From NCBI GenBank assembly GCA_902386205.1, contig CABMIH010000080.1, positions 1 through 55,849 on the forward strand: a DNA stretch of 55,849 nt. Direction: 5' to 3'. This DNA comes from an uncultured archaeon (GTDB lineage: Archaea; Halobacteriota; Methanosarcinia; Methanosarcinales; Methanoperedenaceae). Within the stretch, counting starts at the first letter, position 1; every line of letters starts with the position of its first letter. The position numbers and the translations under genes were made by a program. The notes beneath the pieces were generated by a model, which was not told where the DNA came from, made no database searches, and worked only from the letters and a program-made list of their open reading frames with translations. Positions 1 to 55,849 of this stretch are shown piece after piece.

Positions 1-65
1 CCAGTTTTCAGATTATTCTCCCTAAGCCATGTCCTTATTTGCTGTTTTGTTAATAGTTGTGCCAT
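1..65 (-). CDS. Partial N-terminus of a probable IS256-type transposase
   Basis: The minus strand opens with ATG at 65 and stays open to the window edge, giving 21 residues that begin MAQLLTKQQIRTW and are rich in Lys, Gln and Arg. An AGGAG ribosome-binding site lies about 8 bases upstream, so translation is credible. The opening resembles, from memory, N-termini of IS256/Mutator transposases in archaea and bacteria, but 21 residues cannot prove this and the catalytic DDE residues lie outside the window. The 140 bases between this start and the next gene show no obvious terminal inverted repeat. It could equally be another small DNA-binding protein. Confidence 0.4.
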   Translation of the reverse strand, partial: MAQLLTKQQIRTWLRENNLKT

Positions 66-208
66 TTTTGCGAAACTCCTATAGTGTCTCTTGTATTTGA
101 AGTTTCAGCAAAAACGGTTACACTCCCGCACCCAATAAACACAAAATTATTGAAATCTGGATGAAACGAATTTAAGGCCTATGAAATCACCCTCATAAGT
201 TTACCATA

Positions 209-511
209 TTACCTCAACGCCATCAACATCTCCGCATACAGTTCAGTCGGGCATCTCCGCCCCATGCGTATCATCTCATTCAGCCCCGAAAGCGCCTCCT
301 CTTTCGTCAGCAGCCTCATTTTCCTCATCCTCAGGAGCAGATAAATCGTCCCGTGATGCTCTATTCCCTCTATTTCAGGCATCCCCCTTGCCTCTTCATC
401 ATCCATCAAAGCAACGCCATCCAACTCGTGCGCCAGCGCAAGGACATCGGCATCAGCTTCATGAATCTTGGGATTCCCTCTTTTCCCAAAATAAATTGCT
501 GAGAAATCCAT
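209..511 (-). CDS. Truncated PIN-domain (DUF3368-like) protein, probable toxin remnant
   Basis: This 100-residue protein matches only the C-terminal half of a DUF3368/VapC-type PIN ribonuclease. The acidic helix EADADVLALA (residues 18-27) and LMDDEEARGMPEIEGI (about 35-50) are the usual second half of the fold. The first beta strand with its invariant Asp is missing, and an in-frame TAA upstream excludes a simple extension. No antitoxin gene is adjacent. Full-length family members have about 150-160 residues, so the nuclease is probably inactive. It is divergent from the Nog1 gene and shares its TATA-rich spacer. A probable transposase fragment sits next to it, which fits a decaying accessory locus. 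Confidence 0.55.
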   Translation of the reverse strand: MDFSAIYFGKRGNPKIHEADADVLALAHELDGVALMDDEEARGMPEIEGIEHHGTIYLLLRMRKMRLLTKEEALSGLNEMIRMGRRCPTELYAEMLMALR

Positions 512-576
512 ATTGTTTCGCCCTTTTTAACACTAACCTTATATTCTTCCCAAGCATATTGGTTTCATCGTAGCAT

Positions 577-588
577 ATTTATATAAAA
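577..588. promoter_or_regulatory. TATA-like box between the PIN remnant and Nog1
   Basis: The stretch around 577-588 (tatttatataaa) is a good archaeal TATA element readable on both strands. It lies about 25 bases before ATG 607, which suggests that the Nog1-type mRNA is leaderless or nearly so. Confidence 0.5.
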
Positions 589-606
589 TTATAATTGCAG
601 GTTCAT

Positions 607-1626
607 ATGATCTTTGAAAAAATCCCCACAGTCCCCACTTCAGAAGAACTCCTTGACAAATCATTCCGCCGCGCAGCAAGGGCAAAGCACGGGAAGCGGA
701 TACTTGACCGCGCATCCAAGCTCAAAGCAGAGGAATCCATGCTCCTGACGGCGGCAAATATACTGAGCGATAACCTTGTGAACATAGTTAAGAAATTCCC
801 TAGCTTTGACCAGTACGAGGAATCCGCAAGACCAGAACCGATGACACCGGGTCCATCAAAGATGCCGCCTTTCTACCTGGAATTAGCCGAAATACTCGTC
901 GGTGTCGATGAACTGAGGATGAACCTTGCCTCAGTGCACTGGGCTGGCAACAAGATAAACGAAATGGCAAGAAAATACGTAGGAATGATGCGAAACGCCG
1001 AAGATGCAAAGGTTGTGCGCAAGCAGGCCTTTGGCAGGATATCGTCCATTGTGGACAGCATCGACGGCAACCTGCGCTTCTTAAATGATGCGCGAAATAA
1101 GTTAAGGAAACTTCCCACCATCGATGAAGGCCCGGCAATTGTTGTTGCAGGGTACCCCAATGTAGGAAAATCCAGCTTCGTGGCGCTTGTGAGCAGCGCG
1201 CGGCCTGAGATAGCAGCGTATCCCTTCACTACAAAAGGACTTGCAGTGGGGCATTTCACACGGAACAAGATACGGTACCAGGTCATTGACACACCCGGCC
1301 TCCTTGACAGGCCGCTTGATGAGAGAAATGAAATAGAACTCCAGGCGATTTCGGCCCTGAAGCATGTCGGGAAGGTTATCCTGTACATTATCGATCCCTC
1401 GGAAACTTGCGGCTATACGCTGGATAAGCAGATGCATTTGCTGAACGGGATAAAACAAGAATTCGGGCTTCCAATACTTGTTGCAGCGAACAAGGCAGAT
1501 ATCTCAAAGCCTGCCCGGGGCGCTGATGTGAATATGTCCACGCTCACAGGAGAAGGAGTAGAAGCGGTGCTTGACAGGCTTGTGGCGATGATCCCGACAA
1601 ATAAACATATATATGATGACAAATAA
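607..1626 (+). CDS. Nog1-family GTP-binding protein
   Basis: 339 residues from ATG 607. A TTG at 595 is also in frame, but the TATA box at about 577-588 would place the transcript start near 607, so I prefer the leaderless ATG. The N-terminal 165 residues are a helical domain. The GTPase core follows: a P-loop in AGYPNVGKSSF, switch I in YPFTTKG, G3 in DTPGLLDRP, and the G4 motif as NKAD. The order and the signature after G3 match the Nog1 (COG1084) branch of the OBG-HflX class, which works in large ribosomal subunit assembly. It is a single-gene unit; the next gene has its own promoter. The family call is firm; the exact ribosomal role is inferred. Confidence 0.88.
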   Translation: MIFEKIPTVPTSEELLDKSFRRAARAKHGKRILDRASKLKAEESMLLTAANILSDNLVNIVKKFPSFDQYEESARPEPMTPGPSKMPPFYLELAEILVGVDELRMNLASVHWAGNKINEMARKYVGMMRNAEDAKVVRKQAFGRISSIVDSIDGNLRFLNDARNKLRKLPTIDEGPAIVVAGYPNVGKSSFVALVSSARPEIAAYPFTTKGLAVGHFTRNKIRYQVIDTPGLLDRPLDERNEIELQAISALKHVGKVILYIIDPSETCGYTLDKQMHLLNGIKQEFGLPILVAANKADISKPARGADVNMSTLTGEGVEAVLDRLVAMIPTNKHIYDDK

Positions 1627-1665
1627 TAACTTGTTGGTTCGTATTAATACGAAACAATAAAACAA

Positions 1666-1708
1666 AACGAATGTTTATATATAATGAATATTCATTAAGA
1701 ATCTGAGG
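1666..1708 (+). promoter_or_regulatory. Promoter and RBS of the hdrA operon
   Basis: A TATA-like run (gtttatatataa) lies at about 1673-1684. A GAGGT ribosome-binding site lies at about 1704-1708, shortly before ATG 1714. Confidence 0.5.
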
Positions 1709-1713
1709 TACTG

Positions 1714-4053
1714 ATGCCCATAGGTGTATACATCTGTCATTGCGGGTCGAACATAGCTGGGACGATAGACGTCGAAGATGTAAGAAAACATGCACAGATG
1801 CTAAAAGACGTTGCGGTCGCACGCGATATTCAGTTTTCATGCGGTGATTCCGGGCAGGAGCAGATCAAAAAAGACATAATCGAACACAAACTTGACCGCA
1901 TAGTTGTGGCTGCCTGCTCACCGCGCCTCCACGAACCCACATTCAGGCGCGTGCTTGAACAGTCGGGGCTAAATCCCCATCTCCTTGAAATGGTAAATAT
2001 CAGGGAGCAGGGTTCATGGGTGCATGCTGATAAGAACGGCCTTGCGACACAGAAGACAAAAGACCTGGTTGCCATGGGCGTGGCAAGGGTCGCGCTCCTC
2101 TCTCCGCTTGAGAAAAAGACAGTGCCCGCAAATAAGAATGTGCTGGTAATAGGCGCGGGCGTGGCCGGTATAGAGGCGGCCATCTGCCTTGCAAATATGG
2201 GAGTCAAGGTGCATCTTGTTGAAAAAGAGCCCACAATAGGCGGGAAAATGGCGTTGATGAATGAGGTTTTTCCAACGAACGACTGCTCCCTGTGCGTTCT
2301 TGCCCCCAGGATGTCGGAAGTCCAGAACAACCAGAACATCGCGCTGTATACTTATTCTGAAATTACAAATATCGAAGGAAAGGCGGGTAATTTTAAAATC
2401 ACCGGAATAAAAAAACCGCGCTACATTGATGAGAAAAAATGCAAAGGGTGCATTGACATCTGCGCCCGGGTATGTCCCATCGACGTGCCTAACCAGTTCG
2501 ATTACGGGATAGGCGCGCGAAAATCCATATACATACCATTTGCCCAGGCCGTGCCGCAAGTTGCTGTTATCGATGAGCACTGCGTGGGTTGCGACCTGTG
2601 CAGGCTTGCATGTCCGGCAGAAGCGGTGGATTTCAACCAGAAGGCACAGGAGTTTGAGTTCAATGTTGGCGCAGTGATCCTTGCAACCGGATACCAGCCT
2701 TTTAACGCCGCCCGGAAGGGAGAATACGGGTACGGGCGATACAGGAACGTAATAACAAATCTTGAACTTGAGAGGATGCTTGGAGCCGCAGGCCCGACCC
2801 ACGGCAGGGTGGTTTCACCCTCCACGGGAGCAGATGTAAAAAGCGTGGCCTTCATACTCTGCGTCGGGTCAAGGGATGAGCAGGTTAGCAATCCCTACTG
2901 TTCAAAGGTGTGCTGCATGGCCTCGATAAAGAACGCCATGCTGACAAAGGAAAAATATCCCGATGCAAAAATAACAATTCACTACATCGACATCCGCGCA
3001 GCCGGTGAGATGTACGAGGAATACTACAGGCGCGCGCAGGAAATGGGTATATCCTTTGTCCGGGGGCGGGTTGCGGAAGTCGAGGAATATGAAGGCAAAA
3101 CAGTGATCCATTATGAGGACACACTTTCAGGAGAGACCATGCATGAACTATATGATCTTGTGGTCCTTGCAATAGGCATGGAGGCCAATAAAGAGGCGGA
3201 ACCCCTTGGCAGGATGCTTAACCTCTCCACCCGCCCCGACCGCTTTTTCCAGAGCGCGCATCCCAAGATGCGGCCTGTGCAAACGCATACTAAAGGGGTG
3301 TTCATAGCAGGATGTGCGGGAGGCCCCAAGGAAATTCAGGTATCTATCGAACAGGGAAGCGCGGCGGCTGCAAAAGCGGAAAGCCTGCTGCACAGGGGGG
3401 AACTCGATATCGAACCCATGAGCGCGTATGTACTTCCTGAACTGTGCGACGGCTGCCGGATATGCGAAAGCGTCTGCAAATTCGGGCGGATCAAAATAAT
3501 AGACAAAAAAGCCCTTGTTGATGATGTCGAATGCCAGGGATGCGGCGCGTGCAGCGCGGCCTGTCCCAATGGAGCCATCCAGCTTCGCAATTTTACTGAT
3601 GAACAGATCATGGCGCAGATAAACGAGGCCACGCGGAAGGCAAGCGAGTACCCGCTTGTTATCGGGTTCCTGTGCCACTGGTGCAGCTATGCGGCCGCAG
3701 ACCTTGCAGGTTCCCTGCGCCTCCAGTATCCCACGAACATAAGGAATATCAGGGTACTTTGCGCAGGGAGGGTGAATCCCTCTTTTGTCCTTGAAGCCCT
3801 GCGGCGCGGGGCCGACGGCGTGCTTGTGGCAGGATGCAGGCTTGGAGAATGCCACTATACCATAGGCAACTACTGCGCCCTGCAGAGGATGGACGTGCTT
3901 GGGAAATTGCTTGTTGACCTCGGTTTTGATGAGCGACGGCTTCGTGTTGAGTGGATAGCGGCAAGCGAAGGTGAGAAGTTTTCCCGCACTGTCAGGGATT
4001 TTGTGAAGCAGTTGAAGGAAATAGGCCCGATAGGCAGCGAGCTTAAGGAATGA
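1714..4053 (+). CDS. hdrA: HdrA-type flavoprotein fused to an MvhD-like domain
   Basis: 779 residues. The N-terminus (MPIGVYICHCGSNI) and the cysteine region around 189-200 (DCSLCVLAP) are typical of heterodisulfide reductase subunit A, the FAD and iron-sulfur subunit that bifurcates electrons between ferredoxin and CoM-S-S-CoB. An FAD/NAD-binding GAGVAG motif starts near residue 148. An inserted ferredoxin domain sits at about 240-310 (CKGCIDICARVCP, CVGCDLCRLACP) and a second at about 570-625 (CDGCRICESVCK, CQGCGACSAACP). The last 140 residues (GFLCHWCSYAAADLAG, then CRLGECHY) form an MvhD/FlpD domain that in other systems takes electrons from hydrogenase, formate dehydrogenase or F420H2 modules. 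The same fusion is known from HdrA2 of Methanosarcina. No hdrB or hdrC lies nearby. The stop overlaps the next start (ATGA), so the two are probably translated together. Confidence 0.9.
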   Translation: MPIGVYICHCGSNIAGTIDVEDVRKHAQMLKDVAVARDIQFSCGDSGQEQIKKDIIEHKLDRIVVAACSPRLHEPTFRRVLEQSGLNPHLLEMVNIREQGSWVHADKNGLATQKTKDLVAMGVARVALLSPLEKKTVPANKNVLVIGAGVAGIEAAICLANMGVKVHLVEKEPTIGGKMALMNEVFPTNDCSLCVLAPRMSEVQNNQNIALYTYSEITNIEGKAGNFKITGIKKPRYIDEKKCKGCIDICARVCPIDVPNQFDYGIGARKSIYIPFAQAVPQVAVIDEHCVGCDLCRLACPAEAVDFNQKAQEFEFNVGAVILATGYQPFNAARKGEYGYGRYRNVITNLELERMLGAAGPTHGRVVSPSTGADVKSVAFILCVGSRDEQVSNPYCSKVCCMASIKNAMLTKEKYPDAKITIHYIDIRAAGEMYEEYYRRAQEMGISFVRGRVAEVEEYEGKTVIHYEDTLSGETMHELYDLVVLAIGMEANKEAEPLGRMLNLSTRPDRFFQSAHPKMRPVQTHTKGVFIAGCAGGPKEIQVSIEQGSAAAAKAESLLHRGELDIEPMSAYVLPELCDGCRICESVCKFGRIKIIDKKALVDDVECQGCGACSAACPNGAIQLRNFTDEQIMAQINEATRKASEYPLVIGFLCHWCSYAAADLAGSLRLQYPTNIRNIRVLCAGRVNPSFVLEALRRGADGVLVAGCRLGECHYTIGNYCALQRMDVLGKLLVDLGFDERRLRVEWIAASEGEKFSRTVRDFVKQLKEIGPIGSELKE

Positions 4054-5369
4054 CGGATGAAGAAACGCTGGAAATAAAGGTGGATAGCGAGGTCAGGGAC
4101 TCGCATTTTATCTTCACCCAGAAAACCGGGAAATCAAGGAAAGTCCTTGATTATGACTACAAGCGCTGCAACGGGTGCGGCATATGCATCGCTCTCTGTC
4201 CTAAAAAAGCGATAGAAGCGGGCCCGTTAATCGAGATAGCCACAGGAATGGACGCACCGCCCGTTATCGTTGACCATACAAAGTGTTCTTTCTGCGGCAT
4301 GTGCGCATCTTTCTGCCCCGTCAAAGCGTTCCGTATGACACTGAATGATAAGAACATCCTTGAACTTGCAGAATTCCCGCACCTTGAGAGCAGCGTGGTG
4401 TTCAACGACAAGTGCCTGCCCTGCCTGATATGCAAGAAATCATGCCCTGAAGAAGCGATCAGCGTGGAATTCACATTCCCGAAAAAGGAGACCATAGCGC
4501 CGTTCAAAGCTGGAAAGAGCGGGGAGATAAGCGTTGACATGGAGAAGTGCACCTTATGCGGCGCATGCGCGGAACTGTGTCCTGCATTTATCCTTGTAGA
4601 GAAAAAAGCAAAAGCTGATGACCTCATGCCTTTTGATGACCTGCTTGTTGACAGGACTAAATGCGATTACTGCGGTATTTGCGTCCCTTTCTGCCCTGAG
4701 GACGCAATAAAAGTAAAAGGGGATTTTGAGGAAAGGGAGGTCAAAAAGCTCGCCCCGAAGATTTCAGGGACAATCAGGGTAGACAATGATAAATGTACAA
4801 GGTGCGGCTGGTGTGAGACTGTATGCCCCTATGACGCCGCAGAGGTTACAAAACCTTTCGAAGGTGAGATCGAACTGATAGATGCAAAACTTAAAGGATG
4901 CGACCCTGTGGGCTGCCACGGCTGTTTCAATGTCTGCCCTTCAAAAGCATGGATAATCCCGCAGGATAAGAAAATAGATGTGGTGCGGGATTTCTGCACA
5001 TACTGCGGCGCGTGCGAAAGAGCATGTCATGTTAAGGCCATCGGGGTAAAGAGGAAAGCAGTGAAACACACTATTGTTATCGATACGCCATGGGCAGAGG
5101 ATTGGAAAAAAGCCATAGCCAGCCTGACCACTGACGACAGGGACAGGCCGGATATCTCGCGCACCCTGCATGCGGAAAAGGCAGAAAGGAAGCCCGAGCC
5201 TCCAATCGTGAGGCCCGATATTAACCATAAGCTTAAATTGGTGGATGAACGGTTAATAAAAATATATTCACTGCTGGGCAATAAGCAGGTGAGACACGCC
5301 TGGGAGAAAAAGGATTCGGCAGTGGCGGTGGCAGAAATAAAGAAGAGGCTCTTAAAGCATGAACAATAG
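4050..5369 (+). CDS. Polyferredoxin with eight [4Fe-4S] motifs, FwdF/MvhB-like
   Basis: 439 residues. Eight cysteine motifs follow each other: CNGCGICIALCP, CSFCGMCASFCP, CLPCLICKKSCP, CTLCGACAELCP, CDYCGICVPFCP, CTRCGWCETVCP, a wider variant CDPVGCHGCFNVCP, and CTYCGACERACH. They fit four tandem 2[4Fe-4S] ferredoxin units. Such proteins act as electron wires; FwdF/FmdF links formylmethanofuran dehydrogenase to heterodisulfide reductase complexes and MvhB serves hydrogenases. Overlap with hdrA by four bases indicates that it is an electron partner of that HdrA. The C-terminal 100 residues carry no clusters and are Lys/Glu-rich. Which complex it serves cannot be settled from sequence, so the FwdF comparison is tentative. 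Confidence 0.8.
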   Translation: MTDEETLEIKVDSEVRDSHFIFTQKTGKSRKVLDYDYKRCNGCGICIALCPKKAIEAGPLIEIATGMDAPPVIVDHTKCSFCGMCASFCPVKAFRMTLNDKNILELAEFPHLESSVVFNDKCLPCLICKKSCPEEAISVEFTFPKKETIAPFKAGKSGEISVDMEKCTLCGACAELCPAFILVEKKAKADDLMPFDDLLVDRTKCDYCGICVPFCPEDAIKVKGDFEEREVKKLAPKISGTIRVDNDKCTRCGWCETVCPYDAAEVTKPFEGEIELIDAKLKGCDPVGCHGCFNVCPSKAWIIPQDKKIDVVRDFCTYCGACERACHVKAIGVKRKAVKHTIVIDTPWAEDWKKAIASLTTDDRDRPDISRTLHAEKAERKPEPPIVRPDINHKLKLVDERLIKIYSLLGNKQVRHAWEKKDSAVAVAEIKKRLLKHEQ

Positions 5370-5880
5370 AACCAAATATGCAATTTTCTGGCTTGTGATC
5401 ATAACTCTATTAGTTACTGTCATAAATTTACAGCTAAACCGGCCATCGCAGGAGGACAGCATAATACCGCCGCCAGCAATCCTTGCGATAGGGGGGAAGG
5501 AGCAGATCTCAGGGATAGGAACGTATTGCTGGAATGAAGCTTTGAGATCCACCTGCGCCGATTATGAAGGCATCCCGACTCCAGAGGAGCCTTTGAATTC
5601 AAGCCCGCAGATCGCAGCACATCTCAGCCTGCCCATAAAAACATCTCCGCAGGAGTTAAGGCTTCAGGTCATTCAGGTCACTAAAAATGATTCAATTGAA
5701 TCGCATTCGCAAGGCCAGCTTGTATGGCGCCCCGGAGTGGGAAAGGACTTCACACTACCTCTTGAGAGCGAACAGGATGTGAACCTGACTCTTGATCCAG
5801 GGCTTAATGTTATTGTGGTATTCCCCAGGTGGAAAGAGGAGGGCAGTGCAAGCTACGGTTTCCTAGTGAAGGTGCAGTAA
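5359..5880 (+). CDS. Exported or membrane-anchored hypothetical protein
   Basis: 173 residues. The N-terminus has a single hydrophobic helix (about residues 8-24, AIFWLVIITLLVTVINL) that looks like an uncleaved anchor or a signal sequence. The rest is extracytoplasmic in character, with a GTYCWNEALRSTCADY segment near residue 53 holding two cysteines that could form a disulfide. The start overlaps the end of the polyferredoxin gene by 11 bases, so it is probably part of the same transcript. I do not recognise a function. The link to the electron-transfer genes is positional only. Confidence 0.65.
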   Translation: MNNRTKYAIFWLVIITLLVTVINLQLNRPSQEDSIIPPPAILAIGGKEQISGIGTYCWNEALRSTCADYEGIPTPEEPLNSSPQIAAHLSLPIKTSPQELRLQVIQVTKNDSIESHSQGQLVWRPGVGKDFTLPLESEQDVNLTLDPGLNVIVVFPRWKEEGSASYGFLVKVQ

Positions 5881-5927
5881 AAAATTTGATGAAATAAGAA
5901 ATGAATAATTAAAGGAGGATTATACTT

Positions 5928-6320
5928 ATGCCACTTGTCAGGATAGAAATCAGGGCAGGAAAATCCAAAGAATATAAAAAAGCGGTACTGGACGGTGTAC
6001 ATCAGGCTCTATTGCAATCAATAAAAATTCCGGATTATGACCGAACCCAAAGGTTGTACGAGCTTGATGCTGATTGTTTTGAAGCTCCTTCGAATAGAAC
6101 AGATAACATTACCATAATCGAGATAACGATGTATAAGGGAAGATCAATCGAAGCCAAAAAGAAACTTTTCAAAACCATAGTTGATATTCTTGCTGAAAAA
6201 CCAGGTATAAGAGGTGATGATATTACGATCGTTTTACATGAACCACCTCTTGAGAACTGGGGAATCAGAGGCGGTAAACCTGCCAATGAGGTGGATATCG
6301 GGTTCAAGATAGAGGTATAA
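5928..6320 (+). CDS. Tautomerase-superfamily protein
   Basis: 130 residues starting Met-Pro after a strong AAAGGAGG site. The tautomerase (4-oxalocrotonate tautomerase/MIF) superfamily uses the amino-terminal proline, exposed after Met removal, as catalytic base, and that proline is present. The length and the motifs (MPLVRIEIRAGKS at the start, NITIIEITMYKGRS in the middle) fit the longer Tautomerase_2-like group rather than the 62-residue 4-OT type. The substrate is unknown. It is followed after 6 bases by a methyltransferase gene, so 5928-7861 is likely one operon. Confidence 0.78.
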   Translation: MPLVRIEIRAGKSKEYKKAVLDGVHQALLQSIKIPDYDRTQRLYELDADCFEAPSNRTDNITIIEITMYKGRSIEAKKKLFKTIVDILAEKPGIRGDDITIVLHEPPLENWGIRGGKPANEVDIGFKIEV

Positions 6321-6326
6321 TCCTGC

Positions 6327-7076
6327 ATGAAAACGGATGTAAAATCACACTATGAAAACCATCTGTCAAATTATTATTCATGGATAAGCGGTGGTTTTGA
6401 TCCCAGGGCTGAAGAAAACCAAAAATTTTTCGAGAAGCATAAGATTAAACCTGAAACAAGTAAAGTAGCCATAGATCTGGGAGCAGGTTCCGGTTTTCAA
6501 TCGATCCCGCTGGCAAGATCCGGATTTAAAGTCATAGCTGTTGATTTTAGCAAAAAATTATTGAATGAGTTAAAAAGTAAAAGCAAGAACTTGAATGTCG
6601 AAATATTAGAGAATGACATATTGAATTTTAATTCATATTCCAATCGCAATCCTGAATTGATCGTTTGCATGGGCGATACTCTTACACACCTCGGGACTTT
6701 AAAATCTGTCAGCGACCTGATCAAAAATTGTTATAATGAGCTTTCTGAAAATGGAAGGCTGGTCCTTACTTTCAGGGACCTGACTAAAGAACTGCAAGGA
6801 GAAGAACGATTTATCCCTGTAAGGAGCGAAGACGACAGGATTTTTATTTGTTTCTTAGAATACCATATTGAATATGTTAAAGTTTTTGATATAGTTTACG
6901 AGAAAGAAAATAGAAAATGGAATCAAAAAATAAGTTCGTATGAAAAAATTAAAATTCCGCAGGAAACAATAAAGCAATATATTAAAGAGGCGGGGTTTGA
7001 TATCGGGTTTTTCGTTGTGAAAAACGGCCTGATAACATTGATCGCAAAAAAACCAGCATATGAGGGAGAAAAATGA
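6327..7076 (+). CDS. Class I SAM-dependent methyltransferase
   Basis: 249 residues. Motif I is AIDLGAGSGFQSIPLA (about residues 48-63), followed by the acidic end of strand 2 (VIAVDFS), motif II-like VCMGDTLTHLG, and a C-terminal beta hairpin. This is the Methyltransf_25 type of Rossmann methyltransferase. The substrate is not identifiable. The gene ends with an ATGA overlap into a second methyltransferase, which suggests co-translation and related substrates. Confidence 0.75.
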   Translation: MKTDVKSHYENHLSNYYSWISGGFDPRAEENQKFFEKHKIKPETSKVAIDLGAGSGFQSIPLARSGFKVIAVDFSKKLLNELKSKSKNLNVEILENDILNFNSYSNRNPELIVCMGDTLTHLGTLKSVSDLIKNCYNELSENGRLVLTFRDLTKELQGEERFIPVRSEDDRIFICFLEYHIEYVKVFDIVYEKENRKWNQKISSYEKIKIPQETIKQYIKEAGFDIGFFVVKNGLITLIAKKPAYEGEK

Positions 7077-7861
7077 ACACCTTCGATACTATATCAGATA
7101 AATATAAAGAAAAATCACTGGTCCAACAAAGAGCAGCATTAAAATTATTTGATCTTCTAAAAATAGGCAGGAATGACGATATTATTGATATTGCCTGCGG
7201 CCCGGGGCATATTACAAACCTGCTCAGGAAAATTACACGGGGAAAAGTGGCAGGCATCGATATTTCAGAAGGTATGGTCAAACAGGCTAAAGCAATGTAC
7301 CCGGAAATAGAATTCAGGCATGTTGCAGTTGAGAATCTGGATTACAGAAACGAATTTGATATTGCTTTCTGTAACTCTGCGCTGCAATGGTTCAGTGACC
7401 CGGATAGCGCAATGAAATGTATATTCAATTCACTTAAAAAATCCGGGAAACTGGGTCTTGCATGCCCTGCAACCTCTAACTGGAGTCCATTTTTTGACAC
7501 GATCATTTCCAGGGTCGCATTATATAAAGAAATCGAACCTGTCTTTTCCCACTGGAAGAATCCCTGGTTTCAGCTTCCTGCTAAGAATGATTACAGGCTC
7601 TTCTTTGAAAAGCACGGATTCACGACGGTTTTCCTGGAAATCGAATATGAGCAAACTGATTATTCTATAGAAGAAGCATTCAACATATATCTTTCAGGAG
7701 CGGCAAACGGATATACCGGGAAAAAATATTATGGCGTTGAGATCGACGACGATTATATCTCCAATTTTAATAACTTCGTGAAGGAAGAAATCAAGAAGCA
7801 ATCAAAAGACGGGAGAATAAAAGTAGATTTCAACCGCCTGTACTATATAGGCAGGAAATGA
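7073..7861 (+). CDS. Class I SAM-dependent methyltransferase (trans-aconitate methyltransferase-like)
   Basis: 262 residues, start overlapping the previous stop by four bases. The SAM site is IIDIACGPGHITNLL with VAGIDIS at strand 2, then FDIAFCNSALQWFSDP, the arrangement seen in Tam/BioC-like small-molecule methyltransferases. The C-terminal lid (about 165-240) is family-variable. The last 19 bases overlap a convergent small membrane-protein gene on the other strand. The fold is clear; the substrate is unknown. Confidence 0.75.
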   Translation: MNTFDTISDKYKEKSLVQQRAALKLFDLLKIGRNDDIIDIACGPGHITNLLRKITRGKVAGIDISEGMVKQAKAMYPEIEFRHVAVENLDYRNEFDIAFCNSALQWFSDPDSAMKCIFNSLKKSGKLGLACPATSNWSPFFDTIISRVALYKEIEPVFSHWKNPWFQLPAKNDYRLFFEKHGFTTVFLEIEYEQTDYSIEEAFNIYLSGAANGYTGKKYYGVEIDDDYISNFNNFVKEEIKKQSKDGRIKVDFNRLYYIGRK

Positions 7862-8013
7862 TTACCTGACTTTTCCCTGATATATGCGAACTTATCATCC
7901 GGCCTTTTCAGGCAATCTATCAGCATCAAAAGCCAGAAAATAAGCAGCCCAAGCCCTATCAGCATAAAAGGAACAATAAACACAAACAAAAATAACTCGG
8001 AAAAACCTATCAA
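7843..8013 (-). CDS. Small PLDc_N-like membrane protein (56 residues)
   Basis: Translated by eye from TTG 8013 to TAG 7843. A GGAGA site lies 7 bases before the TTG. The protein has one or two hydrophobic helices (LFLFVFIVPFMLIGLG, then LLIFWLLMLI) followed at once by DCLKRPDDKFAYI. The aromatic-rich helix ending in an aspartate-cysteine-leucine-lysine turn is the hallmark of PLDc_N (phospholipase D/nuclease N-terminal) small membrane proteins, whose function is unknown. Its 3' end overlaps the convergent methyltransferase by 19 bases. The TTG start and small size keep confidence moderate. Confidence 0.55.
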   Translation of the reverse strand: MIGFSELFLFVFIVPFMLIGLGLLIFWLLMLIDCLKRPDDKFAYIREKSGNHFLPI

Positions 8014-8107
8014 TTTATCATCTCCTGATATTTTTTGGAATTAATTTATCGTATGGGAATAGATCGTATATATTTTCTTCTTCCATTCCACGTTTTTGTC
8101 TCACATA

Positions 8108-8135
8108 TGAGGCAAAATCTTAGTTTTTTGCCTCA
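8108..8135. repeat. Perfect 10-bp inverted repeat in the fdhE/small-ORF spacer
   Basis: tgaggcaaaa (8108-8117) and ttttgcctca (8126-8135) pair perfectly around an 8-base loop. The motif tcacatat occurs beside each arm (8101-8108 and 8133-8140). It sits about 115 bases downstream of the fdhE stop and 95 bases upstream of the minus-strand small ORF, so it could be a terminator hairpin or a protein-binding operator. The rest of 8014-8251 shows no gene. Confidence 0.45.
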
Positions 8136-8251
8136 CATATAATCCATCGTGCAAAAAGAGCAGCTCTTCGAGAAATATTAATGTTCCTGGCCTGGAGGGC
8201 ATCGTATAAAAAATAAAGCTGGACGATCCCAAATAGCCCTGGACATTAACG

Positions 8252-9109
8252 CTATATCCTTACAAGCCCTGCGTCCTTTGCAATGATATCAAGGTCGATC
8301 GTAATGATATCTTCCAGGCTTTCAGGAATAGGTCTGCCTGATTTATCTTCGTCTATGACCTTCAGGTAATGTTTGCACTTATCACAGTAATCCACCCTGA
8401 ACTCCGGATTATCTTCGGGGGTTAAGAATTTCAAGGTCGATGGGTCGGTATTCCCGCAGTTTGCGCAGAGGAACTGGTCTGCAAGATGCCGGGAGCCGCA
8501 AAATGTACATACAAGATAGCGCTTGTTATTTTTCGACCTTGCACAGATCGGCACTCTTCCGCATACAGGGCATGGAGCCTGCCACCATTTCTCTCTTAAA
8601 GAGTTATCTGTTTTATTTGCTATTTCTTCAATACAGGGCTGGATCAATGAGCTTATTATGAAAAATATCAAAGCCGGGTCAGTCCTGAACTTTTCTCCGT
8701 AATTCTCGAAGAGTTCCGCATCGCCTTTTAATACCGCGCTGACAGCATCCCGTATATTTATCCTTCCGCTCTTCATTTCACGGATGAATTCTTTTAACTC
8801 TTCCTCCTTTGCGCCTTTTTCAAAGAAAACGCCTGCCACTTTTTCGCATGTATGGAGCAGGACGATAGGATCAAATACAGATGCATCCAGCAAACTTGCT
8901 ATGGGCTTATTTGATTTAAGAGCATCATGCTGCAAATTACTGATGATAGATTTGTCGTTCCAATCCAGGCTTGTTCCTTTTCCAAGACTTTCCCGGAGCT
9001 GCCGCTGGGCCTCCAGGATCATCGTGTGCAATTCCAGCGGTTTTCGAAGCTCCGGACGTTCCCTGATTATCTGGTTGATAGCATTTACCCGGCCCTCTAA
9101 CCGTTCCAT
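8252..9109 (-). CDS. fdhE: FdhE-like formate dehydrogenase accessory protein
   Basis: 285 residues. The C-terminal half carries the rubredoxin-like zinc/iron knuckles of FdhE: CPVCGRVPIC (about 185), CTFCGSRH (about 206), CANCGNTD (about 219) and YCDKCKHYLKVID (about 242). FdhE is needed for maturation or quality control of molybdenum/tungsten formate dehydrogenases in bacteria. The N-terminal 170 residues are helical. No formate dehydrogenase gene is in the window, so the client enzyme lies elsewhere. The start has a GCAGGTG site upstream. A T-run separates it from thi4, so it may be transcribed from its own promoter or by read-through. Confidence 0.82.
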   Translation of the reverse strand: MERLEGRVNAINQIIRERPELRKPLELHTMILEAQRQLRESLGKGTSLDWNDKSIISNLQHDALKSNKPIASLLDASVFDPIVLLHTCEKVAGVFFEKGAKEEELKEFIREMKSGRINIRDAVSAVLKGDAELFENYGEKFRTDPALIFFIISSLIQPCIEEIANKTDNSLREKWWQAPCPVCGRVPICARSKNNKRYLVCTFCGSRHLADQFLCANCGNTDPSTLKFLTPEDNPEFRVDYCDKCKHYLKVIDEDKSGRPIPESLEDIITIDLDIIAKDAGLVRI

Positions 9110-9130
9110 TTTTGCACCTGCTACAGGAAA

Positions 9131-9148
9131 AATTTTAAAAAAAAAAGA
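9131..9148 (-). terminator. Poly-T terminator after thi4
   Basis: On the minus strand ten consecutive T residues (9146-9137) begin three bases after the thi4 stop, with four more T residues (9132-9131 and around) after an A stretch. Runs of T are sufficient terminators for archaeal RNA polymerase. Confidence 0.5.
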
Positions 9149-9967
9149 TTAAGCGGGAATCCTCATTTTGCCCAAGGTTCCTACTTTTATCCCTGTTATC
9201 TTCTCATGTGCAAGCTCTGCCGCTTTCTTACCAGCCAGCAGCATCCCGCCGAAGATCGGCCCCATTCGCGGAGCACCATAGGTGGATGTTGCAGACATGC
9301 CTGCAACTATCAGGCCTGGATATATCTCATGGGTAAGCTCGACGGTCTGTTTCTCGGCTTCATCGACCCAGAGCGACCCGCAGCCTTTCGGGACAGGAAT
9401 GCCCTGTCTCTGCTCGCTCAGGCGTTTGACAAGAACTGAATCATGTCCTGTTGCATCTATCACGACTTTTGACTTGATGGCGATTGGATCCATGCATGTA
9501 ATGAACTTGGGCATTTGTTGTACCGGATACCACTGGATAACTACACCTTCAACCTCGTTCTCTTTCAGTATCAGGTCTTCCACATTTGTCGAGTTAAGAA
9601 GTTTCACACCTGCATCGCATGCGCTTGCCAGCATCTTTGAGACCATCTCAAACGAATCACAAACATACAGCCCGTTTCCGGCATCCTTGAGATTCACCCC
9701 GCATTCCTCAAGAATCTTATTTGCCGGTGCCCCGACTGTATTCTTGGGCATGAGATATCCTCCCTGCCACATGCCGCCGCCGCCGTAGATGTTCCTCTCT
9801 ATCATAACTGTCTTATGCCCGAATCCTGCTGCATATTTTGCAGCAGCCACTCCGCACGGTCCCGACCCGACAACGACAACATCGCTGTCAAGAATGTTCT
9901 GTATGAAATCGTCCAGGAATTCATTAACTATTGTTTTTGTGACGTGTATCTCGCTGATGTTCGTCAT
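9149..9967 (-). CDS. thi4: Thi4-type thiazole synthase (ADP-thiazole biosynthesis)
   Basis: 272 residues. The protein makes the thiazole half of thiamine from NAD and glycine. The FAD/NAD-binding GSGPCGVAAAKYAAG motif starts at residue 34, followed by NIYGGGGMWQGG (59-70), DATGHDS (171-177) and the C-terminal RMGPIFGGMLLAGKKAA. At the position before the conserved MDP/VDP triplet this protein has Cys158 (TCMDP). Yeast Thi4 has its suicide sulfur-donor cysteine there and the sulfide-dependent Methanocaldococcus enzyme a histidine. A related group is annotated as ribose-1,5-bisphosphate isomerase, but the residues favour Thi4. ThiC is encoded at 51404, giving both halves of thiamine synthesis in the window. 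The leader is structured (see 9972-10022). Confidence 0.88.
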   Translation of the reverse strand: MTNISEIHVTKTIVNEFLDDFIQNILDSDVVVVGSGPCGVAAAKYAAGFGHKTVMIERNIYGGGGMWQGGYLMPKNTVGAPANKILEECGVNLKDAGNGLYVCDSFEMVSKMLASACDAGVKLLNSTNVEDLILKENEVEGVVIQWYPVQQMPKFITCMDPIAIKSKVVIDATGHDSVLVKRLSEQRQGIPVPKGCGSLWVDEAEKQTVELTHEIYPGLIVAGMSATSTYGAPRMGPIFGGMLLAGKKAAELAHEKITGIKVGTLGKMRIPA

Positions 9968-9971
9968 AATT

Positions 9972-10022
9972 TCACCCTATGCCAATAGGGTTTCGGCTTA
10001 CCATAAACTTTTCTGAGCCGAA
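9972..10022 (-). promoter_or_regulatory. Tandem-hairpin leader of thi4 that covers the RBS
   Basis: In the minus-strand mRNA the first hairpin pairs 10022-10016 with 9998-9992 (TTCGGCT with AGCCGAA, 7 bp, 17-base loop). The second pairs 9991-9985 with 9980-9974 (ACCCTAT with ATAGGGT, 7 bp, 4-base loop). The stems abut without an intervening base, so they could stack coaxially. The Shine-Dalgarno GGGTGA is 9977-9972, mostly within the second stem, four bases from ATG 9967. This suggests translational control. I see no TPP-riboswitch core. Confidence 0.55.
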
Positions 10023-10106
10023 GAATTGCATGATACCAAGAAATTGGCTTTGTTTAAATTTAAGATCAGTAACCGGGAATGCAAAAAAAGAGGTAAGGAG
10101 AAACGG

Positions 10107-10166
10107 TTACTTCTTTGACTTTTTGGTTTTGGGTTTCTTTTTGGAATGATTTACTTTGGCGACCAT
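10107..10166 (-). CDS. Lysine-rich 19-residue peptide
   Basis: ATG 10166 to TAA 10107 encodes 19 residues beginning MVAKVNHSKKKPKTKK, of which ten are lysine. A full GGAGGTG ribosome-binding site lies 10-11 bases before the ATG and a TATA-like element (ccatataagg) about 20 bases further up, so it has all the marks of a translated gene. It lies upstream of thi4 on the same strand, about 85 bases before the thi4 leader hairpins. It may be a free basic peptide that binds nucleic acid, or a leader peptide. No family is recognised. Confidence 0.5.
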   Translation of the reverse strand: MVAKVNHSKKKPKTKKSKK

Positions 10167-10231
10167 GATTTTGTACACCTCCGGATTGCCTTATATGGAT
10201 TTTCTCACAATGTACAATTCAGTAATTTTCT

Positions 10232-10714
10232 ATGGACATGGTAATAAAAATGAGTGGCACACATTTCACAACTCGGTTTATCGTCTGCACAACAAATAAG
10301 AACTGCTTAAAAATGTTAATCCCAACAGTCGCTTTGAAGTCAATTTCTGTTATATACGCGTTGTTGGCACTCCTGGGAGCATGCCTTGCAGCTTATAATG
10401 CCTATCTCACAAGTAAGAGAATAGACAAGAGGTTATTGAAAGCCCGTGTTTTTCTTAGCGAATCTTTCCTGAAAGATACGTGGACGCTGCTTCTTTTAGC
10501 TTGCCTGCTTTTTCTCATCCATGCCGCAATGGAACTGAACCAGATGTTCGGTTTGTTCATTGAAGAAAGTGTGGCAGACCTCATAGCTGAACTTGTAGAA
10601 GTTGGTATAATTTTGTGTATTATCCTGTCAGCCTATAAATGGTTTAGATTAACGAATCAGGAAGGGAATTATGAACAGGCAGACGGTAAAGAAAAACATC
10701 CCGATAAAAAGTAA
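10232..10714 (+). CDS. Small membrane protein of unknown function
   Basis: 160 residues from ATG 10232, or 133 from ATG 10313; neither has a clear ribosome-binding site. Three hydrophobic helices follow: about 36-57 (KSISVIYALLALLGACLAAY), 82-102 (TWTLLLLACLLFLIHAAM) and 115-135 (LIAELVEVGIILCIILSAY). The C-terminus is charged and probably cytoplasmic (GKEKHPDKK). The first 27 residues look unlike a membrane-protein start, so the shorter form may be the real one. No family is recognised. It is divergent from the Lys-rich peptide and upstream of cfbB. Confidence 0.55.
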   Translation: MDMVIKMSGTHFTTRFIVCTTNKNCLKMLIPTVALKSISVIYALLALLGACLAAYNAYLTSKRIDKRLLKARVFLSESFLKDTWTLLLLACLLFLIHAAMELNQMFGLFIEESVADLIAELVEVGIILCIILSAYKWFRLTNQEGNYEQADGKEKHPDKK

Positions 10715-10778
10715 AGATTGTCTGGCAAAGGTTTATGAGGCAGGTTTTAGATGTTAATAAACTTATATGAATAGCTAA

Positions 10779-10785
10779 GGGAGGG
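10779..10785 (+). promoter_or_regulatory. Strong SD of cfbB positioned for a non-AUG codon
   Basis: GGGAGGG at 10779-10785 is the only good ribosome-binding site before this gene. The in-frame codon at normal spacing (5 bases) is ATC 10791; the first ATG (10812) lies 26 bases from the site. An in-frame TAA (10776-10778) sits just upstream. A TATA-like acttatatga lies at about 10761-10770. Confidence 0.5.
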
Positions 10786-10811
10786 AAAAAATCAATAAAA
10801 CGAAAGCAGTT

Positions 10812-12128
10812 ATGATAGCAGGCACAGGCAGCGGTGTGGGAAAGACAACCGTGGCGCTGGGACTCATGGCATCGCTTAGTAAAAAGCATAAAGTCCAGCC
10901 GTTTAAAGTCGGGCCTGATTTTATCGATACAGGCCACCATACACATGTCTGCGGCAGGCCCTCCAGGAACCTGGACAGCTTCATAATGGGTGAAACAGGT
11001 GTGCTTGAAACATTTTTCCGGGCTTCGAAGGATGCGGATATCTGTATAATAGAGGGTGTCATGGGCCTGTTCGATGGTCTTGATGCAACCGAGATCGCAA
11101 GTTCCGCGCATGTTGCCAAAATCCTGCAAGTACCAGTTATACTCGTTGTGAACGCACACGGAGCTTCACGCAGTATCGCTGCGATAGTAAAGGGTTTTGC
11201 TGAATTTGACAGGGTCGATATCCGCGGGATAATCTTAAACAACGCGGGCAGTGAAAAGCACGAAAGGCTGATCCGGGATTCACTTATTAACGCAGGTATC
11301 AGAATCCCTGTCATAGGAGCACTTCCAAGATCCAACGAAATATCGATCCCATCGCGTCATCTCGGTCTTCATATAGCAGGTGAAACCACAGGGGATATTT
11401 CACTGCTATCTGACTTTATTGAAAAACATATTGACATGGATGCAGTAAGAAATATCGCAGGCAGCTTTGCTACACAGGATATGGAATTGAAAGAACCTGA
11501 AGAAAGGTTCAACGTCAGGATCGGTATTGCCTGGGACAACGCATTCTGTTTCTATTATAATGACTCGTTCGATGAACTCAAGAAACTTGGGGCAGAGCTT
11601 GTTTTTTTTAGTCCGATGAAAGACGACCTGCCACCCGTGGATGGCATTTACCTTGGCGGCGGATATCCTGAACTATATGCAAACGAGCTTTCAGTGTCAA
11701 GTACACGGCTTGCGATAAAAAAAGTTGCTGAGGAAGGAATGCCGATATATGGTGAATGCGGGGCTCTCCTTTATTTGAATGAGCGCCTTGAAACAGACAG
11801 GGAATACAGAATGGCTAGTGTCCTGCCCGCAGGTTCCAGGATGACCAGTAAGCTGCAGGCGCTTGGCTACACCGAAGCGCTGGCTGTTTCCAACTCGCCG
11901 CTTGCAGAGAAGGGCAGACTTATCAGGGGCCATGAGTTCCACTATTCGATTACAGAGTGCGATAAGGATGCAGGGTTTGTTTATAAGCTGGCGCGGGGAA
12001 AAGGCATCACCGATGGAAAGGATGGTTTGGCGGAACATAATGCAGTGGCCAGTTACATGCATACCCATCCTTCATCCGTTTCATTTGCCGGGTTTTTAAG
12101 ATTTTGCAGCAGATATAAAAAAAGATAA
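10812..12128 (+). CDS. cfbB: Ni-sirohydrochlorin / cobyrinate a,c-diamide synthase
   Basis: 438 residues from ATG 10812; a 7-codon extension to ATC 10791 would fit the ribosome-binding site better. The enzyme uses ATP and glutamine to amidate the a and c acetate side chains of a tetrapyrrole. The N-terminal dethiobiotin-synthetase-like domain has the P-loop AGTGSGVGKTT; the conserved GVMGLFDG appears near residue 85. The C-terminal class I glutamine amidotransferase domain has the GGGYPELYA motif and the nucleophile Cys in YGECGALLYL, with HTHPS near the end. In methanogens and ANME the paralog CfbB acts in F430 synthesis and CbiA in cobamide synthesis. The two cannot be told apart reliably here; no other cfb or cbi gene is adjacent. 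Confidence 0.85.
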   Translation: MIAGTGSGVGKTTVALGLMASLSKKHKVQPFKVGPDFIDTGHHTHVCGRPSRNLDSFIMGETGVLETFFRASKDADICIIEGVMGLFDGLDATEIASSAHVAKILQVPVILVVNAHGASRSIAAIVKGFAEFDRVDIRGIILNNAGSEKHERLIRDSLINAGIRIPVIGALPRSNEISIPSRHLGLHIAGETTGDISLLSDFIEKHIDMDAVRNIAGSFATQDMELKEPEERFNVRIGIAWDNAFCFYYNDSFDELKKLGAELVFFSPMKDDLPPVDGIYLGGGYPELYANELSVSSTRLAIKKVAEEGMPIYGECGALLYLNERLETDREYRMASVLPAGSRMTSKLQALGYTEALAVSNSPLAEKGRLIRGHEFHYSITECDKDAGFVYKLARGKGITDGKDGLAEHNAVASYMHTHPSSVSFAGFLRFCSRYKKR

Positions 12129-12173
12129 GCTTAGCATAAATTTAAGCGATAAGATACTATTTTAAACAAAAAT

Positions 12174-13082
12174 ATGGATGAACTTAACAGGATAAAACAA
12201 TTAAAAAAGAAGAGAAATGCGATAATCCTTGCCCACAACTACCAGAGGAGCGAAGTCCAGGATGTAGCGGATTTTGTCGGTGATTCCTTTGGCCTGAGCA
12301 AGATAGCAGTTTCCAGCGACGCGGAAATAATCGTTTTTTGCGGCGTGGATTTCATGGCAGAAAGCGCGGCTATCCTGAACCCTGAAAAGACAGTACTCAT
12401 GCCTGAATTGAATGCTCAGTGCCCCATGGCCGCAATGATAACCCCTGAATCCTTAAAACTTGAAAAAGAAAAGTATCCCGATGCTGCCGTTGTTTGTTAC
12501 GTAAACACCTCAGCGGCAATAAAAGCAGAAAGTGATATTTGTTGCACATCTTCAAACGCAATTAAAGTAGTGGAATCTTTAAAGGAAAATGAGATTATTT
12601 TTGTCCCTGACAGGAATCTTGCACTGTACGTTGCGTCCCATACAAAAAAGAAAATCATACCATGGAACGGATACTGCCCTACCCACCACTTGATATTGCC
12701 AGGTGATATATTGCTTGAAAAGGAGGAGCATCCACTGGCAGAAGTCCTGGTGCATCCGGAATGCAAACCTGAAGTAACAGCACTTGCTGATAAGGTCCTT
12801 AGCACCGAAGGGATGTTAAAATATGCAGCCGCATCAGATACGAAGGAATTCATAATAGGTACTGAGGTCGGTCTCCTGTACAGGCTGGGTAAAGAAAATC
12901 CCGCAAAAACCTTTATCCCGGCAACAAGATATGCGATATGCCCCAACATGAAAATGAATTCGCCTGGAAGCATCATTCGCGCTCTTGAAAAAAATGAGCA
13001 TATAATAAAAATTCCTGAGACTGTAAGGATCAAAGCAAAAATTGCGCTTGATAAAATGCTTGAGGTCGGACGCGGTGATTGA
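12174..13082 (+). CDS. nadA: Quinolinate synthase
   Basis: 302 residues, the usual length for NadA. It condenses iminoaspartate with dihydroxyacetone phosphate to quinolinate in NAD synthesis and holds one [4Fe-4S] cluster. Recognisable blocks are AHNYQRSEVQDVADFVGDS at the start, CGVDFMAESA, the PGCPMAAM-like MPELNAQCPMAAM, the WNGYCPTHH motif, VHPECKPEV and ICPNMKMN. Cluster cysteines are probably those at about residues 82, 169 and 257. No nadB/aspartate dehydrogenase or nadC is adjacent. The start has a TATA-rich upstream region and little leader. Confidence 0.92.
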   Translation: MDELNRIKQLKKKRNAIILAHNYQRSEVQDVADFVGDSFGLSKIAVSSDAEIIVFCGVDFMAESAAILNPEKTVLMPELNAQCPMAAMITPESLKLEKEKYPDAAVVCYVNTSAAIKAESDICCTSSNAIKVVESLKENEIIFVPDRNLALYVASHTKKKIIPWNGYCPTHHLILPGDILLEKEEHPLAEVLVHPECKPEVTALADKVLSTEGMLKYAAASDTKEFIIGTEVGLLYRLGKENPAKTFIPATRYAICPNMKMNSPGSIIRALEKNEHIIKIPETVRIKAKIALDKMLEVGRGD

Positions 13083-13099
13083 TTTCATTTGAAAATCAA
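13079..13099 (+). terminator. Weak hairpin at the nadA stop
   Basis: TTGATTT (13079-13085) can pair with AAATCAA (13093-13099) around a 7-base loop, overlapping the nadA stop codon. The following 150 bases are AT-rich and hold no gene. It may assist termination. Confidence 0.25.
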
Positions 13100-13252
13100 T
13101 AAATTTGAATAAATCTTTTCCATCCTCTAAATTTCAAAAAAAATCTTCTTGAACTATAAAAAACCCAAATAAATCATTCTGAAGCTTGGAAAAACCAAAA
13201 AACTCAAAAACATTCGATGTATTTATCTCTCTTGCGTTAGAATATACAATTG

Positions 13253-13414
13253 ATGATTAGCATAAGTATTATATTGCTCTCACTTTTTGCAGCTATGTTT
13301 TATAGCAACATTTATTTAACAGTATTGCAATATAACATCATCAGGGAAAAACGGGTTAGGAAAAATGTAAATCTCAAAAAGTGTATAGATGAACGGAGGA
13401 TGGGGCAATGCTAG
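13253..13414 (+). CDS. Small single-span membrane protein (53 residues)
   Basis: ATG 13253 to TAG 13414, read directly. Residues 2-24 form a hydrophobic helix (ISISIILLSLFAAMF and on) and the remainder is very basic (REKRVRKN, then LKKCIDERR). A TATA-like gtatttat about 30 bases upstream would give a leaderless message. The stop overlaps the start of the next gene (ATG 13408), whose GGAGG site lies inside this ORF, so the two are probably translated together. The positive C-terminal side should face the cytoplasm. No family is recognised. Confidence 0.5.
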   Translation: MISISIILLSLFAAMFYSNIYLTVLQYNIIREKRVRKNVNLKKCIDERRMGQC

Positions 13415-13608
13415 AAACATCACGGGAAAGAGTAAAATTATTAAAAGCGGGTATTTCGGTCAAAACAATAGAAAAACTCTATTTAAACGGAAATAATTTC
13501 AAGACAGTAAACACTCCAGTGCTTTTTGAGCTTGTCGAGATAGACCAAGAGGAAAATCACGACTGCTCTTTAAGTTGTGAAGCATCTGCTGAATATTGTT
13601 GCACATAG
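13408..13608 (+). CDS. Small protein with a cysteine-rich tail
   Basis: 66 residues after a strong CGGAGGATGGGGCA site. The N-terminal 40 residues (RVKLLKAGISVKTIEKLYL and on) look like a short helical region found, as far as I recall, in small conserved methanogen proteins. The C-terminal 15 residues hold four cysteines (DCSLSCEASAEYCCT). That layout could be a metal site or a modified-peptide core. It overlaps the preceding membrane microprotein by 7 bases and precedes a ferredoxin gene by 45 bases. Function unknown. Confidence 0.6.
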   Translation: MLETSRERVKLLKAGISVKTIEKLYLNGNNFKTVNTPVLFELVEIDQEENHDCSLSCEASAEYCCT

Positions 13609-13653
13609 CTTAACAAAATTTATATGTCCTGACTGCATTAGCAGAACGGACTT

Positions 13654-13830
13654 ATGAGTGTTAATGTAAATCGTTTTAAATGCGGCTACTGCGGGGCATG
13701 TGTTGGTGTTTGCCCTGTTGGTGCACTTGAACTAATTGAGACATGGATCGAAGTGGATATTACATGCACCGGTTGCGGCGTCTGTGCAAAAATCTGTCCT
13801 GTGGGGGCGTTAGAACTAAATGAAAAATAA
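13654..13830 (+). CDS. 2[4Fe-4S] ferredoxin, partner of geranylgeranyl reductase
   Basis: 58 residues, read directly from ATG 13654 to TAA 13830. It carries two classical motifs, CGYCGACVGVCPVGAL and CTGCGVCAKICPVGAL, and almost nothing else, typical of clostridial-type 8-iron ferredoxins. The gene overlaps the following geranylgeranyl reductase by 11 bases. In Methanosarcina acetivorans a ferredoxin encoded beside the reductase is known to supply the electrons for full saturation of archaeal lipid chains. The same role is inferred here from the overlap. Confidence 0.88.
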   Translation: MSVNVNRFKCGYCGACVGVCPVGALELIETWIEVDITCTGCGVCAKICPVGALELNEK

Positions 13831-15001
13831 ATATGATGTAATAGTTGTGGGAGCAGGACCTGGCGGCTCAATAACAGCAAAAATCGCTGCATCAGGAGGA
13901 CTTGATGTATTGCTCATAGAAAAAAGGCAGGAGATAGGGGATCCAGTCAGGTGCGCCGAAGGAGTGGGAAAAGACGCATTGAAAAAACATATAGAACCGG
14001 ACAATAAGTGGATATCATCAGAAATAAAAGGTTCCAAGATTTTTTCACCTGATGGGACTGAGATCAAAATGTCTGAGGACGCGTCGTCGGGTATGAAGGT
14101 TGGGTATGTACTTGAACGGAAAGTCTTTGACCGGGCGCTTGCCCAGGAAGCAGCTATGGCAGGAGCCGAAGTAATGGTGAAGACAAGGGCGACAGGATTA
14201 CTGAGGTCAAACGGAAAAGTTACAGGGATAAAAGCGATGTACATGGGGGAAACCCATAACATCAATGCTGATATCGTGATAGGGGCGGATGGTATTGAAT
14301 CCAAAGTGGGAAGATGGGGAGGTATTGACACATCTTTAAAACCGAACGATATCGAAACTGGCGCCCAGTTTCTGGTATCAAATATAGAACCCGGGGATTA
14401 TAATTTGTTCTATCTGGGAGATAATTACGCACCTGGCGGATACCTGTGGGTTTTTCCAAAAGGAAAGCATATAGCAAATGTGGGATTGGGGATACTTGGA
14501 AGTAAATCCGGGAATGTCAGGGCAATATCGCGGCTCCACAGATATATAGAGACTTATATGCCCAAGGGTAAGATCGTGGAAATGGTTGTCGGAGGAGTCC
14601 CTGTCAGCGGACCCATAAAACAGACCGTTGCCGATGGACTTATGCTCGTTGGAGATGCCGCCAGACAATCCGATCCCCTTACAGGGGGAGGCATCACCAA
14701 TGCAATGGATGCTGGAAAGATGGCGGCTGAAGTCTGTATAAAAGCATATGAAAAAGGAGATTATTCGGCCAAGACCCTGAAGGAATATGAGGATAAGTGG
14801 CGGAGTACAATAGGAAAAGAACTCAGCAAGTCCCTTCAGGTCAAGAACCTGCTTGTAAAACTTAATGATGAACAGTTGAACCAGCTTGCACATTCACTTG
14901 ATGGGATAGATACAAGTAAGATGGAATTGCCTTCACTTTTGTTCACTTTATTTAAGAAAAATCCTAAAATCCTGTGGGAACTCAGGACTTTGTTCGTATA
15001 A
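13820..15001 (+). CDS. Geranylgeranyl reductase (digeranylgeranylglycerophospholipid reductase)
   Basis: 393 residues. A FAD-dependent reductase that saturates the isoprenoid chains of archaeal membrane lipids. The dinucleotide-binding GAGPGGSITAKIAAS is at residues 11-25, the family PVRCAEGVG at about 43-51, and the substrate-cavity motif YLWVFPKG at about 210-217. The second FAD motif, GLMLVGDAARQSDPLTGGG, lies at about 272-290. Translation is coupled to the ferredoxin gene just upstream. It is convergent with secY, with only a 32-base spacer that carries a T-run for secY. Confidence 0.92.
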   Translation: MKNKYDVIVVGAGPGGSITAKIAASGGLDVLLIEKRQEIGDPVRCAEGVGKDALKKHIEPDNKWISSEIKGSKIFSPDGTEIKMSEDASSGMKVGYVLERKVFDRALAQEAAMAGAEVMVKTRATGLLRSNGKVTGIKAMYMGETHNINADIVIGADGIESKVGRWGGIDTSLKPNDIETGAQFLVSNIEPGDYNLFYLGDNYAPGGYLWVFPKGKHIANVGLGILGSKSGNVRAISRLHRYIETYMPKGKIVEMVVGGVPVSGPIKQTVADGLMLVGDAARQSDPLTGGGITNAMDAGKMAAEVCIKAYEKGDYSAKTLKEYEDKWRSTIGKELSKSLQVKNLLVKLNDEQLNQLAHSLDGIDTSKMELPSLLFTLFKKNPKILWELRTLFV

Positions 15002-15012
15002 AAAAAAAAATT
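15000..15012 (-). terminator. Poly-T terminator of the ribosomal/secY operon
   Basis: Eleven T residues on the minus strand (15010-15000) start about 24 bases after the secY stop. They are a plausible end for the long S10-spc transcript. Confidence 0.5.
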
Positions 15013-15033
15013 AAACCTTCAAATTCGGATTTT

Positions 15034-16518
15034 TCAATCCTTCCCAAAGAAGGTTCTCATCATCGGATGCATTTCCATCATCTGCTGGCTGGCAATGTCT
15101 TCATAGAGCCGGTACATGATACTCACGGTCAGCAACAAGCCGGTCCCGCCTGCGCCTCCCAGAGTACCAAGAAGGCTGGCGATGAATGTGAGAAGACCTA
15201 TGAATGCGCCCCCGATTACGGTCACTTTAGGAATATAGCGCTGCATTACGCGTTCAAGCGTTCCGCTGCTTCGCCTGTATCCCGGTATCTGCATGCCTGA
15301 CCTGTGAATTTTCTCGGCCACGCTCTTTGCACCCATACCTGTTGTTTCAATCCAGAAAAGTGCAAATATGATTCCACCGAATATGAGCATTACGGCATCA
15401 GTTGTTACATGAAGAAGAATCTGCCAGAGCGGCGGAGCTGCAACTCCCAGGCTTGTGAATTTGGATGAGACAAGGGAAGGGATCCAGTCATTCGGGCTGT
15501 TGATCGGGGAAAGATAATACATGAGGCCGTTTACCGGCGTAGCCTGTTTATATTCTCCAAATATCGTGATGCCCCGGCTTGAAAGAATAAGCCCGATCAT
15601 CTGGATATTTGCCTGCAATGCTCTTACAAGGATCATTGGAAGAACGCTTGCATAGATAAGTTTCACTGGAAACCTGCCGCGAGCGCCTCTTACCGCAGCA
15701 TGGGCAAGCGGTATCTCTATACGTGTGCTTTCAACATACACTACCATGAGATAGATCATCACGGTGCTCAGAAGTGCCAGTATGCCGCCTTTCACAAGCA
15801 GGAAGAGCATGCCATCGCCCGATAGAATATAATCCAGGCCAATATTTGACGAAGGACTGGCGATATAAATCCACTTCGGGATCAATCCTATCGGGAAACC
15901 GGTCTCGTCTATTTTCCAGTTAAAGATACCTGTGACTATCTGCTGGGACACGCCTGCAATAATGAATAATCCTACACCCGAACCTATGCCCCACTTTGAG
16001 ACAACCTCGTCCATATAAAGTATCAGTATGCCTCCAATGCATATCTGGATGAACAACAACAAAGTTATCATACTTACATCTACGCCAAGCTGTGCAGCAA
16101 GTCCTGCATCAGGGCGCATATAGCCCCCGAGGATCTGCGGCAGGGCTTCAAGGACCACCATCACAAATACGAGGAGCTTCTGCAGTCCCTGGAAAATCGC
16201 CTGTTGATGCGGGTCGGTAAGATCCATTTTAATAACACTTGCACCCACAAGCAACTGCAATACTATGGATGCCGTTACAATCGGTCCAATTCCCAGGACC
16301 ATGAGCGAACCTGAAGCACCTGCAAAGAATGCCCTGTATAATTCAAAAAGATCGATCGAGTTCTTATCGAGCCCGAACAAAGGAATGTTCGCCAGGGCAA
16401 AATACAGTACAAGAATACCTAATGTCCATCCAAGCTTTTTCTTGAAATGGACATGGCCTTCAGGATGCGATACTGCTGGCAGGCGTTTCAATAGGGGTGC
16501 AAGACTTTCAAAAACCAT
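15034..16518 (-). CDS. secY: Preprotein translocase subunit SecY
   Basis: 494 residues with about ten hydrophobic segments, the channel-forming subunit of the Sec translocon in the cytoplasmic membrane. The N-terminal HFKKKLGWTLGILVLYF, the plug-region GPIVTASIVLQLL and the cytoplasmic-loop PGYRRSSGTLERVMQRYIP are typical of the archaeal SecY/Sec61-alpha group. It is the last gene of the spc operon here, 5 bases after L15. In many other archaea adenylate kinase and further ribosomal genes follow; here the operon ends. Confidence 0.93.
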   Translation of the reverse strand: MVFESLAPLLKRLPAVSHPEGHVHFKKKLGWTLGILVLYFALANIPLFGLDKNSIDLFELYRAFFAGASGSLMVLGIGPIVTASIVLQLLVGASVIKMDLTDPHQQAIFQGLQKLLVFVMVVLEALPQILGGYMRPDAGLAAQLGVDVSMITLLLFIQICIGGILILYMDEVVSKWGIGSGVGLFIIAGVSQQIVTGIFNWKIDETGFPIGLIPKWIYIASPSSNIGLDYILSGDGMLFLLVKGGILALLSTVMIYLMVVYVESTRIEIPLAHAAVRGARGRFPVKLIYASVLPMILVRALQANIQMIGLILSSRGITIFGEYKQATPVNGLMYYLSPINSPNDWIPSLVSSKFTSLGVAAPPLWQILLHVTTDAVMLIFGGIIFALFWIETTGMGAKSVAEKIHRSGMQIPGYRRSSGTLERVMQRYIPKVTVIGGAFIGLLTFIASLLGTLGGAGGTGLLLTVSIMYRLYEDIASQQMMEMHPMMRTFFGKD

Positions 16519-16523
16519 GTTCT

Positions 16524-16976
16524 TTACTCAGGCGCCTTTGTTTTTTCTGATAACACTGTTGCATTTCCGGAAGCTTCCTCAATCTTCTGTTTCGCTGTCT
16601 CGGAAAACTCACTTGCCGTAATAAAGAGGGATTTTGTTACTTTCCCGTTACCAAGCACCTTTTCAATACCGATGTTTGCAAGATCGATATAGAACGCATC
16701 CCCTTTCTTTTCAGCTAAGCCTTCGGCTGCTAATTGTTCGATCGCTTCATCGATCTCTCCAATATTAACGATAACCTTATCTTTTACTGCTGAAAGAGGC
16801 CTCTTGAACCCATGTTTTCCAAAGTAGAGGCCACGCTGCATGGACCTTACAAAATGATGCTTGCATGTTCCTGCATTCCCGCGCCCGCCGCGGCTTCCAC
16901 CACCTCTTCTATTCTTGTGTGTACCGCCGCCGCATGTTCTTGACCCTCTGAATTTCTTGGTTTTTTGTTTGCTCAT
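16524..16976 (-). CDS. rpl15: Ribosomal protein L15 (uL15)
   Basis: 150 residues. The glycine- and arginine-rich start ([20 protein letters not shown]) contacts 23S rRNA, and the C-terminal half is the globular L15/L27e domain. A GAGGT site precedes ATG 16976. It lies between L30 and secY as in the archaeal spc operon. Confidence 0.93.
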
Positions 16977-16981
16977 AATAA

Positions 16982-17443
16982 TTACCTCATCTTTTTCAGC
17001 AATGCATTTATCTCTTCTCCATGAAACCCGAGGTCTCCTCCCTCAAGGAATGTCCTTTTGGTACCCTTGAGACCTTTTCTTGCCGGATGCAGCCTGAAAA
17101 CGGGCTTTAGTTTTGGAACATCATCTATCGAAGCTTTTCCTTCACATATTGCTTTAGCAAGTTCATCAAATGATTTGAATTTCGTGTTCTTGCTGAGGTA
17201 TTCTTCGGTCAGTGATTTTTGACCTTCCAGTTTCCCCCTGTTCTCTAACATCTCCGCAAGGGTTTCGTGACTTATAGTACCCCATGCAATGTAATCTTTT
17301 GCCTTCTGGATCATGCCCCTATAATTTGGCGTTTCAGGAAGGAGCACACAGTGATTTATCCTGTCAAGCTGCATCATGCTCAATGTATCCTTGATATCCC
17401 GTCTTGTTTTCACTCCTCCCCTGAGTCGGACTGCTGCGTACAT
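16982..17443 (-). CDS. rpl30: Ribosomal protein L30 (uL30), long archaeal form
   Basis: 153 residues, the archaeal/eukaryotic L7-like length rather than the 60 residues of bacteria. [21 protein letters not shown] and [19 protein letters not shown] are family signatures. An AAGGTGA site overlaps the end of the S5 gene. It binds the 5S rRNA region of the large subunit. Confidence 0.93.
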
Positions 17444-18067
17444 TTATTTCACCTTCACAGTAGTTGTATTCATGAGCGCATTAAAAGTCGCCTTTGCAAA
17501 ATTAAGGGTTGTTCTTGTTTCGCCCTCGGCTCTTGCCCATACGTCTTTTATACCCGCTATTTCAAGAACTTTTTTAGCAGTTCCGCCTGAAGCCAGGCCA
17601 AGCCCTCTCGGGGCAGGTTTGAGATTTACCGTCACGCTTCCCGCTTTTCCTTTTACTTCAAAAGGCACGGTATGTCCGAGACCGCAGCCGCATTCCCACG
17701 AACCGCAACCTCTTTTGATACCGATGATATTCATTTTGGCATTGTCGATGGCTTTTTTTATTGCGATTCCAACCTGGACATCCTTACCTTCTCCAAGGCC
17801 AATAAAACCATCTCCATTGCCTACTATTACAGTTGCCCTGAATTTCACTCTTCTACCCGAGTCCGTCATTCTCTGCACCATGTTTATATCCAGGACTTCA
17901 TCCCGTATTTCAGGAATTAACGCATCCACGATCTTAGATTCCCTTATCGGCAGTCCTGATCCGATGGCTTCGCCCATGCTGGTCACCTGCCCTTCCTTGA
18001 CAAGCTTACCCAATCTGGTCACGGGAATCCATTCAACTTGCTCTTCTTCAAATCCTCTATCTCTCAT
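17444..18067 (-). CDS. rps5: Ribosomal protein S5 (uS5)
   Basis: 207 residues from ATG 18067; a GTG at 18076 is also in frame, but the AGGTGA site lies between the two and fits the ATG. The N-terminal double-stranded RNA-binding part contains [21 protein letters not shown] and the C-terminal part the conserved [15 protein letters not shown]. The L18 stop codon (TGA) is inside the ribosome-binding site. S5 is involved in decoding accuracy in the small subunit. Confidence 0.93.
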
Positions 18068-18072
18068 ATTAG

Positions 18073-18591
18073 TCACCTAAACTCGCTCTGAATCTTTTGC
18101 TTTACTGCCTCAAATTGTTCAGATATATTAGTTTTTTTGTACTTGTCTATATGTTTGCCCTTAATCCTTTCATCTGGAGGGAATATCTCTGGATTATGAG
18201 GGATATCAAGACCTGAATCCACTGCTCCTTTCATGGCTGCGAATATACGCCCGCCTTTTGTGGCCTCGTACAGCCCCATGTCCAGTATTGCTTCGCTCAG
18301 ACCATTTTTCTTTGCACGGTAGCCGAGTAACAATCCTGCCAGGTAAGCTGCCGGCAGGTTCCCGGTCCCGCCTGTATAACCGTATTTTTTTAATTCAACC
18401 GTATTCGCTGAAACAAGGGTGGTATCCCCTTCCTTTATGGGCATGACAAGCTGGATATTTGTATGATTTATGCTTTTCCTTACCACAAATCTGGGTTTCC
18501 TTGATATGAGCATTTGCTTTCTTGCCCTGTAATCTGTTTTACCGATGCGTGCCCGTCGGAACTTCACCCTGTATCTTGAGTCTGTCGCCAT
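18073..18591 (-). CDS. rpl18: Ribosomal protein L18 (uL18)
   Basis: 172 residues of the archaeal L18/L5e type that binds 5S r[23 protein letters not shown] near the start and the [18 protein letters not shown] block are diagnostic. Lies in the conserved order L19e-L18-S5, with a GGAGG site before the ATG. Confidence 0.92.
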
Positions 18592-18594
18592 GAT

Positions 18595-19047
18595 CTATGC
18601 CTCCTTGCCTTTCTGCTGCTCTATGTGAGCATCCAGATGCGCTCTGCTCCTGTATTCTCCGCCTTTTGCCTTGCTGTATAGTTTCCTGTACATTGATGCG
18701 TCAATTGTATTATTATCCCTGAGTTCCTTGAGCCTGCTTCGAAGCGCCCGGATTTTCTTCATCCACTGTTCTTTCTTAGGCCTTCTTGCACCTTTTGCAC
18801 CGCTGCGTGAGCCATGTCCTTTCCTGTGACCGTATGCACGGGTCTCATCGACTTTCCGCGCCCGACCCCTGCTGACTCCTTTGATATCTCTTTTTCCGAC
18901 TTTGCCTTCTTCAATCAGCTTGCGGATGTCTTCACGCGTTAAAGCCGCTGCGATGTCTTTGGAAGCTTCGGGATTGAGCCATACCCTGTTAACTCCGATA
19001 TCCATAATTTCTGCGGCCAGTCGCCTCTGGTTTGCCAGGTCTGTCAT
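18595..19047 (-). CDS. rpl19e: Ribosomal protein L19e (eL19)
   Basis: 150 residues, an archaeal/eukaryotic large-subunit protein absent from bacteria. Begins [20 protein letters not shown] and contains the basic [19 protein letters not shown] segment. The L32e stop codon lies inside its GGAGGGAGTGA site. Confidence 0.93.
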
Positions 19048-19048
19048 T

Positions 19049-19528
19049 TCACTCCCTCCTTGCAGGATTCAATATCTTCAATCCTGACTCAGCCGCCTTT
19101 TTTTCGATCATGGCACGTTTTCTAATGCCCACAGTATGAGCGATCCTTGCGGCCTGCCTGTCAGATTTCAGCGGTTCAAGGTCTTTTAGGTTATTCACAA
19201 TGACTTCTTCAAATCCGGAAGGATGAAGTCCTTTTACCAGCGCCGGACTTCCATATCCAGCTTCTACCAGCGGACACTTTCCTTTTACCGCATACCGTGT
19301 TTTGTTATGAATGCCATCAGGTTTTCTCCAGTAATCTGCAAGCTTCTTTTTCTTATGGGAATCGGTCTGCTTGAAAACCGGTTTTTTACTTTTTTGCTTC
19401 TTCCTGACATCAAGAAGTCTCTTTGTTTCATCATCGAGAGTTATGGTTATGGACGGAACTTCCATTTTTTCTGCATTTCCTTCTTCATTCACAACTTCAT
19501 CGGGTTTTTTAACTTCTTCCTCGTTCAT
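19049..19528 (-). CDS. rpl32e: Ribosomal protein L32e (eL32) with acidic N-terminal extension
   Basis: 159 residues from ATG 19528, chosen over GTG 19537 because the GGTGA site lies between them. The first 35 residues are Glu-rich and not part of the family core; the core has [19 protein letters not shown] and [19 protein letters not shown]. The L6 stop codon (TGA) forms part of the ribosome-binding site. Archaeal/eukaryotic-specific large-subunit protein. Confidence 0.92.
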
Positions 19529-19533
19529 GTTTT

Positions 19534-20064
19534 TCACCGTCCTTGGCGTTCCACCAGATAAACTCCATCCTGGAATACTCTCGGATCGAATCTTCTGATT
19601 TTGGTTGCCTGCTGGATGTTAGCGACTGTCTGTCCCACATCCTCTTTGTTTATTCCGTTAATAATAACCTGATCACCCTTTATTGCGACCTTTGTATTAC
19701 CCCGGATACTGGCTTTTCTTGATTTCTTTTCACCAAGGAAATTGCCGATCATTACCTGGCTTCCTTCTGTTTTTAATTGTATCGGGAAATGCGAATACAC
19801 TATTTTCATCTTGTATTCGAATCCCTTGGCCACGCCTGTGATCATGTTCTTCAAATGGGACTCAAAAGTACCAAGCATAGCGAGTTGTTCTTTTCTTGGT
19901 TCTTTAGCCTCGACAATAACTTGCGAATCTGATTTCTGTATTGTGATTCCCGGATACCAGAGTTCTCTCTGGAGCTGCCCGAGGGGGCCCGATACTGATA
20001 CTGTTATATTATTGATCGAGATGTTCACACCCTGAGGGATTTCTATTGTTCTCTTGGTTTCCAT
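19534..20064 (-). CDS. rpl6: Ribosomal protein L6 (uL6)
   Basis: 176 residues from ATG 20064. An in-frame GTG at 20073 precedes it, but AGGTGA at the S8 stop is correctly spaced for the ATG. Conserved blocks are IEIPQGVNISINN, ITGVAKGFEYKMKIVYSHFP and the C-terminal RRFDPRVFQDGVYLV. L6 sits near the sarcin-ricin loop of the large subunit. Confidence 0.93.
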   Translation of the reverse strand: METKRTIEIPQGVNISINNITVSVSGPLGQLQRELWYPGITIQKSDSQVIVEAKEPRKEQLAMLGTFESHLKNMITGVAKGFEYKMKIVYSHFPIQLKTEGSQVMIGNFLGEKKSRKASIRGNTKVAIKGDQVIINGINKEDVGQTVANIQQATKIRRFDPRVFQDGVYLVERQGR

Positions 20065-20073
20065 AACATTCAC

Positions 20074-20463
20074 CTAATAAACATACGCGAGTAATTGCCC
20101 GCCAATACCATTCTCTCTGGCTTCGTAATGGGTCATAACGCCATCAGGCGTGGTTATGATGATCGATCCGAAGCCTCTGGCCGGCAGGAAACGTTTTTCC
20201 CATTTCTCGAATTCAACGTTCTTGACCGCATGCCGCGGCCGGATTACTCCGCATTTGTTGATCTTTCCTTTAAGCTGTACCTTGAACAGGCCGGATTTCC
20301 CATCGTCGATAAATTCAAAATCCCCGATGTATCCGTCATCCTTCATGACCTTAAGCACACTTCCTATAAGTTTTGAAGCTGGGCTGATCGTGCATTCCGG
20401 TTTGCCTGTACTTTCTGCATTTTTTATTGTTGATAGTGCATCTGCAAGTGGATCTAATAACAT
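20074..20463 (-). CDS. rps8: Ribosomal protein S8 (uS8)
   Basis: 129 residues from ATG 20463; the in-frame GTG 20472 is part of the AGGTGA site itself. [14 protein letters not shown] at the start and the C-terminal [20 protein letters not shown] are typical. S8 binds 16S rRNA early in small-subunit assembly and in bacteria represses the spc operon. Here the S14 stop TAG is embedded in the ribosome-binding site. Confidence 0.93.
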
Positions 20464-20472
20464 TAAAATCAC

Positions 20473-20625
20473 CTATGTATATTTCTCAAAGCCCATGTTA
20501 TATGCTGTTTCGCGGAAACACTGCCTGCAAAGATATATGCCGTACTTTCTAACAAGTCCCTGTTTCCTGCCGCAGCGCTTGCAGACATTTGCGCCCCTTC
20601 CGAATTTCTTATTGCTTCTTTCCAT
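20473..20625 (-). CDS. rps14: Ribosomal protein S14 type Z (uS14)
   Basis: 50 residues, read directly from ATG 20625 to TAG 20473. It has the zinc-binding [19 protein letters not shown] and CRQCF cysteines of the zinc-type S14. The gene is preceded by GGAGGT at the end of L5, whose stop is 20626. Its position between L5 and S8 is invariant in this operon. Confidence 0.93.
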
Positions 20626-21132
20626 CTAAATAACCTCCGCACCGTACTTACTTTTAACAAAAGAGATCGCATCATCCTTTGTCAACCTGTGGCTATGCGG
20701 GATTTTATGTTTCTCGGTTTTCCGCTTGTTAATCCTGTATCCGGGTCTTTTCAATGCCACGCTAACGTCCATCCCGTAGATTCCTATCGAGGGGTCGTAT
20801 TTCATTCCCGGGAAATCTGTATGTTCTTCAATACCGAATGAAAAATTACCATCGTTATCGAACTGGGAGGCGTTCAGTTTATTCTCTGTGATCTTTAATG
20901 CAGTCTTAAGGAAGTCCTCAGCTTTGCTCCCCCTCAAGGTCACTTTGCATCCTATAGGTTCTTTTTTCTTTATTGAGAATGCCGGAACTGTCTTCTTTGC
21001 CATTGCACGCACGGTTTTTTGCTTGACTATCGTCCCGAGCAATTTTTCCGCGTTCGTCAATCGTTCGCCGCTTTCTCCGGTGCCGATATGAACAGTGATT
21101 TTATCGATTGAAGGAGTTCTCATCTGGTTCAT
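20626..21132 (-). CDS. rpl5: Ribosomal protein L5 (uL5)
   Basis: 168 residues. Binds 5S rRNA and contacts the P-site tRNA. Conserved stretches are [39 protein letters not shown] and [17 protein letters not shown]. An AAGGTGA site overlaps the end of the S4e gene. A second in-frame ATG three codons later is also possible. Confidence 0.93.
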
Positions 21133-21825
21133 TTAGATCACCTTGATTTCAGGCGTTGTTTCACCTATCACGTATACGTAATCTTCGATGGTCTCGAAAT
21201 CCTTTTCATTGGTCAATACTACCATGTTAGTCCCTGAGCCCCTGACCTTCCGGATCTGTTTTATCTTCCCGATCTCTCCGGAATGTTCTCCTCCAACGAT
21301 CAGGGCGAGGTTTCCGGTTTTATACCCTATATGCTTTGTGATCTTCCTGTCTGGTAAAGAAAGCAAGACAGTATCAAATGTTTTATAATCATTGGATGCG
21401 AGAATATTATTCCCGTCGTGAAGATTGAGCTGTATGGCTCCCTTTCTGACTACGGTTTTATTGTCTATCCTGCACAACTTGGTTGCGCCCGGATTTTCCT
21501 TATACAGCTTGAACCTGTTGTTGGTATCAAAAAGAACACGGTAATATTCGTTAAGCGCAGGAAGTGATACTATGTCAAAAAGCCCCGTTATATATTTATA
21601 ATCCTTTCTGGCAACCCCATCTATGAATACGTTACCCTCGTTGATTATCCTTTTGGCTTCCCTGCTGTTATTTGCTAATTTTAGCATGTCCCTTACTACT
21701 ACAAGTAATGGGATCCCGGTTTCCTTTGAATGCGGGCCGGCATTTGCACCAACCACCCACGCATGGGTCTTTCGTGTTATCGGCCACGATGTCGGAGATG
21801 CTACTCTTTTTTGATGTCTTCCCAT
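21133..21825 (-). CDS. rps4e: Ribosomal protein S4e (eS4)
   Basis: 230 residues, archaeal/eukaryotic-specific small-subunit protein with an S4-like RNA-binding region (NNSREAKRIINEGNVFIDG) and a C-terminal KOW-type segment (LALIVGGEHSGEIGKIK). Starts MGRHQKRVASPTSWPI directly after the L24 stop, with AGGTGA within the L24 end. Confidence 0.94.
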   Translation of the reverse strand: MGRHQKRVASPTSWPITRKTHAWVVGANAGPHSKETGIPLLVVVRDMLKLANNSREAKRIINEGNVFIDGVARKDYKYITGLFDIVSLPALNEYYRVLFDTNNRFKLYKENPGATKLCRIDNKTVVRKGAIQLNLHDGNNILASNDYKTFDTVLLSLPDRKITKHIGYKTGNLALIVGGEHSGEIGKIKQIRKVRGSGTNMVVLTNEKDFETIEDYVYVIGETTPEIKVI

Positions 21826-22167
21826 TTAATCACCTAAGCGCTTTTCATCTTTAAGTTCTAATTTGGTTATCATTACTTTCGAGGGATGGATCGGTCTTGG
21901 TACTTCAGTGCCATCTGATTTTGTCACGATAACACCATCAACCGTAATTGTCATTTTTTTAAGATTGACTTCTGAAACCTTCCCTTCTTTGTCCCTGTGG
22001 TCGCCGCGCATTACTTTAACAGTATCGCCGAGACGGACAGGCAAAGTTTTTATCCCATGTTCTTTATTAAGTTCGTCGCTCAACATGGAACCCATGAATT
22101 TATGCCTTATATGAAGCGGGGCCTGATACCTTGATTTTCTCTGTTTTCTTGGTTGTAAAGATACCAT
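21826..22167 (-). CDS. rpl24: Ribosomal protein L24 (uL24)
   Basis: 113 residues from ATG 22167; GTG 22176 in frame belongs to the TAGGTGA junction with L14. The KOW motif is seen in [20 protein letters not shown]. The protein begins [19 protein letters not shown], the archaeal L26e-like start. It nucleates large-subunit assembly. Confidence 0.92.
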
Positions 22168-22176
22168 GATTTTCAC

Positions 22177-22575
22177 CTACACTATAATCGAAGCTGCTGA
22201 CGCTATCTTTGAGTACCGCTCCGCCGCTTCCCTGGCAACTGGTCCTTTTACTTCCGTTCCTTTTGGCACGCCTTCGTCATCGACTATCACGCAGGCATTG
22301 TCTTCAAATGAAACCCTCATACCATCAGGTCTCCTGAATTCTTTTTTCTGGCGTATGACTACAGCCTTGAATACCTGTTTTCTCATTTCTGGTGTTCCTT
22401 TCTTGACACTCACGATAAGGGTGTCTCCTACACCCCCTCTTGGATGCCTGTTCTTGACACCGCGATATTTCAGCACTGATATAACCTCAATGATACGGGC
22501 ACCCGTATTATCCGCACATTCCATTCGTGATGCCGTGTTAATAGAGCGCGGGATTTTTGCCTTCATTCCTCTCAT
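22177..22575 (-). CDS. rpl14: Ribosomal protein L14 (uL14)
   Basis: 132 residues from ATG 22575, which overlaps the S17 stop as ATGA; the GAGGTG site is 5 bases upstream. A longer in-frame reading into S17 is not needed. [20 protein letters not shown] and [20 protein letters not shown] are family signatures. L14 contacts the small subunit at an intersubunit bridge. Confidence 0.93.
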
Positions 22576-22895
22576 TTTGACACCTCTATAACGACATACG
22601 ACTTTGTCTTGCCAAGCGGCCTGCACTCGGCAACGGTTACATTATCGCCCTCTTTTGCACTGATGCATGGGGGGTTATGAGCATGTATTTTGGTTTTCCT
22701 TTTTTCGTATCGCTCGTATTTTGCGATCTTTTTCTCAAACGTTCTCTGCACTACCACTGTTTTATCCATCTTGTCGCTGACCACGACCCCATTCAGTACC
22801 TGTCCTCTGACAGGCAGTACTCCATGGAATGGGCATTTTGGATCAGTGCATTCTTTTGTGGGGGGCTGGACATCCAGCCCGATATCACGTGACAT
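22572..22895 (-). CDS. rps17: Ribosomal protein S17 (uS17)
   Basis: 107 residues with the archaeal N-terminal extension [18 protein letters not shown], then the OB fold ([16 protein letters not shown]). A GAGGT site precedes ATG 22895. It overlaps L14 by four bases. Confidence 0.93.
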
Positions 22896-22909
22896 TATTA
22901 ATACCTCTT

Positions 22910-23218
22910 TTATTTCCTGAATTTTTTCTTGAACTTTGTCTGGATTCTGTTTTCGGGTTGCGAGAGCAATAATCTTCCATCAACTTTGATTTTTAATGGC
23001 AAGTAACGTTTGCCATTAATTGATGAAAGTGTGAATAAGAAAGATGAACAGGATTTTGGGATATTTTTCTCCTGGCCATCATCTACTACTATTATGTTTT
23101 TTGATTCATCGACTATTCTTCCCTCTATTCCGATGAGGGATCTGTTTGCGCTGTCCACTACCTTTGTATCAAGACCTATGATCTCATGGTGTATGATATT
23201 CCAGGGTGTCAGCTTCAT
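22910..23218 (-). CDS. rnp1: Ribonuclease P protein component 1 (Rpp29/Pop4)
   Basis: 102 residues. Archaeal RNase P protein 1, which works with the RNase P RNA in tRNA 5' processing. [20 protein letters not shown] and [20 protein letters not shown] are typical of the Sm-like fold. It lies between L29 and S17, its normal place in archaeal ribosomal operons, and its start overlaps the L29 stop (ATGA). A SUI1/eIF1 gene often present between L29 and this gene is absent here. Confidence 0.9.
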
Positions 23219-23418
23219 TGTTCTTTTAACTCCTTCTGGATTGTTTTTATCCTTGCTATCGTTTTCCTTATCTCTTTGATCCTGCCGGGATTTTCCGGGG
23301 CTCCTCCTGCCGATGATATGGCTCTCTCATTGATGAGTTCCAGTTTGAGCTTGTCCAGTTCTTCGTGCCGTTCATTCACGTTCATGTTCCTGATTTCATC
23401 CACGCGCAGTATAGCCAT
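23215..23418 (-). CDS. rpl29: Ribosomal protein L29 (uL29)
   Basis: 67 residues, two helices. [20 protein letters not shown] and the C-terminal [17 protein letters not shown] are diagnostic. It overlaps both neighbours by four bases, so S3, L29 and Rnp1 are translationally chained. L29 sits at the peptide exit tunnel. Confidence 0.92.
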
Positions 23419-24317
23419 CAGTTCTCCTCCTTCTTATGGACACGAGATGCAGGATGCCAATAATCGTATCCTGCATGTTTGTGCTCCACGACATCGCCGT
23501 GCTTCCGTTCTTCGATATTGCCTGTGTGGCCTTCGGATTCCGGCTCACCTGTCGCTCTTATCTCAGGCTGTTCAGGAACTGCCTGTTCTGGTTTGACTTC
23601 AACAGGCGCTGCCGGGATTTCAACTTTTGTTTGTTTGATAACATCCGGCTTTGCCTCTACTGGTGCCTTCACAAGCTCCTCAATGCCTGCTTTTTTTGTC
23701 TCTCTGGCACTTTCGGGAGCTGCGACCTGAACGGTCTTGAACCTGCCCGGCAATTTGATTGTTGGCGGAACTATCCGCACACGGCATCCGATTATCCCGA
23801 GTTTCTTGATAGCTATGGCAAATCCTTTGTCCACGAGCTCCATCGCCGGGTTGCCTGCATGGAGCATATTGCCGGCTACGAATTTCTCGGTCCTTTTTCT
23901 CGGCCCCGTAAGCTTTCCCGCAATATCTATCTCGCATCCGAGGGCGCCTGATTCCATTATTCTCCTTAGCATGTTGTGGCCCGCTTTCCTGAAATAAAGC
24001 CCGCGTTCTATTGCGGCGGCAAGTCTTGATGCCATCATCTGTGCATTCAATTCCGGGATTTTTACCTCCTGGACATCAATCTGGGGATTATCAACATGGA
24101 AAACGGTTTCAAGGTCGCGGGTAAGTTTGTGAATGGTCTTTCCGCCTTTTCCTATGATCATGCCGGGTTTTTCTGCGAATATCGTGACCTGGGTACCCAT
24201 CGGTGTCCTGTTGATATTCATCCCGCCATAACCGGCCCTCTCTAACTGCTTTGTGAAATATTCCGCCATTTGCGCCCTGTCAAGGCCGCTTTTGACAAAT
24301 TTCCTTTCAACTCCCAT
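23418..24317 (-). CDS. rps3: Ribosomal protein S3 (uS3) with long C-terminal tail
   Basis: 299 residues. The first 210 are the KH domain ([20 protein letters not shown]) and the C-terminal S3 domain ([16 protein letters not shown]-like [16 protein letters not shown] region). The last 80 residues are a Pro/Glu/Lys-rich tail ending in a His-rich segment ([14 protein letters not shown]), longer than usual. The start shares its A with the L22 stop (TAATG). S3 forms part of the mRNA entry tunnel. Confidence 0.92.
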
Positions 24318-24763
24318 TACTTCGCCTCCAGTATCATTTCAACACTGACAGTCTCATGGTTCTTTGGTGTGGCCCTTCCCTGCGCCCTGGGAAAAGACCC
24401 CCTGAAAGTATGGCCTTTCTTTGTGGCGATATGTGTAATCCTCATGTTTTCCTGATCAAGCCCTTTATATGTTGCATTACTCTCAAGGTTTTTCAATATC
24501 CTGAGGAATTCCCTGGCTGCTTTCTGCGGATATCTTCCGGTACACATCCCTTTCCTGTGTGGAACGTTCCTTGTGTATCTTTTGTAAGGGACAGATTTCT
24601 TCAGTTCTACGACATCTTCGAGAAATTCTCTTGCAGTGCCCAGCTTCATACCTTTTATTGCAGATGATATCTCAAAAGCATGTTTTTTTGAGATATGAAG
24701 TTCTTTTCCGATTGCTCTTGAGGTTTTTTCGGGATCGGGTTCAATTGAATAATTTAATTTCAT
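24317..24763 (-). CDS. rpl22: Ribosomal protein L22 (uL22)
   Basis: 148 residues from ATG 24763 (a GTG at 24772 is in frame but overlaps the S19 stop). [20 protein letters not shown] is the normal archaeal L22 start, and RRNVPHRKG-like [20 protein letters not shown] follows. It lines the exit tunnel of the large subunit. Confidence 0.91.
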
Positions 24764-24768
24764 GCAAA

Positions 24769-25182
24769 TCACTTCAATGGGATGAATTTACTTGATCTCG
24801 TCGCACCAACGCCTGCTGCACCGTGGGAAACCTTCTTTCGTGTCATTACGAACTCCCCGAAATAATGGCCCAGCATCTCCGGCATTATTTCTACAGGTGT
24901 GAATTCCTTCCCGCTATGGATGGAAATTTTCATTCCAATCATCTCAGGCAGGACTACCATATCCCGCAGATGAGTCCTGATATTCGGGTCTTTGATTTTG
25001 ACTTTATGTATCAGTTTTTTATGTTCTTCCGAGAACCCGCGCTGTATAGTGCGCCGCTGCCTTGCGGGTACAAGCTGCGCGAACTCATCAAGGTTTAGCT
25101 TTTTTACTTCGTCCATTGACTTCCCGCGATATGTGAACTCGCCTTTCCTTTTGGGTAATTTTGATGATATCTTTTTTGCCAT
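24769..25182 (-). CDS. rps19: Ribosomal protein S19 (uS19)
   Basis: 137 residues. [36 protein letters not shown] and [20 protein letters not shown] are characteristic of archaeal S19. An AAGGTGA site precedes ATG 25182. It sits in the small-subunit head. Confidence 0.93.
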
Positions 25183-25186
25183 ATTT

Positions 25187-25897
25187 TCACCTTCTTCCTG
25201 TCCTTCGGGCAGCTATCGAACCCACTTTCCTGCCAGGTGGCGTACCCCTGGCCACGGTCTTGGGCCTTCCCGGGTGCTGCTGCCCGCCACCTCCAAAAGG
25301 ATGGTCCACGACATTCATCGCAACACCTCTTGATCTTGGCCATTTGGTTGCTCTCACTTTCATCCTGTGGAATTTCTTGCCTGCCTTAACAAACGGTTTT
25401 TCCGTACGCCCGCCTCCGGCAACGACGCCTATTGTGGCCCTGCAACCTGGATTGAGCCATTTCATCTCGCCGCTTGGCAATTGTACAACGGTCTTTCCGA
25501 CATCATGCGCAATAAGAATCCCGTACATTCCCGAAGCCCTAGCAATCTTTCCACCATCTCCGGGCTGTATTTCTATGTTGCAGATGGGTATGCCTTCCGG
25601 GATTTCCGATAAAGTCAATGTGTTCCCCGGCTCGACCGGAGCGGAAATGCCGCACTGGATCGACTGGTCGATTTCGACTCCTTCGGGGACGAGCATCAAA
25701 CGCTCCTCTCCATTGCTGAAAGATATGCGGGCAATCGGGGCCGAGCGCGCCGTATCATGGATGATCTCAAGTATTTTTCCAGTAACTACTCCTTCAACGA
25801 CCTTCAGATGTTCAAGGTTGGCCTTGAATTTATGAGAAGGAGCCTTATAAGTGGGTGAACCTTTTCCCCTGCTTTGAGCAATAATTCTATGTCCCAT
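25187..25897 (-). CDS. rpl2: Ribosomal protein L2 (uL2)
   Basis: 236 residues. [20 protein letters not shown] is the archaeal start; the peptidyl-transferase region has [20 protein letters not shown] with its conserved His. The L23 stop and an AAGGTGA site abut its ATG. L2 is essential for subunit joining and peptide-bond formation. Confidence 0.94.
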
Positions 25898-25906
25898 GTT
25901 ATCACC

Positions 25907-26152
25907 TTAAAATAGTCCCAGTCTGGAGGCAAGTTCTGTCGCCGTGTTAGGTTCTGCGAATACCACGATGGCTTTCTTTTTTCCTTTAGGCGTCATCATC
26001 GTGTTCACGCTTGAGACCTTTACTTTATAGAGTGCCTCTATCTCTTTTTTCACTTTATCTTTAGTATCATCGACATCAACGATGAATTGCATGATATTTT
26101 TTTGTTCTGCCTGGAGCGTGGCTTTTTCTGTCACGAATGGATGCTGGATCAT
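25907..26152 (-). CDS. rpl23: Ribosomal protein L23 (uL23)
   Basis: 81 residues starting [19 protein letters not shown], with the C-terminal [20 protein letters not shown]. Docking site for SRP at the exit tunnel. Overlaps the L4 stop by four bases. Confidence 0.92.
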
Positions 26153-26910
26153 TTCATGGCCTCCTCAAGTTTTGAAATAGCTGATTCCGTATAAATGGTC
26201 AGGCGTCCGGCATAACTTCCAGGGGCGAGCAATTCGGCGTTGAGCTGGTCATGGGTTATTACATCAACACCTGAAAGATTGCGTGCAGCTTTGACCAATC
26301 CCTTGTCCTCAGCGGTCACTATCAATATGCTCTTTGATTTTTTGTATTTCCTTCCCCTGAGTTTACCTTTTCCTGCCCTGATAGTCTTGACTTTGGCCCT
26401 CTCGATATCATCCCATACATGCACTGCTTCCATGAATGATTTAACATCTTTTGTTTTTGTAAGGGATGAAAGATCATCGACCGCGATCAAAGGTAATTGT
26501 GCAGAGAACTGGTGCCCTCTTTTTTTCACGATTTGTGGATCTGCTGTGGCTGCAATTGCGGATTTAATGGCTTTGTTACGCTCTTTGTCGTTTATTTTTT
26601 CAGTCCTGTCTGTTTCGGGTTTTGGGGGATGCGCTTCCCTTCCCTTAACGGCCTGGGGAATCCTGGCAGATTTGCTGCTGTTCTTAAGTCTGGCAACTCT
26701 CGATACGCCGCGACCTGGACCCCATCCCTCGGCCGATGTCCTCATGCCTGCATACATGTGCGGCCCATAGGGCTGCTGCCTGTTCGCCTGCGAGGCAAGT
26801 ACCGCTTTCTTGATGAGGTCAGGGCGGTATGGCTCATCAAAGAGCTTTGAGGATATCTTCTTAGTAGCATTTCCTGATAAATCGATTATATTTGCTTCCA
26901 TTGGAATCAT
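26149..26910 (-). CDS. rpl4: Ribosomal protein L4 (uL4)
   Basis: 253 residues from ATG 26910, which overlaps the L3 stop as ATGA; ATG 26901 three codons later is an alternative. The tunnel loop segment [20 protein letters not shown] and [20 protein letters not shown] are family signatures. In bacteria L4 represses this operon; whether it does so here is unknown. Confidence 0.92.
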
Positions 26911-27917
26911 CCCTGTTTAGATTCAAGGCTTATATGTTTTATTTCCGGAACCGGTGGTGTTTGTTTTTTCGATCTGATAGCGGGCCGCAGGCGCACAAGC
27001 CTTTTTGCGGGACCCGGTACGCTTCCTTTGATAATTATATAATCATTTCTGATAATCCCATAGTTCAATACTCCACCCGCGGGTGTCACAGTCTTACCAT
27101 CCTTCCCGATTTGCATAATTCTTTTGTTGAATTCTGTCCTCTGGTGGTAGCCTGTCTGCCCAAGCTGGGGGACTCTCCAGCTCACATGCGAGGGGTGCCA
27201 CGCCCCGAGTGTGCCTATTTCTCTCACACTGCCGGCACGTGAATGCTTGGATTTCTGGAGCTGTATGCCCCAGCGCTTTACAGGGCCCTGGAGTCCTTTA
27301 CCTGTCGTGATTGCAAGAACATCGACAATATCCCCGTTATTGAAAACATCGGTTATATTGATAAATTTCCCAAGAAGGGTCCTGGCGTACTCAAAACGCG
27401 CTTTTATATCAGTACCTCCAATATTATTTTCCATGATCTCAGGTTTTTTCTTCGGGATGCCAGTAACTTTTTCTGGCAGGGTATACATAACGACCCTCAA
27501 ATCCTTCGCAATACCATCCTTTATAAGCTGCTCGATCTTTGCAATTGCCGCAGGCAAATCATGTTTCTTCGGAACTGTCATTGCACGGTTCAGTTCCTTG
27601 TCAAGTTCTGTAGTCCATGCTTCAGCGATTGCATTTGCCCCGTAAGTGGTATTACTATAAACCCGTATAGCTGCAACCTTCATAGGGGGAGCTTCCAGGA
27701 TGGTTACAGGTATCGAGATTTCCATGCCTGAAGTCAGGCTGTTGGGGACATCGTCCGTCATGATTACATGAGTCATACCCGCTTTATAGCCTGCAAAACC
27801 CAATAGCTTCGGCTGCTTTTGAAGAGGCCATGCTCTCACACGGGGAATCTCGCTTTTTGCTCTTACTCGCGGGCTGTACGCGATAGACCCGCGCCTTGGT
27901 CTGTGTGGATGCGACAT
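26907..27917 (-). CDS. rpl3: Ribosomal protein L3 (uL3)
   Basis: 336 residues, the first gene of the superoperon. Begins [20 protein letters not shown], with the conserved [20 protein letters not shown] and [20 protein letters not shown]. An AAGGAGA site is 6-7 bases before the ATG. Its leader holds a GC-rich hairpin (27938-27953). L3 contacts the peptidyl-transferase centre. Confidence 0.94.
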
Positions 27918-28305
27918 TTTCTTTCTCCTTGATAAGACCCCTGGATTCAGGGGACCAGTTAAACACTAATACGATGTATTTTACAAGCTGCAAATTCTGA
28001 CCCCAAAAATATAGGGGAAATTAAACCCTAAGGTTTACACATATGTCTTCGCAAATAGAGTTTGACTTACTTGCCTTCCGGGCATACGATAACTACATTG
28101 ATGATCGCATTGGCCCTTGCTATTCGTCAAATCCGACTTTGATCGACTTCAACTTGCCTATAATACACGCTTTGATGATCCCATATTTCATTTTTTTAGA
28201 TGAGTCACTCAAGCATCGTACTTTGCGCTTTAAACGAAGAATGAGTATATAAATGCTTTGATGACTTTATGTAGAATAAAAAAATTAAGGGAGAAAAAAT
28301 ATAAA
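27918..28305 (-). promoter_or_regulatory. Promoter and structured leader of the ribosomal superoperon
   Basis: This 388-base gap holds no convincing gene. On the minus strand a TATA-like ctatattttt lies at about 28013-28004, flanked by CCCC/GGGG arms (28017-28014 and 28004-28001). The expected transcript would have a leader of about 65 bases that contains a perfect 6-bp hairpin, CCCCTG/CAGGGG (27953-27948 with 27943-27938, 4-base loop), just before the AAGGAGA site. An ORF of 69 codons on the plus strand (28043-28252) has no family features. The remaining 100 bases show nothing recognisable. Confidence 0.4.
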
Positions 28306-28596
28306 TTAAATTTTATTGAGTTTATCGATACCCACTTTTTCTACATTAGGTTTATTTATCATCGCAGGCATCCATTTTGGCTTGTTCTTTGGAGCTGAAA
28401 CGTACTCTTTCCATCCCTTATATATATGTATCTTTTTGGTTCCTCTCTCCCTCAATCTTATCTCAACAGGTTTGGATTTTGTACCCTTGCTGCGATTGGC
28501 TGCTTTCAGCGCTGCCTGTCGCGGTTGATTTCCGGTGAATACTCCTGTCTCGTTTCCATTCTTTTCCCTTAAAACAAAATTTCTTATTTTCGCCAT
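28306..28596 (-). CDS. Chromosomal protein MC1
   Basis: 96 residues from ATG 28596; an in-frame start six codons earlier is less likely because MAKIRNFVLRE matches the mature family start. MC1 is a small DNA-bending protein of Methanosarcina and relatives. NETGVFTGNQPRQAALKAAN, IRLRERGTKKIHIYKGWKEY and APKNKPKWMP are almost diagnostic. A TATA element (28651-28658) gives a leader of about 35 bases. A monocistronic gene at the boundary of the ribosomal block. Confidence 0.93.
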   Translation of the reverse strand: MAKIRNFVLREKNGNETGVFTGNQPRQAALKAANRSKGTKSKPVEIRLRERGTKKIHIYKGWKEYVSAPKNKPKWMPAMINKPNVEKVGIDKLNKI

Positions 28597-28925
28597 ATTT
28601 TCATACCCCGACAACGATTTATTGCCGTATCTTAAGATGTTTCGTCAAAGTATATAAATGTTGTTGTGAAATCTGTGGCTAAGCATACTGCTTTATTTTT
28701 TTGATGCAATCAGATGTGGGATTTTCAAAACCAAAAAAAAATCAAATCGTAAGGTATTTATTGCATCAAATCATCACGAAGGTACGATTCCCCAGACTGA
28801 AAAACGGGATAGGGTCTGGTTAAGAGTGTTATATTATGTGTGATGAACACATAAAGACACTCGAAGTTATCATGTATGACAGCATATTTGGAATTAATAG
28901 ATGTAAAAACACGGTAGATGAAAAA
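28597..28925. promoter_or_regulatory. Divergent spacer: MC1 and cytochrome promoters
   Basis: The MC1 TATA box lies at 28651-28658 (tatataaa on the plus strand). Towards the cytochrome gene a small hairpin, ccagac/gtctgg (28792-28797 with 28814-28819), precedes a TATA-like ttatattat at about 28828-28836. That position makes the upstream in-frame ATG at 28836 an unlikely start. The rest is AT-rich without further features. Confidence 0.35.
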
Positions 28926-29906
28926 ATGATATCAAAAACTAAAAAACGAAATTTTCATGGCCCCGATTTGAGAGTCTCGTATCTATATGCTTGTATTTTA
29001 TTTATTTCATTTATTGCCCCTGCCGGAGCGGTGCATTTGGATTCATTGAATAATAACTCCTGTATTGAATGTCATAAGGCCCTGTCTCCTTTCACAGATG
29101 AACAGACGCGGCTTAACGAAATAAGACTGAACCATATAAAAAACAATGTATCATGCCAGCTCGAATGCCATGCTGATATCATAAGGAAAACGGCAACTGA
29201 TAATTTCCAGCAGTGGTCTGATTCGGGTCATTCAAAATATTACGTCACGTGCGATGCATGCCATGGCGGGGATCCGGGTGCAAAAACTGAAGCAGCAGCT
29301 CATGCGCCAATGAAAAACATCACTGATCCCAATAGTTCCATTTATTTTAAGAATATACCGGATACATGCGGAAACTGCCATTCCGAAGAACTCAGTCATT
29401 TCAAGAACACCATGCATTACCAGAGATTGAGAGCTACATCCAGCGGGCCATCCTGTATAACATGCCATCAACCGCACACCTTCAAGGTGCTCAAGGCTTC
29501 TGAACTTACTGCCGTTTGTAGTGTTTGCCATAATGCAAAAGACCAGATAGCAGCAGCAAGCGTCCCGAAAGATGCAAAATTGGCCCTTGAAAAGGCTAAT
29601 GAATTTCAGGAAGAGGTAATGAAAGCCAAAGATGCCATTGCCGAAGCAAAGGCCAATGGAAAAGATGTGTCATCAGCACAGGCGGATCTGGAAAAAGCAG
29701 TAGCAGTTCAGAATGATATCCCATCATTATGGCATGGGTTTAATCTAAAGGATTTTGATGAACAGATCCAGAACGGGATTGATTCGGCCAAAAAAGCTGA
29801 AAAGAGGGTAACTGGAGTTGAGACCACTGTGCCTTCTACGCCAGGTGTTGGAATAGTTTTGATCATAGGAATATTTACAATATTATACTTATTAAGAAAA
29901 CAATGA
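28926..29906 (+). CDS. Multiheme c-type cytochrome (six heme motifs), surface-anchored
   Basis: 326 residues from ATG 28926; in-frame ATGs at 28836 and 28872 exist, but the first lies in the promoter. A signal sequence (VSYLYACILFISFIAPAGAV) is followed by heme motifs CIECH, a CxxxCH variant CQLECH, CDACH, CGNCH, CITCH and CSVCH, so six c hemes. Residues about 210-290 are a heme-free, Ala/Lys/Glu-rich coiled region. The C-terminus is a hydrophobic segment after TPGVGIV and ends LLRKQ, resembling a PGF-CTERM sorting signal. It should face the outside of the cell membrane. The next gene, 12 bases on, encodes a 13-heme cytochrome, so both probably work in one extracytoplasmic electron chain. Confidence 0.85.
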   Translation: MISKTKKRNFHGPDLRVSYLYACILFISFIAPAGAVHLDSLNNNSCIECHKALSPFTDEQTRLNEIRLNHIKNNVSCQLECHADIIRKTATDNFQQWSDSGHSKYYVTCDACHGGDPGAKTEAAAHAPMKNITDPNSSIYFKNIPDTCGNCHSEELSHFKNTMHYQRLRATSSGPSCITCHQPHTFKVLKASELTAVCSVCHNAKDQIAAASVPKDAKLALEKANEFQEEVMKAKDAIAEAKANGKDVSSAQADLEKAVAVQNDIPSLWHGFNLKDFDEQIQNGIDSAKKAEKRVTGVETTVPSTPGVGIVLIIGIFTILYLLRKQ

Positions 29907-29918
29907 AAGGGAATTTAA

Positions 29919-31016
29919 ATGGATAAGATATCACTTACAGCGGCTATTAAGAACTGGATTTCAAGGCATAAACTGCCTATTGTGATCGTGCTGGTCGTCC
30001 TGGTTTCGGCGGCGGTAGTTGTTACCGAAAAAGCGCTTGAGATATCAGAAAATCCCGCTTTTTGCGGAAAGAATTGTCATATTATGAGACCATATTATGA
30101 TTCCTGGGCTACATCCTCTCATAATGATGTCCGTTGTGTTGAATGCCATTATGAACCCGGCCTGCTTGGTCATGTAAAAGGTAAAATCAATGGGCTTGCC
30201 CAATTCTACAGCTACGAGACGACAGTCGAAGAATATTCCGGGAAATTATATGCAAAAGTCATGGATAAAAACTGTCTCGTTTGCCACGAAAAGCGTATTT
30301 ATTCATCCGATATTAGCTATATCGGTGTCAATTTCAGCCATAAAGACCACCTGCTGCAACCGAAGAGAGGAATCGGACTAACATGCACAAGTTGCCATTC
30401 CATGCTTGTGATAGGCATGAAAGAGCATCAGTCTGTTACTGACCCGTCATGCAGCCAGTGCCATCCAAATATCGTCCAGAAAGATATTGGGCATATGGTG
30501 GTGACCACTTCAACATGTTTCACCTGTCATTTCAGGGACGTGCCAGGGAATACATCGATATCAGGCTGCCCTTCATGTCACGGTCCGCCAAAACAAACAC
30601 ATAATAATTACACGAACTTTAATCATTCAAGCCACATCAGCCGCGGTTACGATTGCCAGACATGCCATGTGAATTTTTCAGTAGGTGCGAATGATATTGT
30701 TCCAAAGAACAAATGTTATTCCTGCCATAACATCAGGGAAAGGGTTGAAAAATATGATGACTTCAGTTTCGTGCACAAGAACCACGTAACAAATAACAAG
30801 ATTGCGTGCTATAACTGTCATTCAGATGTCAAACATAATCCGGGAATAAAAGATAACCTGTGCGCTACATGCCATTCCAGTGAGCATCCGAGCGACTGGT
30901 TGAAAACACATAAGACACAGGTTTTAATAGGGAAAGTATGCAGCGATTGCCACCAGCCAAAGTTCTGCTCAGACTGCCATGCCACAGGTGTAGCAAGCGG
31001 CAAGAAAGTAAAATAA
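29919..31016 (+). CDS. NapC/NirT-like membrane-anchored cytochrome c with about 13 hemes
   Basis: 365 residues. A single N-terminal anchor helix (LPIVIVLVVLVSAAVVV) is followed by the NapC/NirT-type start FCGKNCHIMRPYYDSW with a CxxxCH motif. Twelve CxxCH motifs then follow: CVECH, CLVCH, CTSCH, CSQCH, CFTCH, CPSCH, CQTCH, CYSCH, CYNCH, CATCH, CSDCH and CSDCH. Such proteins oxidise membrane quinols and pass electrons to external acceptors. Quinol or methanophenazine as donor is an inference. The upstream cytochrome is co-transcribed. No cytochrome maturation gene is in view. Confidence 0.87.
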   Translation: MDKISLTAAIKNWISRHKLPIVIVLVVLVSAAVVVTEKALEISENPAFCGKNCHIMRPYYDSWATSSHNDVRCVECHYEPGLLGHVKGKINGLAQFYSYETTVEEYSGKLYAKVMDKNCLVCHEKRIYSSDISYIGVNFSHKDHLLQPKRGIGLTCTSCHSMLVIGMKEHQSVTDPSCSQCHPNIVQKDIGHMVVTTSTCFTCHFRDVPGNTSISGCPSCHGPPKQTHNNYTNFNHSSHISRGYDCQTCHVNFSVGANDIVPKNKCYSCHNIRERVEKYDDFSFVHKNHVTNNKIACYNCHSDVKHNPGIKDNLCATCHSSEHPSDWLKTHKTQVLIGKVCSDCHQPKFCSDCHATGVASGKKVK

Positions 31017-31027
31017 TGATATAATAA

Positions 31028-31603
31028 ATGAATATCAGCTATAAGGATACTGCAATCAAACTCTCGCCGGATGTATATGAACCTTCAGACGATTCATTCC
31101 TTCTTGCTGAGGCAGCACTATCTGAGATAAAAAATTCAGAAAGGATCTTAGAGGTAGGATGTGGAAGCGGGATAATAGCAGCAGTCATTAATTCCAATAC
31201 TAAAGCTAAAGTTATCGGTATCGATATAAACCCTCATGCTGCCAGGTGTGCAAGAAATAACGGCGTGGAGGCAATAAGGGGCGATCTGCTGAATTGTATT
31301 AAAGGAAAATTTGATATTATATTATTTAATCCTCCATACCTTCCCACCAATGAAGAAGAAAAAACCGAAGGCTGGATCAATGCTGCACTGGACGGAGGAT
31401 ATGACGGGAGATGGATAATTTTCAGGTTTCTTGAGCAGGCAGGCACCAATCTTTTAGACAAAGGACTTATTTTGATTGTGTTATCCTCATTGACCGGAAT
31501 CGAAGAAGTAAAATCAAAGATGGAATCCCTGGGTTATCATGTGGAAGATAAAAAACAGGAAAGATATATGTTTGAACAGCTCAGGGTCATAGCCTGCCAC
31601 TAA
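31028..31603 (+). CDS. HemK2/Mtq2-like class I methyltransferase
   Basis: 191 residues. The N-terminal VYEPSDDSFLLAEAAL matches the archaeal/eukaryotic HemK2 group, and motif IV is FNPPYLPTNEE, the NPPY signature of glutamine or nucleic-acid amino methyltransferases. The SAM motif is LEVGCGSGIIAAVI. In eukaryotes the homolog Mtq2 methylates the GGQ glutamine of the release factor; the same target (aRF1) is plausible. It follows the cytochromes by 11 bases, probably by chance of operon order. Confidence 0.8.
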   Translation: MNISYKDTAIKLSPDVYEPSDDSFLLAEAALSEIKNSERILEVGCGSGIIAAVINSNTKAKVIGIDINPHAARCARNNGVEAIRGDLLNCIKGKFDIILFNPPYLPTNEEEKTEGWINAALDGGYDGRWIIFRFLEQAGTNLLDKGLILIVLSSLTGIEEVKSKMESLGYHVEDKKQERYMFEQLRVIACH

Positions 31604-31630
31604 GAAAGATAATCCAATACGCCCCCGATG

Positions 31631-31912
31631 TTAAACCTCTATCTCTGCGAACCTGTCGATATCAGTCCTGTGACCCCAGATATCTCCGACAAGCAACTTT
31701 ATATTTCTTATTTTCAAAAACATTTTTGTAGTATTTGAAATTGTTTTATGGTATGATGATGGCAATTGCATTCTTTTCAGTTTCGGGCATTTTTGCACAA
31801 CATCAAAAACATTTTTTTCAGACGGCCTGAAACAGAAATGGACATTTTCCTCGTTTTGGTCAAGGTCTTTGAGGTCTTCTTCAGAGCCGATAATTCTAAA
31901 AACTACTTTCAT
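31631..31912 (-). CDS. DUF1699 family protein
   Basis: 93 residues from ATG 31912. A TATA-rich stretch about 30 bases upstream would make the message leaderless; an in-frame GTG at 31933 is less likely. VHFCFRPSEKNVFDVVQKCP and MQLPSSYHKTISNTTKMFL are, from memory, typical of DUF1699, a short family known mainly from Methanosarcinales. Function unknown. It ends close to the convergent methyltransferase gene. Confidence 0.78.
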   Translation of the reverse strand: MKVVFRIIGSEEDLKDLDQNEENVHFCFRPSEKNVFDVVQKCPKLKRMQLPSSYHKTISNTTKMFLKIRNIKLLVGDIWGHRTDIDRFAEIEV

Positions 31913-31976
31913 AATATGTCTATATGGTGACACTACTATTTATATTTTTTTACTATTTCCTGATTTAAATTTAGTG

Positions 31977-34900
31977 TTAAACAGGGCATACGGGTGCAGG
32001 ACAGCCACCTGCATATTCGTCGTCTGCGGAGACATATTTTTCTGTTATGTTCCCGAGGTATAAAACCTGCTGTGCCTTGCTGCCGTACCTGTAAACCGTA
32101 ATTCCCTTACATTTCAATTCATAGGCGAGCATAAACGCCCTTTCAACGTCTTTGATATCCACATCATTCGGGAAATTGATTGTTTTTGAGACGGCATTAT
32201 CGCAATGCTTCTGGAAAACGGCCTGCATTTTAACATGCCATTCCGGCCTGACATCAAAAGCTGTCACAAACACGCGCCTGATATCCTCTGGCACTTCTTC
32301 GATGCCTGCAAGCCTTCCTGTCCTGGCGATTTTCATTATGAGTTCTTCGCTGTAAAAACCCCGCTCTTTTGCCACTGTCTCAAAAAACGGGTTCACCTCA
32401 AAAAGCTTTGTTCCCTCCATAACGTTCCTTACAAAAGAGACCGCAAACAAAGGTTCGATACCGCTTGAACAACCTGCGATAATGCTGATCGTCCCCGTGG
32501 GCGCAACCGTGGTGACAGTTGAGTTGCGTATGGGTGTTTTATATATACTTCCGTGGAAATTCGGGAATGCTCCCCTCTCCCCGGCCAATCTTTCAGATGC
32601 CGCATGGGATTTTTCCTGGATAAAACCCATTATCTTCTCCCCTGTTGCCAGCGCGTCCGGAGAATCATACGGGATGCCAAGCTGCACAAGCATATCGGCA
32701 AAACCCATTACCCCGAGGCCTATTTTCCTATTCGCCCGTGTGATTTCTTCTGTCTGTGACAGCGGATACTTATTAATATCTATTACATTATCAAGGAATT
32801 TAACTGCGATATTTACCGTTTTTTCAAGTTTCTCCCAGTCGATCGAACCGCCCTTAACCATCTTTGCAAGATTTATCGAACCCAGGTTGCAGGATTCATA
32901 GGGCAATAAAGGCTGCTCTCCGCAATCGAATGACACAATTCCATTAGAAATAAAGCTCAATCTTTTTGGTTCTGTTAAGTCGTATACAAGCTCCTCTCCA
33001 TCTACTTTCACATATTTTATACGCTCTTCAAAAGTATCAGAATAAAATCCTTTTGTAAAAAATTTGTTTATTTTATTTTTATGTAGCTCGCATAGGAATC
33101 CTATTTCTTTTAAAAACCTGATTACACTTTCCCTGCTAATTTCAAGTTCATAGCACATACCACTCGAACTGTATTTTTTCAATTCACCTTTCTTGTTAAG
33201 ATAACTAAACGTATTTTCCCGTGGTGTTCTGCTTCTATTATATATTCTCGACTTGATACCCAAATTCAACAAAAGTATTTGAACATCTTTCAAAAGTCTT
33301 TGAGATTTCGAAGTCAGTCTTGTATATGACGAATGATTCTCTATAAAATTAACAGTTCCATCTGCCGTGAATAATCCCTGCAAAAATCCAATTACCACCT
33401 CTTTCGGTGCGGTGAAAATACTTTCGGGAACAGTTTTGTTCTCAGCATCCACGGACTTTACACCGAGCTTGTTAAAAAAATCTACAAAATATTTTGAGTG
33501 ATAAGATAAGTGATACACCTCATTCCCTCTTTGCACTTCATTTATATCATAGCCATACCACAGGTTAATTATTGGTTTGAGATAATTCATCACCTCTCTG
33601 TCTTCTTTTGAGAACGTGAACCCGACCCTGCAATTCTTATCACCATCTCTCAGCCAACCATCGCCGATCAGCCATCCTATAACACGGCCCAATTCTTTGC
33701 TCCATTTATCAGGTAGATTTAGCCTGGTGATTTTTCCGTTACCTCCGACGAATTCATTCCTGACCCCGAAAGGTAATTCATAATTTTCACCAAATTTCCC
33801 CTCACCTGATTGAATCTGAACTCTATGCTTTGATTTGTCCAGGGCTGATACCTTCACCCACCCTTCATTTGTCAGAACTTTGTGGTCTGCAGTACATAAT
33901 AGTTCATATCCCGACTCGGTTTCTATTTTGTAAGTTTTCCTGACCCCAACACAAAAGGCTTTTGATATTTCATTGAACTTAACCCCGCTCTGCTTTGATT
34001 GCATTAAGCTTATTGTCCCATTGTAATTTACGATATTGATTGGCGTCTTATTATCAACAGCTATTTTGATTCCACCTTCCGGATACTTTTCGACAAGATC
34101 TTTCATCCTCATTAATCCATTTTCCGTTGAAATAAGCGTGCTTCCGATAACGCATGGGTTGGTGCTCTCCATTTCCCCGATATGCGGCGTCGGGTTATGC
34201 CTGTTGATCTCATCGATAAACACAACACCCGGGTCGCCTGTCCTCCACGCCATCGTTATTATGAGGTTCCATATTTCCCGTGCACGTACCTTCTTTACAA
34301 CTTCCCTGTTCCGCGGATTTATTAATTCGTACTCACGGTCCTCTTTTACAGCACGCATGAATTTATCATCCACTGCCACAGAGATATTAAAATTTGCCAG
34401 AAATCCTTCTTTTGTTTTCGCGGTTATGAAATCAATTATATCCGGGTGGTCAGCCCTCAATATTCCCATATTGGCGCCGCGCCGTTTGCCCCCCTGTTTT
34501 ATCACGTCGGTGGTAGTGTCAAATATCCTCATGAAGGAAACAGGGCCTGATGCAACCCCGTGCGTGGTTCTCACAATATCCTTTGCAGGCCGAAGACGGG
34601 TGAAAGAAAAACCCGTACCACCACCCGATTGCTGGATCAGGGCCATGCTCTTCACGGCATCAAAAATGCTGATAAGTGAATCTTCGACCGGGATCACAAA
34701 ACATGCAGAAAGCTGGCCCAGGTCTGTGCCTGCATTCATAAGAGTCGGAGTGTTGGGAAGAAATTCAAGGTTTACCAGCACGTCCAGGAAATCCCCTTCG
34801 GATTCCGGATCAAGAGCGACAGCCTTTGCGATACGCCTGAAAAGCTGCAAAGGAGTTTCTGTCACGTTCCCTTTCTCATCTTTCAGGAGGTAGCGCCTCT

Positions 34901-35249
34901 CAAGGACACGCACCGCATTAACACTTAACTTCAATTCGTCCCTGACCCCAAGAAATTCCTTGGCTTTCCTTATCTGTGCCCGTTTCTCCCTGTACAGGAT
35001 ATATGCCTTTGCGACGCCTGCGTAACCATTTTTTATCAGGACTTCCTCAACAATATCCTGGATATCCTCAACACCCGGAATTCCAGTGATCCTTTTATCG
35101 ATAATTTCCACTACCTGGTTCGCTATATCCTCTCCCCTCTTCCCGTCTTTGTTCTTTGTGGCTATAAAGGCTTTAAATACGGCATTTGCTATCTTTGACC
35201 TGTCAAAATCGACTATTCTTCCATCCCTTTTGCGGATTTTTTGCGGCAT
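31977..35249 (-). CDS. Adenosylcobalamin-dependent (class II) ribonucleotide reductase with intein
   Basis: 1090 residues including a 410-residue intein (366-775), so the mature protein has 680. It reduces ribonucleotides to deoxyribonucleotides. An ATP-cone domain occupies about residues 1-95. The barrel has FLPNTPTLMNAG, SACFVIPVEDSL, QQSGGGTGFSFTRLRP and, after the intein, CGEQPLLPYESCNLGSINL. The C-terminal CPAPVC supplies the redox cysteines. No small radical subunit gene is adjacent, consistent with class II. The cobalamin dependence fits the cobamide chemistry of this group of archaea. The intein sits before the conserved Cys of the NPCGEQ motif. Confidence 0.93.
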   Translation of the reverse strand: MPQKIRKRDGRIVDFDRSKIANAVFKAFIATKNKDGKRGEDIANQVVEIIDKRITGIPGVEDIQDIVEEVLIKNGYAGVAKAYILYREKRAQIRKAKEFLGVRDELKLSVNAVRVLERRYLLKDEKGNVTETPLQLFRRIAKAVALDPESEGDFLDVLVNLEFLPNTPTLMNAGTDLGQLSACFVIPVEDSLISIFDAVKSMALIQQSGGGTGFSFTRLRPAKDIVRTTHGVASGPVSFMRIFDTTTDVIKQGGKRRGANMGILRADHPDIIDFITAKTKEGFLANFNISVAVDDKFMRAVKEDREYELINPRNREVVKKVRAREIWNLIITMAWRTGDPGVVFIDEINRHNPTPHIGEMESTNPCVIGSTLISTENGLMRMKDLVEKYPEGGIKIAVDNKTPINIVNYNGTISLMQSKQSGVKFNEISKAFCVGVRKTYKIETESGYELLCTADHKVLTNEGWVKVSALDKSKHRVQIQSGEGKFGENYELPFGVRNEFVGGNGKITRLNLPDKWSKELGRVIGWLIGDGWLRDGDKNCRVGFTFSKEDREVMNYLKPIINLWYGYDINEVQRGNEVYHLSYHSKYFVDFFNKLGVKSVDAENKTVPESIFTAPKEVVIGFLQGLFTADGTVNFIENHSSYTRLTSKSQRLLKDVQILLLNLGIKSRIYNRSRTPRENTFSYLNKKGELKKYSSSGMCYELEISRESVIRFLKEIGFLCELHKNKINKFFTKGFYSDTFEERIKYVKVDGEELVYDLTEPKRLSFISNGIVSFDCGEQPLLPYESCNLGSINLAKMVKGGSIDWEKLEKTVNIAVKFLDNVIDINKYPLSQTEEITRANRKIGLGVMGFADMLVQLGIPYDSPDALATGEKIMGFIQEKSHAASERLAGERGAFPNFHGSIYKTPIRNSTVTTVAPTGTISIIAGCSSGIEPLFAVSFVRNVMEGTKLFEVNPFFETVAKERGFYSEELIMKIARTGRLAGIEEVPEDIRRVFVTAFDVRPEWHVKMQAVFQKHCDNAVSKTINFPNDVDIKDVERAFMLAYELKCKGITVYRYGSKAQQVLYLGNITEKYVSADDEYAGGCPAPVCPV
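32925..34154 (-). mobile_element. Intein with LAGLIDADG homing endonuclease in ribonucleotide reductase
   Basis: 410 codons between extein ESTNP and CGEQP. Block A begins with Cys (CVIGSTLISTENG), block B has the TADH motif (LLCTADHKVLTNEGW), and the two LAGLIDADG helices are LGRVIGWLIGDGW and VIGFLQGLFTADG. Block G reads SNGIVSFD followed by extein Cys. The terminal residue is Asp rather than Asn and the penultimate one Phe rather than His. Asp-ending inteins are known to splice. The DNA is more AT-rich than the extein, consistent with transfer. Confidence 0.92.
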
Positions 35250-35327
35250 ATTTTTAAGCCCCCTGAATATTCATCAATAATATTTTATAATGCCGTGTAT
35301 TAAAAACTTTGCTCTTTATCTTCAAAA

Positions 35328-36209
35328 TTATTTCATCAGTTTAAGAAATATCTCCTCAAGCGAAGTTTCAGAGGTTCTTATATCGATTATTTTTCCCTCG
35401 TTCTTTGCCACCCAGCCTGTTATCATGTTAAATTCATCGAGGTTTTCAGTATGCGCTATATAATTCCCGTTATTTTTTGCTGCTTTAAAGGCAAGTACCT
35501 TCTCGACTTTGAATTCGACAGTGTACTCAACAGCGCCGCATTTTTTCCTTATCTGTGCCATGCTGCCGCATTCTACTTCCTTTCCATTGTTCATGATCAG
35601 CACGCGGTCGCACAGGCTTTCAACCTGGTAGAGGTTGTGGGCACTGAAAACTATTGTTTTACCCTGCTCTTTTAGCATGGTCACAAAATCCACAAGGTAT
35701 TTTGAGGTCAGAGGATCAAGGCCTGATGTCATCTCATCAAATATAAGGTACTCAGGATCGTTGATCAGCGCCCTTGCTATGGCTACTTTCCGCTGCATGC
35801 CCTTGGACATCTCCCCGATCTTCTTGTTCCCTGCATCAAGCCGCAGGGCATTGAGGATATCTCTGATCCGGTCCAAAGCGACCTGTTTTTTTACACCGTA
35901 GATCTCAGCAAAGAACATCAAATAATCGTTCGCTTTCATCCCTTCATATAAAGGACTGTCCTCAGGAAGAAAGCCGAGTTTTTGTTTTATCCTCTCTGCA
36001 TCCTCCTGTATGTCCATTCCCTGTATTCTTATGGTGCCTTTTGTGGGAGCGACAAGCCCACTTAACATTTTCAGGGTCGTGGTCTTGCCCGCGCCGTTTG
36101 GCCCCACGATGCCGAAGATCTCCCCCTTTTTGATGTTGAAATTCAGGGATTCAACTGCTATGAAGCCATCGTATTCTTTCCTTATATCAGTTACTTCTAT
36201 TTCATCCAT
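35328..36209 (-). CDS. ABC transporter ATP-binding protein
   Basis: 293 residues. Walker A is GPNGAGKTTTLK (about 34-45), the signature MSKGMQRKVAIARAL replaces LSGGQ by MSKGM, Walker B is LIFDEMTSGLD and the switch His is in SAHNLYQVE. The C-terminal 80 residues are the extra domain seen in NatA/drug-exporter type ATPases. Two permease genes start on the opposite strand 44 bases away, so the complex is encoded divergently. The exported substrate is unknown; NatAB and multidrug-type exporters are the closest comparisons. Confidence 0.85.
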   Translation of the reverse strand: MDEIEVTDIRKEYDGFIAVESLNFNIKKGEIFGIVGPNGAGKTTTLKMLSGLVAPTKGTIRIQGMDIQEDAERIKQKLGFLPEDSPLYEGMKANDYLMFFAEIYGVKKQVALDRIRDILNALRLDAGNKKIGEMSKGMQRKVAIARALINDPEYLIFDEMTSGLDPLTSKYLVDFVTMLKEQGKTIVFSAHNLYQVESLCDRVLIMNNGKEVECGSMAQIRKKCGAVEYTVEFKVEKVLAFKAAKNNGNYIAHTENLDEFNMITGWVAKNEGKIIDIRTSETSLEEIFLKLMK

Positions 36210-36252
36210 AGGAATACTTATTTAGTTGCTGATCATTATAAACATAATCATA

Positions 36253-37998
36253 ATGGATTTATTGATAATCTCAAAATGGGAATTAAGAAGGACGGGATTA
36301 AATTTCGGGAAAAAAACGCTTGTCCTGTCAGCGGCCATATTGATCTTAATAGGTCTTGTTTCACTTTTCGTATCACAGAACGGTCTTCATATCAATGATA
36401 ATATCTATAAGGTGGTGGTAACTGACCCTGCAATTGCAGAAGTCCTGAAGACAGATGATAAATTCGATGTCTACATAGCGAAAAATACTGAAGCGACAGA
36501 ACTCTTTGAACACCGGGGTTTTGATATCCTGATAACAGGGAATAATATCCGCTACCATTCGTCTGAAAAATCCATTGCAGCCCTTGATGCCCTTGATAAA
36601 GCCATAGTGAGATACGACGAGGCAAGACTGCTTTCCTACAACGACCTGAATAATACTTTTCCTGTATGGATTACGGTGGAGAACGTTGAAAGACAGCAAG
36701 TATTCCAGGCCCCGACCTTGCAGAAACTGCCCGATTTTGAAAAAATCCCGGATAGTACGGGCAGTTCTATTCCCCTTGAGATCACAACATCAGAAAATCC
36801 TGGCAAAGAAACAGCATCATACGATTCCATAAAAGAAATAACCGGGACCAATAAACTTTCCCCGATAGAAGATCAGGTACTTTCAACTCCTTCGCATTTT
36901 AATCCGCCTTTCCCGTTCAAATCAGTTGTATTGAGTTTCCTCTTTATTTTTCCGATTTTTTTTATTGCCCAGCTTTTTTCATCAAGCATAATGGAAGAAA
37001 GAATAAGGCGAAAAGGAGAGCTTTTACTCGTATCTCCTCTGGGTTCTTATAAGATCGTCCTTGGAAAGCTTCTCCCGTATCTTTTGATCTCGCTTGTAAT
37101 GATGGCAGGAATAACTGTCAATATCAAAGGTAACGCATTGATGCTTATCATAATGTTGCCGGTTGTCCTCATGTTCCTTTCAACCGCTTTCCTTGGCGCA
37201 ATAATTGCCCGCAGTTACAAGGAACTCAGTTTTGTCCTGATCTTCATGTCCGTGATCCTTTCCGGCTATATCTTTTTTCCCGCGATGTTTGTCAGTATTC
37301 ATGCCATCAGCATCATTTCCCCTGTAACCCTTATTGTTATGCTCCTTGAAGGCGAGCAGGTTTCAGTCACTGACTATTTGTTCTCAACAACGCCATTCTA
37401 TCTCGTTTCGATCCTCGGGTTCATTTTCGGGATTTTCATCTACAGGGAAGAAGACCTGTTCACCCAGAAAACTATCAGGAACAAACTCCTTGACTCTGTC
37501 CATGAATTCATAAAACGGGCGCCTGCCCCGCTTTTCTTCCTGAGCATGGCTTTGCTCCCGCTTGCGTTTTCAACCCAGTTGATGTTGATAGTCCTGATGT
37601 TCAACCTTCCGGTCAAGACAGGAATTGTGATATTCATTATCCTTGCAGCGCTGATAGAAGAAGTGGTAAAATCCGCAGGGATCTACACGGTTTTTTCAAG
37701 GAAATTATCAGATGCCAGCATCCGGAACGCTTTAAAATTCGGGATACTGTCAGGCACCGGCTTTTTTGTCGGTGAAAAGCTTTTGCTGCTTGTTGTGATC
37801 TCAAGCATAGCAGGTTCTGTTTTCGGGTCGGCTATGGGTATCGGCCTGCTGGTATTCCCGTTATTATTACATATCACAAGTACAACCGCTGCATCACTTA
37901 GCCTTCGATCCAGAAACTACCTTTTTTCTATAATTCTGGCAACAATGATTCACTCCGCATATAATCTTTATCTTGTCAGGAGTGTCCTTTTTGAGTAA
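36253..37998 (+). CDS. ABC-2 type permease with C-terminal PrsW-like domain
   Basis: 581 residues from ATG 36253; TTG 36226 upstream lacks support. The N-terminal half (about 1-410) is an ABC-2 permease: one helix, a large external loop of about 190 residues, then six helices with SSSIMEERIRRKGELLLVSP, the usual cytoplasmic coupling motif. From about residue 430 a second membrane domain follows, with AALIEEVVKSAGIY, GTGFFVGEKLLLL and a late MIHSAYNLY. EExxK, a Glu in the following helix and His in the last match the PrsW (M82) protease-like group. The overlap with the next permease gene suggests co-translation. The protease assignment is inferred. Confidence 0.75.
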   Translation: MDLLIISKWELRRTGLNFGKKTLVLSAAILILIGLVSLFVSQNGLHINDNIYKVVVTDPAIAEVLKTDDKFDVYIAKNTEATELFEHRGFDILITGNNIRYHSSEKSIAALDALDKAIVRYDEARLLSYNDLNNTFPVWITVENVERQQVFQAPTLQKLPDFEKIPDSTGSSIPLEITTSENPGKETASYDSIKEITGTNKLSPIEDQVLSTPSHFNPPFPFKSVVLSFLFIFPIFFIAQLFSSSIMEERIRRKGELLLVSPLGSYKIVLGKLLPYLLISLVMMAGITVNIKGNALMLIIMLPVVLMFLSTAFLGAIIARSYKELSFVLIFMSVILSGYIFFPAMFVSIHAISIISPVTLIVMLLEGEQVSVTDYLFSTTPFYLVSILGFIFGIFIYREEDLFTQKTIRNKLLDSVHEFIKRAPAPLFFLSMALLPLAFSTQLMLIVLMFNLPVKTGIVIFIILAALIEEVVKSAGIYTVFSRKLSDASIRNALKFGILSGTGFFVGEKLLLLVVISSIAGSVFGSAMGIGLLVFPLLLHITSTTAASLSLRSRNYLFSIILATMIHSAYNLYLVRSVLFE

Positions 37999-39040
37999 AA
38001 CCTTTGTCATCACAAAAAAAGAGATGGGATCGCTTCGTAGTGAGAAAACACTGGTACTTGCACTTATTATCCAGTTGATGATCGCTTCGCTGTCGTCCCT
38101 CCTTGTTATGGGCCTTGCTTCCTTCTTTGACCCCCAGGCCCTTGATAAGTATGACCTGACGCGGTCAAAAGTGGGTATCATCGGGGAAGGGGACTTAAAC
38201 AAGTTCCTTGAAAAAAGCCGGATAAGGCCATATCATTACACAAACCTTCCATTGGCCCTTGATGATTTTAACAGGCGCAGGATAGATGCGATCGTTGTGA
38301 TACCAGAGGTCGAGCCTTCGGGCAATGAGATCATCGAGATCATACTTTACCTGCCAAAATCTGATATAAAAGGCACCATTGCTACTGTCCAGCTTAAAAA
38401 ACCTTTTGAAGAGTTCGAAGGGTATGTCAGGGATATAAGGAACAAAAGGACCGGTTTTGAACCAGTGAAATTGTATGTAGATGATATTCCGAGGAAAACC
38501 TCGACCTACTTTGAATTCATATACGGCGTTCTTATCCCCCTGCTTGTATTCACACCTGTTTTCATTTCAGGCGGCCTGATAATAGATATGCTCACTGAAG
38601 AATACGAACGCAAGACGATGGAGTTATTGCGTGTCTCGCCTGTTTCATTTCCTGAAATATTGAACGGCAAGATGCTCACGTCAATAATCATTGTTCCTTT
38701 GCAGGCTTTCCTGTGGCTTGCGCTTGTCAGTTTAAACCGCGTTGCAGTCTATAATATCCCGCTTATCCTGCTGCTTGTAAGCATAATCGCCGTGATCGTC
38801 GTGTTGATAGGGGCCATTATTGCCATCAGTTATAAGAAAAGGATAATATCCCAGTACATTTACTCCCTTATCCTTATACTGCTGTTTTTACTGGGTTACC
38901 TTTTTGCAGATTCGCCTTTTAACCTTGTCACAAGATTATCCTCTGGAGCCATAGGTATGGAGGCTGTCGTGTATTTCGGTGTTTATGCCACCCTTGCAAT
39001 TCCTTTTTATTTGTTCCTGAATAAAATCCGTGCTATATAG
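37991..39040 (+). CDS. ABC-2 type permease
   Basis: 349 residues from TTG 37991, preceded by AGGAG at 37978-37982 inside the upstream gene; TTG 37973 gives a longer product but has no site. One N-terminal helix, an external domain of about 130 residues, then six helices. LTEEYERKTMELLRVSPVSF is the conserved ABC-2 cytoplasmic motif. With the previous permease and the divergent ATPase it makes a three-gene exporter. Confidence 0.8.
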   Translation: MSKTFVITKKEMGSLRSEKTLVLALIIQLMIASLSSLLVMGLASFFDPQALDKYDLTRSKVGIIGEGDLNKFLEKSRIRPYHYTNLPLALDDFNRRRIDAIVVIPEVEPSGNEIIEIILYLPKSDIKGTIATVQLKKPFEEFEGYVRDIRNKRTGFEPVKLYVDDIPRKTSTYFEFIYGVLIPLLVFTPVFISGGLIIDMLTEEYERKTMELLRVSPVSFPEILNGKMLTSIIIVPLQAFLWLALVSLNRVAVYNIPLILLLVSIIAVIVVLIGAIIAISYKKRIISQYIYSLILILLFLLGYLFADSPFNLVTRLSSGAIGMEAVVYFGVYATLAIPFYLFLNKIRAI

Positions 39041-39095
39041 ACAGATGTGTAAGCTGGCAGAAAGGAAAAATCTTAATTCCCGCTTGGGGCACATA

Positions 39096-39548
39096 TTACG
39101 AATAATTTTCCAGAAATTTGAGATTAAAACGTTTATTTAATTCGTTTATGTTCTGTTTCATCTCACTTTCGACATTTTTAAATAAAATTGTCACATTGTC
39201 ATTTTCAGATAGAGCGAGCAAAAAGCAATCTGAAAATGCAATATTATACCTGCTTTTTATGATCGCAGCATTCAGACAGAGTTCGTAATCCAGAGGTTTT
39301 ATTTCTACATGCGGGTGATAATATACAAAATCATAGAGTTTCCTTGCAAGGATCTCAGATTGTGACTGTGTATGTACTTCTTGATAGACTCTTTCTGCGA
39401 CATAACATATTTCAGTCAATGTCAATGGAGTCAGAATTGCAGTAGTTTCTCCCCGGTTAACAGAATCGACTACGGCTTTTGCCTGAGGATGTAAGGTTCC
39501 ACGTGTATTAATATATTCTATCCAGACGCCAGTGTCTATTGCAATCAT
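39096..39548 (-). CDS. VapC-type PIN-domain toxin
   Basis: 150 residues. The PIN fold is complete: IAIDTGVWIEYI with the first Asp, a central Glu in LTLTEICYVAERV, and the C-terminal acidic pair in YNIAFSDCFLLALSE. Such RNases cleave tRNA or rRNA when released from their antitoxin. The start overlaps the end of the AbrB-type antitoxin by four bases (ATGA), the standard toxin-antitoxin layout. Confidence 0.88.
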   Translation of the reverse strand: MIAIDTGVWIEYINTRGTLHPQAKAVVDSVNRGETTAILTPLTLTEICYVAERVYQEVHTQSQSEILARKLYDFVYYHPHVEIKPLDYELCLNAAIIKSRYNIAFSDCFLLALSENDNVTILFKNVESEMKQNINELNKRFNLKFLENYS

Positions 39549-39805
39549 TTTATTCCCAGATCATGCAGAAGTCCTTTGATCTTTTCCTCATCAATTTTTC
39601 GAGAGGTTTTCATGGCTTTATCAACAGCATGGGGCGAAGCGCTGACAAATAATTCCGAAGGCTTCACTTCTGGTTCAGTTACAAGGATTATCTTTTTGTT
39701 TTCCTGAAAGACCTTCAGCTTATTTCCCGTTGTTAAACCCAGCATTTCCCTTAATTTTTTGGGGATTACGATCTGCCCTTTACTTGAAACTGTTACAGTT
39801 GTCAT
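39545..39805 (-). CDS. AbrB/MazE-type antitoxin (VapB)
   Basis: 86 residues. The N-terminal 45 form the swapped-hairpin DNA-binding domain (TVSSKGQIVIPKKLREMLG) and the C-terminal part is the toxin-wrapping segment. It probably represses its own promoter through the inverted repeat at 39814-39842. Confidence 0.9.
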   Translation of the reverse strand: MTTVTVSSKGQIVIPKKLREMLGLTTGNKLKVFQENKKIILVTEPEVKPSELFVSASPHAVDKAMKTSRKIDEEKIKGLLHDLGIK

Positions 39806-39813
39806 GAAAATAT

Positions 39814-39842
39814 GTAAGACAATAATCTTATTTAAGTCTTAC
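39814..39842 (-). promoter_or_regulatory. vapBC operator: inverted repeat around the TATA box
   Basis: GTAAGAC (39814-39820) and GTCTTAC (39836-39842) are perfect inverted arms separated by 15 AT-rich bases holding a TATA-like element. The repeat starts 9 bases before ATG 39805. An AbrB-type dimer bound here would block the promoter, giving the usual autoregulation. Confidence 0.6.
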
Positions 39843-39889
39843 TATTTGCATCAGGTGTGCCAGTTCCTTGCATAGCAGTTCTAATATCC

Positions 39890-39976
39890 AAACCCCGGAG
39901 GACACAATTCCTGACGCCAGGCGACTGCCCGGCCATATATCAGAGAGTCGTCCGGGGGGCGATACCCCGGCGCCGT
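39890..39976. other. GC-rich, foldable intergenic island
   Basis: Between vapB and the flippase gene an 85-base stretch is clearly more GC-rich than its surroundings. It includes a perfect hairpin, CCGGGG/CCCCGG (39952-39957 with 39965-39970, 7-base loop), and CCCGG at about 39938 that could compete for the same partner. No tRNA fold or C/D box set fits. It may be a small RNA or a relic of a mobile element. The rest of 39843-40100 shows nothing further except a TATA-like tatata near 40069. Confidence 0.3.
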
Positions 39977-40100
39977 TCATGTTGATGGTGTGAAGTTGGA
40001 TGAAATGGCATTGTAATAATGAAACACTGGCATATCATAACCCCTGGAGGGCCTGGAGTTCAGGAAAATATATACTTGTCTGAACCGTCTGGATGAACTT

Positions 40101-41330
40101 ATGGTTTTTAAAAAGCTTTTCAGGGGTAATGATTTACTGAAGCACAGCACTATTCTTTTTACCGCATCAATTATTGCGGGATTTTTAAATTACCTGTTCC
40201 AGATATATGTCGGGAGAATGCTCGGACCATCTGATTATGGGATTTATAGTTCGCTTGTGGCCATGCTTTACATAATGTCAGTGCCATCATCCACGATACA
40301 GACATCAGTAGCGAAACTGGTCTCTGATTACAATCCTGAATTTGATAAGATAAAATATCTCCTGAACCGCGTATTCAGGTTATTAGCCATGCTGGCTGCA
40401 ATGACATCTGTCCTGTTTATGGTTTCAAGTATATTCCTGGCGGATTTCCTTAAAATAAATTCAGGAATGTATTTTTTTATTTTATCAATTCTCTTGTTTA
40501 TTTCTTTCCTCTGGCCGGTCCTGAGCGGGGCCATGCAGGGCATGCAGATGTTCGTACATATGGGAATTAACAATGTTGCAGGCACTTTTTTTAAGCTGAT
40601 CTTTGGGGTTGTTCTTGTTTACCTGGGTTTTGGGGTAAACGGCGCATTAATGGCGTTGTTCATGGGTTCACTTTTAGCGCTGCTTCTCGCTTTAATACCT
40701 CTGCGCTTTTTAAAAAGGAACAGGGAAGAGAAAGTCGATATTAATTTTATCAAATACTCCACGGCCGTGCTCTTTGCGACTATCGGTCTTACTTTCCTGC
40801 CGAATGCGGACATGCTGCTTGTGAAACATTTTTTAAGCGATATGGAAGCGGGTTATTATGCCGCAGCCGCACTTCTTGGGAAAATCGTATTATTCGCCAC
40901 TGGGCCAATTGCACTTGTGATGTTCCCGAAAGCTACAGCGCTTCACAATAAAAACAATAGCGGCAGGACATTGCTCAGGAATACTTTGATATACACGGGC
41001 TTCATTTCGCTTTCGGTAATCGCGTTGTTCGTACTAAAACCAGAATTTGTCGTGGTTATGCTGTTTGGCCCTGAATTCTTGGGAATAATTAACGTCATTG
41101 GATATTTTGCCATTGCCCTGGCCTTTTTCTCGATGGCTAACGTAATAGTTTTTTATGACATGGCCACACGAAAATACAGGTTTTTATATGTTCTTGGTGT
41201 CATTTCTATCCTTGAAGTTACCTTGATCACCCTGTTCCACGATAGTTCATTGACTGTCGTGCGTATCCTTACTGCCCTGATGGCAATGCTGTTCATCGGG
41301 GTATGGTATTGTGAAAAAAGGCAACTATAA
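40101..41330 (+). CDS. Polysaccharide flippase (Wzx/MATE-like)
   Basis: 409 residues with about 12 hydrophobic helices. The N-terminal HSTILFTASIIAGFLNYLFQ and YVGRMLGPSDYGIYSSLVAM are the signature of the RfbX/Wzx polysaccharide-export family, which flips lipid-linked glycans across the membrane. Only gene on the plus strand of the glycan region; its 3' end overlaps the convergent membrane-protein gene by 6 bases. Confidence 0.85.
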   Translation: MVFKKLFRGNDLLKHSTILFTASIIAGFLNYLFQIYVGRMLGPSDYGIYSSLVAMLYIMSVPSSTIQTSVAKLVSDYNPEFDKIKYLLNRVFRLLAMLAAMTSVLFMVSSIFLADFLKINSGMYFFILSILLFISFLWPVLSGAMQGMQMFVHMGINNVAGTFFKLIFGVVLVYLGFGVNGALMALFMGSLLALLLALIPLRFLKRNREEKVDINFIKYSTAVLFATIGLTFLPNADMLLVKHFLSDMEAGYYAAAALLGKIVLFATGPIALVMFPKATALHNKNNSGRTLLRNTLIYTGFISLSVIALFVLKPEFVVVMLFGPEFLGIINVIGYFAIALAFFSMANVIVFYDMATRKYRFLYVLGVISILEVTLITLFHDSSLTVVRILTALMAMLFIGVWYCEKRQL

Positions 41331-43385
41331 GGCATTTTTCAAACTGTAATAAAAGTAGATTAAAAATATGAAACCAATAACTGAAATCAGATATCCTGTT
41401 AAATAAATATTGAACCTATGATTGTAAAGTATATTTCCTTTGAACCCGGATGTATCATATGCATTTGTTACGCCAAAGTTCGAAAGAGGCGCCTTTCCGT
41501 CCAGTTTCCAGTCATCTGCGTACTTGTCTGAGAATATCACATAGCGTTTTGACGGCTGCTCGATAGTATATTTTACAGGGGAGTCAATCGTATAATTAAG
41601 GAGTTGCCATTCAGAGACACTATTTTTGGTATCATTTCCGATCCCAAATTCATAGGATGTAATGTTATCGGCCTGGTAGAACCTGGAGACCGGATTCCTG
41701 TTCCTGAAAACGACCAGGTTTTCAGTATCCTTTACCACCTCCAGGTCATCCTGGTTATAAAGAAAATCATATTTTTTATAGTCTACTTCTTTAGTGAGAA
41801 GAATGTACTTAACATTGAGCGGCACTAAAAGCTCACCGAAGTTTTCTACTTTATCACCTTTTCCGAGCAGGAACTCGATGTATCTTGAGACGGGATTGGA
41901 GGATGAACTGTATATAGGCCCCGCCTCCATATTATCCCCCTGTATCACAGGCTTGCCAAAGAAAATGTTCGCCGGATTAGCTATGCGCTTTTGGGGAGAG
42001 GGGAGCCAATTGAAATCCATATAGAGATGCCACGGCAGGAACAGCACCTTGAAGTCCTGTTTATCCTCATTAAGGTAATTATTCACTTCATACCAGTCTT
42101 CCGGATAGTCGCCGGGTTTAAGCTGTCCCCAGAAGCCGTTGAACATGGTGAAAGAATATATGAAAGGAGTTAAAAGTGCAAGGGCAATTATGAGCCAGGC
42201 TCCGATTATTTTATAGGGGTCGCCTCCTTTACCTTTTGCCTTTGCAGCCTTTTCCAGTTCTGAAACACCAAGCCCTCCAAGATATGCGTAAGACAGCACA
42301 AGAAGCCCTACGAATTTATGGGGCTCCCTGAACCCCTTAAAGAAGAATATATTGTTAAAGAGGAATTCAAAGATGCCTGCAAAAGGGCCTGAAATACCTG
42401 AAGCGAGGAAGACCGAAATCACGGCGATTATACCGAAGGCCCTGACGTAAATCCCATGCTTCGGGTTCCTGTAGTTTGAAACAAAGCCGTGTACAGAGAG
42501 GAATAATATGAATATGAAAAGGAGGTACCAGTACGGGAGCAGGTCTTTTGCATAGATGTAGCCGCCGCGCCAGAAGCCGTACATGGAAGCTGTAGTGAAA
42601 AGCGTGTTGAAACCGGCGTCATGGGTCGTTGTGAAAGTATAAAGGTCAGAAGTTGTGATCTCGCCAAGCGGAGCTCCATTCCCGGCAAAACCCGGAACGA
42701 GCCAGTATAAATTAAGGAGAAGCAAAAAAAAAACCATTAAAACAACGGATTTTAATATTTCCCTGCTGTCTTTTTTTCCCGGATCTATCAAATTCACAAT
42801 TAAAAAGACACAAAAAACAATAAACAGAAGAAATGGAGTATGTGTTTCAAGCGCAAATACAAATGTCAAAAGGATTGCTACATATACCGACTTTTTTGTT
42901 GAAGGAACCTCAAAGAAATCCATGAGACCTTTAATTACAAAAGGTGTAGCTGCATACGCCAGGAGGATCAGCCAGTGGCCCGCCAAAAATCGCACATAGA
43001 TAAAAGGATTCAGCACGTACAGAAAGCCCGCGAAATATCTTCCAGCGCCCCATTCATCCGGGCACATCCTGTATGCGCAGACACCTGAAACAAAAAAAAT
43101 AAGGAAAAAAAGCAATTTTTGAATGATCTCAACCGTAAAAAAAATATTGAGGAAATCGAGAACTGCCAGTAAAGGCAGGATGGAATATATATTGCTAAAT
43201 CCATAAAAGGCTTCTGTGGCGCGGAAAGCACCGGGTGCAAATACCATATCAAGGGCCATAATGTAACCCGGAGAAAAGAAATCCTTTACCAGCACAAGGG
43301 CAAGGGCTGCGAACGCAAAATAATAAAAATAGTGTTTAAAGATGTTTTTATCAAACTTCAAAATAGAATCCATCCGATGCTTCAT
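41325..43385 (-). CDS. Large multi-pass membrane protein, probable GT-C or YfhO-like glycosylation protein
   Basis: 686 residues: about 12 hydrophobic helices to residue 420, an extracellular domain of about 230 residues (around WYEVNNYLNEDKQDFKVLFL and VPLNVKYILLTKEVDYKKYD), and a last helix near the C-terminus. That layout, with a YRMC- and NPFIYVRFLAGHW-containing helix bundle, is that of integral membrane glycosyltransferases such as YfhO-like or arabinofuranosyltransferase-like proteins. No catalytic motif can be named with certainty. The start overlaps the 234-residue gene (ATGA). A second copy of the same architecture is encoded at 44091-46322. Confidence 0.7.
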   Translation of the reverse strand: MKHRMDSILKFDKNIFKHYFYYFAFAALALVLVKDFFSPGYIMALDMVFAPGAFRATEAFYGFSNIYSILPLLAVLDFLNIFFTVEIIQKLLFFLIFFVSGVCAYRMCPDEWGAGRYFAGFLYVLNPFIYVRFLAGHWLILLAYAATPFVIKGLMDFFEVPSTKKSVYVAILLTFVFALETHTPFLLFIVFCVFLIVNLIDPGKKDSREILKSVVLMVFFLLLLNLYWLVPGFAGNGAPLGEITTSDLYTFTTTHDAGFNTLFTTASMYGFWRGGYIYAKDLLPYWYLLFIFILFLSVHGFVSNYRNPKHGIYVRAFGIIAVISVFLASGISGPFAGIFEFLFNNIFFFKGFREPHKFVGLLVLSYAYLGGLGVSELEKAAKAKGKGGDPYKIIGAWLIIALALLTPFIYSFTMFNGFWGQLKPGDYPEDWYEVNNYLNEDKQDFKVLFLPWHLYMDFNWLPSPQKRIANPANIFFGKPVIQGDNMEAGPIYSSSSNPVSRYIEFLLGKGDKVENFGELLVPLNVKYILLTKEVDYKKYDFLYNQDDLEVVKDTENLVVFRNRNPVSRFYQADNITSYEFGIGNDTKNSVSEWQLLNYTIDSPVKYTIEQPSKRYVIFSDKYADDWKLDGKAPLSNFGVTNAYDTSGFKGNILYNHRFNIYLTGYLISVIGFIFLIYFYYSLKNAL

Positions 43386-44086
43386 CCTGTACTCCTTCGT
43401 GTAAAAATATACAATGCCAGAAATCCAATAATGACCAAGATCAGGTTAGGGAGGTATCTTCTGACCGGCTGCCAGTCGATAACCATGCCATAAACCAGGG
43501 ATATCAATAAAAATACAGAGAGAAAAATCGCTATATTTTTTGATGTATCTGATATCATTGCAATGGTTTTTTGAAATTTCGTTCCTGTCTGGCGTGTTCT
43601 TTTACAACGTGGATTTTGGAGTTTATCACTCATCCATTTTTTTGCTTCTATCATGACCCCGTACAATCGAGTTATCATAACATACAGCCATTTGATCACA
43701 TCTACCATCTTTCGAATGGACAGGCTTATCAATTTCAGGATAAGCTGTAACATACATAATATAATTTTAAATATAGTTTCCGGCATTGCCTTCAATGCCT
43801 TGGTATTGAGCCATTTGTTCATACGGCTTCTATCAGGGATTGAAAAGCCTTTAGGCTCTGGAAGATGTTGTTCAATAAATCGAAAAATCACGCCAACGGC
43901 CAGGAAATAATAAGCGTATATCGCAAGCTCTTCAGCGAGCTTCTTATCCTCTGTAAACAGGATAACGGCAGTACCTGCAAGCAGAATAAGTGCAATTAAA
44001 AACGGGTAGCTGGAGGGGGGCCGGTAAATAGCAGGCTCTTTATCGGTCCGATTATTTTTTACACTGGAATTAAGGAGTGAGTTCAT
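43382..44086 (-). CDS. Membrane protein of unknown function
   Basis: 234 residues. Two helices near the N-terminus (about 28-75), an amphipathic, basic middle stretch with RMNKWLNTKALKAMPETIFK, and two helices at the C-terminus (about 183-230). Lies between two large glycosylation-type membrane proteins on the same strand, four bases before one and overlapping the other, so probably part of the same operon. No family is recognised. Confidence 0.6.
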   Translation of the reverse strand: MNSLLNSSVKNNRTDKEPAIYRPPSSYPFLIALILLAGTAVILFTEDKKLAEELAIYAYYFLAVGVIFRFIEQHLPEPKGFSIPDRSRMNKWLNTKALKAMPETIFKIILCMLQLILKLISLSIRKMVDVIKWLYVMITRLYGVMIEAKKWMSDKLQNPRCKRTRQTGTKFQKTIAMISDTSKNIAIFLSVFLLISLVYGMVIDWQPVRRYLPNLILVIIGFLALYIFTRRSTG

Positions 44087-44090
44087 TTTT

Positions 44091-44741
44091 TCATCTTCTC
44101 CGCATGTCCCGCACTATATAAATCATTGACCAGATAAAAGCTAATCCTGAGATTATAAGTCCAATATAGAAATATGACTGCGGTTTGAAGTATAAAACCA
44201 TCCCCAATTCAATACTTCCATCCCTGCTTTCTTTATAGAATTCTTTTGGATAATTTGCTTTGATATACTCAGGATCGATAGTCCAGCTATTGGCATATCC
44301 TTCAACCATTGTATGCGTGTCTTCAAAAACCGGTTTTGCCAATAAATATGTTAAATCGCCTGCATCAAATGTTTTTTGTGCGTGTTCACATTCTGTTGTC
44401 CTGGTATTTTTGTAGTATTCTATTGGCTTGCACCATGAATTATCTGGATTGGGTTCCAGGTAGAGTTTCCATTGGGAATTATAGGCCTGATGGAATTCTA
44501 TTTTTGTTTTTTCTTTAATGTTAATATTCAGGTTATATTTCACGGGATTATTTTTTTGAAAATAAAGATAATTCTTATCAGACCATATCAACGGCACCAG
44601 GTAATTTTGATTTAATTCGTATAATGTAAAATAGTCATTTTCATCCAATTTTTTTAGGATATTCTTCATTTCGAGTTCTTTTATCGTAGTGTATATTACT
44701 TTAGAATTATCTAAATAATATGTATTTATATCTTTATGCAA
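44091..44741 (-). CDS. C-terminal part of a UGA-interrupted large membrane protein
   Basis: 216 residues from TTG 44741, but the reading frame continues without break into the ORF upstream except for one TGA at 44756-44754. Just after the TGA comes KYILLHKDINTYYL, which aligns with VKYILLTKEVDYKKY in the intact 686-residue paralog nearby. The part encodes the extracellular beta-rich domain and the final helix (YFYIGLIISGLAFIWSMIYI). On its own it has no start with a ribosome-binding site. It is either a pseudogene half, the result of a sequencing error, or produced by readthrough. Confidence 0.6.
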   Translation of the reverse strand: MHKDINTYYLDNSKVIYTTIKELEMKNILKKLDENDYFTLYELNQNYLVPLIWSDKNYLYFQKNNPVKYNLNINIKEKTKIEFHQAYNSQWKLYLEPNPDNSWCKPIEYYKNTRTTECEHAQKTFDAGDLTYLLAKPVFEDTHTMVEGYANSWTIDPEYIKANYPKEFYKESRDGSIELGMVLYFKPQSYFYIGLIISGLAFIWSMIYIVRDMRRR

Positions 44742-44753
44742 CAGAATATATTT

Positions 44754-46322
44754 TCAACTGAATTTCTGTAATTGCTTCAAGAACTTATCTTCATCGATGA
44801 CATTGACTTTATTATATTCATAATACGATAAATTTGTTTCCAGTGTAGGATGATCATACGAATTCGCAGAGATGTAAAATTTATTGTATAACAGATGTAA
44901 AACATCATTGCCAACAAAATGCCATTTCGGATAATTAGCCCAATTTAATGAATTAACCACACTATATGGTAAAGAAATGATCGAAAGTTGACGGTCGTCC
45001 TTATTTATTATTTCTTTTATTGTGTAATATTCAGAAGGAATTTTGACAGTGAATTTGTACCCATTTTGATCTTCATGAGATAAATATTCCGGGACGCCCC
45101 CAATGTAAAAAGGAATAGGTATAGCCAGGCTGATAACCAAAACAGTTATGATTATTTTTTTTGAAAAACTACTGTAATATAGTAATAAACTTAATAAAAC
45201 CAGATAAAAAAAAGGGTAAAATACAAATAATTTATCAGGAGACCGGAATAGATTAAACCCTGGCAAAGTATATATGAACAGGTTAAATCTGTCAAATGGT
45301 GGCGTTGCGCGCATTAATAAAAATAAAAGCACAACAAGAAAGATTGAATAATGCAGCCAATATTTTTGTTGTTTCTCTTTTTGGCATAATATCGCTAACA
45401 TCAAGAATATCATATATCCAAGCGATATCGCAATAGATATATCATGGTTAAAATATAGATTCTCTGAAGGATATTTATCCTTGAGCATCTGGAACGAGAA
45501 TATGCTGTAAACATTATTCGATGTATATGACAGCCAGTTCACTAAATTCCCCATAGAATTTCCTTCAGATATCTTTGAAACATATTCTAACTGAGAAGCA
45601 AAATATGGTAAAAGGAAATATAATGATAAAACAAATTCCAGAATAAAAACAAAAAAAGCCCTTTTTACTGCCTGTGGATTCAGGGGGATTTTCCTGGCTG
45701 CGAAAAATGAAAATAATATTAATATTTGAAGAAATAGCAGGGCCGCCAGAAAAGCAATATTATTAAATCCCATAGTTGAAATTAAAAACAGGATGATAAA
45801 ATAAGAAATATCCCTTGTTGAACAACGAACTACTAGTTTTTCAAAAAAAGCGAACAATAACGGTATAAAGATATATATTATAAAATGATGGGTGATCCAC
45901 CAGGGATATGTGAATATCGTAAACGTGAATATGTTAATAGCATAGATAGCTGAACCCAGTAGTCTAATGTAATCCGGAATATTTGCATTAATTATTTTTA
46001 TGGCAAAAAAAAAACTATAAAATGAGCCAATGAAAAAAAGGAACATCATTGTATTGGCGATATTTGAATACGAAAAGCCAATGTTATATAAAATATACTG
46101 AAATAAATAAAAAGGATATACAACAACAAGGGGATTATATTGCCCCTGTCCTGCCTGGTTGAACCATGTAAATAAATTTCTATTTACATTCTCGTTAATA
46201 TCAATTAACTGGTAAAAATCGCCCCCTGCAATGAACGTTCCATCCGGGATCTTATTAATAACAAATGATAGTACTAAAAATATTATTACTATGGCTGCAT
46301 GCAATATTTTATTTTTATCCAT
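44754..46322 (-). CDS. N-terminal part of a large membrane protein (glycosyltransferase/YfhO-like)
   Basis: 522 residues to the TGA at 44754. The first 430 contain about 12 helices in the same layout as the protein at 41325, with FNLFRSPDKLFVFYPFFYLV as a landmark. The sequence stops at the point where the paralog enters its conserved KYILL strand, and the same frame continues with another 220 codons. ATG 46322 overlaps the end of the preceding glycosyltransferase gene. Base composition here is markedly AT-rich. Membrane-embedded role in surface glycan assembly is inferred. Confidence 0.68.
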   Translation of the reverse strand: MDKNKILHAAIVIIFLVLSFVINKIPDGTFIAGGDFYQLIDINENVNRNLFTWFNQAGQGQYNPLVVVYPFYLFQYILYNIGFSYSNIANTMMFLFFIGSFYSFFFAIKIINANIPDYIRLLGSAIYAINIFTFTIFTYPWWITHHFIIYIFIPLLFAFFEKLVVRCSTRDISYFIILFLISTMGFNNIAFLAALLFLQILILFSFFAARKIPLNPQAVKRAFFVFILEFVLSLYFLLPYFASQLEYVSKISEGNSMGNLVNWLSYTSNNVYSIFSFQMLKDKYPSENLYFNHDISIAISLGYMIFLMLAILCQKEKQQKYWLHYSIFLVVLLFLLMRATPPFDRFNLFIYTLPGFNLFRSPDKLFVFYPFFYLVLLSLLLYYSSFSKKIIITVLVISLAIPIPFYIGGVPEYLSHEDQNGYKFTVKIPSEYYTIKEIINKDDRQLSIISLPYSVVNSLNWANYPKWHFVGNDVLHLLYNKFYISANSYDHPTLETNLSYYEYNKVNVIDEDKFLKQLQKFS

Positions 46323-47376
46323 GTTTCTTTACTTCGGAATATATACTGAGTATTTGTTCAGATCTATTATGATAAGTATGGTCTTTTAATACCCTTTCCC
46401 GGCCTGCTTCAATGATAGCCGATCTTTCATCCGGGGCATTCATATAGAAATCTATTTTTTCAAACCAGTCTTCCATGTCTTTTGCTATAATGATCTCTTT
46501 GCCGGCCTTGAAATATTTCCGGATGCAAGCCACATCATCGGTGATCTCAAAACCGCCGCAGAGAGGTATTTTGAAAGTCCTTTCATTACAATCCCCGCCA
46601 AATTTTTTTTGGTATTCCTCATGGACATTAATACATATTTTAGATGATGAATATATTTTTGCTTCATCTCCGAGATGCAATTTTGGTTTTTGGATCGAAC
46701 TCAAATATGAGATATTATAATATTGCCCGAATTTTTGGATCCATCCAATCAACCTGTCTCGAACAGTCCAATCCTGGCCATACAATTTGACATTATATTT
46801 GTTTTTCAATGGGAAAACACACTCCTTAAAAAAGTTTCTTTTTTCGGGCAGAAAAGTCCCTATATAGGAAATATCTGCAATAAAATCCTTCCAAAATTCA
46901 TTTTTCATGATCGTTTTATCAGCAGCAAGCGGTATTGTATAATATTTATAGCCGGTCTCTTTTTCAAATCCTTCCATCCTTTCATCGGACTGCTCGACCG
47001 CATGAAAAAAAACATCACCGAGAAGTCCATCTTTTATTTGTTGGACCGTTCTTACGTCATCTTTCATGCCTTTTGATTCATTAATCCTCAAACCGGACAG
47101 CGGGGATTTCCAGAAATCTATTTTTGTGAACACTATCATTCCTTTTTTCCTGTATTTTCTTAAGATATCCAGATTTAGATATTTCTGGTAGTAAAAATGG
47201 CTTGATGTAATAAAAATATGAATCTGATTTTTTTCCAAAAATTTTTCCAGGTCATCTCCGGATGTAAAAGTAAAAAAATCATGCCCTGAATCTTCAAACG
47301 CATTTTTATAGCCGTGATATATTGTTCTCTGGGCATAAATATTATCTAATGATGGCATATGATACGCAATATTCAT
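46315..47376 (-). CDS. CgeB-like glycosyltransferase
   Basis: 353 residues of GT-B type. The C-terminal half has the CgeB/Glyco_trans_1_2 pattern: YSSSKICINVH, then GGDCNERTFKIPLCGGFEI and AGKEIIIAKDMEDWFEKIDF. These enzymes transfer sugars from nucleotide donors in surface glycan synthesis. ATG 47376; 15 bases separate it from the GT2 gene upstream, and it overlaps the next gene. Confidence 0.78.
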   Translation of the reverse strand: MNIAYHMPSLDNIYAQRTIYHGYKNAFEDSGHDFFTFTSGDDLEKFLEKNQIHIFITSSHFYYQKYLNLDILRKYRKKGMIVFTKIDFWKSPLSGLRINESKGMKDDVRTVQQIKDGLLGDVFFHAVEQSDERMEGFEKETGYKYYTIPLAADKTIMKNEFWKDFIADISYIGTFLPEKRNFFKECVFPLKNKYNVKLYGQDWTVRDRLIGWIQKFGQYYNISYLSSIQKPKLHLGDEAKIYSSSKICINVHEEYQKKFGGDCNERTFKIPLCGGFEITDDVACIRKYFKAGKEIIIAKDMEDWFEKIDFYMNAPDERSAIIEAGRERVLKDHTYHNRSEQILSIYSEVKKHG

Positions 47377-47391
47377 ATTACCTGCCGGATT

Positions 47392-48180
47392 TCATTCATC
47401 CCTTATAAAATTGAATACCATGATCTTGATATTGTATGGTACAAATGATGTAATGCGGATGACCAGGTTATATAATTTATCAAATAAAGTCATTGAATAA
47501 CCATATCCTCTTGAGTATTTTTTCCTTATTTCCAGAGTATTTGCCTCCATCTTGCGGATTTTTGAAATGGTCGCTGAATTTTTATGTACCCTGTATCTGA
47601 GCAAAACCTTCTGGATATTGGCAAACCGGTATCTCGTACCGATCCTGAACCACATATCCAGGTCCTCAGCCGGAGGATATCTGGGATCATAATATCCAAC
47701 ATTGTAAAAAACATCTCTCCTGATCATGCTGACAGGTTGCGCAACAGGGCAATACAGGAAAAGTCTTTTTCGTAATCTTTCATCATCTTCAAAGTATTTA
47801 CGCACGCCTGTGACCTTGCCTGTGTCGCTGTCAAACAATTCTATGAACCCGCCTACAACTCCGCAATCGCGATGCCTCTCTAAATAATCATGCTGTTCCT
47901 TGAATCTTGTTCTTATCGAAATATCATCCGCATCAGATACTGCAATATATTTTCCTTTTGCATATTTCGTGCCTTTTGTCCTTGTTTCAGCTATCCCAAG
48001 GTTTTTCTCATTTCCAAGAACTATGATCCTTTTATCCTTCTTTGAATACTCTTCTGCAATTTCTTTACTATTATCGGTCGAACAATCATCAACAATTATG
48101 AACTCATAATTCGTAAAACTCTGATCTAAAATACTCTCGATCGCTTCCCCCAGATACTCTCCTGCGTTATAAACAGGCAT
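47392..48180 (-). CDS. Family 2 glycosyltransferase, start uncertain
   Basis: 262 residues from ATG 48180, but this begins at MPVYNAGEYLGEAIESILDQ, in the middle of the first beta strand. Eleven further in-frame codons upstream read KNIESPEISVV, restoring the usual SVVMPVYN, and a GGAGG site lies before them, yet there is no ATG, GTG or TTG. The GT-A fold is otherwise complete: FIIVDDCSTDNS, AVSDADDISI (DxD), and PPAEDLDMWFRIG (acceptor-side ED). The sugar and acceptor are unknown. It heads a run of glycan genes on this strand. Confidence 0.8.
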   Translation of the reverse strand: MPVYNAGEYLGEAIESILDQSFTNYEFIIVDDCSTDNSKEIAEEYSKKDKRIIVLGNEKNLGIAETRTKGTKYAKGKYIAVSDADDISIRTRFKEQHDYLERHRDCGVVGGFIELFDSDTGKVTGVRKYFEDDERLRKRLFLYCPVAQPVSMIRRDVFYNVGYYDPRYPPAEDLDMWFRIGTRYRFANIQKVLLRYRVHKNSATISKIRKMEANTLEIRKKYSRGYGYSMTLFDKLYNLVIRITSFVPYNIKIMVFNFIRDE

Positions 48181-48274
48181 TACGACAGATATTTCAGGCG
48201 ATTCTATGTTTTTATCCGTAAATTTTAAACCTCCGGGAATTATAAATATTTTTTTTTGAACTGGATACTAATCG

Positions 48275-49267
48275 CTATTTCTCAAATTTCCTCGCAAGGG
48301 ATTCGTAAGGCAGGGTCAAAACAATTATTATGGAACAAAACGCAAACAAAGCGATAAATCCCCGTGTCTCAATGCCGGGAAATACGTAAGGATTAATGAA
48401 CTGTTTATAGAGATAGATCGCGGACACAAAAGCGGTGATCATGACAGTTGTATCGCGAAGTATCCTTGAATAGTACTGCATGATGCCAAAACGGCACGCA
48501 ACTGCAACAGTATCCAAGAAAATATTGGTTATCGTCATCAGGTCTATCCGTCCCCACCCTTTCCTTGTGAATTTCAAAATAATAGGCGCCTCCACTATTT
48601 TGAAATTGAATCGCCTGGCATAAGCCAGGAACTCCACATCAAAGGCATATCTCTTGACACGCATCAGCGGGAATATCTTTTGGGCGACTTCCCTTCGTAT
48701 CAATTTAAATCCGGCCTGCGTATCACGGATTTCCAGTTGGAGCAACGCTCTTAATACGATATTGTACATCTTGCTGAGGAATTTGCGAAGCATGGGATAA
48801 TACTCGATCGTAGAGAGGGGATGCCTCTTGCTCCCTACAACGATATCCGCCCTGTTCTTTTCCATGTATTCAAGTAAAATGCTTATCTGGCGCGGGTCCA
48901 GCTCCATATCGGCATCGAGAAAAGTAACAAGGTCCTTTGTTGCAAAGTTCACGCCGTATTTTATGGCATATCCTTTGCCCCTGTTCCGTTTTGAGCCCAC
49001 AACTTTCACGTTGTCAAATTTTTCAGAGGTCGCTTCATTAAAAGTTGCGTCTGTAGAACCGTCATCCACAACTATTATTTCATGTTCTATCCCGAGCTCA
49101 TTGAAAAGGTTCCTGACCTGTTTTATGGTCTTGAGAACCCGCCCCTCTTCGTTATAAGCCGGGATTATCACCGAAAGGTTACCAGGTCCTGTTCCCGTGC
49201 TCTTTCTCTCCAATAAATTATGATGAGTTAACATTAAAACCCGCGGATGGGCTATGTCGTTAATCAT
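48275..49267 (-). CDS. Dolichol-phosphate-type family 2 glycosyltransferase with membrane tail
   Basis: 330 residues. The GT-A core has SVIIPAYNEEGRVLKTIKQV, IIVVDDGSTDATF, DLVTFLDADMELDP and DTQAGFKLIRREVAQKIFP, matching dolichyl-phosphate mannose/glucose synthases. Two C-terminal helices (about 262-280 and 300-320) anchor it. Such enzymes load a sugar on dolichol phosphate for use outside the cell by GT-C transferases, which fits the two large membrane proteins of this region. A TATA-rich stretch directly precedes the ATG. Confidence 0.85.
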   Translation of the reverse strand: MINDIAHPRVLMLTHHNLLERKSTGTGPGNLSVIIPAYNEEGRVLKTIKQVRNLFNELGIEHEIIVVDDGSTDATFNEATSEKFDNVKVVGSKRNRGKGYAIKYGVNFATKDLVTFLDADMELDPRQISILLEYMEKNRADIVVGSKRHPLSTIEYYPMLRKFLSKMYNIVLRALLQLEIRDTQAGFKLIRREVAQKIFPLMRVKRYAFDVEFLAYARRFNFKIVEAPIILKFTRKGWGRIDLMTITNIFLDTVAVACRFGIMQYYSRILRDTTVMITAFVSAIYLYKQFINPYVFPGIETRGFIALFAFCSIIIVLTLPYESLARKFEK

Positions 49268-49348
49268 ATTAAATATTTCTGATATATATTTTTAAGACTC
49301 ACCACAATCAGGGAAATTCTTATATTTAATGATAACAAGGAAATAACC

Positions 49349-50008
49349 ATGGAGCTTGGAAAAATAGAGAAACCGGAAGCAAAGGACTTCAAAGAAAAAC
49401 GTAAACTCTACGTCGTGCCGACACTCCCGTTTGAGGAACTGGCCATGAGATTTAATCTCGACAATGCAAAAATCGAGCGGTTCTGGGGAGAAGTCCGGGA
49501 AAAAATAGACCATTTCGTAACAACCTACGGGAACGTTGAGATACTCTATATCGAGGGGATGAACGAAGATGAGAAAGCAGGCATAGAGTTTTTTGAAAGA
49601 TTCGGGAAAGAGAGCAACCATTACAGGTTGATGAAGAGCCTTCTGGACAAAGGCGCAAAACTCAGGGGGATAGAAAAAGAGAATTATCTTGAGATGTCAA
49701 AACTGCTTTTTGAGGAATATTCCAAGTCTTTCCTGCCTGAAATAAAAAAGTTGCATGAAGATTTCTTTGGCAAAAATACTGATTTTGACGGATGGAGAAA
49801 TTACCTGGTCAAAAAGATACAGGAAACCCAGGATGAGATGAGTAAATCTGCTTCGAAAGCCATCAGGGAAACTCTTGGTGAAAAAGGAAGCGGGATTCTT
49901 ATAATAACAGATGGAAGACCTCTGGAATTCCCGGAAGGTGTTGATGTTTTCCAGATAAGACCGCCTGCTTTTGACGAGATCGAAAGGATCATAAGAGAAA
50001 AAACATGA
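49349..50008 (+). CDS. Conserved hypothetical protein
   Basis: 219 residues, soluble, rich in Glu and Lys. Starts MELGKIEKPEAKDF after an AAGGA site. The sequence between 20 and 150 is helical (FEELAMRFNLDNAKIERFWG); the C-terminus has a short beta segment, GSGILIITDGRPLEFPEGVDVFQI, that may form a small nucleotide-binding-like sheet. No family I can name. It lies alone between the glycan region and a small transporter. Confidence 0.6.
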   Translation: MELGKIEKPEAKDFKEKRKLYVVPTLPFEELAMRFNLDNAKIERFWGEVREKIDHFVTTYGNVEILYIEGMNEDEKAGIEFFERFGKESNHYRLMKSLLDKGAKLRGIEKENYLEMSKLLFEEYSKSFLPEIKKLHEDFFGKNTDFDGWRNYLVKKIQETQDEMSKSASKAIRETLGEKGSGILIITDGRPLEFPEGVDVFQIRPPAFDEIERIIREKT

Positions 50009-50048
50009 GGAAACTTTATCCATCCCGCCGTTTTACAGGAACATACTT

Positions 50049-50468
50049 ATGAATTGGATAATTTATGCCGTCGCGTGCGTAATCCTGTACGGGATCATGC
50101 AGTTCTTCATTAAATTAGCTTCGACAGGCAGTAACCCTTTCGTAGCGTCCATGATTTTCATCTCAGTCCAGTTCGTGGCCCAGATTATACTCGGATCATA
50201 TTTTATTTCAAAAAGTGACCTTGATATCAGTTCAGATAATATCAAATACGGGATTGTTGGAGGTATAGCTGCGGCCATTGCAACAATACTCTTCTTCATG
50301 GCGCTCAAGCAGGCGCCGTTATCCAAGGTCGTGCCTGTGGTGAACATGAACGTGGTGGTCGGGGTGTTCCTTGGCATGATTTTCTTAAAGGATGTAATGA
50401 ATACAAGGATCGCAGCAGGTATCGTCCTTGCAGTAATGAGCATATACCTACTGACAAACTCAAGCTGA
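50049..50468 (+). CDS. Small DMT-superfamily (EamA-half) membrane protein
   Basis: 139 residues with four helices, one EamA-type repeat. ILYGIMQFFIKLASTGSNPF in the first helix and FFMALKQAPLSKVVPVVNMN with the following VVVGVFLGMIFLKD are the conserved loop and helix of drug/metabolite transporters. Four-helix members act as dimers. Substrate unknown. Confidence 0.8.
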   Translation: MNWIIYAVACVILYGIMQFFIKLASTGSNPFVASMIFISVQFVAQIILGSYFISKSDLDISSDNIKYGIVGGIAAAIATILFFMALKQAPLSKVVPVVNMNVVVGVFLGMIFLKDVMNTRIAAGIVLAVMSIYLLTNSS

Positions 50469-50485
50469 CCATTCAAAAAAGCGGT

Positions 50486-51250
50486 CTATACTGAATCAGT
50501 TTTTTGCTCGCTCACCTGTTCAGAGGTGGTTTCAATCGTGCATATCATTCCGTTAAAATCCCCATCTTTGACGCGGGGAATCAACCATCCAGATTGATAG
50601 ATCTGACGTTCATCCTTTATATTAAAAGGAATCTCCTTATAATATAATGGTTGCATTGATTTTTTGGCCTTCAAATAATATGGCTTGAAGTGTTCAGGAA
50701 AATCTTTTAAAACCCGGATTCCTACTATTTGCTCCAGGTCCTTTCTCATAATCTTTAATGCGCCTTTGTTTGCGTAACGGACGAAGTCATTCCTATCTGT
50801 TGCCCATACCCCGTTAATGATCTCTTCTAATACATTTTCATAAAATTCTTTGCTTTCTCTTAATTGTCTCTCTACTTTGTGTTTGTAAAGAGCTATCACA
50901 ATGTTGATCTTTAATTCCCGTTCTTTGAATGGTTTAATAATATATCCGAAAGGCTCTGTTAATTTTGCCCTTTCCAGGATCTCTCCATCTGAATATGCAG
51001 TAAGATACACGACCGGGATGTTGAACCTGGAACGTATCTCTCTTGCAGTTTCAATCCCGTCCATTTCCCCCTGTAATACAATATCCATTAAAACCAGGTC
51101 GGGCCGCAGCTCATCGACTTTTTTGAGAGCTTCCTTCCCCGAAGAAGCAGTTGACAGGACAATGTACCCCAGGTTGTGTATTGTTCTTCTTATGTCTTCA
51201 GCAACAAGCGCTTCATCTTCAACAACAAGTATCTGTGACTCTTCCGTCAT
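50486..51250 (-). CDS. Response regulator with PAS domain
   Basis: 254 residues. The receiver domain (about 5-125) has the acidic pair in VVEDEALVAEDI, the phospho-acceptor Asp in LRPDLVLMDIVL, the switch Thr in VVYLTAYSD and Lys in YIIKPFKERE. A PAS domain follows at about 132-245 (VLEEIINGVWATDRNDFVRY). No DNA-binding or histidine kinase domain is present, so it is likely an intermediate in a phosphorelay or a partner of a kinase encoded elsewhere. Divergent from thiC. Confidence 0.85.
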   Translation of the reverse strand: MTEESQILVVEDEALVAEDIRRTIHNLGYIVLSTASSGKEALKKVDELRPDLVLMDIVLQGEMDGIETAREIRSRFNIPVVYLTAYSDGEILERAKLTEPFGYIIKPFKERELKINIVIALYKHKVERQLRESKEFYENVLEEIINGVWATDRNDFVRYANKGALKIMRKDLEQIVGIRVLKDFPEHFKPYYLKAKKSMQPLYYKEIPFNIKDERQIYQSGWLIPRVKDGDFNGMICTIETTSEQVSEQKTDSV

Positions 51251-51403
51251 TTCACTTCCCGATTTTTATTTGGAATTTGGTTCTTTTATCTGGATTCAAA
51301 TTAATAATGATTGATTGTGCCGTATATAAACCAGGTTGTGAAATCCATGTGAATACGGATGTTTTATCTATAAGTGCATCCTTCCAAAGCCCCGGTAACA
51401 TTT

Positions 51404-52684
51404 ATGAGCCTGATCACCGAAGCAAAAAAAGGCTGCCTGACAGAAGAGATGAAACAGGTGGCTGTTGATGAGAACGTAGAACCGGAAATCATATGCCGCG
51501 GCATATCAAATGGGAGGATAGTAATCCCTGTAAGCCCGTACCGCAAAACAAAGCCCTGCGGGATAGGAAAGGGCCTGCGCACAAAAGTGAATGCATCCAT
51601 CGGGACTTCTTCAGATATAACGGATATCGACATGGAAGTAGAGAAGGCAAAAGTGGCCGAAGCTACAGGCGCGGACACGCTTATGGAGCTTTCAACAGGC
51701 GGGGATTTTTATGACATCAGGAAAAAAGTGATAGGAGCCACAACGCTCTCTGTAGGAAGCGTGCCGCTGTACCAGGCATTTATAGAGGCCATCAGGAAAT
51801 ACGGAAGCGCCGTTGATATGAAGGAGGATGAGCTTTTCAGGATAACGGCAGAACAGGCAAAGCTGGGTACGAATTTCATGGCCATACATACCGGAATAAA
51901 CCTTGTTACAGTGGAGCGCCTGAAAAAACAGGGGCGGTTCGGGGGCCTCTGTTCCCGTGGCGGGGCGTTCATGACGGCCTGGATGCTGCATAACGGGAAA
52001 GAAAATCCCCTCTACAGCGAGTTCGATTACCTGCTTGAGATAATGAAAGAACATGAGGTCACGCTCAGCATGGGTAACGGTATGCGTGCGGGGGCGATAC
52101 ACGACTCCACTGACAGGGCACAGATACAGGAACTCATAATGAACTCGGAACTATCGGATAGAGCCCATGAAGCAGATGTGCAGACGATCGTGGAAGGACC
52201 GGGTCACATACCGATAGACGAGATAGATGCTAACGTTAAACTCATGAAGCGCTTGAGCGGCGAGAAGCCTTTCTATATGCTCGGGCCGCTTGTTACGGAT
52301 ATCGCGCCGGGTTACGATCATATCGTTGCAGCCATCGGCGCTTCACTATCAAGCGCTTACGGGGCGGATTTTATCTGCTACGTGACCCCGGCTGAACATC
52401 TTGCACTCCCCAATGTTGAGGATGTAAGGCAGGGTGTGATAACTGCAAGGATCGCTGCCCATATCGGCGACATGGTAAAGAACAATGACAGGCAGCGGGA
52501 CCTTGATATGGGAAGGGCAAGGCGCGATCTAAAGTGGGAAAGGATGTACGAACTGGCGATTGACCCTGAACATGCAAGATCCGTGAGGGACAGCCGCTCG
52601 CCTGAGGATAGCGAGGCATGCACCATGTGCGGGAACTACTGCGCCCTGAAGATAGTCAAGCAGAATTTCAATTTTGAGCGGTGA
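51404..52684 (+). CDS. thiC: Phosphomethylpyrimidine synthase ThiC
   Basis: 426 residues from ATG 51404; GTG 51374 in frame is less likely, as [20 protein letters not shown] is the usual start. A radical SAM enzyme that converts 5-aminoimidazole ribotide into the pyrimidine half of thiamine. Signature blocks are [39 protein letters not shown] and [13 protein letters not shown]. The C-terminal cluster motif is [13 protein letters not shown] box (51321-51330) gives a leader of about 50 bases with a weak hairpin only. Together with Thi4 at 9149 this covers both thiamine precursors. Confidence 0.95.
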
Positions 52685-52723
52685 TTAGAGTCGGGCTGCT
52701 GGAATAAGGGAGTGGAAGTATCA

Positions 52724-54214
52724 ATGAAGATATCGAAATACCGATTTATCATAAAACCACAAAAAGAGATAATTCTCCCTACCTACAAAGGCTTCACATT
52801 CCGGGGCGGATTTGGACATGTCCTTAAACACTCATTATGCCACCATGGAGATGAAAACTGTACAATATGTGATTTGCGGTACAAATGCGCCTATTACTAT
52901 GTTTTTGAGACAGGCACGCCTCGAGAAAATGGGAAAACGGAATCGCAGAATGATGAGTTCCTTCCGCACCCTTTTTTTATTGAGCCAATGCTGGATGAAA
53001 AGGAATATTTTGGAACAAATGATCGTCTGTATTTCGATTTCATCCTTATTGGTAGAGCAGTGGATTATATTCCCATACCATATTTTATTAGCGCTTTTGG
53101 AGAGCTGGGGCGAAGAGGGATAGGAAAAAAACTTTTGTTTAGCTGGGATGAAATTCTAAGAAACAAAAAAAGAAGGCTCATAGAATTTCTGATACAGAAA
53201 TTTGGTATTGATTGGATAAAAACTGCGAAGATTGAGAAAACCAATGATGAGAAGACTATTAAAATATCTACCGAAAAAAACTGTCTTTCACTAAAACTTA
53301 ACAATGAAAAAACAGAAGTTAATCTAAAAATCGATGACGGTAGAACAGATGATTTAATATCGAAGATGGAAAAAAATAAGTTAAACATATACGGAAAAAA
53401 TATTGGCAAATATTCAATTGAGAAAGTTCTCAGCCTAAATGAGGATAGAGAGGTGTTGATATATGATAGCAGTTCACATTGCAAAGATGATAATCGATTC
53501 ATGGACTCGAATCTGATAATGCAGGATGAAGTTGATTGCCATCAAATAACACTTAGATTTCAAACACGTTTGAGGATAAAATACAAAAGGTATTTGTTTA
53601 ACTGGGGTCAAATCCCGGGAAATGATAGCGTAAAACTAATTGAATTTCTAAAACAGAAGTATTGTATTGATTGGGTAAAAATAGCAAAAATTGAGAAAAT
53701 TGAAAATAGTAATATCATAATAGTATATACTGACAAAAATGGTCTTTGGTTAAGACTTAACGATAAAAAAAACAGAGTAAACGTACAAATAGATAACGTT
53801 AGAACTGATGAACTCATTGCGCAGGCGGAAAATGGCGAGTTAAACATATATTATAAAAGTAAACTCGCCAGAGTCGCAAAAGAAATCAATTTTGAAATAT
53901 TAGTGAGAAATCTTTTGAGAAGGTTATCTTGGATTTCTGAAGTTCACTGCGGTGAGAAGTGGGAACTGGACTGGAAAGGGCTTATCGAAAGGGCAAAAAA
54001 GGTCAAGATTGTCAGTTCTGATTTGAAGTGGAAAGAATTGGAACGCTACTCAGAAAGGCAGGAGACGAGGATGAAAATGGGCGGTTTGCTCGGGGAAATA
54101 ACATTTGAAGGGGAGTTGGCTGAATTCATGCCGTTTATTAAGCTTGGCGAATATCTTCATATAGGCAAAGGAACTGTTTTTGGATTGGGAAAATATCAAA
54201 TAATACCAAAGTGA
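52724..54214 (+). CDS. cas6: Cas6-type CRISPR RNA endonuclease with two inserted copies of one module
   Basis: 496 residues from ATG 52724 (GTG 52712 is too close to the GGAG site). Cas6 cuts pre-crRNA in the repeats. The N-terminus (PTYKGFTFRGGFGHVLKHSL, then CTICDLRYKCAYYYVFE) and the glycine-rich end (HIGKGTVFGLGKYQ) are those of Cas6 RAMP proteins, whose usual length is about 300-340. The excess is explained by two stretches, residues 137-223 and 290-376 of this form. They align over 87 positions without a gap at about 51% identity and break the family sequence after GELGRRGIGK and after FQTRLRIKYKR. The next gene encodes a CARF-HEPN effector and the array follows. Confidence 0.85.
   Translation: MKISKYRFIIKPQKEIILPTYKGFTFRGGFGHVLKHSLCHHGDENCTICDLRYKCAYYYVFETGTPRENGKTESQNDEFLPHPFFIEPMLDEKEYFGTNDRLYFDFILIGRAVDYIPIPYFISAFGELGRRGIGKKLLFSWDEILRNKKRRLIEFLIQKFGIDWIKTAKIEKTNDEKTIKISTEKNCLSLKLNNEKTEVNLKIDDGRTDDLISKMEKNKLNIYGKNIGKYSIEKVLSLNEDREVLIYDSSSHCKDDNRFMDSNLIMQDEVDCHQITLRFQTRLRIKYKRYLFNWGQIPGNDSVKLIEFLKQKYCIDWVKIAKIEKIENSNIIIVYTDKNGLWLRLNDKKNRVNVQIDNVRTDELIAQAENGELNIYYKSKLARVAKEINFEILVRNLLRRLSWISEVHCGEKWELDWKGLIERAKKVKIVSSDLKWKELERYSERQETRMKMGGLLGEITFEGELAEFMPFIKLGEYLHIGKGTVFGLGKYQIIPK
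53132..53392 (+). repeat. First copy of the 87-codon module within cas6
   Basis: Codes for LLFSWDEILRNKKRRLIEFL through to KLNIY. It interrupts the Cas6 fold between GIGK and GKYSIEKVL. Landmarks shared with the second copy are LFxWxxI, LIEFLxQK, IDWxKxAKIEK, KNxLxLxLNxxK, RTDxLI and LNIY. Locally AT-rich. Confidence 0.8.
53591..53851 (+). repeat. Second copy of the 87-codon module within cas6
   Basis: Codes for YLFNWGQIPGNDSVKLIEFL through to ELNIY, offset by 153 codons from the first copy. It interrupts the fold between RLRIKYK and KSKLARVAKEI. About 44 of 87 residues are identical to the first copy, with no gap, so the two share an origin and have been diverging for some time. Confidence 0.8.
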
Positions 54215-54246
54215 TGTATGAGTGTTTATAATCAGAGGAGGCATCA

Positions 54247-55482
54247 ATGGCAAAGGTGATGATAGTATCCCTCGGGACAGGGCGAGGTGTGGAAAGTGGC
54301 ATTGCTAAATCTATCAAGGCCAGTCATCCGGATAAACTTTTTTTCATTGCCACTGAGGAGAGCAAATCTTCAATTGAGAGAATAGAATCAGTATTGGGGG
54401 AAAAATTGATATGCAAACCTCCTTCTATTGTTGAGAATCCCGAAGATGTGGAAGGATGTTGGAAGACAACTGTACAGCTTGTCCGTTCTTTGATCCAGGA
54501 AGGTTACAGCCCGGCGGATATTAGCATTGATTTTACCAGCGGCACCAAGGCCATGTCGGCAGGATGCGTCCTTGCAGGAGCAAGCTTTGAATGCGGTAAC
54601 CTGAGTTATGTCGGGGGAGGCAAACGCGATATTAACGGGAGGGTCATATCCGGGACAGAACGGATAATTATCCTGACCCCTAATGAGTTCTTCATCGACC
54701 AGCGCCGGCGAATGATAAGGGATTTTTTCAATATTTTCCAGTTTGACGCATGCATGAAACTTATCGCCGATGCCAGGACAAAGTCGATGGCAGAAGAGGT
54801 TCGCGATGAGCTTTACTTCCTTGAAACACTGGTTTCTGCTTTTTCCTTCTGGGATAGGTTTGACCACTTGAAGGCAGCTTCGTATTTTCAAAATCTACGT
54901 GGAAAATCCGATAGCCGATGGAAAATTGATACCAGCAGGAGCAAGGAGATAATCTTTAAAATTTCCAAACAGCAAGAAAAATATGCTAAAAGCAAGGACA
55001 TAAAAGATAAATATTCAGACGAAATTCTGGCAGACCTTTTAACCAATGCAGAGCGCAGGGCGGAAGAAGGAAAATATGATGATGCAGTGGCCCGTCTTTA
55101 TCGGGCTGTTGAGTTAGTGGCCCAGATGCTCCTGGCGCGGCAAAACATTGACACTTCAGGAGTAAAGATCAAAGATTTACCTGCTGACTGGCAGGAGGAG
55201 TACCGGGAAATAAAAGAACCAATAAAAATCGGTCAGGAAAGGGCTTTTTCGTTACTCGAAAGCCTGGGTGAAGAAACAGGGAGAGAATACCGGGAGAATA
55301 AGAACCTGCGAAATTACCTGAGCAAACGCAATAGTTCTATTTTAGCACACCAACTTGAGCCAATGACTAAAGAGATATATGATGAATTATCAAGTGAAAC
55401 AAATCGACTTGCCAGCAAAGCCTTTCCGAGGCTGAGTTCGCTTAAAGGGAAAAGCCGATTTCCAGTTCTGGAATTAGTATAA
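54247..55482 (+). CDS. CARF-HEPN CRISPR ancillary ribonuclease (TIGR02710/Csm6-like)
   Basis: 411 residues. The N-terminal 140 form a CARF-like Rossmann fold (VMIVSLGTGRGVESGIAKSI, IDFTSGTKAMSAGCVLAGAS, VGGGKRDINGRV), which in type III systems binds cyclic oligoadenylate. A helical region follows, and the C-terminus has a HEPN ribonuclease motif with R-x6-H spacing in KRNSSILAHQL (about 363-373), plus GKYDDAVARLYRAVELVAQM, a typical HEPN helix. Predicted action is signal-activated RNA cleavage. It lies 32 bases after cas6 and just before the array. No cas10 or other interference gene is in the window. Confidence 0.82.
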   Translation: MAKVMIVSLGTGRGVESGIAKSIKASHPDKLFFIATEESKSSIERIESVLGEKLICKPPSIVENPEDVEGCWKTTVQLVRSLIQEGYSPADISIDFTSGTKAMSAGCVLAGASFECGNLSYVGGGKRDINGRVISGTERIIILTPNEFFIDQRRRMIRDFFNIFQFDACMKLIADARTKSMAEEVRDELYFLETLVSAFSFWDRFDHLKAASYFQNLRGKSDSRWKIDTSRSKEIIFKISKQQEKYAKSKDIKDKYSDEILADLLTNAERRAEEGKYDDAVARLYRAVELVAQMLLARQNIDTSGVKIKDLPADWQEEYREIKEPIKIGQERAFSLLESLGEETGREYRENKNLRNYLSKRNSSILAHQLEPMTKEIYDELSSETNRLASKAFPRLSSLKGKSRFPVLELV

Positions 55483-55735
55483 TCTGAACTCTCCAAATCC
55501 TGGCGATTCCCTCAAAACCCCTGAAAACCCCCCCCAGGCAATCGCCAGCATGCGGAGGCTGAATTGGTTTTTATAAATATGGAAAAATGCGACTTTTTTC
55601 GCAAAAAAACCGAGGCAATCGCAAAACATTATTTTTCCGAAATCGTTATATATTTTAAAGAGGTGTATGGTGGATTAGATTGGGAAATAGAGCCAGCAAA
55701 ATGCTTTTCGATAAACCCGCATCCAGTGACACGGG
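55483..55735 (+). promoter_or_regulatory. CRISPR leader region
   Basis: This gap of about 250 bases ends at the first repeat. It holds a perfect 9-bp inverted repeat, CTGGCGATT (55500-55508) and AATCGCCAG (55540-55548). The 10-base direct repeat aggcaatcgc occurs at 55536-55545 and 55613-55622. A TATA-like tttataaatatgg lies near 55569-55581. The last 100 bases are AT-rich. A 65-codon ORF here runs into the repeat and is not credible. Confidence 0.55.
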
Positions 55736-55849
55736 GTGAGAAAATGAAAGACCCATTATAGGGGATTGAAACACACTTTAGTTGATGCTTATCACCTATT
55801 CCTGTACAAGAGTGAGAAAATGAAAGACCCATTATAGGGGATTGAAACA
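55736..55849 (+). CRISPR. Start of a CRISPR array (two repeats seen)
   Basis: Two identical 37-base repeats begin at 55736 and 55812; they start GTGAGAAAATGAAAGACC and end in GGGGATTGAAAC, the ATTGAAAC end typical of type I-B and type III repeats. One 39-base spacer (55773-55811) separates them. The ending indicates transcription to the right, so cas6 and the HEPN gene are on the leader side. The array runs past the window edge, so spacer number is unknown. Confidence 0.9.

What the first reader, a model, noticed from the sequence alone, without database searches (positions are those of the whole stretch)
28926..31016. Six-heme and 13-heme cytochromes as a candidate external electron path
The second protein starts like NapC/NirT quinol oxidases but carries 13 heme motifs instead of 4-5, as if a NapC domain were extended into a wire. 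The first is exported, carries six hemes and a C-terminal anchor resembling PGF-CTERM. Together they could take electrons from the membrane pool to the cell surface, as proposed for ANME archaea.
Basis: partly seen in the sequence, partly recalled or inferred. Interest (0 to 1): 0.5.

Follow-up and report, generated by a model that had tools for sequence, protein, structure and literature searches.

The report
Archaeal 13-heme and 6-heme cytochrome pair
Two neighbouring genes of a methane-eating archaeon encode membrane-anchored proteins packed with iron-containing hemes that most likely carry electrons out of the cell membrane; the genes were already listed in print among this group's cytochromes, but their kinship to bacterial quinol-oxidising proteins was not spelled out in the texts seen.

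Summary
Window 28926-29906 encodes an exported cytochrome with 5 CXXCH + 1 CX3CH motifs and a C-terminal membrane helix (MHC6). Window 29919-31016 encodes a single-TM protein that starts like NapC/NirT/NrfH and carries 12 CXXCH + 1 CX3CH (MHC13). The organism is a Ca. Methanoperedens (ANME-2d). The pair is adjacent in 31 of 31 genomes searched that hold MHC13; in 21 of them it lies beside a triheme-FeS-NrfD operon, which the window genome has on another contig.

The orthologs are in print (ANME2D_00603/00604) as highly expressed, uncharacterised cytochromes. Added here: the NapC/NrfH kinship; conserved His/Met enough for a second ligand on every heme; Archaeoglobi-like 10-heme homologs also tied to NrfD; 13-heme paralogs beside S-layer cytochromes in 4 of 5 places, the fifth cut by a contig end.

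Best reading: MHC13 oxidises menaquinol and passes electrons to MHC6. Arrival at the cell surface is not shown; a pseudoperiplasmic reductase is equally open. The MHC13 fold could not be predicted. Known kind, new variant, moderate interest.

The parts
28926..29906 (+). MHC6: exported six-heme cytochrome (5 CXXCH + 1 CX3CH), 326 aa, C-terminal helices and C-terminal membrane helix; ortholog of ANME2D_00603 / MPEBLZ_04299
   Evidence: identity L052 vs L048 62%, as in Arshad Table 2
28968..29048 (+). N-terminal hydrophobic stretch of MHC6 (signal peptide or TM helix)
   Evidence: hydropathy; AF2 helix 15-29
29154..29171 (+). CX3CH motif (CQLECH, aa 77-82) of MHC6
29826..29903 (+). C-terminal membrane helix and basic tail of MHC6 (aa 301-326), PGF-CTERM-like but not matching the HMMs
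29919..31016 (+). MHC13: NapC/NirT/NrfH-type cytochrome with 13 heme motifs, 365 aa, one N-terminal TM helix; ortholog of ANME2D_00604 / MPEBLZ_04300
29955..30047 (+). TM helix of MHC13 (about aa 13-43)
   Evidence: hydropathy
29979..30407 (+). NapC/NirT (PF03264) region of MHC13
30063..30086 (+). First heme motif C-GKN-CH-I-M (CX3CH, aa 49-56) beside the TM helix; M56 aligns with NrfH Met49
   Evidence: M56 in 36 of 36
30183..30203 (+). Putative quinol-site segment K89...Q95: K89 aligns with NrfH Lys82 (36 of 36 rows Lys), Q95 with Asp89 (36 of 36 Gln)
   Evidence: MAFFT gaps the Lys82 column instead
30333..30980 (+). Extension of c7/c3-like heme units (F-x-H-x2-H...CXXCH at aa 139, 234, 284)

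Best explanation
The pair is one of several electron exits from the menaquinone pool of Ca. Methanoperedens. MHC13 is a NapC/NrfH-type quinol dehydrogenase: one TM helix, a CX3CH heme with a Met beside the membrane, and an invariant Lys that aligns with NrfH Lys82. Its head is lengthened by c7/c3-like modules to 13 hemes. It would oxidise menaquinol (inferred), pass electrons along its hemes (inferred from conserved ligands) and hand them to MHC6, the six-heme partner anchored by its own C-terminal helix (inferred from adjacency). MHC6 belongs to a paralog family whose other copies sit with other quinol-oxidising modules (Rieske/cytochrome b; FeS-NrfD), so MHC13 looks like the quinol module of its own copy, usually encoded beside the NrfD route. 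The final destination (surface/S-layer or pseudoperiplasmic reductase) is not determined. Confidence: outward electron transfer from the quinone pool about 0.75; direct quinol oxidation by MHC13 about 0.5.
For: NapC/NrfH homology (hhalign vs four Methanoperedens NrfH 97.3%, E 2.7e-11). Ligands: in 32 of 32 13-heme rows 12 non-motif His plus M56 are invariant for 13 hemes; in MHC6 six non-motif His are kept in at least 45 of 46 rows for six hemes. K89 is Lys in 36 of 36 rows. MHC13 in 29 of 31 genomes of the genus and 2 of 3 others of the family, 73-95% identity for the main copies. MHC6 directly before MHC13 in 31 of 31. NrfD ortholog present in 30 of those 31 and missing in both genus members without MHC13. 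MHC6 paralogs beside Rieske/cytochrome b (L160) and NrfD. In print: menaquinone pathway in the family (PMC7327174 passages) and RPKM 993/907 for this pair in a nitrate-fed enrichment (PMC4683180 Table 2). Zhang 2023: four MHCs of a 'Group 1' menaquinone:cytochrome c cluster, tags 02260, 02261, 02264, 02265, highest with soluble iron; the two-gene gap fits this operon, but the mapping is inferred.
Against: NrfH Asp89 is replaced by an invariant Gln, and the six Archaeoglobi-like homologs aligned have no Lys at the K89 column (read from the alignment), so the quinol site may be altered or lost. Linkage to NrfD in two lineages fits equally a relay fed by NrfD. No usable MHC13 model (pLDDT 43). 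Contact between MHC13 and MHC6 is inferred from gene order alone. Co-occurrence with NrfD may only reflect a shared core genome; the two genomes lacking both are 87% and 77% complete. High expression with nitrate argues against a metal- or electrode-only role.
Confidence: 0.5

Rival explanations
1. MHC13 is not itself the quinol oxidase but a membrane-anchored relay: NrfD oxidises menaquinol, the FeS protein (NrfC-like) and triheme subunit take the electrons, and MHC13 and MHC6 carry them away.
For: The NrfD ortholog lies within 6 kb of MHC13 in 21 of 31 genomes and is present in 30 of 31. Of nine Archaeoglobi-like genomes with the 10-11-heme NapC-type homolog, it lies immediately behind NrfD in 7, behind a NrfD-FeS-triheme set in 1, and is cut by a contig end in 1. 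Asp89 to Gln, and no Lys in the six homologs aligned.
Against: In 10 of 31 genomes the pair is not within 6 kb of NrfD; four of these (G000, G002, G008, G021) have no NrfD in the long flanks read, the others may be contig breaks. The NrfD operon already has its own six-heme and triheme partners. 13-heme paralogs have no NrfD in the fetched stretches.
Confidence: 0.3
2. The electrons go to a reductase in the pseudoperiplasm (for example the nitrate reductase), not to the cell surface.
For: Highly expressed in a nitrate-fed enrichment, and such a role was proposed for this cytochrome set by Arshad 2015. Neither protein matched an S-layer domain. MHC6 is membrane-anchored, so it would stay near the membrane.
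Against: Group 1 cluster highest with soluble iron if the tag mapping is right. 13-heme paralogs near MHC/S-layer proteins. The window genome has many S-layer-domain matches (27 matches) that could include later stations; their heme content was not examined.
Confidence: 0.4
3. The pair is a terminal enzyme related to NrfHA (nitrite or hydroxylamine-type), MHC6 being the catalytic part.
For: Weak Cytochrom_C552 matches of MHC6 (42 of 46 members at E<=1, best 1.6e-6). The C-terminal helices of the MHC6 model superpose on NrfA/octaheme nitrite reductases (8rv0 Z 10.4, rmsd 2.8, 97 residues).
Against: No CXXCK in either protein. Six conserved non-motif His for six hemes. Foldseek E at least 0.5, and Z of this size is common for helical bundles (note). 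hhalign of MHC6 with NrfA (78%) is no better than with NrfH (87%), so it is not specific. True NrfHA genes exist separately in some Methanoperedens (NrfH over cut-off in 4 of 60 relatives).
Confidence: 0.04
4. The pair runs inward, reducing quinone with electrons taken from outside partners.
For: CymA-type proteins are implicated in both directions (PMC6295460 passages).
Against: Methane oxidation needs an electron outlet; expression with nitrate and (inferred) iron acceptors.
Confidence: 0.05

Closest known systems
ANME2D_00603/00604 and MPEBLZ_04299/04300 (Arshad 2015, PMC4683180 Table 2)
   Same: Orthologs: same order, same motif counts; BLZ2 vs ANME-2d identities of the four operon cytochromes (six-heme paralog, triheme, MHC6, MHC13) are 71, 70, 62, 73% here, equal to the table.
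   Different: Listed there as uncharacterised cytochromes; no NapC/NrfH relation in the section read. In the window genome the pair sits apart from the NrfD operon, next to the MC1 gene and a ribosomal protein cluster.
ImcH family of Geobacter and other bacteria
   Different: 13 motifs; one TM instead of three in nearly all ImcH; archaeal (that survey reports ImcH only in Bacteria). No ImcH sequence was compared here.
NrfH (NapC/NirT family) of NrfHA
   Same: Heme-1 Met, W/H and CXXCH pattern around hemes 2-3, Lys82 position by HMMER.
   Different: CX3CH in place of CXXCH at heme 1, Asp89 is Gln, 9 more hemes, partner lacks CXXCK.
   Same: NapC-type start plus c7-like hemes, 29-35% identity to MHC13, next to NrfD; in one case (G241) also with two six-heme homologs.
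   Different: 10-11 hemes, no CX3CH at heme 1, no Lys at the K89 column; a 12-heme neighbour in two clusters read is NapC-type above cut-off in one and just below in the other. GAH_01256 itself was not compared.
[quoted passage not shown]
   Same: NrfD, FeS protein and MHCs in one cluster, with the pair alongside in 21 of 31 genomes.
   Different: The text read does not name a NapC-type member; supplements could not be read.

Membership tests
NapC/NirT cytochrome c family (PF03264) | Profile score above the curated cut-off | tested here: met
   31.9 bits vs 24.1; 34.7 bits in the genome search
NapC/NirT cytochrome c family (PF03264) | Single N-terminal TM helix followed by heme 1 with a nearby Met | tested here: met
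   TM about aa 13-43 by hydropathy; C49-x3-CH-x-M56 invariant in 36 of 36 rows
NrfH (TIGR03153) | Score above the equivalog cut-off of 134.2 | tested here: not met
   64.1 bits
NrfH (TIGR03153) | Quinol-site Lys82 and Asp89 | tested here: inconclusive
   K89 matches Lys82 by HMMER and by spacing from heme 2, MAFFT gaps it; Asp89 position is Gln
NrfHA nitrite reductase | Partner with CXXCK active-site heme | tested here: not met
   none in MHC6 or MHC13
ImcH | NapC-like part with CX3CH next to the TM domain and 5-9 further CX2CH | tested here: inconclusive
   CX3CH next to the TM is met, 12 CX2CH is outside the reported range; no ImcH sequence compared
ImcH | Sequence homology to Geobacter ImcH beyond the NapC part | not tested
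   no ImcH sequence was at hand
PGF-CTERM surface proteins | Match to PF18204 or TIGR04126 | tested here: not met
   window MHC6 does not match at E<=1; 13 and 7 of 46 alignment members do
MHC/S-layer fusion cytochromes | S-layer domain PF07752 in the protein | tested here: not met
   no PF07752 match for MHC6 or MHC13 at E<=0.1
Menaquinone:cytochrome c oxidoreductase cluster (NrfD type) | NrfD, FeS protein and MHC genes together | tested here: inconclusive
   NrfD within 6 kb in 21 of 31 genomes; in the window genome the module is on contig C7, the pair on C80

The most novel reading that the evidence does not exclude
Methanoperedens and other archaea share a modular outlet in which a NapC-type quinol dehydrogenase has itself grown into a multi-heme conductor, in steps of repeat units (about 6-7, 10-12, 13 and 16 hemes seen). 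The same 13-heme anchor is combined either with a six-heme, NrfD-linked complex or, as a paralog, with S-layer cytochromes, so that quinol oxidation and transfer across the pseudoperiplasm are done by one polypeptide without a separate soluble carrier.
Probability: 0.3. Interest if true: 0.65.

Novelty: new variant of a known kind. Interest (0 to 1): 0.42.

Why it matters
How electrons from methane leave the membrane of ANME archaea is unsettled. In the passage seen, Chadwick 2022 cites CymA as an example of how simple such systems can be, and NapC and NrfH have no hit in its main text. A conserved NapC-type, 13-heme protein, present in 29 of 31 genomes of the genus searched, is a specific, expressible candidate for that step in ANME-2d, and the S-layer-linked paralogs point to the next one.

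Tried and rejected
AlphaFold for MHC13 (36-row alignment) gave pLDDT 43 and was not used for any fold search. MHC6 gave 61.6 with only the C-terminal helices reliable.

The idea that MHC6 is an NrfA descendant was pursued and set aside. The hhalign link is no stronger than to NrfH, Foldseek E is at least 0.5, and the superposed part is a helix bundle, where such Z values may be generic.

IMG/VR scan for MHC13 relatives: 28 stretches matched a pattern, none encoded a relative. PDB sequence search with the MHC6 profile: no match at E<=0.01.

Rows dropped: L070 (partial match) was left out of A1. L036 (MHC6 cut at the contig start) and the eight loci without an MHC6 ortholog (L056, L059, L060, L066-L070) were left out of A2. 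Of the 30 loci made, the 26 outside Methanoperedenaceae (L079-L104) were read for gene content; hits without a locus were not. The NapC-domain alignment used 6 Archaeoglobi-like and 5 shorter proteins out of these, trimmed to 190 residues.

No control was made for how often an arbitrary Methanoperedens cytochrome lies near an S-layer cytochrome, so the 4-of-5 association has no chance estimate. Two of the five places are in one genome (G021).

Full report
Observation. MHC6 has 5 CXXCH and one CX3CH, MHC13 has 12 CXXCH and one CX3CH. Shuffled proteins of the same composition give on average 0.02 and 0.13 CXXCH. The gap between the genes is 12 bases in the window; in ten places compared it runs from 12 bases to a 4-base overlap.

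Organism. The window is a whole contig (C80) of a 2.79-Mb genome. The closest named relative of MHC13 is Ca. Methanoperedens sp. MnB_21 at 95%, and all 36 named loci come from records titled Methanoperedens, Methanoperedenaceae, Methanosarcinales archaeon or uncultured archaeon. The gene before the pair, on the other strand, encodes chromosomal protein MC1; the gene after it encodes a HemK2/MTQ2-like methyltransferase. MnB_21 has the same surroundings (L035).

Conservation. MHC13 occurs in 31 of 60 genomes searched: 29 of 31 in the genus, 2 of 3 elsewhere in the family, none of 26 in the rest of the order at E<=1e-10. MHC6 stands directly before it on the same strand in 31 of 31 (in G010 only its C-terminal part is on the contig, and in G002 the match starts at residue 80).

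Operon. In the M. nitroreducens ANME-2d record (L048) the order is six-heme paralog, triheme protein, FeS protein, NrfD, MHC6, MHC13, methyltransferase-like gene. An NrfD ortholog lies within 6 kb of MHC13 in 21 of 31 genomes. It exists somewhere in 30 of 31 (only G025, 81% complete, lacks it), and the two genus members without MHC13 (G011, G029; 87% and 77% complete) lack it too. In two genomes (G002, G018) the NrfD frame contains one stop codon. In the window genome the six-heme paralog, triheme, FeS and NrfD genes are intact on contig C7, without MHC6/MHC13 beside them (L105). G002, G008 and G021 also keep the pair without NrfD in the 17-19 kb read. The other six unlinked cases may be contig breaks.

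In print. Arshad 2015 Table 2 (PMC4683180, section 18 read) lists MPEBLZ_03194/03195/04299/04300 = ANME2D_00599/00600/00603/00604 with 5, 3, 5, 12 CxxCH and identities 71, 70, 62, 73%. The same four comparisons here give 71, 70, 62, 73%. RPKM were 1073, 767, 993, 907. The authors call them uncharacterised and give Ferp_1270 and GACE_1341 as homologs of the 12-CxxCH protein. Leu 2020 (PMC7327174, section 9 read) describes five menaquinone:cytochrome c oxidoreductase clusters, two with NrfD and FeS. Zhang 2023 (PMC10542353, section 9 read) finds the four MHCs 02260, 02261, 02264, 02265 of its Group 1 highest with soluble iron; the 2+2 pattern with a two-gene gap fits this operon, but I could not check the tags. 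NapC and NrfH have zero hits in the main texts of PMC10542353, PMC7327174 and PMC9012536, and NapC none in PMC10874420 and PMC7082337 (passages seen). In PMC4683180 NapC and NirT appear once each and NrfH four times; in the passages shown NrfH refers to the true NrfAH, and NapC/NirT to a cited title. Searches joining Methanoperedens with such terms were 1 paper; 5; 7; 25 of 156 papers listed; none; 10 of 20 listed. Among the papers listed I saw no description of a NapC-type 13-heme protein, but the lists were partial and supplements could not be read, so absence from print is not shown.

What MHC13 is. NapC/NirT profile above cut-off; NrfH best NCBIfam hit; profile-profile match to four Methanoperedens NrfH at 97.3% against 11% for NrfA. 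After the NapC part come c7/c3-like units with the pattern F-x-H-x2-H...CXXCH, three in 27 of 32 13-heme rows, two in the other five, and one in 4 of 4 seven-heme relatives. The seven-heme forms match the N-terminal 145-146 and C-terminal 65-72 residues, as if units were lost or gained between repeats.

Heme ligands. In 32 of 32 13-heme rows, 13 motif His, 12 other His and M56 are invariant, while the three remaining His vary (14, 29, 18 of 32). In MHC6, six non-motif His are kept in at least 45 of 46 rows, the other three vary (3, 12, 25 of 46), and no Met after the first residue is conserved in more than 29 of 46. So each heme can have a second ligand. This favours electron transfer over catalysis, but the pairing of ligands to hemes is not proven.

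Quinol site. M56 aligns with NrfH Met49 and K89 with Lys82, at the same distance from the heme-2 His. Asp89 aligns with Gln95. M56, K89 and Q95 are each the same in 36 of 36 rows. MAFFT places a gap at Lys82 instead. In that alignment the six Archaeoglobi-like homologs have Thr, Ser or Ala at the K89 column. That Lys82 and Asp89 are the conserved NrfH residues is taken from the Arshad passage.

Wider family. In 392 genomes of the phylum, 35 match at E<=1e-12. Nine (eight of f9, one of f34) have 10-11-heme homologs of 320-349 aa, one of them only as a 159-aa piece at a contig end. NrfD precedes the gene directly in 7 of the 9; in G270 a NrfD-FeS-triheme set precedes it; one is cut off. In G241 the order is triheme, FeS, NrfD, 10-heme, 12-heme, and two six-heme homologs of 39-40% identity to the Methanoperedens six-heme paralog (L141). 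The 12-heme protein there is also NapC-type. Most other matches read are 186-234 aa with 5-6 motifs, one of which was confirmed as NapC-type. One genome (G082, f21) has two tandem 370-aa NapC-type proteins with 16 CXXCH each (L095), so 13 hemes is not the upper end of this series.

MHC6 family. 26 of 32 genomes with any match have four matches: this one, the one before triheme-FeS-NrfD, and a tandem pair. In L160 the tandem pair is followed by Rieske and split cytochrome b genes, as Arshad described for MPEBLZ_00816-00818. The window genome has only two copies and no Rieske match.

S-layer link. Five 13-heme paralog places without MHC6 were read with flanks. In four (L137, L138, L139, L140) a divergent cytochrome with an S-layer domain (PF07752 E 1.7e-21, 1.3e-17, 2.1e-21, 9.4e-9) lies 1.5-4.2 kb away; in the fifth (L136) the contig ends 1.5 kb after the gene. 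This concerns paralogs at 71-74% identity, not the window gene itself, and no chance control was made.

Judgement. The pair is best read as a NapC-type quinol dehydrogenase with a lengthened heme head plus a six-heme acceptor, one of several outlets of the menaquinone pool. Shown: motifs, homology, ligand conservation, gene order. Inferred: quinol oxidation by MHC13, transfer to MHC6, direction. Unknown: the destination and heme geometry.

Noticed in passing
window 31977-35249 (-): Ribonucleotide reductase-like ORF of 1090 aa, against a 680-aa counterpart in MnB_21 (L035:10057-12099); the extra ~410 aa look like an intein (judged by eye; no family search made).
   Followed up: no
G000 (whole genome): No Rieske match and no tandem six-heme copies, unlike most relatives; the bc1-like outlet may be missing here or in an assembly gap (95.3% complete).
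   Followed up: partly
L066-L069: Seven-heme short forms of MHC13 (219-258 aa); three of the four (L067-L069) lie behind cytochromes with cbb3/class-I-like domains (326-1055 aa), so the NapC anchor seems to be combined with different partners.
   Followed up: partly
L095:297-2607: Two tandem 370-aa NapC/NirT-type proteins with 16 CXXCH each in another family (f21), longer in heme count than MHC13.
   Followed up: partly
L142:3238-11146: Two triheme-FeS-NrfD sets close together in G270, one nearer to the Methanoperedens NrfD (54% identity), the other attached to the 10-heme and 12-heme genes.
   Followed up: partly
L054:7111-7989 / G002:C60:27980-28717: MHC6 lacks its CX3CH motif and N-terminal part in this one genome; frameshift or true loss not examined.
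   Followed up: no
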